From assembly GCA_017609885.1 (NCBI GenBank), contig JAFCDB010000017.1, positions 1-38,598 on the forward strand: DNA of 38,598 nt, given 5' to 3'. This stretch comes from Candidatus Pacearchaeota archaeon (GTDB lineage: Archaea; Nanobdellota; Nanobdellia; Pacearchaeales; GW2011-AR1). The notes under the pieces are model-generated. The model saw only the letters and a list, made by a program, of their open reading frames with translations. It was not told the origin of the DNA and ran no database searches. How positions within the stretch are numbered: the stretch's first letter is position 1; the number at the start of each line of letters is the position of its first letter. Shown here piece after piece: positions 1-38,598 of the stretch. The position numbers and the translations under genes were made by a program.

Positions 1-630
1 GATAAAATTGTTCATCCAACAATTGAAGGTAGTATTCATTACGACGAAAAATATATCAAAGTTAAAACAAAACATTGCTACGATTTAAATGCGATTGACA
101 ACAAAACAAAATTTATTTTAGCCCATTCTTTCGTCGATAAAAGGACAAAAAGAGAGTGCATAAAGTTCCTAAAACAAATTAAAGAAAATTGCTATGACCA
201 GATTTTGCATATTTACAAACAGGAGAAACATAAAAAAATTAAAGATAGAGAGTTGATAGAATTTGTCTGCGACAAGTTTGCGAATTACAAAACTGCTTTT
301 AATAAATTGTTCTCAAGAACTTGCAAGCTTAATTTTGGAGTGCCGATTGCCTGCAAGAAATATAATTTGAAACACAACAACAATCCAGTTGAAAGATACA
401 ATGGAAAAATAAAAGACAGGATTAAAAATATTCGAAGCAGATTTAAGGATTTTGATGGTGCGAGAAATTTTTTGAATTTGAGAAGAGTGATTTACAACTT
501 TGTTAATCCACATCAGGAATTGCAGGGAAGAACTCCTGCAGAGGAAGCTGGAATCGATTTGGAGTTGGAGAGAAATAAGTTGATGAGTTTGATAGAATTT
601 GTTAGATCTTGGGAAGTATCGTTAACTTGA
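1..630 (+). mobile_element. IS transposase, C-terminal part of a DDE-type transposase (IS6/IS240-like), truncated by the window edge
   Basis: Frame 1 is open from base 1 (DKIVHPTIEGSIHYDEKYIKVK...) into the listed ORF at 205..630. DDE-like landmarks include HYDEKYIKVK and HNNNPVERYNGKIKDRIK, followed by NFVNPHQELQGRTPAEEAGI. Confidence 0.8.
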
Positions 631-680
631 CAGTATCTAATCACCCAAACATTTATAAAATAGGAATCCTCCAATATAAA

Positions 681-929
681 ATGGGAGATAAATATTCCCT
701 TTTACGAGTTGAAGAAGAATACGAAGCACCTGCAGATCATACTGAAAATCTTAGAGAAGACTTAAGAATGGAATTAAACGGGGCAATGGAAAATTATTTA
801 GATCAAGGAGGTACAGTAAAGCAGATCATCTTACTTGCTGAAGAAAAAAAAGATTACAAGCCAAAAATTTTAGAAGTGGTCTCTCTCAACCTTGATCATC
901 ATGTTGATCAATTATTTGAGAAAATATAA
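681..929 (+). CDS. hypothetical small acidic protein (82 aa)
   Basis: ORF 609..929; an internal ATG at 681 (MGDKYSLLRVEEEYEAP...) is the more likely start because the upstream part overlaps the IS end and an AT-rich, promoter-like stretch. Confidence 0.5.
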   Translation: MGDKYSLLRVEEEYEAPADHTENLREDLRMELNGAMENYLDQGGTVKQIILLAEEKKDYKPKILEVVSLNLDHHVDQLFEKI

Positions 930-960
930 TTAACCCTTTCTTCTAATTCTACTCGTGGAA

Positions 961-1575
961 TTAATCACTCCCAAGATACCTCAAAATCCCAGGCCTTGGT
1001 TCATAAATTATTCCCTGCTCCAATGCTTTTCTCACTTCTTGATTTATCAAATCTGCATTTTCTTTTAATTCCAAGATTAAATTTTCAGTTGAGACTCCTT
1101 CAGGCTCAGCTAATTTAATTTTCTGAATAATTTGGTCAGCAACAGCCAAAACCTTATTATTATCAATTGGTTCAGGCGCTTCTTTTTCAAATTCGAGTTT
1201 TCGAACAAGCAAATACCTTGGATCTTTCTGCTTTAAAATTTCCGGCGTGATATAAATTTCATTATTGTAACTCCTTAATAGACCAATGGCCATTACAGTA
1301 TCTCCCGGAGAAATATTTTCAAATCTCGGAATATCCTCTCTAAAAACCTTTATTTTTACTTGTCCTGATGCATCATCAATTGTTAGAGAAAGAAAATGTT
1401 TTTCATCACTTAAATATCTCTCTACAACATTTGCAACAATATTCACACGAACAACCTTCCTTTCACCAATCTCAAGAAAATTAAATCTCTCACCATCAAA
1501 AATCGGCCGCCCCTTGAAAACATCGCCTATTTTTATTTTATATGCAATCTGCCTCTTAAAATCACCATCTGCCAT
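961..1575 (-). CDS. OB-fold nucleic-acid-binding protein (RPA-like ssDNA-binding protein)
   Basis: RVNIVANVVERYLSDEKHFLSLTIDDASGQVKIKVFREDIPRFENISPGDTVMAIGLLRSYNNEIYITPEIL has the OB-fold RPA pattern; it lies next to mcm. Confidence 0.7.
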   Translation of the reverse strand: MADGDFKRQIAYKIKIGDVFKGRPIFDGERFNFLEIGERKVVRVNIVANVVERYLSDEKHFLSLTIDDASGQVKIKVFREDIPRFENISPGDTVMAIGLLRSYNNEIYITPEILKQKDPRYLLVRKLEFEKEAPEPIDNNKVLAVADQIIQKIKLAEPEGVSTENLILELKENADLINQEVRKALEQGIIYEPRPGILRYLGSD

Positions 1576-1628
1576 AACACAAAAAACAAAATCAGATTTT
1601 TAAATGTTTATTTAGTTGAGTGGTATGG

Positions 1629-3635
1629 TTAAACCAACTGAATAAATCCCTTCTTTGGATGAAAAACATCGCCAGAAATCGCTAACTTCTCCAGCGCCTC
1701 CTCAAAATCCCCCTTATCAATCTTTCCTTCAAAATGTTTTTCAAGTTCTTCAACTGGAATTTGCTTCCCGATTTTCGACTCAAGTTCAATAATCGCATTT
1801 TTCACTTCCATAATTTTTCCTCTTTTCGACGCTGTAACTCCTGTAACAATTTTATCAATGTCAAAACTTTTTGTGTCAGAGTCATAACCTGCCTGCATCA
1901 AATAATATTTTAAAATATTTATCGCTCTCAAAGCATCCTGCTTTTCAACAATTTCAGATAACCTTGTTTTCGCACTTGCCTCACTCAGCCTCACAAGAGC
2001 TCCTAACTGCCGCGCAGTAATTGGAATTGGCCTCACAGAAATATCAGAACTAATAGGCGCATTTCTTAAACCAACATAAAACTTCTTTATCTCATCCATT
2101 GCCTCATCTGTTAATACAGGAACAATCCTCTGCTTTGCATAAGCAATATATTTCCTAAAAAGCTCTGGCTCAATTGTTCCCCGCGAAGTCGGATTCTGAT
2201 GCTCAATTAAAACATGCGATGCAATTGCTTCGTCCTTTAATTTGTCAGGCACATCCCTTAACATGAAAATAACATCAAATCTATTTAACAAAGTTGGTTG
2301 GATATCAACCTGCTGCGCAATCGGAAGATAAGGGTCAAACCTGCCAAACTTCGGATTTCCAGCAGCCAACACACTTGTCTCAGCTCGCAAAGATGCTTGG
2401 ACATTTGCTTTTGAAATTGTTACTGTTTGCTGCTCCATTGCCTCATGCATCGCACTTCTATCAACGGGATCCATTTTTTCAAGTTCGTCAATACAAACAA
2501 TTCCTTTATTACTTAAAACCATGGCGCCTGCTTCTAAACTCCACCCTTTTAAAAATTCATCTCTGACAACAGTCGCTGTAAGCCCAGCACCAGAAGTTGA
2601 CTTCCCCACAACATACCTCCCTTTTGGAGCTATCTTTGCAATAAATCCTAATGTGATACTTTTTGCGACACCAGGATCCCCTACAAGCAAAATATGTAAA
2701 TCACCTCGAGTAACTGTCCCATCAGCTCGCTTCTTTTTCACACCACCAAACAACTGCAGAACAATTGATTGTTTTATTTCATCATAGCCGTAAATACTCG
2801 GCGCAATATTATCTGCCAATTTTTTAAATACATTTGGGTCAACAGACAATTCTTTAATCTGTAGTTCATCCTCCTCTGAAATATTCAAGTCAGCATAACT
2901 CTCTTCCATTAAAACAATATTATTTGCATCAATTGCCAAGTCAAATCTTGTAGAAATTGCTCCTGTTTGCAGTGGCACTGGCACTTCATTTAAAACTCCT
3001 AAAATTTTAATCTTGCTTCCAGGCGTAGTCCTCTCTTCCATCCTCGGCTCAACTAAATCTTCTTTTAAGAAAACATTCATTCTTCTTGGTTGCTCTCCTC
3101 CAATCAAACTTTCTGGAGATTCTTCAACAACCAGCCTCTGCGCATCGACCATCTGTTTGCTTACAAGTTTAAAAAATCCTTTTCTTCCGCATGAACATCT
3201 AGTCGGCTCTTTAAATCTTTTTTCTAATTGCAAAACCGAAATAATTGTTCCACATGACGGACATTCAAACTTTGCACTTACAACTTGTGGACGAACATCG
3301 CTTGCCTGCCTGACAATTCCTTCAATCCTAATAAACTTTCCAAGATGTTTTGCTCTAATGTCCCGAATTTTAACAAAATTATTTTCAGGTAAATCTAAAA
3401 ATCTGACACGGGGGTTTTTTACAAGTCCAGTATCCTCCAAAGCAGTTTCCATTATTGTCAAAGTTTCCTCTGGCTTCTCTAACAAAACATCAGATAACTC
3501 ATGTGAAAATCCTGCAAAGTCGTTGAAATCAACATGCACGACACTTTCAGATTCTCGAATACTCTCGCCAATTTTTTTCTTATAAAAATTAAAAAATTTC
3601 TTTGCTTCTGTTAAATTTTCCTCTTGTTTCCCCAT
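1629..3635 (-). CDS. mcm: replicative DNA helicase MCM
   Basis: Zn finger CPSCGTIISV...CSCGRKG, Walker A GDPGVAKS, Walker B VCIDELEKM, AAGNPKFGRFDPYLPIAQQVDIQPTLLNRFDVIF arginine-finger region; winged helix at the C-terminus. Confidence 0.97.
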   Translation of the reverse strand: MGKQEENLTEAKKFFNFYKKKIGESIRESESVVHVDFNDFAGFSHELSDVLLEKPEETLTIMETALEDTGLVKNPRVRFLDLPENNFVKIRDIRAKHLGKFIRIEGIVRQASDVRPQVVSAKFECPSCGTIISVLQLEKRFKEPTRCSCGRKGFFKLVSKQMVDAQRLVVEESPESLIGGEQPRRMNVFLKEDLVEPRMEERTTPGSKIKILGVLNEVPVPLQTGAISTRFDLAIDANNIVLMEESYADLNISEEDELQIKELSVDPNVFKKLADNIAPSIYGYDEIKQSIVLQLFGGVKKKRADGTVTRGDLHILLVGDPGVAKSITLGFIAKIAPKGRYVVGKSTSGAGLTATVVRDEFLKGWSLEAGAMVLSNKGIVCIDELEKMDPVDRSAMHEAMEQQTVTISKANVQASLRAETSVLAAGNPKFGRFDPYLPIAQQVDIQPTLLNRFDVIFMLRDVPDKLKDEAIASHVLIEHQNPTSRGTIEPELFRKYIAYAKQRIVPVLTDEAMDEIKKFYVGLRNAPISSDISVRPIPITARQLGALVRLSEASAKTRLSEIVEKQDALRAINILKYYLMQAGYDSDTKSFDIDKIVTGVTASKRGKIMEVKNAIIELESKIGKQIPVEELEKHFEGKIDKGDFEEALEKLAISGDVFHPKKGFIQLV

Positions 3636-3693
3636 CTATTTAAAAAACAGCTAATGTTTATATGGATTTCTATAGAATAATATATGTTTAAAA

Positions 3694-3963
3694 TTATTGC
3701 ACTCTACAAGTATGCCCCATCATTAATCCGCCATCGGGATTTGGCAGCCAAATTGGAATTTTTTCTGAATTTTGATTACATTTACAACTCCAATCTAAGT
3801 TATACCAAACCATATTCACAGTTTCATAGTTTTGGTTATCAGAATTTAAAGTCATGTATCTTCCGCAACTTTGTCCAGTAACTTCCCTTTCCATTTGATG
3901 ACCTGCACTAACAACTCCCATTAAAAAAAGTCCAAGAACCAACATCAAAATAAATTTTTTCAT
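3694..3963 (-). CDS. small secreted Cys-containing protein (89 aa)
   Basis: N-terminal signal peptide MKKFILMLVLGLFLMGVVSAG, then a Cys-containing mature part; fills the gap between mcm and tbp on the same strand. Confidence 0.6.
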   Translation of the reverse strand: MKKFILMLVLGLFLMGVVSAGHQMEREVTGQSCGRYMTLNSDNQNYETVNMVWYNLDWSCKCNQNSEKIPIWLPNPDGGLMMGHTCRVQ

Positions 3964-4004
3964 AACAAAATAAGAATTCTATAGTTTATAAAAATTATTG
4001 CACT

Positions 4005-4550
4005 CTACTTTTCTTCTAAAACTTTTTTAATACGTTCGTTTAAAAGTTTCATACTCTCGTTGAGTTGCTGTTTGTTCTTTGTTCCTGTGCAAACTAACTT
4101 CCCATTGCTGAACAAAAGGAAAGTTGCATTTGGTTCAATCAACTTGTAAACAAGCCCTGGAAATTGCTCAGGCTCATATTCTGTATTCTCAAGCGCCAAA
4201 GCAAGATAATTCAAATTCAATTTCAAATCTATACTCCCTGACGCAACAATATTCTGCACAGTAATCTTCGGTTTATCAGTTATTCTAACATTAATTTTCA
4301 TCAACTGCTTAATAACCTGATTAATAACTTCCCTCACCTGCGCAATTGATTTTGTTCCAGTGCAAACTAAATTCCCAGAAGAAAAAACAAGAACTGCAGA
4401 CTTCGGTTTTTCAATCCTTAATACAAGTCCAGGGAATTGTTCAGGATTATATTCTGTATTGCTCTGCGACCTTGCTAATTTTGTCAAAGAAACTGGCTTT
4501 CCCAAAGAAGCAGTAGCAACAATATTTTGAACAGAGAGATTACTTTTCAT
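4005..4550 (-). CDS. tbp: TATA-box-binding protein
   Basis: Two direct repeats (VQNIVATASLG...EYNPEQFPGLVLRIEKPKSAVLVFSSGNLVCTGTKS and VQNIVASGSID...EYEPEQFPGLVYKLIEPNATFLLFSNGKLVCTGTKN). Confidence 0.97.
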   Translation of the reverse strand: MKSNLSVQNIVATASLGKPVSLTKLARSQSNTEYNPEQFPGLVLRIEKPKSAVLVFSSGNLVCTGTKSIAQVREVINQVIKQLMKINVRITDKPKITVQNIVASGSIDLKLNLNYLALALENTEYEPEQFPGLVYKLIEPNATFLLFSNGKLVCTGTKNKQQLNESMKLLNERIKKVLEEK

Positions 4551-4616
4551 AAAATTATTTAAAGGACTTCATTTATAAACTTTTCGCCCGAATATTTCTC
4601 TGAAAAGTGATAAAAA

Positions 4617-6302
4617 TTACTGCCCATCAAATTCTTTCTTAACTTCTTTCAAAGTATTTAGTTCACTCAACGGCTTGTCCTCTCTAACAGCAGTTATTCT
4701 TGGAAATCTCAAGGCAAAACCAGAAGAATAAGTAGGAGATTTCTGAATATTTTGATAAGTCACAGAAACAACAACTTTTGGTCCAACTTTCACTCTATTT
4801 CCTTTCTCGCTAATAATTAACGGCTTCAACATTTTTGTCATCGCACTATAAGTAATCCCCTGCTCTTCTTTTTCCTTTAGCCCTGACGCAACTTTTCCAA
4901 TTTCTAAATATTCATCTTCATTTTTGCAAGCAACAATGTAACTTGTCAGTCCTCCTGCTCTTTTCCCAGTTCCGTATTCTGCCCCAATAATCACCAAATC
5001 TAAATCTCTTTCCTGTGGCTTAAGCTTCACAATATACCCTACTCTTCTCCCTGGCTTGTAAGGCGCATTAAGTTTCTTAATCATAATTCCCTCCTCGCCA
5101 ATTGACAGAGCTTTTTTATAAAATTTCAACGCAGTTTCTTTATTTCCAGTAATAATTTGTTTAGAAATTCTAATTTTCAATTTATTTGGATGAACAACCT
5201 CCTCCAACAACTTCCGCCTCTTCCTAAACTCCTCAGAAATCAAACTTTTATTATTATAATAAATAATATCAAAAACATTTATTTCAACAGGTAGCTTCTT
5301 AACAAGTTTATTAATATGATACTTCCGCTTAATTCTCTGAGAAATAAATTCAAACGGCTTCTGTTTTTTTGTCTCAGGGTCAAAACCAACAACTTCTGAA
5401 TCTAAAATAAAATTCTGCCCTTTAACATTTTTCATAACAACCTTAACAACATCAGGAAACTGTGCAGTCACATCATCTAACCGCCTTGTAAAAAGTTTTA
5501 TCTCTCCATCATTTTTATTTATCAAAACTCTAAACCCATCGTATTTATGCTCGATTGCACATTCTTCGCCACAAATTCTAAACGCCTCATCCAGTTCAGT
5601 AACTTTCACAGGTAGCATTGTATGAATTGGTTTGCCAGGATGAATTTGGATTTTGTTAATTGCTTCTTTCCCTTTTATTGCTGCATCAAAAACAAGTGCA
5701 AAATCATTTGCCAAATCATAAACTCTTTCAATTTTCTCAGCAACTTCTTTTTTCTCTTCTGGGTAAAACGCCACTGCAATTGCATCTCTTAAAGTTGAAT
5801 CTGCAACTCCTACTCTCAAAATTCCGAGAATTGTTCGAGTAATATATTTTGCTTCTGTTCCTGTTGTTGATGTGAGAAGTTCTGAGACGAGCGCGAGTTT
5901 TTTATCCACGCTTCCTTTGCCTTCTATTGTCAAGATTTTTGTTAAGTTGTCGAAGACTTTTTCAATTGTAAGTTTTTTTGAGAAGAGGGTTGATTGTTTC
6001 TTCTTTTCTAAAACAATTTCTGCAACATCTCCTAAATCTCCGATTTTGTTAAATTCTTTTATTATTTTTTCTGTTGAATTTCCTGAAGCTCTGCTTATTG
6101 CTTTTATTACTAATTTTCCTGAAATTCCGAGTTCTTTTGGGTCGTAGTCTGGGAGAACTTTTCCTCGAAGGAGATAGATATGTTTGCTTTGTCCTTTTGA
6201 TTTTAATTTTTTCAAGAACTCTGCGAGAATGTCTGTTTTCTCCAGCCGTTTTGTAGTTGCTGAAAGTTTTTCATACACCTCACATAATTCAGAATATTTC
6301 AT
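4617..6302 (-). CDS. lig: ATP-dependent DNA ligase
   Basis: Adenylation motif IEHKYDGFRVLINK, motif IV EGIMIKKLNAPYKPGRR, motif V KLKPQERDLDLVIIGAEYGTGKR, C-terminal ALRFPRITAVREDK. Confidence 0.95.
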   Translation of the reverse strand: MKYSELCEVYEKLSATTKRLEKTDILAEFLKKLKSKGQSKHIYLLRGKVLPDYDPKELGISGKLVIKAISRASGNSTEKIIKEFNKIGDLGDVAEIVLEKKKQSTLFSKKLTIEKVFDNLTKILTIEGKGSVDKKLALVSELLTSTTGTEAKYITRTILGILRVGVADSTLRDAIAVAFYPEEKKEVAEKIERVYDLANDFALVFDAAIKGKEAINKIQIHPGKPIHTMLPVKVTELDEAFRICGEECAIEHKYDGFRVLINKNDGEIKLFTRRLDDVTAQFPDVVKVVMKNVKGQNFILDSEVVGFDPETKKQKPFEFISQRIKRKYHINKLVKKLPVEINVFDIIYYNNKSLISEEFRKRRKLLEEVVHPNKLKIRISKQIITGNKETALKFYKKALSIGEEGIMIKKLNAPYKPGRRVGYIVKLKPQERDLDLVIIGAEYGTGKRAGGLTSYIVACKNEDEYLEIGKVASGLKEKEEQGITYSAMTKMLKPLIISEKGNRVKVGPKVVVSVTYQNIQKSPTYSSGFALRFPRITAVREDKPLSELNTLKEVKKEFDGQ

Positions 6303-6332
6303 GTTGAAAGAAAGCTAGGGATGTTTTTAAAA

Positions 6333-6854
6333 TTACTCCTTCCCCCTTAATCCTCTTCCCTTTTTCCCAGCACTTGTCAATCCCCGCTGAGGCCGATTCT
6401 TATTTTTCTTAGAACAAATCCAGTTAATTGTCTTGTCGTTTTTAATCTCAGGTCTTTGAGCATCAACTAAAATAATCTCATAAAAATAATGCATTCCATC
6501 TTTCCCAACTTGATAAGAATTTAAAACTTCAAGATTTTTAAATTTCTTACTCGCCCTCATTTCTGCAATTCCTCGGTAGTTTAATGATAATGTTTTTCTG
6601 ATAGTTAATTTTTTTGTCTGCCTTCCTTTGTGAGGACGAGTTCTTTTATGTCCTCCTCGTTTAACCCGAACTCTGCAAACAACAAATCCTTTTTTTGCTT
6701 TATATCCAAGTGAACGAGCTCTATCTAACCTTAAAGGCTTTTCAATTTTTAATATTACAGGGTCCTTCCGCCACTCAACCATTCTCCCCCTAAGAGTTTT
6801 CGCATCAGGCTTTTTCCATGCCTTTCTCAAATAATGATATAATCCTTTTGCCAT
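6333..6854 (-). CDS. rpl15e: 50S ribosomal protein L15e
   Basis: MAKGLYHYLRKAWKKPDAK...KKGFVVCRVRVKRGGHKRTRPHKGRQTKKLTIRKTLSLNYRGIAEMRASKKFKNLEVLNSYQVGKDGMHYFYEIILVD. Confidence 0.95.
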   Translation of the reverse strand: MAKGLYHYLRKAWKKPDAKTLRGRMVEWRKDPVILKIEKPLRLDRARSLGYKAKKGFVVCRVRVKRGGHKRTRPHKGRQTKKLTIRKTLSLNYRGIAEMRASKKFKNLEVLNSYQVGKDGMHYFYEIILVDAQRPEIKNDKTINWICSKKNKNRPQRGLTSAGKKGRGLRGKE

Positions 6855-7003
6855 GATTATTGGTGAGGAAATTGGTTTAAAAAACTTTGGGAAACTTTTT
6901 GCTGAATGATTAGAGAGGATTTCTACCCAACTATTTCATACAATATCTAACAAATCAAATCTGCAAATCGTTATCAAATTTTCTACATTAACTTATCTCC
7001 CTG

Positions 7004-7034
7004 GAATTTTTCCCGAACTCTGTGGGAAAAATTC
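7004..7034. repeat. perfect 11-bp inverted repeat (GAATTTTTCCC-9 nt-GGGAAAAATTC)
   Basis: Read directly; lies in the divergent gap between L15e and the tRNA. Confidence 0.8.
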
Positions 7035-7152
7035 AAAATCCGAGCGGAGCGAGCAATTTTCTTTTTCCCTTCAATTCTTTATTAACAATTCATTTTCCCA
7101 AAAATTTCCCCATTCAAAAAACTTATAAACAACTTAAATCTAAGGATTATAT

Positions 7153-7269
7153 GAGCCTGTAGCTCAGCCAGGTCAGAGCGCTACTCTGATACATAAAACA
7201 GGTTTTATGAGCTAAATCCTGAAAGATTCAGAAAGGTAGAAGTCCCCGGTTCGAATCCGGGCAGGCTCA
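7153..7269 (+). tRNA. tRNA-Ile(GAU) with a 42-nt intron (7192-7233) at position 37/38
   Basis: Acceptor GAGCCTG/CAGGCTC, D-arm GCTC..GAGC, anticodon stem CTACT/GGTAG, T-arm CCCGG-TTCGAAT-CCGGG. The precursor forms a central 4-bp helix CUGA/UCAG flanked by 3-nt bulges UA^C and AA^A (BHB motif), giving anticodon GAU after splicing. Confidence 0.92.
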
Positions 7270-7270
7270 T

Positions 7271-7930
7271 TTATCTTAGCCCAAATTCCAAAACTAAATT
7301 CTCTTTTTCAAAACCATAATTTAATAAAGGTAAATCAACTTCAATTTCCTTAACAAATAATTCTTCATCTGAGAACGCTTTTATCTCAACTGCATTTTCT
7401 AACTTACTGATATTAATATTTTCAAGATACCCAACCCCTGGAAGATTTATTTCATAAACAATCTTATCTGCAAATCTTCTAACATTTGTCTCTGGCTCAG
7501 ATTTTTTTAAAGCTTTTATTTTCTTCAAATTATTTGAAGAAATCTTCGGCAATTGTAAAATTCTTTTAGGAGACTTTTCTGCAACTCTTCCAGCATTATT
7601 GACACCATCAATTCTCATCGGCTTTTGTCCTGGAGTTGCAAAATGAATACTAAATCGTGCATTAGGCACATTCAAATTTTTCCCCTGCTCATTTCTAATC
7701 TCCTTGTCAAGCTGTGCCATTTGTTTTGAAAGTTCCTTCATTAATGGTTTCAACATCATATTCAGCCCCATTGGAAGCTTTATCCCCATTTCCTCAAAAT
7801 CATTTTTTCCAAGAATCCCATAATCTTCTTTGTTTCCCCTCTCATTTATTTCAACACCGCAATGAGGACAAAATTCAAAATTCTTTGAAATTTTTTCTCC
7901 GCAATTGGAACATTTATTTTTCTTAAACAT
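7271..7930 (-). CDS. zinc-ribbon protein with a C-terminal HSP20/CS-like domain
   Basis: N-terminal CSNCGEKISKNFEFCPHCGVEI zinc ribbon; C-terminal KIVYEINLPGVGYLENINISKLENAVEIKAFSDEELFVKEIEVDLPL beta-sandwich-like pattern. Confidence 0.6.
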   Translation of the reverse strand: MFKKNKCSNCGEKISKNFEFCPHCGVEINERGNKEDYGILGKNDFEEMGIKLPMGLNMMLKPLMKELSKQMAQLDKEIRNEQGKNLNVPNARFSIHFATPGQKPMRIDGVNNAGRVAEKSPKRILQLPKISSNNLKKIKALKKSEPETNVRRFADKIVYEINLPGVGYLENINISKLENAVEIKAFSDEELFVKEIEVDLPLLNYGFEKENLVLEFGLR

Positions 7931-7965
7931 ACATTGAGATATAAAACTCCATTTAAAAAACTTCC

Positions 7966-9393
7966 TTATTTAAATTTCATCTTAACTCTTGGAATATGCG
8001 AGTAATGATTCATAATTGAATTAAACTGATTTATTCCATGCTCAAAATGTCCAAGATATCTCAATTCCCTAACAAGAACCCCTGGTTTTTTCCTAACTTT
8101 AATCTCTTTAATCCTCGGTATAAAAATAAAAACTGCCAAAAATCTCAAAATACCTGAAACAAGAAAAACAAAAATGAAAATATTTGAAAAACTAAAAGGA
8201 ATAATGTTGTTAATTGTTTCTATAGAAAAATATTTGGTTATAATTCCTCCTAAAATTGACCCAAAGAAAACTCCTACTCCTATTAAGACGTGGTAATAAG
8301 CAGAACACAAAGCTCTATGTTCTATTTTAACAGAATCATAAATAAAATTAACTGACGATAAATTAAATGCTCCCCAAAAAATCCCTCCGACAACTGACGG
8401 AACTAAAAGAAGATAAATTTTTGATGTAGAAAAAATCCATAAAATAGGAACCAAAGGGATAAATAAACTTGAGATAAAAATAACCATTCGATTGCCATAC
8501 CTGTCTGAAATCTTTCCCCAAAAAGGAAGAAAAACCAAAGAAACAACTCCTGGAGCAAGAGTAATAATTGTAAACCAAACATAACTAAACTCCAATTCTT
8601 TTAACATATAAACTGCGATAAACGGAGACGCAATAAAAATCGCAAAATAAAAAAATCCCATAAATAAAGTAAACCTACCAAAATTATTATTTAATCCCTG
8701 GCTAATAAACTGCTGAAAAGAAAAATAGTATCCTTTTTTCAATTTAATTCCAGGATCATAATGTCTTCTAAAAAGCCAAGTACAATAGAGTCGGGAGAAT
8801 ATTGCAACTAAAAATAATATAGAAAAACCTATCAAAACAAGTCCTTTAGTTTTGAAAAAATCAAGTAGAAAACCTCCGAGTAGCATAGCAATAATCATTG
8901 CAAAACCCGTAATTCTATTTCTCTTGCTGAAATATCTTCCTCGAATTTTTTCAGGAACTAAATCCCCCATCCAAGAAAACCAGGCAGGAATTGATAGTGC
9001 TCCAAAAATTACATGTATTGCATAAAAAATTATCAGGAGAATGGGGAGGTAATTTAGAAAAATTTCCTTATAAAATAAAAATCCTAAAAATATTATTGGA
9101 ATCCACACCAGAGCCTGCAAAGCAACAGCTACAGTAACAATTTTTTTTCTGGAAAATTTCTCCATCAAATGCAGACTTTTAATCTGCGCCAATGGCCCAA
9201 TCAAACCAATAAAACTGCTTAAAATACCAATGTGCAAATTGTTCGCATTAAGCGCCAGAGCAAATGGGGTTATAAAAGAATTTCCAGTTCCAAGTTTCAC
9301 TGAATTCGCAGCTCCTTCTTTAATACTTAGTTTAAGTGATTGTTTTTTTAGTTTTGCGATTTCTTTGTCGCTTAACTTTTTCCTCTTTTTCAT
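7966..9393 (-). CDS. major facilitator superfamily transporter
   Basis: 475 aa with about 12 hydrophobic segments; MFS-like loops (FFWGKISDRYGNRMVIF appears as LPFWGKISDRYGNRMVIFISS; VPEKIRGRYFSKRNRITGF). Confidence 0.85.
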   Translation of the reverse strand: MKKRKKLSDKEIAKLKKQSLKLSIKEGAANSVKLGTGNSFITPFALALNANNLHIGILSSFIGLIGPLAQIKSLHLMEKFSRKKIVTVAVALQALVWIPIIFLGFLFYKEIFLNYLPILLIIFYAIHVIFGALSIPAWFSWMGDLVPEKIRGRYFSKRNRITGFAMIIAMLLGGFLLDFFKTKGLVLIGFSILFLVAIFSRLYCTWLFRRHYDPGIKLKKGYYFSFQQFISQGLNNNFGRFTLFMGFFYFAIFIASPFIAVYMLKELEFSYVWFTIITLAPGVVSLVFLPFWGKISDRYGNRMVIFISSLFIPLVPILWIFSTSKIYLLLVPSVVGGIFWGAFNLSSVNFIYDSVKIEHRALCSAYYHVLIGVGVFFGSILGGIITKYFSIETINNIIPFSFSNIFIFVFLVSGILRFLAVFIFIPRIKEIKVRKKPGVLVRELRYLGHFEHGINQFNSIMNHYSHIPRVKMKFK

Positions 9394-9471
9394 AAAGATA
9401 AATTGAATTTTAGATTAATAAATTTAATGGAAGACAGCAATCTTTAAATAAACTCTTTCCTTGAAAAATAA

Positions 9472-9783
9472 ATGAAAGAAGAGAGTGATACTGGAGTGAA
9501 GACTTACAGAGAAATACAAACTTCTGAAAATGATTTTTTAATTAATGAAAAAGGGAAGATTATTGCGATTAAATTTCTAAGTGAGCCAAACACATGGATT
9601 CCGCAAAAAAATGAGAAATATATTTTAGCAAGCCAAAATGAAAGATTTTTTCCAGGGATATTGGAATTAGCGAGAAATCATTTAATTTTAATAGTTGAAC
9701 CCCCTGAAAAGTCTGGATTTTATAAAAAACCAATCACTGATATAAGAGAGCTAACAGAAACACTTCCTTGGGAGTTATCTTAG
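9472..9783 (+). CDS. hypothetical protein (103 aa)
   Basis: Complete ORF with a TATA-like stretch upstream (tttaaataaact); the TAG stop lies inside the 8-bp target duplication of the adjacent repeat element. Confidence 0.6.
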   Translation: MKEESDTGVKTYREIQTSENDFLINEKGKIIAIKFLSEPNTWIPQKNEKYILASQNERFFPGILELARNHLILIVEPPEKSGFYKKPITDIRELTETLPWELS

Positions 9784-9916
9784 GGCTTTGGTTAAACCAT
9801 TAAATTTTTGAACATTTTTCTCAATTCCCTACCCGCCCGCCCAGCATTGCTCGACATGATTTGTCTCGCAATGTAGATTTTAAATTGAGAAAAATGTCTA
9901 TGATTTCACCAAAGTC
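9784..9916. mobile_element. MITE-like non-autonomous element, copy 1 (133 bp) with perfect 8-bp TSD TATCTTAG
   Basis: Ends GGCTTTGGTTAAACCAT...ATGATTTCACCAAAGTC; flanked by TATCTTAG at 9776-9783 and 9917-9924; near-identical to 12661-12801. Confidence 0.85.
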
Positions 9917-9958
9917 TATCTTAGTTAACTTTATTAATCCTTAATTTCTCACTAATTT

Positions 9959-11380
9959 ATGGCAAAAAAATTTTACATTACAACTGCGATTGATTATGTA
10001 AATGCAAAACCGCACATTGGACATGCATTTGAAAAAGTTCTAGCTGATGCTCTTGCTCGATATCATAGATTAAAGGGAAGAGATGTATTTTTTTTAACAG
10101 GAGTTGATGAAAACGCACAAAAAAATGTTGAAGCTGCAGAAAAAGCCGGGATTTCGACAAAAGAATTTATAGATACAAACTCTCAATTCTTCATTAAACT
10201 TTGTAAAGAACTAAATCTCTCACATGATGATTTTATTAAGACAACTGCAAAAGAACACTCGAAAGTCGTTCAAAAAATAATTAAAAAAATATACGATAAC
10301 GGCGATATTTACAAAGACACTTACAAAGGGCTGTATTGTGTTGGTTGTGAAGCTTATTACACAGAAAAAGATTTAATAGAGGGAAAATGTCCAGAGCATA
10401 AAAAAGAACCAGAGTTAAGAGAAGAGGAAGCTTATTTTTTCAAACTTTCAAAATATAAAAAAGAATTATTGAAAATAATTCCAAAATATGTTACACCAAA
10501 ATCAAAACAAAATGAAGTTATTCCTAGAATAAAAGAAGAACTAAAAGATATTTGTATAAGTAGAAAAGGAGCAAAATTGGGAATTGATTTTCCAGAGGAT
10601 AATGATTTCAAAATATGGGTTTGGGTTGATGCATTGATAAATTATATCTCAGGATTAAAAAATAAAGAGTCAAAATATTGGCCTGCGGATATTCATGTAA
10701 TTGGAAAAGGAATAAACTGGTTTCATAGTGTTATATGGCCTGCGATTCTTTTGTCAGCAGGGTATAAACTTCCTGAAAAATTATTAGTTCATGGCTATTT
10801 GAATATTAAGGGAGAGAAAATGTCAAAATCATTAGGGAACGTGATAGACCCTTTAAAATTACTGGAAAAATATTCCTCGGACACAATTCGTTATTCTCTT
10901 TTAAGATGCTCTGTATTCGAGGATTCAGATTACTCTGAGAAAATTTTAATTGACAGATATAATAACGAGCTTGCGAACAAGCTTGGCAATTTAGTTTCAA
11001 GAGTTTCTGCTTTGGCAGAGAAATATGGGTTGGAGAAGACTGAGACTAAGTTGGTTAAGAAATTGGAATTGAAGAAAATTGAAAAATATTTTGAGAGTTA
11101 TGAGTTAGACAAAGTGCTTGGAGAGATTTTTAGTTTTGTTGATAAATGTAATTTGTATGTTCAGGATAAGAAGCCGTGGGAGAGTGGAGATAAGAAAGTT
11201 TTGTATGAGGTTGCTGATTCTATTAAGGCGATTTCTATCTTGCTTTATCCATTTATCCCGGAAACTTGTGAGAAAATTGCAAAGCAGTTTGGATTTGAAA
11301 TTAAATATGGAAATATTAATAAACTTTTGAAAGTTGGAAAAATTAAGAAAGGGAAAATTTTATTTGAGAAGATTAAATGA
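9959..11380 (+). CDS. metG: methionyl-tRNA synthetase, catalytic and anticodon-binding domains
   Basis: KFYITTAIDYVNAKPHIGHAFEKVLADALARYHRLKGRDVFFLTGVDENAQK; KMSKS motif GEKMSKSLGNVIDP; CVGCEAYYTEKDL. Confidence 0.95.
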   Translation: MAKKFYITTAIDYVNAKPHIGHAFEKVLADALARYHRLKGRDVFFLTGVDENAQKNVEAAEKAGISTKEFIDTNSQFFIKLCKELNLSHDDFIKTTAKEHSKVVQKIIKKIYDNGDIYKDTYKGLYCVGCEAYYTEKDLIEGKCPEHKKEPELREEEAYFFKLSKYKKELLKIIPKYVTPKSKQNEVIPRIKEELKDICISRKGAKLGIDFPEDNDFKIWVWVDALINYISGLKNKESKYWPADIHVIGKGINWFHSVIWPAILLSAGYKLPEKLLVHGYLNIKGEKMSKSLGNVIDPLKLLEKYSSDTIRYSLLRCSVFEDSDYSEKILIDRYNNELANKLGNLVSRVSALAEKYGLEKTETKLVKKLELKKIEKYFESYELDKVLGEIFSFVDKCNLYVQDKKPWESGDKKVLYEVADSIKAISILLYPFIPETCEKIAKQFGFEIKYGNINKLLKVGKIKKGKILFEKIK

Positions 11381-11384
11381 TAAA

Positions 11385-11720
11385 ATGGCGGAAGGGATAG
11401 TTAAATTAAAAGATTGGACGAAATTGAATTTGATAGTTGCAAAAATAATTGAAGTTGAAGATATCAAAGGAGCTGACAAACTTTACAAAATTACTTTGAA
11501 TATTGGAAGCGGAGAGCGGACGATTTGTGCAGGACTTAAAGAATATTATGGGAAAGAGGAACTTGATGGAAAGGTTATAATTTATTTTGAAAATCTCGCA
11601 CCGAGGATGATGAAAGGAGTTGAAAGTCAGGGAATGTTGTTGGCTGCTGAAAGTGAAAAGGGGGAAGTTGTTTTGATTTCTCCTGAAAAAGAGATCGAGA
11701 TTGGAAGTCGGGTTGGTTAA
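11385..11720 (+). CDS. stand-alone tRNA-binding (EMAP/Arc1p-like OB) domain, MetRS beta subunit type
   Basis: LNLIVAKIIEVEDIKGADKLYKITLNIGSGERTICAGLKEYYGKEELDGKVIIYFENLAPRMMKGVESQGMLLAAE; directly downstream of metG. The listed ORF starts at 11334, but ATG 11385 is more likely. Confidence 0.92.
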   Translation: MAEGIVKLKDWTKLNLIVAKIIEVEDIKGADKLYKITLNIGSGERTICAGLKEYYGKEELDGKVIIYFENLAPRMMKGVESQGMLLAAESEKGEVVLISPEKEIEIGSRVG

Positions 11721-11728
11721 ACTTCCCA

Positions 11729-11970
11729 CTAGAAAAAATAATCTCTTACTTCTTCTCTCCACAACTCAATATCTTCTCTTTTCATATAATTCTCAAATCT
11801 AATACAAATATCCTTTCTTGCTTCAGAGGAAGATGTTTCACAAGAACAAATATCATGGGTTCCTAATCGATTTAAGAGTATATCCTAGCAATCACTTCAC
11901 TAATTTCTTTAGTAAAATCAGTGTCTCGACGAAATAAAATCTTATAGATACTCTTGAATATTAATCCCAT
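11729..11970 (-). pseudogene. small ORF split by one frameshift
   Basis: From ATG 11970: MGLIFKSIYKILFRRDTDFTKEISEVIARIYS*; the +1 frame continues LLNRLGTHDICSCETSSSEARKDICIRFENYMKREDIELWREEVRDYFF* to the stop at 11729. Confidence 0.55.
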
Positions 11971-12008
11971 TAATTTTTATAAACAAATTACTTTATAAAA
12001 ATTTATAT

Positions 12009-12608
12009 TTACAAAACCCCCCCAACAACCAGCCCGGCAATAATCAAAAGCCCAGAAACAGTAATAAGTTTTCTATAAGGCAACTGAGACAACTGCTTAG
12101 ATAAATAAACAAGTGCATAAACCTGAAACATCGTTGCAAGGACAATCCCTGAAAAAGCATAATAAAAAGGAATTGTTCTATCAAAAAAAAGTGGCGAATA
12201 AGCAATTAAATCATCAAGAATCGTAATAAAAGCCAAAACAAACCCCATCCCCATCAACCTCAAAAAACTCCTCGTGGAGATTTTCTTGAACTTTACTTTT
12301 GCAGGAGGGGCTTTGTGTTTTTTAGAATCTTCTTTATGCCCTAATAATTCAAAATAAATCACCCCTGCTAAAATTACTAAAATCCCTCCGACAATATATC
12401 TGTAATATGGAATTGCTCTTAACAAACTTGAAAAGAAAATCGCAAGCATAACAGCAACACAAACAGCACAAAAAATTCCAAGTGCAAATGCCAACCGTCC
12501 TGCTTTTGTCTTAGTTGCATAAGCAATAAGTGGAATCTGCGTTAAAGTATCATCAAAACCTGTCACAACTCTTGTGAAGAATCCCAAAGAAAAGTATTTC
12601 CAAAACAT
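12009..12608 (-). CDS. polytopic membrane protein, CadD/LysE-like transporter with an internal duplication
   Basis: Six or more hydrophobic segments; two related halves with TGFDDTLTQIPLIAYA and TILDDLIAYSPLFF. Confidence 0.6.
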   Translation of the reverse strand: MFWKYFSLGFFTRVVTGFDDTLTQIPLIAYATKTKAGRLAFALGIFCAVCVAVMLAIFFSSLLRAIPYYRYIVGGILVILAGVIYFELLGHKEDSKKHKAPPAKVKFKKISTRSFLRLMGMGFVLAFITILDDLIAYSPLFFDRTIPFYYAFSGIVLATMFQVYALVYLSKQLSQLPYRKLITVSGLLIIAGLVVGGVL

Positions 12609-12660
12609 TTTTCACCTCAGGGAAAGGAAGAAAGAGATATATAAAAAGTTATTGAAACCT

Positions 12661-12801
12661 GGCTTTGGTGAAATCATTAAATTTTTAGACATTTTTCTAA
12701 ATTCCCTACCCGCCCGCCCAGCATTGCTCGACGTGATTTGTCTCGCAATGTAGATTTTAAATTGAGAAAAATGTTATATATCCTATGATTTCACCAAAGC
12801 C
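12661..12801. mobile_element. MITE-like non-autonomous element, copy 2 (141 bp) with perfect 17-bp TIR and imperfect 8-bp TSD
   Basis: GGCTTTGGTGAAATCAT...ATGATTTCACCAAAGCC; flanks tgaaacct (12653-12660) and cgaaacct (12802-12809). Confidence 0.85.
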
Positions 12802-13565
12802 CGAAACCTCAACCGCCCCATTAACCTCTTCCAAATCCCCTCGTTAAACTCTTCCATATCTTTTCCTAAAAGATTCGCAGCAATTTTCCTAAATGCTTTT
12901 GCTGCCTTACTTTTTGGATGCGTAAAAAAAACAGCATTTCTCATTGATAGGGCTTCTTGTATTTTGTTATCTTCAGGAACAATTCCTAAAATTGGCAGTT
13001 CTAACATTTCTTTGATGCTTTTCAAAGACATTTCGCTTTTTGTATTTCTAACACGATTAACAATGACTCCTCTAACTTGTTTTCCCATATCCTCAGCAAG
13101 TTTTGCAGTTTTTAGTGCATCAGTTACAGCAGGCATTTCAGGATTTGTAACCAAAATTATTTCATCTGCGATCTGCAACGCAACTTTCGCTTCTGCACCA
13201 AGCCCGGCAGCAGAATCAAAAATCACAATTTCTGAAATTTTTTTTAAATCTTTTGCAATAGTAATTAAATCTCTTTCATTCAGGATTTTAAGCTCTTTAA
13301 TTGAAAGAGAGGCAGGAATAATTTTTGTCCCAGATGAATGTTCGTAAATTGAATCAACAAGTTCTGCCTTGCTTGATAAAACGTGGTTTAAAGTTATAGG
13401 CACAACTGGCGCTCCTAAATGCAAACCAACATTCGGAGTTGTCAAATTAACATCAACAAGTGTAACATCTTCATCAAAAGAATTTATCGCAGTAGCTAAG
13501 TTAACTGCCGAGGTTGTTTTTCCAACACCTCCTTTACCAGACGTAATGACAATGAATCTTGACAT
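12783..13565 (-). CDS. minD: MinD/ParA-family P-loop ATPase
   Basis: MSRFIVITSGKGGVGKTTSAVNLATAINSFDEDVTLVDVNLTTPNVGLHLG...IVIFDSAAGLGAEAKVALQIADEIILVTNPEMPAVTDALKTAKLAE. Confidence 0.93.
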   Translation of the reverse strand: MSRFIVITSGKGGVGKTTSAVNLATAINSFDEDVTLVDVNLTTPNVGLHLGAPVVPITLNHVLSSKAELVDSIYEHSSGTKIIPASLSIKELKILNERDLITIAKDLKKISEIVIFDSAAGLGAEAKVALQIADEIILVTNPEMPAVTDALKTAKLAEDMGKQVRGVIVNRVRNTKSEMSLKSIKEMLELPILGIVPEDNKIQEALSMRNAVFFTHPKSKAAKAFRKIAANLLGKDMEEFNEGIWKRLMGRLRFRALVKS

Positions 13566-13597
13566 GTTTTCTCCAATGCTATCTCGTCAATTGAGAT

Positions 13598-14038
13598 TTA
13601 AGATGAAAGAAATTGTTTAAGATAATTTATAAACTTTTCCAAAGTTTCAGAGTATTCTTTTAACTTGTCAAGATTAATTTTAATTATCTCTCCCCGATAA
13701 TTTGTTTTAAGCGCAACATTTTTCCGAAATTCTCCTTCAGATTCTGTATCTAACTCATCAATTCTCCGAAACATTTCATATAGTGCAATAGTTTCCAAAA
13801 CAATCTTGTCTTTTTTAAATGTCTCTTTTATCAAATCAATCCGGGGTTTTGGACTTGTGGGAATTGACTTAATCATTTTTTTCTTCCGAGCGTGAACTAG
13901 CATACTATTCAGTGCATGCTCAATCATTACTCCCCATCGAATAAGAAGATTTACAATCACCTCTGATGTTTTAGTGTATTTCAAACTGACATAAAGTAGA
14001 TGATCAGCACTTATCTTTTCTTTTATAATTTTTTCCAT
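13598..14038 (-). CDS. hypothetical helical protein upstream of minD
   Basis: 146-aa intact ORF co-directional with minD; no recognisable family. Confidence 0.6.
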   Translation of the reverse strand: MEKIIKEKISADHLLYVSLKYTKTSEVIVNLLIRWGVMIEHALNSMLVHARKKKMIKSIPTSPKPRIDLIKETFKKDKIVLETIALYEMFRRIDELDTESEGEFRKNVALKTNYRGEIIKINLDKLKEYSETLEKFINYLKQFLSS

Positions 14039-14163
14039 TCAAGTTCTAATTTTGTGTTGAATTATAAAGTATAGATAGTATATATAGTTTTTGATGGATT
14101 TTTTGATGGATTAAAAATTTCAAAAACCCAAAATATTAAAACCTTGCTTTGTTATAAAATTTA

Positions 14164-15519
14164 ATGGATAAAATAGGACTTGAGATTCATGGATACTTAG
14201 ATACAAAAGAAAAACTTTTTTGTAATTGCAGTTGCATTGGCAAAAAACCAAACACCAATATCTGCCCAATTTGCACAGGGCAACCAGGAAGTAAACCTCT
14301 TCTACCAAATGCAGAAGCAATAAAAAAATCAATTCAGATTGCCCTAATGTTAAATGCAAAAGTTAATTTAATTGAAAATAAAAAGAAATTAGTTTGGCAA
14401 AGAAAACACTATAATTGGCCTGACCTTCCAAAAGGTTATCAAAATACTTTATCAGGTACATATGCAGTTCCAGTTGGGGAAAATGGGAAATTTCAGGGAA
14501 TAAAAATTCGCGAGCTTCATTTAGAAGAAGATCCAGCATCTTGGGATCCAAAAACAGGCCAGATAGATTATAATCGTTCAGGCACACCTTTAATAGAAAT
14601 CGTTACAGAACCAGATTTCACATCAAGCGAACAAGTTAAAGACTGGCTAAAAAAATTAATTTTAACACTTTCCTACATAAAATCCCTCGATAAATCTTCA
14701 GGAATAAAAGCAGATGTTAATGTAAACATCGAAGGAAAAAGTGTTAGAGCTGAAATAAAAAATGTAAATTCAATTTCAGAAATAGTCCGGGCAATTGAAT
14801 ATGAATTAAAACGCCATAAAAAAGAAAAACCTCAAAAAATGGAAACTTTGCGTTGGAATGCTGAAAAAGGAAAAACAGAGCTAATGAGAGAAAAAGAAAT
14901 TGCAGCAGATTACAGATTTATTTCAGAGCCTGATTTGCCTGTAATAAAATTAACAAATAAGGAAGTTAAAGAAATCAAAAAAAACCTTCCAGAATCTCCT
15001 GAGCAAAAAATGAAAAAACTGACATCAAAACATAGAATTGAAAAAAAACATGCAGAAATTCTAACAAAAAATTTAGAACTTGTGGATTTTGTCGAAGAAA
15101 TTGCAAAAGAACTTGATATAAGAAAAAATATTCACTGGCTTACAGGAGAACTTCTAAGAATTTTAAACTACAACAAAAAAACCCTCGACGAGGTTGAAAT
15201 AAAAGTAGAGCATTTTGCAGAACTTCTCAAAGAAGTTGCCAAAAAAACAATCACTGAACTTAAGGCAAAACAAATTATGAATCAATTTATTCCAAAATCA
15301 TTTTCAATAAAATCAAGGAAGAATTTAGGAAAGATTTCTGAAAAAGAAATTAAGGAAATTTGTAAAAAGGTTATTGAAAAAAATTTAAAAGCAGTTGCAG
15401 ATTACAAAAAAGGAAAAAAAGAATCAATTAATTTTCTTGTTGGGCAGGTTATGCAGTTGAGCAAAAGAAGAGCAGATTTTAAAGTAGCGAGAAAAATTTT
15501 GGAGGAGATGATTGAATAA
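14164..15519 (+). CDS. gatB: Asp-tRNA(Asn)/Glu-tRNA(Gln) amidotransferase subunit B
   Basis: IGLEIHGYLDTKEKLFCNCSC...NTNICPICTGQPGSKPLLPNAEAI; WPDLPKGYQ; LEEDPASWDP..IDYNRSGTPLIEIVTEPDF; ADYRFISEPDLPVI. Confidence 0.97.
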   Translation: MDKIGLEIHGYLDTKEKLFCNCSCIGKKPNTNICPICTGQPGSKPLLPNAEAIKKSIQIALMLNAKVNLIENKKKLVWQRKHYNWPDLPKGYQNTLSGTYAVPVGENGKFQGIKIRELHLEEDPASWDPKTGQIDYNRSGTPLIEIVTEPDFTSSEQVKDWLKKLILTLSYIKSLDKSSGIKADVNVNIEGKSVRAEIKNVNSISEIVRAIEYELKRHKKEKPQKMETLRWNAEKGKTELMREKEIAADYRFISEPDLPVIKLTNKEVKEIKKNLPESPEQKMKKLTSKHRIEKKHAEILTKNLELVDFVEEIAKELDIRKNIHWLTGELLRILNYNKKTLDEVEIKVEHFAELLKEVAKKTITELKAKQIMNQFIPKSFSIKSRKNLGKISEKEIKEICKKVIEKNLKAVADYKKGKKESINFLVGQVMQLSKRRADFKVARKILEEMIE

Positions 15520-15627
15520 TTTTCTCTAAAAACAAAGTCATCTGCTCGCAGTGATTACAAAAACCTATTTTGTCGACGACAACAATACTTTTAAAGAAAA
15601 ATGTTTTAACTTTTCTGTGAGGTATAA

Positions 15628-15732
15628 ATGGAAAGAGTTGTTGAAAAAAGGGATGGGAAATTTGCTTGTTTATTTTATAGTTATGCACGATTATTGTATG
15701 ACACAACATTGAGTGAAAGGAGGTTAATATAA
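15628..15732 (+). CDS. putative 34-aa upstream leader ORF (MERVVEKRDGKFACLFYSYARLLYDTTLSERRLI)
   Basis: ATG preceded by a gaggt-like SD and an acttttaaag TATA-like box; TAA ends 1 nt before the GTG start at 15734; its last codons contain the AAGGAGGT SD of the next gene. Confidence 0.4.
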   Translation: MERVVEKRDGKFACLFYSYARLLYDTTLSERRLI

Positions 15733-15733
15733 A

Positions 15734-16843
15734 GTGAAAAAATTATTTTGTTTAGCATTGATTGCATCTTTAGTGCTTTCTCTTGCTCCAGGTGTTTTTG
15801 CTGTGAGCGTAGGAGGAGGAATCGACATTGAAATCGAAACTGAAGATTTTGCTCCAGAGGTTTGGGGTTGCGATCAAAGAGTTGTTTATGATGATAACAC
15901 TGAACCTGGAAGGGTTGATGATAGTGAACTCATAGAAAGATTAAACAACTACGCTTTTGAAGGAGAGCAAATCCAATGGATTGTTCTTGTAATGGATAAA
16001 AACGGAATTGAAAAAGTTCAAGATGTTTTTGCTACAATCGGAGATACTCAAGGAGAAGGCAATGATATTGAAGTTAATTGCCAGGAAATACTTCCTTACG
16101 AGGAAGAAAAACCAGATATTGTAATAGATCCGTGTGAAGGCGACCCTGTAATTCCAGATTCATGCAATGCAAGACTTGATGAAGAAGTATTGGAATGTTT
16201 TGATTCTGATATGATGCAGTATTATGAATGTACTCTAACAGTTGAAACAGCAGACTCTATGTATGGAGAATACTGGATAACTATTGAAGCAGTTGACTAT
16301 GATGAGGAGTCTGGAATAATGGATGAAAATGAATACTGGTTTTTGAACCCTGTTATTGCATTGAACATTGACGGAGAGCTTGTCTTTGAAGAAGTTCGCC
16401 CAGGAACAAGTTCTTATTCAGAAACTCTACTTGTAGGAAACGATGCTGATGAAAGTTCTGGAGTTATGCTTGATATGTTTATATCAGGCACTGACTTTTA
16501 TGATTCGTCAAGTTCAGGAGCTATGTGTCCTGATAGTAATGTTTTGGAATTGGAAAATTTCAAATATTATGCTGTAAACGGCGCTTACAACACGAGAAAT
16601 GATCTTAGAGGTAGTGATTCTGAAGGTTATGTAGGTATAGAATATGGTATTGGATTTAATGATCCTGACCCATTCTACGATAATGCAGAAATCTTGCAAG
16701 AAGTGCAGGTAGGATCATACTATATGGCAAACATCTTAGCACCAGGTGCTGAATTTGCATTGACATTTAGGTTGGATCTGCCAGAACCATGCAACGGTGA
16801 CTTTGATACTGGAAGTTTATACTTTTGGGGAGAAGCAATTTAA
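15734..16843 (+). CDS. secreted acidic protein (369 aa), putative surface protein
   Basis: GTG start after a strong aaggaggt SD; signal peptide MKKLFCLALIASLVLSLAPGVFA; very acidic mature protein. Confidence 0.8.
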   Translation: MKKLFCLALIASLVLSLAPGVFAVSVGGGIDIEIETEDFAPEVWGCDQRVVYDDNTEPGRVDDSELIERLNNYAFEGEQIQWIVLVMDKNGIEKVQDVFATIGDTQGEGNDIEVNCQEILPYEEEKPDIVIDPCEGDPVIPDSCNARLDEEVLECFDSDMMQYYECTLTVETADSMYGEYWITIEAVDYDEESGIMDENEYWFLNPVIALNIDGELVFEEVRPGTSSYSETLLVGNDADESSGVMLDMFISGTDFYDSSSSGAMCPDSNVLELENFKYYAVNGAYNTRNDLRGSDSEGYVGIEYGIGFNDPDPFYDNAEILQEVQVGSYYMANILAPGAEFALTFRLDLPEPCNGDFDTGSLYFWGEAI

Positions 16844-16967
16844 GAAGGAATTATTATTTTTTATTTTTTATTTATAATTTCCTTCTTTTTTATATTCATG
16901 AAAATAAACCGCCGCCCACCCTGGCGCGAGGAAAAATCGTGCGGTTTTTTGTCCCGCCCTCCTACCT

Positions 16968-17075
16968 GACATTGCTTGACAGCAAAATCGCTCGGAATTT
17001 TGAGCTTGCCATCTGCAAGCCCCGACTCGCTGCCCCGGTTTACTCGCGATTTTGCTTGAGTTGTCTCGCAATGTC
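16968..17075. repeat. nested palindromic element
   Basis: Outer arms GACATTGCTTGACA/TGTCTCGCAATGTC (imperfect), perfect inner arms AGCAAAATCGC (16981-16991)/GCGATTTTGCT (17046-17056), innermost GCTTGC/GCAAGC. Confidence 0.75.
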
Positions 17076-17086
17076 AAATTTGAAAT

Positions 17087-17184
17087 AAAAAAATCGCAAG
17101 GGAAAAAACCGCGAGGGAAAAAAGAAAATAAAAAAACCGCGAGGAAAAAAACCGCAAAGGAAAAAACCGCAAGGGAAAAAGAAA
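17087..17184. repeat. degenerate purine-rich tandem repeat, unit about AAAAACCGCRAGGGA
   Basis: Repeated cgcaaggga / cgcgaggga / cgcgagga / cgcaaagga / cgcaaggga units immediately upstream of the 17185 start. Confidence 0.8.
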
Positions 17185-18288
17185 ATGAAAACAAAAATAA
17201 CCACGATAATTGCAGGAATTTTTTTAATTTTATTAGCAGGGACAATAAGTGCAGATTTTTGGGCGTGTTTTTCTGATGGAGATTTTATTGATTTTTGCAA
17301 TCCTTTAGTTGATGATAGGACTTGTGATTCAACAACCTGCATGTATTGTATAGATAGTTTTAATGAAGCTGAAACCTGTTATGTTCAAGGTTCATGGGGA
17401 CAATGCATTCAGCAGGGAATGGAGTGCTCTTTAGATGGCGGAGGAGAAGTTGATGGAGAACCTCCTATTTTAACTTTAAACAGTCCTGAACAGGGAAGCT
17501 TATGGATTTCACGAAGGGTTTTATTTAATTTTACTGTTAATGAAGAATCTGATGTTTATTATTTAGATAATATGGACAACAACCCAAGATGGAGGCGTCT
17601 TTGCTCAGACTGCGACGACTATTCAAGAACCAAAAACTTTGACGACGGAGAAAATTGGGTAACTATTTCAGTAACTGACATGACAGGAAATGAAGTCCTT
17701 TATGATGTGCGTTTTTTCGTAGATTCCCATGACCCTAGGATAAGAAGCACAACACCTCGAAGAGGATTTGCATCTGGCGAATTTGAAGTCAAATATACAG
17801 AGGAGAATTTAGAAAGTGTTGTTTTGCATTATGGAAATGAAATCATAGGAATGCGCGAGCATGAATTGACAGGATGCGCCAACGGCTCAAATATATACTG
17901 CTCGACAACAGTTAACCTATCTGATTACAACCATCAAGAAATTGAATATTGGTTTGTGATTGAGGATATTGTTGGGAATATTGACGAGTCTCGGAGCCGA
18001 GATTTAGATGTTGATGTAACTTTTCCAGTCGTAAACAACCCTGAGGATTTTTATATTTTAGATGATAGATATATTTATTTTAATGTTGATGTAACTGAAT
18101 TAAACTTAGATGAAGTTAGCTACACTTATTATGACAGCAGAGGAACATTCAAAGAAAAGCGATTGTGCTCAAGGTTGGATGACGGAATTTGCGAAAAAAG
18201 AAAACGATTCCACGACGATTATGATTATCAGAGTTTGCAGGTGCTTGACGAGGCAGGGAATTTGATTGCGATTGAGTTGGGTTTGTAA
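17185..18288 (+). CDS. secreted Ig-like module protein (367 aa)
   Basis: Signal peptide MKTKITTIIAGIFLILLAGTISA; C-terminal half paralogous to the protein at 20090 (RGFASGEFEVKYTEENLES...NLSDYNHQEIEYWF). Confidence 0.8.
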   Translation: MKTKITTIIAGIFLILLAGTISADFWACFSDGDFIDFCNPLVDDRTCDSTTCMYCIDSFNEAETCYVQGSWGQCIQQGMECSLDGGGEVDGEPPILTLNSPEQGSLWISRRVLFNFTVNEESDVYYLDNMDNNPRWRRLCSDCDDYSRTKNFDDGENWVTISVTDMTGNEVLYDVRFFVDSHDPRIRSTTPRRGFASGEFEVKYTEENLESVVLHYGNEIIGMREHELTGCANGSNIYCSTTVNLSDYNHQEIEYWFVIEDIVGNIDESRSRDLDVDVTFPVVNNPEDFYILDDRYIYFNVDVTELNLDEVSYTYYDSRGTFKEKRLCSRLDDGICEKRKRFHDDYDYQSLQVLDEAGNLIAIELGL

Positions 18289-18347
18289 ATGTTGTTTTTG
18301 ATCAGAAATTCAAAACATTTAAATAAGGCTAAATCTACCATAATATT

Positions 18348-18944
18348 ATGGTAAAGTATACATTAAAGGAAAAAATACTAAAGTTCTTAATTGAAAATAA
18401 AGAATCTCCACATTCTATAAGAAAAATTTCCCAGAGACTGAATGCAGATTATAAAAATACTTCTCAGGCGCTGAGCAATTTGAACCCTAAAATATATTCT
18501 AAGAAGAAACAAGGAAATGCTTATTTAATTGAATTGAATTTATGCAATAATATTGAAACTCTTTCTGTCGAAGAAAAAAGAATGGAAGAATGTTTATCCA
18601 AAAATCCTAAATTAAGAGTTATAAAGAAATATATTAAAGAATTAAATTATCCGTTTTTGATTGCTCTGATATTTGGTTCTTATTCTAAAAAGATGAATAT
18701 GAAGGGTTCAGATATTGATATTTGCATAATTGCAGATAACAAATACAAATTAAATGAATTGTATGGGAAATTAAAATTATTATCTTTAAAATTAGAGATA
18801 CAGGAGTTTACATCAAAAGAATTTATTTCTATGATAGATAAAAGACAACATAATTTGGGGCATGAAATAGTTAAAAATAATATTATTTTATATGGGAAAG
18901 AGAATTATTATAATTTAATTTCAAAATGGATGAAAAAAGAATAA
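18348..18944 (+). CDS. winged-HTH plus nucleotidyltransferase-domain protein (MNT-like)
   Basis: N-terminal HTH (SIRKISQRLNADYKNTSQALSNL); nucleotidyltransferase signature IFGSYSKKMNMKGSDIDICII. Confidence 0.85.
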   Translation: MVKYTLKEKILKFLIENKESPHSIRKISQRLNADYKNTSQALSNLNPKIYSKKKQGNAYLIELNLCNNIETLSVEEKRMEECLSKNPKLRVIKKYIKELNYPFLIALIFGSYSKKMNMKGSDIDICIIADNKYKLNELYGKLKLLSLKLEIQEFTSKEFISMIDKRQHNLGHEIVKNNIILYGKENYYNLISKWMKKE

Positions 18945-19450
18945 AGCAGGCAGAGGATAATTTTAAAAATTATTTAAGGGAAGGGAAAATACAGAAAGTT
19001 GGGGAGTTTAGTAGTTTAATTTATGAAACTTATTTGAGAAATGCAAGAGAAAGTTTAAATGCAGCTAACTTATTATTTCAAAGTAAAACTTCTTCTTTGT
19101 GGGTTGTTGTAAATAGTTATTATTCTATGTTTTATATGGCTTGCGCGTATCTTTACAAATTGGGATACAAAACAAAACATGAGATTGTTCATCAAGTAGT
19201 AAATGAATCTTTAATTGTTCAAGGCAGACATAAAATAAAAAATTATCTTTTGAAAGCTTATGAAATTGAAAAAGAAGAGGCCTTATCAATTAGTGATAAT
19301 TACTTAAGAGATTATGGATTTGAAAAAATTAAACGAGCTACTTTTCAATATGAAACCACTGAAAGCATAAAAAATTCAAAAGCTGAAACTTCCTTAAACA
19401 GAGCCAAGGAATTTTTAACTTTAATAGAGGAGATATTGGGAGAGGAATAG
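18926..19450 (+). CDS. HEPN-domain protein
   Basis: Overlaps the nucleotidyltransferase gene by 19 nt; YLRNARESLNAANLLFQSKTSSLWVVVNSYYSMFYMACAYLYKLGYKTK HEPN pattern. Confidence 0.82.
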   Translation: MDEKRIKQAEDNFKNYLREGKIQKVGEFSSLIYETYLRNARESLNAANLLFQSKTSSLWVVVNSYYSMFYMACAYLYKLGYKTKHEIVHQVVNESLIVQGRHKIKNYLLKAYEIEKEEALSISDNYLRDYGFEKIKRATFQYETTESIKNSKAETSLNRAKEFLTLIEEILGEE

Positions 19451-19576
19451 ATTCAATTAACTCATTCGAGTATTATCAATTTCCTAATCTTCTTTACTAA
19501 ATAAAATTTTATTCTTGAAGTTTTGATTAACTAAAAGTAGTAAGGTAGGTTTAGATCAAAAAATGAACTTTGTAAT

Positions 19577-19684
19577 CTACCTCAACTTCCTAAGTTTCTT
19601 CAAGGCATTTTTTATCTTTTTATATTCTGCAATATGTGTCTGAACTTTCTTTGTTTTCTTTTTTGTTTTTTTCTTATCAGTCAT
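19577..19684 (-). CDS. putative 35-aa Lys-rich small protein (MTDKKKTKKKTKKVQTHIAEYKKIKNALKKLRKLR)
   Basis: Start overlaps the end of the upstream co-directional ORF by 8 nt. Confidence 0.35.
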   Translation of the reverse strand: MTDKKKTKKKTKKVQTHIAEYKKIKNALKKLRKLR

Positions 19685-19943
19685 TTTTCATTTTTTCCCT
19701 GAAATATTTTTGTTCTATGTTGTAAGCTTCTTCAGATATTTCATCTATAATATTATCGTATTCTTTCTTTATTAATTCTTCTACTATCATGTTTCCAACA
19801 ATAAAAATTGTTGGGAGGACAATAATTTCTATAGCCATAATTTCTTCTTTCCAAAAAGGCAAAATTTTCATTAGGATTATTGCATTGACACCTATTCAAG
19901 CTCCCAGTAAATTTACTAAAACCCTTAACCAAAGTATTTCCAT
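19677..19943 (-). pseudogene. small membrane-protein ORF interrupted by an in-frame TGA (19896-19898)
   Basis: Conceptual read-through: MEILWLRVLVNLLGA[TGA]IGVNAIILMKILPFWKEEIMAIEIIVLPTIFIVGNMIVEELIKKEYDNIIDEISEEAYNIEQKYFREKMKND*. The listed 64-aa ORF is only its 3' part. Confidence 0.6.
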
Positions 19944-20089
19944 TATTGTTTTTAATTATCGATACTTTAATCCTTTTATGAGATTTAATATATATTTTAT
20001 AATTTTTCCTTTTTGTCTTCCTATTGTCGACTAATTAAGTAGTAAAGCAGTTTTTTAAACAGAAAATTCTTTATAACTTCATTGAAGAT

Positions 20090-22225
20090 ATGAAAATGGA
20101 AAAAAGATGGTTGGTTTTGGTTGTGCTTTTGTTTCTGCCTTTTGTTTCTGCGAGTGTTTTTATTAATGAAATTGAATTGAATCCTAAAGGAACTGATTCT
20201 GGAATTGAGTGGATTGAAATTTTTAATGACAATGGCGAAGTTAATTTGACTGGATGGTATATTCAGGATAGAGATAAAAATAATCTTTCTTTTCCTTCGG
20301 TGATAATTCACGATTTTTATGTTTTAGATTCTTTAAATAATTTGGTAAATGTCAATGAGAATATAAGTTTATTTAATGATGAAGGTATATTGCAGAATCA
20401 AGCATTGCTTTTAACAGATGAAGAAAACGACAATAGAACCTGGCAGAGAATTCCTGACGGCACAGGAGATTTTATCTTTAAACAAGAAACAAAAAATAAT
20501 GTTAACCAAGAAACAATAATTGAAAATAAAACTTCTTATCCTGATTGTATTCTTTCTGGAGAAAATGTGAGTTTAAGTGTTCAGGTTTCTGGTCTTTGCA
20601 TAAACGAAATCATCTTCAGTATTTATCAAAATGGAAATTGGGGAAATTATACTGGAGTTTCTTCAAACGGAATTGGAAATTATTCGTATCTTTTAGATAG
20701 TTCTTTGCTAAACGCAAGCCAAGAAATAAACTGGACAGTTTTTGCGCGTGATTGTTTTAACAATACAAATCAAAACGGAATAGAATCGTTTTATGTGAAT
20801 TCAAGAACTTCTCTTTCTGTTTCTCCTGCAGTTCCTGATGGATTGGATGAATGGTATATTAGCCAGCCTGCTTTTAATTTAATTAATTCCGACGCTGTTG
20901 AAGTTTTTTACAGGTGGAATGGCAACGGGCCGTTTTTATTTTCAGGAAGTTTTGGACTTGAAGATGCTCCGAATAACGGAAACTTCACAGGAGGAATCCA
21001 TGCACTTACTTATTGGAGCAATCTTTCATGCAGGATTGAACCAGAGCAAACACAAGTTTTTTATTTTGATTTTACAAATCCTGTGATTAAAGATTTATTT
21101 CCTGAAGAAAACGAAACTATTTATAATTCTCGTCCTGAAATTTCTGCTTATCTTGATGAGCTTTATCAAAGTAATTCTGGAATAAAATTAGACAGTGTCA
21201 TAATGCAGATTGATAGCATGGTTGTTTCTCCAACAATAAATGAATCTGGGGATTTAGATGCAATTGTAAATTACATATCTTTAACAAATCTAAGCCAAGG
21301 AAAACATAACATATCAATTTATGTAGAAGATAATTCAAACAGAAGCAGCAGCAAATTCTGGGAATTTAATGTATCTGATTTTTCAATTTTTAGTTTTCAA
21401 GTTAATTTGCCGTTAGAAGGAATTTATAATGAAAGAAGGATTTGGTTTGACTTAAATGCAAGCAAGGAATTAGAAAAATTGGAATATTTTGATTGGAGTG
21501 GGCAAAGTCTAAGATGGAGAACATTATGTAGAAATTGTGGAAGTTACGAAAAGAGAAAAACATTCAGCGATGGACAACACAACTTAACAATCAGAGCAAG
21601 TGATGAGTTTGAACAAGTTGTTGAAAAAAACATCTCCTTTTTTATCGATTCTAAAAAGCCAAGAATTTCAAGAACAGAACCGCAGAGAGGTTTTGCAAAT
21701 GGAAGTTTCATAGTTAAATTCAAAGAAGAAAATCCAGAAAATTTATTTTTGAATTATGGAAATGAAATCATAGGATTTAGAAATCAGGAATTAAATTTAA
21801 GTAATTGCTGGCAAGACAACAGATATAAAAAATGTCAAATTTTTGTTAACCTATCTGATTACAACCATCAAGAAATTGAATATTGGTTTAATATGAGTGA
21901 CATTGCAGGGAATTTTGATGATTCGCGGAAGCGGGATTTAGATGTTGATTTAACTTCGCCAATAATTAATTTTTTCAATTATACAATTGACAGCAGAAAA
22001 GTGAATTTTGAATTTAATATTACTGAACTAAATCTTGATGAAATAAATTATATTGATTGGAATGCAAGGCGTCCAAGAGAGAGGAGATTATGTTCGCGTT
22101 TGAGAGACGGGATTTGCGAAAAAACAAAAAGATTTTCAGTTGGAGAGCATAGTTTAACTATTAATATTTTGGATGATGCTGGAAATTCTGTTGTTATTAA
22201 AAATGTTTTGTTTGAGATTGAGTGA
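20090..22225 (+). CDS. secreted protein with an N-terminal lamin-tail-like domain and Ig-like modules (711 aa)
   Basis: Signal peptide MKMEKRWLVLVVLLFLPFVSAS; VFINEIELNPKGTDSGIEWIEIFNDNGEVNLTGWYIQDRD (LTD pattern); modules shared with 17185. Confidence 0.82.
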   Translation: MKMEKRWLVLVVLLFLPFVSASVFINEIELNPKGTDSGIEWIEIFNDNGEVNLTGWYIQDRDKNNLSFPSVIIHDFYVLDSLNNLVNVNENISLFNDEGILQNQALLLTDEENDNRTWQRIPDGTGDFIFKQETKNNVNQETIIENKTSYPDCILSGENVSLSVQVSGLCINEIIFSIYQNGNWGNYTGVSSNGIGNYSYLLDSSLLNASQEINWTVFARDCFNNTNQNGIESFYVNSRTSLSVSPAVPDGLDEWYISQPAFNLINSDAVEVFYRWNGNGPFLFSGSFGLEDAPNNGNFTGGIHALTYWSNLSCRIEPEQTQVFYFDFTNPVIKDLFPEENETIYNSRPEISAYLDELYQSNSGIKLDSVIMQIDSMVVSPTINESGDLDAIVNYISLTNLSQGKHNISIYVEDNSNRSSSKFWEFNVSDFSIFSFQVNLPLEGIYNERRIWFDLNASKELEKLEYFDWSGQSLRWRTLCRNCGSYEKRKTFSDGQHNLTIRASDEFEQVVEKNISFFIDSKKPRISRTEPQRGFANGSFIVKFKEENPENLFLNYGNEIIGFRNQELNLSNCWQDNRYKKCQIFVNLSDYNHQEIEYWFNMSDIAGNFDDSRKRDLDVDLTSPIINFFNYTIDSRKVNFEFNITELNLDEINYIDWNARRPRERRLCSRLRDGICEKTKRFSVGEHSLTINILDDAGNSVVIKNVLFEIE

Positions 22226-22241
22226 TTTTTATAGTAAAATA

Positions 22242-24332
22242 TTACTGCCCAATAAACTTCGCAGGTTTGAATGTCCAGCTTTGATAAGGACACCAGCTTG
22301 AATAACAACCAGTTCCTTTCTGATTACCAAAATGGGTAATGATTTTGCTTCCAACAAAGTCACCTTTGCCATTAATAACAAGAACTCAGCGGGATTTATT
22401 TCATTGCCATCAACAACAACATTATCATCTATTTGATAGTCTCCATATTGATTTATTGGACTGATTGAAATTGCAGTCTGCATAATATCGTTAATACTGA
22501 ATTTTCTATTCGTTGATGTTTCTATGTCGTCTCCCTTACCAAGACCAGTTGGAGCTAATACAAATTTATTTTCTTCACTTAACAAGACTCCATTACTATG
22601 ATAACTTGTCAAAGATTTATGCAATAATCTATAACTTTCTGCTATTGTAAAATAATCACTTCCTCCATCAACTGCAGAGCTTGATTGTGTAAAATAAACA
22701 AAATCAGGAGGTCTTTCATTTTTCCAATTATTAATTAAGAAAACAGCAATATCATAGATTGTATCTTTATTTATCTGCCTTCCTTCCTCTTGTTGCACTA
22801 AATCCTCAGCTGTTTCTCTTGTAACTATCACAATCTGAGAGTCAGAATCTGCTCTTTGCTTTAACTTTTCCACAAAACCAGTAAGATAATCTAAATTTCT
22901 TTGATATATTTCTTCTTTTCTTCCTTGCTGGACAACTGCAGGAGAAGGATAAGTATCAGGATTGTGCATCATTTCATACCAGTCTGTTGGCACACTATTT
23001 TCAGAATTTAGATATTGATAACATGATGTATCATATTGAGGGTCAGTTATATCTGCAAAACTTCCAATACTATAACTAACTAAATGGCAATTATTAGGAG
23101 AATATGGACTTTCAATACATTTTTCACTTGGAGGATTGTCATAATCATATTCCCCAGCATTCATGCAACCCCCAGAATACAATCCAAATGTATGAACTCC
23201 TGCATACATCGCTCCATATTTTGTATTACTATTACCAACATAATTTTTCATAGCATTTATATCTTCATCTATATGCTTTGTTCCAGATGTTGGTTGCCAG
23301 TGTGTAACTCCATCAAGTAAATTAGGTGCATAGAAAGAATAATGCATATCTCCCATATACCAAAACCAAGGACCTTCATATTGTGACGACAGTTCTGACC
23401 ATAGATAATAATCAGCTCCAAAATTTTGACCATCCATTATCCTTTTAGCATATTCATATTGTGGTTCTGGATATGGATGAAAAACATATGCATTTCCCTC
23501 TCCAAAAATCTCCTCATATATCTTGAATTGTCCCCCTGTTCTACTTGTATCTATTTCACCAGAAACAGGGTCATGATAATAAGTATTTCTCTCTAATTCT
23601 AATGCAAGTGCATCATCAAAAGAAGTTAATTTTCCTGATTGGATTTTGCCTATACCCCAGTAAGGCATGAAAGTATCGCTAAAACTACTAAAGACATCTC
23701 CATGATTTCTTGCATTTTGAAGTTTTTGAATAATCTCAGGATTTGGTTTAAAAAGCCATTCGTCTGTTGAATGTCCATGACCAGGAGACCATTTAACTCC
23801 GTCTTTAAATGCCTGTAATAAAACACCATTTGTAGTCCATTCTACAGGCATATCATTTTCATCAAATAAATCCATTAAGTCATTAAGAATTTTTGCATCA
23901 TCTTCCACATTTACATGTTCTTTAAAATGATTTAACCACAGAATATATATTGGCTTACCTGTAGGACAACTTCCGCAATCTTCAGGACAATTTAAACAAG
24001 TTTCTCCTGAGTCGCAATTTTGATTTCCACAAATCAATGCAAGTTCTTGTTTGTTCATCATCAATACAATCACCCCATGAGCTGCAAACCCAATTAGAAA
24101 TACAAACGCTTTCGCAAGGAACTTTCTGCGCATTTCCATCACAACAATATCCATTATTTACAATTTTCCCCCCACAATTGCATTTTTGATTTACATCTCC
24201 TTCAGGACAATTTCTTATTTCAGGATTTGGTTTATTAATGAGAAAAATAAAAATTAAACAGATTCCTATGAAAACTATGATGACGATTGAGATTATTAAA
24301 ATTACTGAAACACCAATTTGTCCTTTTTTCAT
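22242..24332 (-). pseudogene. membrane-anchored/secreted Cys-rich protein gene with two frameshifts
   Basis: N-terminus in ORF 23982..24332 (MKKGQIGVSVILIISIVIIVFIG...NWVCSSWGDCIDDEQTRTC); the protein continues in ORF 22229..24154 (CGNQNCDSGETCLNCPEDCGSC...); a further shift near 22375 restores VINGKGDFVGSKIITHFGNQKGTGCYSSWCPYQSWTFKPAKFIGQ* with its stop at 22242. Confidence 0.7.
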
Positions 24333-24402
24333 TGTAAAACTAATTTTTTAAGATATATAAAATTATCTTAAGATTAGGCTACATCCAAAGTTTCTTTTTT
24401 TA

Positions 24403-24537
24403 CGCTGTTTCTTTAACTCGCGATCTGACTTGCTTTTCTTTCCTTTCTAATCTTTCTCACCACTCGTCAAATCATTCGCCCGCAAACCATCCCGAGTCGA
24501 ACTTCGTCCGACTGATTTTAATAAAAAAGAAACAGCG
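24403..24537. repeat. palindromic intergenic element with perfect 12-bp arms CGCTGTTTCTTT/AAAGAAACAGCG
   Basis: Arms at 24403-24414 and 24526-24537; the 24496-24562 tail recurs at 35835-35895. Confidence 0.7.
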
Positions 24538-24650
24538 AATTAATTAATTTGGGATGGAGTTTCAAGATTATTTTTATTTTTATTTTCATCAAAAAAAAGT
24601 AGCAACTTTCCGACGGCAAACTTTAAAAAGAAAGTTTTATTAACTAATTT

Positions 24651-25727
24651 ATGAAAAAGGTGATTGTATTTTTGTTTGGAATTCTTTTTTTAATTAACTT
24701 CACTACTGCAACAAATGTAGCTTATATTTATGAAAAAGATTTTAAAATTGATTTTAATATTCTTGGGGAGTTTATTTCAATGGGCATGAATGTTGATTTA
24801 ATCAAATCCTCGCAAATTACAGGGACTGATTTTTCAAATTATGATTTAATTTTTGTTGGAGATGAGCGCTTTGCAAACCCTATGCAGATTCCTGTTGATG
24901 ATGTGCCGAGCGTAATTATCAATCATTATCATGGTGTTGAATTCGGACTTCTTGATGGCGGAAGAATTTCACGACTTATTGCAAACCAACCATTAAAAGT
25001 TGATAATGGGGCAATAGATGTTTACACTTCATCTTGTTTTAAGCAGGGTGGTGTAGGATTAAGTTATTATTATTTATCAAATAGACACAAAAGTGCAGAT
25101 ATGATGAATGTTGCAAAAACTTCTGTCGGCTATCACACGCGATTGGGAGATGTTATTGCTTATTCTTCTGAAGAAGATAAATGTTTTTTTGGGATTGTTG
25201 AAAGTGATTTTTGGACTCTTGCTGCGAGCCAGATGTTTTATGATTGTGTTGATTTTGCAATTGGCAATATCCCTGAGGAACCAGAATGCATAGAAGATTC
25301 TGATTGTGCGGATGGAGAAATTTGCATTAAGGGAGTTTGCGAAGTTGAGGAGATTGAAGGAGGAGTTCATGATGTTATGTTGGATGATTTGAAAATTACA
25401 GATATGAACGGAACTTTAATTGAAGGAGAAGTGCCAGTATTATTTATGAATGAGAGTTATAAGATTTTAATTGATGTGTGGAATCTTGGAAATTATACAG
25501 AAGATGTATCTTTTGACGGCGAGATAAAACTTAACGACGAGGTTGTCGACACTTTCAGCCATGTTTCAGTTAGTGATTTAGGCCCAGGTGAAGAAAGAGA
25601 TGACAAAAAGAGAAAAATTGATTTTGATTTTGAGCCAGGTTATTATATAATTTCTATTGATGCAGTTGTTGCTGTTGATGACTTTCCTGCGAACAACGAA
25701 GTCATGATGGTTGTGCAAGTTGTTTAA
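24651..25727 (+). CDS. secreted protein (358 aa), 'VAYI' N-terminal domain plus Cys-rich linker plus CARDB-like domain
   Basis: Signal peptide MKKVIVFLFGILFLINFTTAT; N-terminus shared with 26678; ECIEDSDCADGEICIKGVCEVEE Cys cluster. Confidence 0.8.
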   Translation: MKKVIVFLFGILFLINFTTATNVAYIYEKDFKIDFNILGEFISMGMNVDLIKSSQITGTDFSNYDLIFVGDERFANPMQIPVDDVPSVIINHYHGVEFGLLDGGRISRLIANQPLKVDNGAIDVYTSSCFKQGGVGLSYYYLSNRHKSADMMNVAKTSVGYHTRLGDVIAYSSEEDKCFFGIVESDFWTLAASQMFYDCVDFAIGNIPEEPECIEDSDCADGEICIKGVCEVEEIEGGVHDVMLDDLKITDMNGTLIEGEVPVLFMNESYKILIDVWNLGNYTEDVSFDGEIKLNDEVVDTFSHVSVSDLGPGEERDDKKRKIDFDFEPGYYIISIDAVVAVDDFPANNEVMMVVQVV

Positions 25728-25744
25728 TTTGTTTAATGAAATAA

Positions 25745-25948
25745 TTAAAGAACTCCGTAACAATCTTCTCCATAAAGGTTTGCATAGAAATTGTCTTCGA
25801 AACTTGGACTTCGAATTAATCTTTTAAGTTTTTTATGGGCTATTTGTGTAACTGAAATTTCTCTTTCTAATCCTAAAACATACCTTTCGATATCTTGAAT
25901 TATTCTTTTTGATCTGGTAGGTCTTTCCACAATAAACATAATAAACAA
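25745..25948 (-). CDS. hypothetical small protein (67 aa)
   Basis: Complete ORF between genes, TATA-like tttataaat upstream on the minus strand. Confidence 0.45.
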   Translation of the reverse strand: MFIMFIVERPTRSKRIIQDIERYVLGLEREISVTQIAHKKLKRLIRSPSFEDNFYANLYGEDCYGVL

Positions 25949-26051
25949 ATCAATCGAAACTTTATAAATATTTGTTTAGGAAATATATTAATTTCATTAA
26001 AAAAAAGTAACAACAAAAAAATATTTTCTTAACGACAATAATGTTTAAATA

Positions 26052-26681
26052 GTGAATAGTGATGTTTTGCCTATGGAAAAAAAGAATCTGTTTTTAGTTT
26101 TTGCATTATTTTTTATTTTTTTCTGTTTAATTTCAGTATCTGCAATTACTGGGAAAATTGGGAATGGGAGAATGACACTTAATTTAGAAACAGGCGAGAC
26201 ACTTGATAAGGCAATTCGGGTTATTAATGATAACGATGTTGCTCTTAATATAGAACTTTCTGCGTCAGGAGATTTAAAAGATGATATTGAAATTATTGAC
26301 GAAAGTTTTATTTTACAGCCAGGAGAAGAAAAAAATGCGAGATTTACAATAACTGCAAATGAACCTGGAACTTTTTTCAGCAGAGTAAATGTTCAGTTCA
26401 CTCCAGAGCAGGGAGGAAATGGGGTTGGTTTGGCTTCAGTAATTACAACAATAATCAGCGGTGAAACAAAAAACAAAATTTCTCAATTTGATATTGAAAA
26501 TTCTTTTAAGTTTTCAAGCAAGAAAACGCAATTAACTGCAATTTTACTGAGTATAAGTGCTTTAATGTTTTTAGTTTTCCTTATTGCCCTGTTTTATTAT
26601 TTAAAAAAAGATATTTCAAAAAAAGAAAAAGATAAGAAAAAGAATGCAGAGAAAATTAAAAAGGTTGTTGAAGAAAAATGA
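26052..26681 (+). CDS. membrane protein with a lumenal beta-sandwich domain and one C-terminal TM (209 aa)
   Basis: N-terminal signal/TM, LNLETGETLDKAIRVINDNDVALNIELSASGDLKDDIEI domain, C-terminal TM LTAILLSISALMFLVFLIALFYYL followed by a basic tail. Confidence 0.75.
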   Translation: MNSDVLPMEKKNLFLVFALFFIFFCLISVSAITGKIGNGRMTLNLETGETLDKAIRVINDNDVALNIELSASGDLKDDIEIIDESFILQPGEEKNARFTITANEPGTFFSRVNVQFTPEQGGNGVGLASVITTIISGETKNKISQFDIENSFKFSSKKTQLTAILLSISALMFLVFLIALFYYLKKDISKKEKDKKKNAEKIKKVVEEK

Positions 26682-29671
26682 AAAAAATTATTTTTGCTGT
26701 GTTTTGTATTTTGATTTTGCCTTTTGTTAATGCTGCAGATGTTGCTTATATTTTGGAAGATACTTCGGATGTAGATGCTCAATTTATTAATTCAATTAAT
26801 TCTCTTGGTTATACTTATGAATTAATTGATGATTCGCAAGTTGCAGGAACAGATTTTTCAAATCATGCATTTATCTTGGTTGGTGATGATAGTTTTTCTG
26901 ATTTTTACGCCGACATTATTGGTGAGAAACTTGCTGCAAACAAAGCGTTGATTTTGAATTCACATCATTATTACAAGCAAGGTTCAGACTGGCAGTGGGG
27001 CTGGAGCAGAGATTCTGGAAGTGTTACAAGCCCGACACAACTAAAACTTAATGGAATCGAATCTTGGATTTTAAATGGTATTCCACAAACTTTTTCAGCC
27101 TATACTGGAGAAGATGTTGACATAAAAACATATATATTGAAGGGACAAAAACCTGTAGGAATAAAAATTCTTGTTTACAAAAGCGGAAGCACAGTTTCCG
27201 ACGCTGTTGTTGCTTATGTTGAACCTGGAACAGAATATTTAAACGGGAGAGTTGCAGAAGGAAGAAGTGCTTTTATTGGAATTCCGCACAGCGAATTATG
27301 GACAAATGAAATAAAACTTCTTTTTGAGAATTCACTTGAGTGGATGCTTATTGGCGAAGATTTAGACGGTGATGGTTTTTTTAATGAAGATGACTGCGAC
27401 GACCACGACCCAACAGTAAATCCAAACGGAACTGAAATTCCTTATGATGGAATTGACCAAGATTGTAGTGGGGAAGATTGGAACGACCTTGATGAAGATG
27501 GGTATGTTGCAGAGATTGCAGGCGGGGATGACTGCGACGATAATAATCCTTGGGTAAATCCAGGTGCAGAGGATTTGACAATGAATTGTATTAATGATTT
27601 GCCAATTCAAATTTATGAAATTCCAGGACTTGAATGGCAGGAAGATTCTGAAATTGAAATTGATCTTTCAATTTATTTTGAAGACCCTGAAGAAGATGTT
27701 TTAGAATATGGGGTTTCAGAAACTTCTGAGGGCGAAGAAATTCTTTTAGAATTTTTTGGTGGTGTGGCGAGATTTACTCCTTCTGGAAATTGGAGTGGCG
27801 ACGACTGGATTATCTTCAGCATCGGCGACGGCGAAAACATAATTGAGAGCAACATTGTGACACTTACTGTAGCACCTGTGAATGACAACCCTGTTTTAGA
27901 TTTTATTGAAAGTATAATTGTGTTTGTAGGAGAAATTGTTTCAATTATTCCAAGTGCGGGCGATGTTGATGGAGATGATTTAACCTTTAGTTTTTCTTTT
28001 CCTTTAGATGAAAATGGGAATTGGCAGACACAAAGTGGGGATGAAGGCTTTTATGATGTAACTATAGTTGTTGATGATGGAAATGGGGGAATAGATAGTC
28101 AGGTGGTTGAGATTCTTGTTAAGGATGAGACTGTTCCGGTTGTTGAGTTGATTTCTCCTGTTGACGGAAGTGTATTTAATGTAAGAGAGGTTGAATTTGA
28201 TTTTCAAGCATCTGATAATGCAAATGTTTTGACATGCACTTTGTTTTCTAATAATATAATAATTGACTCTGTTTTAGTGGATATGGTTGGAGGTGTTGGA
28301 ACAGGACAATTTTTAGTAGAAGATTTTGCTGATGGTGTTTATGAGTGGAATGTGGAATGTTCAGATGCGACAAATACTGCTTTTGCTCCTGAGGATTTTA
28401 CATTTACAATTAATGCTCCTGATGCTCCTGTTTTTGAGCAAATTGGAAATAAAGAAGTTTATGAAAATCAGACATTGGAATTTGAAGTAAATGCAATTGA
28501 CCCTGAAGGAGACGATTTTGAAATTAGTGTTGAAAATATGCCTGCAGGTGCAACCTTCGAAAATCAAATTTTTAATTGGACTCCTGGTTTTGACCAAAGC
28601 GGAGTTTACAATGTGATTTTTATAGCAATAGATTCCGGTGGAATGGAAAGCAGAGAAACAATTACAATAACAGTGAATAATGTTCAACTTCCGTCGCAAT
28701 TTGATGATGCTCCTCAGTGTTTTGATAAAGACGAAAATATAAAAATCAGAATAAAAGAGCCAGATGACAATGATGATTTTGAAATTGGGGAGTTGATAAA
28801 TATTGAAATAGAAGTTGAAAATGAATTTGAAAAGGACTTGGATTTTGATGTTGAAGTTCATTTATATGATTTATATGAAGAAGAATCACTGGAAGATGAT
28901 AAGAAAGATGCAGAAATTGACGACGGTGACGAGGAAGAGTTTGAATTTGAGCTTGAGATTCCCCACGATATTGATGAAGATAATAAATTTGCAATTTATG
29001 TTTATGTTGAAAATGAGGAAGACAGATGCAATTCTGATTTTGTTGAGATTAAGATTGAAAGAGAGGACGAAGCAGTTGTGATAGATAGTTTTGTGATTTC
29101 TCCTTCAGAAGTTTCTCCTGGTAATGATGTTGAATTTGAGGTGAAAGTTTCTAATATTGGGGAAGAAGAGCAAGATGTTGTGATTGAGATTGTGAACTTG
29201 GAATTGGGATTGAATTTAGAAAGTGATAAATTTTTTGAACTTGGAGAATATGACGATAATGACGATAGTGAAACAAGAAGATTCATTTTTACGATTCCAG
29301 ATGACGCAGATAATGGAGAATATGAAATTCAAACAAGAGTTCATTTTTCTGGAGAAGTTGTGAGTGAGAGCGAAACTTTGGTTGTTAAGGAAAGCAGCGG
29401 AGGGGTTTTTACAGGTGGGGCAATTGATTTAGGGGTTGGGAGTGTTGCTCCGAGTTCAGATGCGGAATTTATCCAGCTTCAAGAAACAATTTCAACAACT
29501 CCTGTTGACGAAACAAAAATTCTCAGCAGAAAAAAACAACCAAGTTTTTTTCAAGTTATTGAAAATACTTCATGTTGCATCTGTGCTTTAAACGCAGTTT
29601 TAATTTTAGGAATTATAATAATTTTCTGGAGAATTGTGGTGTGGGTGGGGTATTTGAGGGGAGGAAGATGA
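26678..29671 (+). CDS. large secreted, C-terminally anchored surface protein (997 aa) with MopE-like repeats and cadherin/Ig-like domains
   Basis: Signal peptide; DLDGDGFFNEDDCDDHDPTVNPNGTEIPYDGIDQDCSG and DLDEDGYVAEIAGGDDCDDNNPWVNPGAED metal-binding-type repeats; C-terminal TM CCICALNAVLILGIIIIFWRIVVW. Confidence 0.85.
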   Translation: MKKIIFAVFCILILPFVNAADVAYILEDTSDVDAQFINSINSLGYTYELIDDSQVAGTDFSNHAFILVGDDSFSDFYADIIGEKLAANKALILNSHHYYKQGSDWQWGWSRDSGSVTSPTQLKLNGIESWILNGIPQTFSAYTGEDVDIKTYILKGQKPVGIKILVYKSGSTVSDAVVAYVEPGTEYLNGRVAEGRSAFIGIPHSELWTNEIKLLFENSLEWMLIGEDLDGDGFFNEDDCDDHDPTVNPNGTEIPYDGIDQDCSGEDWNDLDEDGYVAEIAGGDDCDDNNPWVNPGAEDLTMNCINDLPIQIYEIPGLEWQEDSEIEIDLSIYFEDPEEDVLEYGVSETSEGEEILLEFFGGVARFTPSGNWSGDDWIIFSIGDGENIIESNIVTLTVAPVNDNPVLDFIESIIVFVGEIVSIIPSAGDVDGDDLTFSFSFPLDENGNWQTQSGDEGFYDVTIVVDDGNGGIDSQVVEILVKDETVPVVELISPVDGSVFNVREVEFDFQASDNANVLTCTLFSNNIIIDSVLVDMVGGVGTGQFLVEDFADGVYEWNVECSDATNTAFAPEDFTFTINAPDAPVFEQIGNKEVYENQTLEFEVNAIDPEGDDFEISVENMPAGATFENQIFNWTPGFDQSGVYNVIFIAIDSGGMESRETITITVNNVQLPSQFDDAPQCFDKDENIKIRIKEPDDNDDFEIGELINIEIEVENEFEKDLDFDVEVHLYDLYEEESLEDDKKDAEIDDGDEEEFEFELEIPHDIDEDNKFAIYVYVENEEDRCNSDFVEIKIEREDEAVVIDSFVISPSEVSPGNDVEFEVKVSNIGEEEQDVVIEIVNLELGLNLESDKFFELGEYDDNDDSETRRFIFTIPDDADNGEYEIQTRVHFSGEVVSESETLVVKESSGGVFTGGAIDLGVGSVAPSSDAEFIQLQETISTTPVDETKILSRKKQPSFFQVIENTSCCICALNAVLILGIIIIFWRIVVWVGYLRGGR

Positions 29672-30009
29672 GTAAGGATAAATATAAATATACCGTGTAT
29701 GATGTTATGGGAACTGGAGTAGTAACTGGAGTAGTAATTGGATTAACATTATTTTTTGCTGGAACAACGTTGATGTCTTAGCGGAAAGTTGAACCTTTAG
29801 AATATGATGGAAGAAAAGGAGTTAGCGTTAGTTCTTATCGAAACCAATTGAATTTTTTAAAAAATGGTAATGGAGAGTATGTTTTAGCAACTGGTTGTAT
29901 TAGAACTTGTGAGGAAATTAAAAGACAGCAAGGGAAATTAGAGGAATTGAGTGCTGAGTTTGAAGAGAAGGAAAGAGAATATCTTTGTGAAGGGCGTTGT
30001 CTGGAATAA
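29668..30009 (+). pseudogene. small single-TM protein ORF interrupted by an in-frame TAG (29779-29781)
   Basis: ATGA overlap with the previous gene; MSKDKYKYTVYDVMGTGVVTGVVIGLTLFFAGTTLMS[TAG]RKVEPLEYDGRKGVSVSSYRNQLNFLKNGNGEYVLATGCIRTCEEIKRQQGKLEELSAEFEEKEREYLCEGRCLE*. Confidence 0.6.
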
Positions 30010-30215
30010 GAAGTTTTTTGATTTTTACAAATTCCCATTAATTCGATTATCGTTGACACTCTCCTTTTCTCGCGATTTTCGCCTTTTTGCACCCTTTTTA
30101 TTCCCACTTGTCAAATCACTCGCCACCCAACAATTTTCGTAATAATCAAAACTCCGGACAACGCCTGGTGCAGGAAAACCTTAAAAACTCCTTATTCTCT
30201 ATAATTTTGTAGACA

Positions 30216-30431
30216 GGCTAGCGCGTTAGCTCTGCGCTGTTTGTTCGTGAGCTTTAGGCAGGCTGCAAGGAGGCGAGTGAACCAGTTTGTGTTTGGTCCT
30301 TGCTTTGACGATGAGATTTTGTCCTTCTCGATCTTGCTTCTGCTAACCGGGTCAGACCTTGATCGGAGCAGCCCTAAACAGGAACCAAGATGCTTGGAGG
30401 GTCGCAAAATTGAGGAAAAGTTTGGATAGCC
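30216..30431 (+). ncRNA. signal recognition particle RNA (SRP/7S RNA)
   Basis: Helix 8 signature GGGUCAG-ACCUUGAUCGG-AGCAGCCC (30349-30373); helix 5 UUUGGUCCUUG (30292-30302)/CAGGAACCAAG (30379-30389); terminal GGCUA/UAGCC; two 5' hairpins AGCGC/GCGCU and AGCUU/AGGCU resembling the Alu domain; TATA-like TTAAAAA at 30181, about 30 nt upstream. Confidence 0.85.
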
Positions 30432-30474
30432 ATTCGCATTTTTGGTGAGCAAACCTCTGTGTCTACACTTAAGA

Positions 30475-30618
30475 ATGGTTAAGAAAAAGATTTCTAAAAA
30501 AAACAAAGAGAATTTAGAATTTGCAAGGAGAACTGAAGAAACTTGGAAAAATATTGATGGAGGAAAGTTTACAATAATGGAATTTGATAAATTTATTAAG
30601 ATGTTAAGTAAATTGTAA
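30475..30618 (+). CDS. putative 47-aa protein (MVKKKISKKNKENLEFARRTEETWKNIDGGKFTIMEFDKFIKMLSKL), antitoxin-like in size and composition
   Basis: ATG...TAA read directly just downstream of the SRP RNA. Confidence 0.45.
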   Translation: MVKKKISKKNKENLEFARRTEETWKNIDGGKFTIMEFDKFIKMLSKL

Positions 30619-30867
30619 TTTTAAAGAAGATAGATTGGCATAAAGAATGACTAATCCCATTGTTTTGATTAAACTTTTTGAATACGAAGCATATCCTGAA
30701 GAAAATAGAGAAAATTCTCCTTTATCAAATTATTATAATAAACTGTTAAATCAAGATGAAAATTAATTACCACAAGAAATTATTTAAACTCAACTTCCAT
30801 TTCTAAAATATGTCAATGTCATTTCACAAATCCAATATATTAAATAAAAAGATAATGAATTAGTAAA

Positions 30868-31251
30868 ATGTCCCATCAATGTGTCCACTGCTCAAAAGTT
30901 TATCCAGATGCTTCAAAAGAACTGCTCGAAGGATGTAGCTGTGGCTCGCATTTTTTCTTTTATATCAAAAATGAACAAGTTGAAAAACTTAAAGAAGAAC
31001 CAATTGAAATCCCGCTAAACCAAGAAGAAAAACAAAAGATTGAAAAAGACGTCAGAGAGATTATGGGTGTTGAGAGAGAGGACGCGCCAGTTATCCTTGA
31101 CTTAGAGAGTATAAGAATTCTCGAGCCAGGGAAATTTGAAATTGATGTTGTGAACCTTTTTAACAAAAACAAACCGATAATTTATAAATTAGAAGAGGGA
31201 AAATATATTATTGATTTAGCATCAACATTAAAAATTAGCATGGAGAAATAA
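30868..31251 (+). CDS. archaeal Zn-ribbon protein (DUF2072/OapC-like)
   Basis: CVHCSKVYPDASKELLEGCSCGSHFFFYIK; C-terminal LDLESIRILEPGKFEIDVVNLFNKNKPIIYKLEEGKYIIDL. Confidence 0.8.
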   Translation: MSHQCVHCSKVYPDASKELLEGCSCGSHFFFYIKNEQVEKLKEEPIEIPLNQEEKQKIEKDVREIMGVEREDAPVILDLESIRILEPGKFEIDVVNLFNKNKPIIYKLEEGKYIIDLASTLKISMEK

Positions 31252-32541
31252 ATGAAAAAAATACTTGAACAAGAACTTGAGAAAATAAAAATTTCTGAGC
31301 AGGGAGAGGAATACTTAGAATCAATTGCAAAAAAGGTTATAGATAAATTAGGCAAAAAAATAAAAAAGAAAAATATTAACGCATCAATTTTTGTTGGAGG
31401 GAGTTTGGCAAAAAATACTATTATAAGAAAAAAGAAACATGACATTGATTTGTTTTTACGATTTGATAAAAAATATTCAGAAGAAGAAATAAAGAAACTT
31501 TTTAAGAAATTATTTTTTTGGTTCAGAGTTAAAGGGGAGAGGATGAAGGTTAGAAGGTTGCATGGTTCTCGAGATTATTATAAAATTTTGTTTAAGAGGA
31601 GTAATGTTGTTGTAGAAGTAGTTCCTTCTGTCAAAGTTTCAAAACCAGAAAAAGCAAGAAATCTTACAGACCTTTCTTATTTTCATGTTAATTATATTAA
31701 AAAACAGATGAGGGAAAATAAGAAACTGGGTGATGAAATCCGCCTAGCAAAATCTTTTTGTCATGGACAAAATTGCTACGGCGCAGAGTCATACATTAGA
31801 GGGCTTTCAGGATATGCAGTTGAACTTTTAGTATCTCATTACAAATCATTTAAAAAATTTCTAACTGAAATTTCAAAAGCCGACGGCAAAATTGTTTTAG
31901 ATCCAGGAAAACACTACAAAAACAGGGACGATATTTTCAAAAACTTAAATCCAACAAAAACAAAATCCCCTATTATTCTAATTGACCCTACATTTAAAGA
32001 GCGAAATGCTGCACGCGCACTTTCAAAAGAAACTTTCAAGAAACTTCAAAACGCAGCAAAAAAGTTCTTAAAAAATCCTTCAGAAGAATTTTTTGAACCT
32101 AAAAAAGTAAATCTCCTTGAATTCAGAACAAAAGCAAGAGATGAAAAAGGAATTTTCGCAGTTTTTGAGATTAAAACAAACAAACAGCCAGGAGATATTG
32201 CAGGAACAAAACTCTTCAAATTTTCAAAACTTTTATTAAAGGAAATTAAAAAATTTTATGATGTTGTTAAGTTTCAGTTTGACTATCTTGGTTTTAAAAA
32301 ATCTAGGGTTTATTTTGTTTTGAAAAAGAAAAAAGAAATAATTCTTTTAGGTCCTGAAATTCATCGGAAAAAGGCAGTTGCAAATTTTAAGAAAAAACAT
32401 CCGATTTGGTATGTTGAAGAAGGCAGGGTAAAAAGTAATAGAGCTACAGATACGCCAATAAGAAAATTTCTAAAATTTTTCAAAAAATCTCATAAAAGAA
32501 CAATGAAGCAGATGGCGATTAAGAAGGTGAGAATTGTTTAA
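31252..32541 (+). CDS. cca: CCA-adding tRNA nucleotidyltransferase, class I (archaeal)
   Basis: FVGGSLAKNTIIRKKKHDIDLFLRF catalytic motif; RLHGSRDYYKILFKRSNVVVEVVPSVKVSKPEKARNLTDLSYFHVNYIKKQM. Confidence 0.93.
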   Translation: MKKILEQELEKIKISEQGEEYLESIAKKVIDKLGKKIKKKNINASIFVGGSLAKNTIIRKKKHDIDLFLRFDKKYSEEEIKKLFKKLFFWFRVKGERMKVRRLHGSRDYYKILFKRSNVVVEVVPSVKVSKPEKARNLTDLSYFHVNYIKKQMRENKKLGDEIRLAKSFCHGQNCYGAESYIRGLSGYAVELLVSHYKSFKKFLTEISKADGKIVLDPGKHYKNRDDIFKNLNPTKTKSPIILIDPTFKERNAARALSKETFKKLQNAAKKFLKNPSEEFFEPKKVNLLEFRTKARDEKGIFAVFEIKTNKQPGDIAGTKLFKFSKLLLKEIKKFYDVVKFQFDYLGFKKSRVYFVLKKKKEIILLGPEIHRKKAVANFKKKHPIWYVEEGRVKSNRATDTPIRKFLKFFKKSHKRTMKQMAIKKVRIV

Positions 32542-33122
32542 GCAGCTGCCCTAAATTTTCTTAAAATATTCTTAAGTTTTGATTTATACGCTGTTCTTGG
32601 AATCATTCTTGAAATAGTCTTTAATTTGAATATGCTGTATCCTTCAGTGGGCATTTCATCAATTAAATTTCTTTCTTCTTCCTCTAAAAGTTTTTCTTTT
32701 CCCCAGAGTCCTCTTTCTAATTTGTAAAGTTCATTATCTTTTGCTTTCCATTTTTCTTTATATTGTTTATTATTTAATTTTTCTCTTGAAATATTTGGGG
32801 AATAGGAAGAGTCTTCTTGTTTTATTATGGTATTCTCCCAATCGTTGTCTAGTAAATTTGCATGTTGCTCTCTGATGTAATCTGTGAAATCTCTTCCGAC
32901 TTTGTTTGCAGATTTTCTTGATATTTTTCCTGCTCTGACTGCATTTGCAACTTTGTTTCTGTATTTGCTATCTATGAGAATTCTAAGATTCCTGTATTGT
33001 TTTAAAGAAAGATTTTCTGCGCTATTACTGAGATAAACATTTAAAGTATTCAAACTTTCCTCAGACGAAAAATCTAACTCTGATAAAATCGCTTCAATGT
33101 TGGTTTCGTATTTTTGTTGCAT
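32538..33122 (-). CDS. hypothetical protein (194 aa)
   Basis: Intact ORF, convergent with cca (stops overlap). Confidence 0.65.
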   Translation of the reverse strand: MQQKYETNIEAILSELDFSSEESLNTLNVYLSNSAENLSLKQYRNLRILIDSKYRNKVANAVRAGKISRKSANKVGRDFTDYIREQHANLLDNDWENTIIKQEDSSYSPNISREKLNNKQYKEKWKAKDNELYKLERGLWGKEKLLEEEERNLIDEMPTEGYSIFKLKTISRMIPRTAYKSKLKNILRKFRAAA

Positions 33123-33132
33123 TTTATTTTAT

Positions 33133-33516
33133 CTACCACATTCCTAAATATTGAAGATGTCCTACTCCTTCAATGCCTTTGATATCTCCTTGAGAAAACT
33201 CTCTAACAGAACCGCTCGGCCTTAAAATTCCTGAATCATTGTAATGTTCTCTAAGATATTGCAGTCCTCTCATTTTTAGCAAAGGGTTTATTTTTCCATA
33301 CAAGGGTATTCTGAAGATTGTTTCTATTTTTTCGTTATTAGTTTCTATTATTAACTCTCTACCATCAAGACTTGCCGGAACGATTTCTCCTTCCTCAGAA
33401 AATATCCCTCTTTTTGGGATGAGAATGTCTCCAAGTTTTGCAACTTCCCACAAATCCATTTCAGGAACAATAGAAATGATTTTTCTTTCATCATAGGATT
33501 TAGATGTAAATCTCAT
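33133..33516 (-). CDS. hypothetical protein (127 aa)
   Basis: Intact ORF in a tight co-directional cluster with the TrmB-like gene. Confidence 0.65.
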   Translation of the reverse strand: MRFTSKSYDERKIISIVPEMDLWEVAKLGDILIPKRGIFSEEGEIVPASLDGRELIIETNNEKIETIFRIPLYGKINPLLKMRGLQYLREHYNDSGILRPSGSVREFSQGDIKGIEGVGHLQYLGMW

Positions 33517-33517
33517 T

Positions 33518-34303
33518 TTATTTCCTCTTCAAAGCCATATCGAAAAGTCCTGCAAATGCCTGCACAAAAAACGGAGACGAAAACCAAACTGCAAGCTGCT
33601 CGTTGTTGTCTTCAGATTTATTCAACATAAACAAAATTTCAGATTTATCTGCGATGTAAAATGAAGTATCTAAATCAATTTTCTTTGCTTTTGTTTCCAG
33701 TCTCTCACTTAACGCAGAGATTTCATCATCTGGCCCATTTAACGCAAGATTTATTTTAATCCTGTTTTTATTTAAATTTTTAAATATTGGTTCTAATAAT
33801 TTGTGCCTTCTTCTTAACTCGTGGGTCGGTGCGCAAATAATCACTTCTTTTTTCGCCATATTCATAACATCTGAAATCTGGCTGTTAATATTTAATCTTC
33901 CTTTTACTGTTCCTGAAATGTCCTGTTTTTTTATTAAATCTGTGTTTGAATTGTGTAAAATCTCAAGCTCTTTGTACTCCTGAGTATCTTTTATGTTTGA
34001 AAGAGTTTTAATTTTTTCATCCATTTGCTCCATTGCATTTTTCTTAAGCTTCTCAATTACCTGAACTGGTTTTACAGCAAGATACTTAACCGGCTTTCCG
34101 ATTTTCTGAAGTGCAAATCCCCGTTTTTCAAGTGACTCTAAAACATCATATGTTCTACTTCTTGGAACGCCTGAAATTTCTGCAATCTCCCCTGCAGACG
34201 CCATTCCTTTTTGCAAAAGCGCAAGCCAAACTTTAGTTTCATAAATATTAAGATTAAAATAATTCTTCACTTGGTATGTTAAGTCTGCTTTATTTGTCAT
34301 CAC
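33518..34303 (-). CDS. TrmB-family transcriptional regulator
   Basis: N-terminal wHTH YETKVWLALLQKGMASAGEIAEISGVPRSRTYDVLESLEKRGFALQKIGKPVKYLAVKPVQVIEKLK, followed by a TrmB-type sensor domain. Confidence 0.9.
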   Translation of the reverse strand: MMTNKADLTYQVKNYFNLNIYETKVWLALLQKGMASAGEIAEISGVPRSRTYDVLESLEKRGFALQKIGKPVKYLAVKPVQVIEKLKKNAMEQMDEKIKTLSNIKDTQEYKELEILHNSNTDLIKKQDISGTVKGRLNINSQISDVMNMAKKEVIICAPTHELRRRHKLLEPIFKNLNKNRIKINLALNGPDDEISALSERLETKAKKIDLDTSFYIADKSEILFMLNKSEDNNEQLAVWFSSPFFVQAFAGLFDMALKRK

Positions 34304-34387
34304 TTTAAAGGCAAAAACGACTTTATAAAGTTTGTGGTGTGTTACTTTTTAAGAGTGGGGACAGTTTTAAAATTATTCAATAAAATA

Positions 34388-35371
34388 TCACAAAACCAAA
34401 TACATTAACCACCCAATAAAAATCCCAAGAAATAATCCTCCAGAAATAAAAGGCATTGCAGGATAAAACTTCCCCTTCTTAGAAATTGAAAAAAGCCCTA
34501 AAAGTGCAAGTGTGGAAAAAATAGAAACACTTAAAGCAGGAGCAAGTCCCCATAATCTCAAAATAATTCCTGCGGTGATAATTGGAAAGACAACATCTCC
34601 TCCGCCTAAAATCGCCAAGCTAACTTTCATTGATTTTGTTTTTGCTGTTTTTGTATCTGTTTTTTCTTTTCTAAGTTTTTTTAATTTTTGTCTTTGTTTT
34701 TTAGTCAAATATGGAACAAAAAATCCTGAGAATAATTTTAGTTCATTCATTTGGAACTTTGCCATTTTTTGCATAAAACCTGTATGCCAAACAGCCCACA
34801 TATCATAAAGCGAAATTAAAATAAGTAAAATTATAATAATCCATAATCCCCATAACCCACTAAGGCCCGCTAATAATGAAACAAAAACCGCAGCAATTCC
34901 AGGATAGATTAGTAGCTCTGTGGAATTGTGAACAATTAAATTTCTTTTGAAAATTTTGTAATATGCAAGGGGAATTGAAATCACCAGCGGAACAATTAAA
35001 GCAGCAATATAATCAATTTCAAACGGCATGAGAATTTCAAATGCAAAAAATGTAATTGCTAAAACAAATGCCACAACAAAAAAGAACCACAACCGCAGAA
35101 TTGTTTTAAATCCAAATTTCATTAGTAAAAATATTAGTAAAATAGCGAGGGCAAAAGCAATGAGAAGCGAGGAAAGAACACTTGCAGGGTTTGTTTCTTC
35201 AGGAGTCTCCATTCCATAAGGCAGCGGATTTTCTGTTATGTTTTGAAGTGTTCCGTTGATTTCAACTTCTTGAATAATCGGAGTGTAAGCATGAATAACT
35301 AACAACCCAATCAACTGCGTTACAAAAAACATCGCAAGCAAAATAACTGTAATTTTTATTGTGTGTTTCAT
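34388..35371 (-). CDS. presenilin/signal-peptide-peptidase-like intramembrane aspartyl protease (A22 family)
   Basis: Catalytic YD motif ISLYDMWAVWHTG and GxGD-type motif AILGGGDVVFPIITAG; about nine hydrophobic segments. Confidence 0.9.
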   Translation of the reverse strand: MKHTIKITVILLAMFFVTQLIGLLVIHAYTPIIQEVEINGTLQNITENPLPYGMETPEETNPASVLSSLLIAFALAILLIFLLMKFGFKTILRLWFFFVVAFVLAITFFAFEILMPFEIDYIAALIVPLVISIPLAYYKIFKRNLIVHNSTELLIYPGIAAVFVSLLAGLSGLWGLWIIIILLILISLYDMWAVWHTGFMQKMAKFQMNELKLFSGFFVPYLTKKQRQKLKKLRKEKTDTKTAKTKSMKVSLAILGGGDVVFPIITAGIILRLWGLAPALSVSIFSTLALLGLFSISKKGKFYPAMPFISGGLFLGIFIGWLMYLVL

Positions 35372-35376
35372 TTTAT

Positions 35377-35478
35377 TTAGATAAAGCCTTGAATTATTCC
35401 ATAAATTAATAATGCCATTGCAATTAATCCCAATATCAATAGAATTGTATCAAGGACTTTTTTTGTTTGTTTTTTCAT
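35377..35478 (-). CDS. 33-aa single-TM small protein (MKKQTKKVLDTILLILGLIAMALLIYGIIQGFI)
   Basis: ATG preceded by the SD GGAGGCGAG; ends 5 nt before the presenilin-like gene start. Confidence 0.6.
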   Translation of the reverse strand: MKKQTKKVLDTILLILGLIAMALLIYGIIQGFI

Positions 35479-35567
35479 CTCGCCTCCTTTATTTTAATTT
35501 AAGGAAAAATTAGTTTTTAAAATGTTGGTATGAAAAAATTTATATAATTGTTTGAATTAAATAGAGT

Positions 35568-35663
35568 ATGAAAAAAGAGATTAACTGACTGAATGTTGTT
35601 ATTTTTATTTTAATAGTTCTTCTGATTATCTATTTTATTAAATTGCAGTATTTTGGAGGATAA
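35568..35663 (+). pseudogene. small single-TM ORF interrupted by an in-frame TGA (35586-35588)
   Basis: MKKEIN[TGA]LNVVIFILIVLLIIYFIKLQYFGG*. Confidence 0.45.
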
Positions 35664-35698
35664 ATTTTTTGGAGATAGGGAAGGAGGGGAAGGGGAAA

Positions 35699-35828
35699 AT
35701 TGCTCTGCTCCCAATCTCGCTCGCCTTGTTGCACCCTTTAGATTTTCCACTCGCGAAATTGCTCTGCTCCCAATCTCGCTCGCCTTGTTGCACCCTTTAG
35801 ATTTTCCACTTCGCGAAATTGCTCGCCC
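35699..35828. repeat. 59/60-bp tandem repeat, two full copies plus the start of a third
   Basis: attgctctgctcccaatctcgctcgccttgttgcaccctttagattttccactcgcgaa repeats at 35699 and 35758; the second unit has one extra t; a third begins attgctcgccc at 35818. Confidence 0.92.
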
Positions 35829-35834
35829 ACTCAT

Positions 35835-35895
35835 GTCGGATTTTGTCCGACTGATTTTAATAAAAAAACAGCTAATTTTAATTTGGGATGGAGTT
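35835..35895. repeat. second copy of an intergenic repeat tail (GTCGGATTTTGTCCGAC hairpin + TGATTTTAATAAAAAA + TTTGGGATGGAGTT)
   Basis: Matches 24496-24562 over most of its length. Confidence 0.75.
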
Positions 35896-36021
35896 GGTGT
35901 AGTTACATTGTTAACTCTTCGGGACTTGGTTAGTCTTAAAATAAAAAATAAATAACAAGTAACCATTCTAAAATTAAGACAAACCGAGATTTATAAATAT
36001 CAATTTTCATCATATTCTACA

Positions 36022-36345
36022 ATGAAATCAAAAACTGTAACAATTGATAAGTTAAGTGAAGAGCAAATACAACAAGTTAGAGAATTTCTTGATTCTATGC
36101 CAAATAAATCTCATAAAGGTTCTGAAGGGGAACTTTATGGGTAATATGTTACTGTATCTGCAGATGTTTCAGATAGGATTGATAAATGGACAGCTAAAGC
36201 AACAAAGAGTGATTACAAGAACGTAGCTTTTGAAATAAGAGATGTAAATAACTTTGGTGAGTATGGTAAAAAAAGAAAAGCTGAAAGAAATAAAGTTGCT
36301 GAAGGACTAGTATCTCTATTATCTGGATTTTTTGTTCAAGAATAA
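36022..36345 (+). pseudogene. 107-codon ORF interrupted by an in-frame TAA (36142-36144)
   Basis: MKSKTVTIDKLSEEQIQQVREFLDSMPNKSHKGSEGELYG[TAA]YVTVSADVSDRIDKWTAKATKSDYKNVAFEIRDVNNFGEYGKKRKAERNKVAEGLVSLLSGFFVQE*. Confidence 0.55.
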
Positions 36346-36432
36346 TTACTTGATAATTCAATCAATTCTAACCATTTATTATTTGAACTCAACACTAATT
36401 CAAGAATAACTCTTCTCTCGTAAGGACAGTAA

Positions 36433-38430
36433 TTAATGGTGTAGCTCAATCAACTTCAACGCCTCAAAAATTCTGCTATCAGGAGACAAAACAAAAACTT
36501 TATCATCTTTTGAGCGAACTCCACGGTAAAGTTTTTGCAAAAATTCCCTCCTGGCTTTGTCTTTGTAAAACATCCAGTAATATTGGGGATGGGTTTTTTT
36601 CAAAATTTTCCAAAAAACATTTTGAACATTTGGATTAGGATATTTTGTAAAAACAATGCTATTGCATTGATTCCCGGGAAAATCAACCCCCCGATTGCAT
36701 TTCGTTGTAAACAAAATATCAATCTGCCCTTTCTTAAATTGCTCAACCATTTTCTCGCTTTTGTAACGCAAAGAAATGAATTTATCCTTGGTCATCAAAT
36801 TATTTAAATTAAATTCAACTTTCTCATTTTCTGAAGGAAGATCATCAAATGCATTTACATGTATTAAAGTAGGTTTAATAGATTTTTCAACTGCTTTGTC
36901 CAAAGCAAGAAGGTAATCCTTTCTTGTGAATCTTCCACTTGAAAAATTAGCATATCTACAATCAATTTCTAAGTTTGTTTTTAGTTTCTCAATTTTTCCC
37001 TGATTTATTATTTCTGCGTCGATAATTTTGAAATCCCCTAATCCAAAAACAGACCTTAAAACACTTTCTTCGTGAATTGTTCCTGACATCATTACAATAA
37101 TTTCATTTTTATCTAATAGCTCTGCAAATCTTTTTGCCAAGTTTGTTGTAACAATGCTTGCTATCAACCCCCGTTCTTCGACAGAAAAACAGACAAAACT
37201 GTCATTAAAAAAATCTTCAAAGTCTCTGGCAGTTTCATATACATTTTGTGCATAACTATCTTCATCGAGCCAGTCAGAAAATTCCCGGTTATCTAAAAAA
37301 TATCTTAACAATTCATAGATTTTTGTATCTTTAACCTGGAAAATTTCGCTGCTCAGTGCAAAGTCTTTGATTTCCTCTGATTTCAAAATTTCAGAAACAA
37401 GATCTTGAACTTTTTGCAAAATAAAATCTCCTTTTTCATCTTCGATAAATAAATTTGTTAAAGAGCCAAGTAAACGGCTTAAATTTATTTTTTTAATATT
37501 TGAAAAACTGTCTAAAAATTCGTCGCACTCGTCAATAATTTCCACTTTAGTTTTTGGCTTTCGATTCATCAATGTTTCAATTTTATATTTTGCTGCATTA
37601 AAAACAATTGCTTCTCCATCGAGATAAGAGTTAAATTGATTGTAATATCTGCATCCTTTTTTTCTGTTATGAATTGTAAAGTTTCTTAATTTTAATCCAA
37701 GATATTTCTTTTTTTCTGATTTTAGAGGAAGGTCATATTCTGAGGAAATTATCGGACTCCAGTAAGGACAAATTGGCGCTATTGAAAGACGACGAATGTT
37801 TTTAAATTCAAGATTATTATTTACTCGCGGATTTTTTTTCAAGTACTCTCTTAATTTTTCTATATTTGATTCTTTGATTTCAATTTTGCAGGGAAGCAGA
37901 GGGTCATCAGCATTTTTTCCAGAATAGTAAACACATTTGTGATTTTGTCTTCCAGTAATTACGCAAATTTTTAACTTTTTGTGATTTTCCTTTAAAACAT
38001 AAGAATTTTTTGTGTAGTCGTTGTGGTATTGCCTTTGCAGAGCTTTTCCTGGAACAACAATACTCGCTTTTCCAAGTTCTTTCGCAAGATTCAATGCAAT
38101 TGCTGACTTACCGGTTCCGCAAACTCCTTTGACAAAAATTGTCCTGCTTCCTTGTTTTATCAAATCTAAAATTTCATTTACAACACTTTCCTGGGTTTTG
38201 TTATTTGAAAATTTTAAAGGCAAAAGTTTCTCTCTCTCTTTATATAAATTAAATCCTAAAACATCATCACCTAAATTAAATTTGTTCTCGGAAAAGTTTG
38301 GCTCGTCCCAAATATCCAACTCATGCATTTTTTCTTTTTGTTTATTCAAATCTTCTTCTATACTTCCGGGAAGATTAATTGTCCCGTCAGAATTGAACTT
38401 TAATTGAGACTCTCCTTTTTCAAATGACAT
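36433..38430 (-). CDS. superfamily 2 helicase, XPD/DinG-like with putative Fe-S Cys cluster
   Basis: Walker A GVCGTGKSA; DEAH-type box VEIIDECDEF; intervening Cys residues (NHKCVYY, LLPCKI, APICPYW, KGCRYY); C-terminal TKCNRGVDFPGNQCNSIVFTKYPNP...KLYRGVRSKDDKVFVLSPDSR. Confidence 0.85.
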   Translation of the reverse strand: MSFEKGESQLKFNSDGTINLPGSIEEDLNKQKEKMHELDIWDEPNFSENKFNLGDDVLGFNLYKEREKLLPLKFSNNKTQESVVNEILDLIKQGSRTIFVKGVCGTGKSAIALNLAKELGKASIVVPGKALQRQYHNDYTKNSYVLKENHKKLKICVITGRQNHKCVYYSGKNADDPLLPCKIEIKESNIEKLREYLKKNPRVNNNLEFKNIRRLSIAPICPYWSPIISSEYDLPLKSEKKKYLGLKLRNFTIHNRKKGCRYYNQFNSYLDGEAIVFNAAKYKIETLMNRKPKTKVEIIDECDEFLDSFSNIKKINLSRLLGSLTNLFIEDEKGDFILQKVQDLVSEILKSEEIKDFALSSEIFQVKDTKIYELLRYFLDNREFSDWLDEDSYAQNVYETARDFEDFFNDSFVCFSVEERGLIASIVTTNLAKRFAELLDKNEIIVMMSGTIHEESVLRSVFGLGDFKIIDAEIINQGKIEKLKTNLEIDCRYANFSSGRFTRKDYLLALDKAVEKSIKPTLIHVNAFDDLPSENEKVEFNLNNLMTKDKFISLRYKSEKMVEQFKKGQIDILFTTKCNRGVDFPGNQCNSIVFTKYPNPNVQNVFWKILKKTHPQYYWMFYKDKARREFLQKLYRGVRSKDDKVFVLSPDSRIFEALKLIELHH

Positions 38431-38598
38431 GGAAATTAAATTAAAAAGATGTTTTTAAATTTGGTGGTGATTAAAAATTCATGCCAGTATCTCCGCACAG
38501 GAATTCTAATTAATTTATCACTTTAAAATTTCGAGAAAAATATTAAACTCCCCGATTGCTCGGAGAGTTATGTCTAACCTAAAAAAATATATGAAAAG

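Follow-up and report, generated by a model that had tools for sequence, protein, structure and literature searches.

The closest described systems include transposons that settle beside promoters. The prokaryotic Mutator-like elements TnGBS, ISLre2 and ISKra4 insert 15-17 bp before the -35 box of sigma-A promoters and spare genes, and contact with the initiation machinery has been proposed for them by analogy with Ty3 (PMC3942029). For ISH6, an archaeal Mutator-like IS with an AT-rich 8-bp target, a promoter or intergenic preference was suggested (PMC3942029). Non-coding MITEs of Haloquadratum walsbyi, in the passages that describe them, have terminal repeats and duplication length in common with a transposon acting in trans (PMC3119063). 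The MITE studied here lies in a stretch of 38,598 nucleotides that was analysed as a whole (the window), which is contig C6 of a genome of 750 kb in 37 contigs.

A sequence-only reading of the window had described a 133-bp element with inverted ends and an internal hairpin, flanked by a perfect 8-bp duplication. These features were all recovered: TATCTTAG occurs on both flanks, the element starts with GGCTTTGGTTAAACCAT and finishes with ATGATTTCACCAAAGTC, the inverted match of the two ends extends over 14 of 17 positions, and the hairpin CATTGCTCGACA...TGTCTCGCAATG is present (Table 1). Moreover, we found an inner inverted repeat, perfect over 15 bp, which that reading had not mentioned. Four C-runs and the hairpin inside this inner stem form the core of the element. 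Folding of the focal element as single-stranded DNA gave z = -4.0 and beat all 200 shuffles, and an Rfam search with it matched no known RNA family.

Table 1. Positions of the focal element, its neighbouring genes and the second copy in the window
Feature	Position	Strand	Basis
103-aa ORF, TAG stop in left duplication	9472-9783	+	ORF list
Left target-site duplication (8 bp), TATCTTAG	9776-9783	.	sequence
MITE, 133 bp, without coding capacity	9784-9916	+	sequence, genome copies
Left terminal inverted repeat, GGCTTTGGTTAAACCAT	9784-9800	+	end alignment
Inner stem, 5' arm, perfect 15-bp inverted repeat	9812-9826	+	
CCCTACCCGCCCGCCC, four C-runs; canonical G-quadruplex motif on - strand	9827-9842	+	
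Apical hairpin CATTGCTCGACA-TGATT-TGTCTCGCAATG, covarying between diverged copies	9845-9873	+	
Inner stem, 3' arm	9883-9897	+	
Right terminal inverted repeat, GACTTTGGTGAAATCAT	9900-9916	-	
Right target-site duplication (8 bp), TATCTTAG	9917-9924	.	sequence
TATA-like box CTTTATTA of metG, 12 bp from element edge, 30 bp before ATG	9929-9936	+	
metG, methionyl-tRNA synthetase; start codon 42 bp from element edge	9959-11380	+	
Second MITE copy, 141 bp, duplication TGAAACCT/CGAAACCT (7/8)	12661-12801	+	BLAST, flanks

The element had also been read as inserted exactly after a stop codon. The TAG of the upstream 103-aa ORF, for which a Pfam search gave no match, does fall inside the left octamer, but what the insertions have as a rule is the promoter of the next gene and not a stop codon. 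Here the stop codon merely happens to overlap an insertion spot upstream of the metG promoter. The protein is unaffected because the duplication restores its stop. No empty site could be shown at metG in genomes of the same genus, since the genes upstream of metG do not follow a conserved order there.

The focal sequence is not a product of chance, as the genome contains it about 35 times and the flanks differ from one occurrence to the next. BLAST with the focal element returned about 33 further copies or fragments, a covariance model built from diverged copies added a few more, and the copy number amounts to about 35-40, with lengths of 133-145 bp. The - strand gene 12009-12608 has the second copy in the window upstream of its promoter. 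Most of the complete copies are flanked by an individual duplication in which 7-8 of 8 positions match. Octamers matching at 8/8 were GATTTAGG, GATATTCA, AAATCAAA, CCAAAAAC and TCAATAGA, joined by ATTAATGG and CGTTTTCA at two internally duplicated copies; older copies match at 6-7/8, and two complete copies (L009 and L021) have no duplication. The BLASTN check proposed earlier thus yielded many dispersed copies with 8-bp duplications of different sequence, in line with the earlier view of a transposon without coding capacity. The copies are short, non-coding and dispersed, with terminal inverted repeats and duplications of constant length, as is characteristic of MITEs, and 9784-9916, with TATCTTAG perfectly duplicated on its flanks, is confirmed as a MITE.

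It had further been proposed to look for a transposase gene between matching ends, and a gene of this kind, bounded by the predicted ends, was found in related genomes. The end GGCTTTGGTGAAAYCAT is present in 9 of the 187 genomes of the family, while the reversed control gave no match. In one of these (G100, L095) ends of this type bound a single transposase gene in an element of 919 bp with its own 8-bp duplication, CGTTTATT, and in another (G030, L103) they likewise bound a single transposase gene. The two transposases score 143 and 150.6 bits against NF033579 (cut-off 140) and also match PF01609; relatives found in a search of the genome collection belong mainly to Candidatus Pacearchaeota. 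The partner IS, about 0.9 kb with one ORF, is complete in related genomes. In the genome of the window the same transposase occurs as fragments at contig ends, with no intact gene assembled, and the IS ends at the starts of C23 and C37 have the 8-bp duplication TGTATGAC in common. In the IS5 family the duplication length is specific to the subgroup, and 8 bp may fit ISH1. That a DDE enzyme carries out transposition through a staggered cut is established knowledge for such elements.

The sequence that MITE and IS have in common is confined to the outermost ~13-19 bp, so that an origin of the MITE by simple deletion from the IS was rejected. MITEs in two further genomes (G005 and G151) have the same ends and 8-bp duplications around unrelated interiors, which indicates that the ends are what is mobilised. 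The IS5-family IS (NF033579/PF01609) of about 0.9 kb is therefore the likely mobiliser of the MITE, a cross-mobilisation by the IS5 transposase that we infer from the shared ends and the duplication length. Another transposase in the window, at positions 1-630, is the 3' part of an IS6-like gene (PF13610) cut by the contig start; it was rejected as partner, as its 3' end is without the MITE repeat. Besides, two IS 5' ends (L148 at the end of C34 and L150 at the end of C16) have the octamer CGTTTTCG in common, one inverted relative to the other, which looks like a single insertion with two 5' ends.

Outward from the element edges, the duplication is followed by four mostly A bases, a TATA box and a start codon. 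With a TATA scoring matrix composed after some flanks had been seen, the best TATA lay 10-15 bp out at 32 of the 87 edges (shuffle control: mean 2.7, maximum 8 in 300), including 21 edges at exactly 12 bp. A total of 31 edges face a start codon at a distance of 35-60 bp, and this distance is exactly 42 bp in most cases. Counted by insertion event in the genome of the window, a TATA at 10-16 bp was present in 30 of 44 (68%; null 17%, p about 5e-14) and a start codon at 40-46 bp in 24 of 44 (55%; null 5%, p about 1e-19), where the nulls are the noncoding positions of the window and the total may be 43, as the C34-end and C16-end may be one event. The TATA was missing from the expected place in 14 of the 44 insertions. 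Both ends of MITE and IS were found facing promoters. Many genes of the window have a TATA at about -30, which is expected for leaderless archaeal genes; accordingly, the register fits the general promoter layout and the cut is locked to the promoter. It is thus shown statistically that MITE and IS tend to insert just upstream of the TATA box, at a distance of a few bases, and about 42 bases before the start codon.

Similar results were obtained in other genomes, from which IS5-type insertion sequences were collected automatically by end repeats and duplication. Six of them have GG-type ends and a 9-bp duplication, and in five of these a TATA lies 14-16 bp out; the two with TGCTGTGTTG ends have none at that distance. 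Another end, GGCTCTGTTGAAAA, was searched for in the class and matched in 27 of its 383 genomes, with almost no matches for the control. For this second set of IS5-type ends, the GGCTCTGTTGAAA repeat across the 27 genomes, which was collected after the matrix had been fixed, the best TATA was 10-16 bp out at 25 of 67 edges with a peak at exactly 14 (13 edges), compared with a mean of 1.6 and a maximum of 5 in shuffles. This signal is diluted, as some of the 67 edges are chance matches.

We consider it highly probable that the MITE is moved in trans by an IS5-family transposase which integrates preferentially just upstream of the archaeal core promoter. The evidence for targeting is statistical. 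The enzyme would recognise GGCTTTGGTGAAAYCAT ends, including those of the non-autonomous MITE, and make an 8-bp staggered cut that gives rise to the 8-bp duplication. Its target would consist of the duplicated octamer, about four A-rich bases at the BRE position and the TATA box, with the start codon 42 bp from the edge, and either element end can face the promoter. An insertion at this place would spare coding sequence and core promoter, which would let many copies build up in a compact genome.

The sharpness of the register separates this reading from an improbable alternative, in which insertion is random, or biased to AT-rich or intergenic sequence, and purifying selection removes hits in genes and core promoters. 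Genes are dense, so that the space upstream of the TATA is one of few harmless places, and surviving copies are mostly intergenic. Such selection, however, predicts a lower limit and not the observed peaks, with starts at exactly 42 bp and TATA boxes at exactly 12 bp, or 14 bp in the second set, and little beyond. Moreover, random noncoding insertion accounts for the null fractions given above, not for those observed.

A fixed regulatory element, that is, a promoter-proximal structure or a terminator kept for host function, appears very improbable to us, even though the element is located at promoters, similar cores occur in other genera and its core structure is conserved. In ten diverged copies the inner stem and hairpin are kept by compensatory changes, with nine pairs changed on both sides (0 of 500 shuffles as high), and the C-runs are kept too. 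Palindromes can be corrected by template switching; compensatory changes therefore need not mean selection for function. The dispersed copies with individual 8-bp duplications refute the regulatory explanation as it stands, the same ends are found on a transposase-bearing element, and at the nucleotide level the MITE is absent from genomes of the same genus.

The same layout with unrelated stems, and with other or no recognisable ends, was found in three further genomes, G179 (L167, L176, L182, L184), G202 (L168, L175, L180) and G219 (L171, L177), and in the genome of the window itself (L197-L204). It comprises an outer stem, CCCNNCCCNCCCNCCC, a small hairpin whose loop is often TTC or TTCG, an AT-rich linker and a closing stem; some of these elements have other terminal repeats. 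The C-rich pattern was discarded as a general mark of such elements, as most of its matches in other genomes are without stem and hairpin. G179 also contains dispersed hairpins in which the four-C-run motif itself forms the loop (L235, L236, L238, L240, L242) and the stem has undergone compensatory changes, for example ATCCTATA/TATAGGAT and ATTCTATA/TATAGAAT. A second small element in the genome of the window (L154, C4:11764-11892) has GACTTTGTTGAAAA ends, a C-rich tract, a hairpin and an inner stem, and it also adjoins a TATA box, at 14 bp.

In copies that look truncated or internally duplicated, 107-114 bp are preserved, counted from one intact end, and contigs break off 109-115 bp into an element (C21, C33, C25 and most IS ends). 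The truncated copies look like artefacts of contigs that were joined by assumed k-mer overlap. A true 5'- or 3'-truncating mechanism for copies with duplications was rejected, since their lengths equal those at contig ends. One transposase copy (L145, C15:1-552) is interrupted by ten N, which shows scaffold joining inside the repeat. That some or all copies are assembly artefacts is hardly credible: the many contigs finishing inside elements and the near-constant length of the odd copies are what an assumed k-mer overlap would produce, but the focal copy is complete on both sides, as are at least ten more, and most of these have individual duplications.

Within the preferred reading of promoter-directed transposition, the site could be recognised in two ways: the enzyme may read promoter sequence or shape, or it may be guided by bound TBP/TFB, which we consider because such a complex would occupy a place whose upstream border coincides with the cut. 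We advance only tentatively, and with some doubt, that IS5-type transposases are guided by bound TBP-TFB, which would give archaea a counterpart to the targeting of Ty3 by TFIIIB; each insertion would in that case mark a used promoter. If promoter targeting holds, promoter-targeted transposition reaches archaeal TATA promoters and the IS5 family, beyond bacterial sigma-A promoters, and it suggests a common strategy for life in very compact genomes. With a register this tight, promoters of uncultured archaea could be mapped from insertion edges, and guidance of the transposase by TBP/TFB becomes a directly testable question.

Our literature search, which took in few subscription journals, found promoter-register targeting described for no archaeal or IS5-family element. 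The MITE/IS pair is a new example of a promoter-targeting mobile element. The MITE resembles those of Haloquadratum walsbyi in being non-coding and in having only terminal repeats and duplication length in common with its transposase source; the host group differs, and the passages on the Haloquadratum elements report no promoter register (PMC3119063). The putative partner fits the IS5 family (NF033579, transpos_IS5_2) in exceeding the curated cut-off, in its size of ~0.9 kb with one ORF, and probably in its terminal repeats and 8-bp duplication. ISH6 is likewise archaeal with an AT-rich 8-bp target; its preference, however, was suggested from the duplicated motif only, whereas here a register to TATA and start was measured, and the family differs. 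As in TnGBS, ISLre2 and ISKra4, the distance upstream of promoters is fixed, the hallmark of promoter-targeting transposons of this kind, and genes are spared. Those elements use sigma-A promoters, mostly in one orientation, whereas here archaeal TATA promoters are used in either orientation, and the transposase is of the IS5-type DDE_Tnp_1 and not the Mutator-like (p-MULT) type that marks the TnGBS kind. The archaeal element appears to work like promoter-targeting transposons of the TnGBS kind and is not a member of them.
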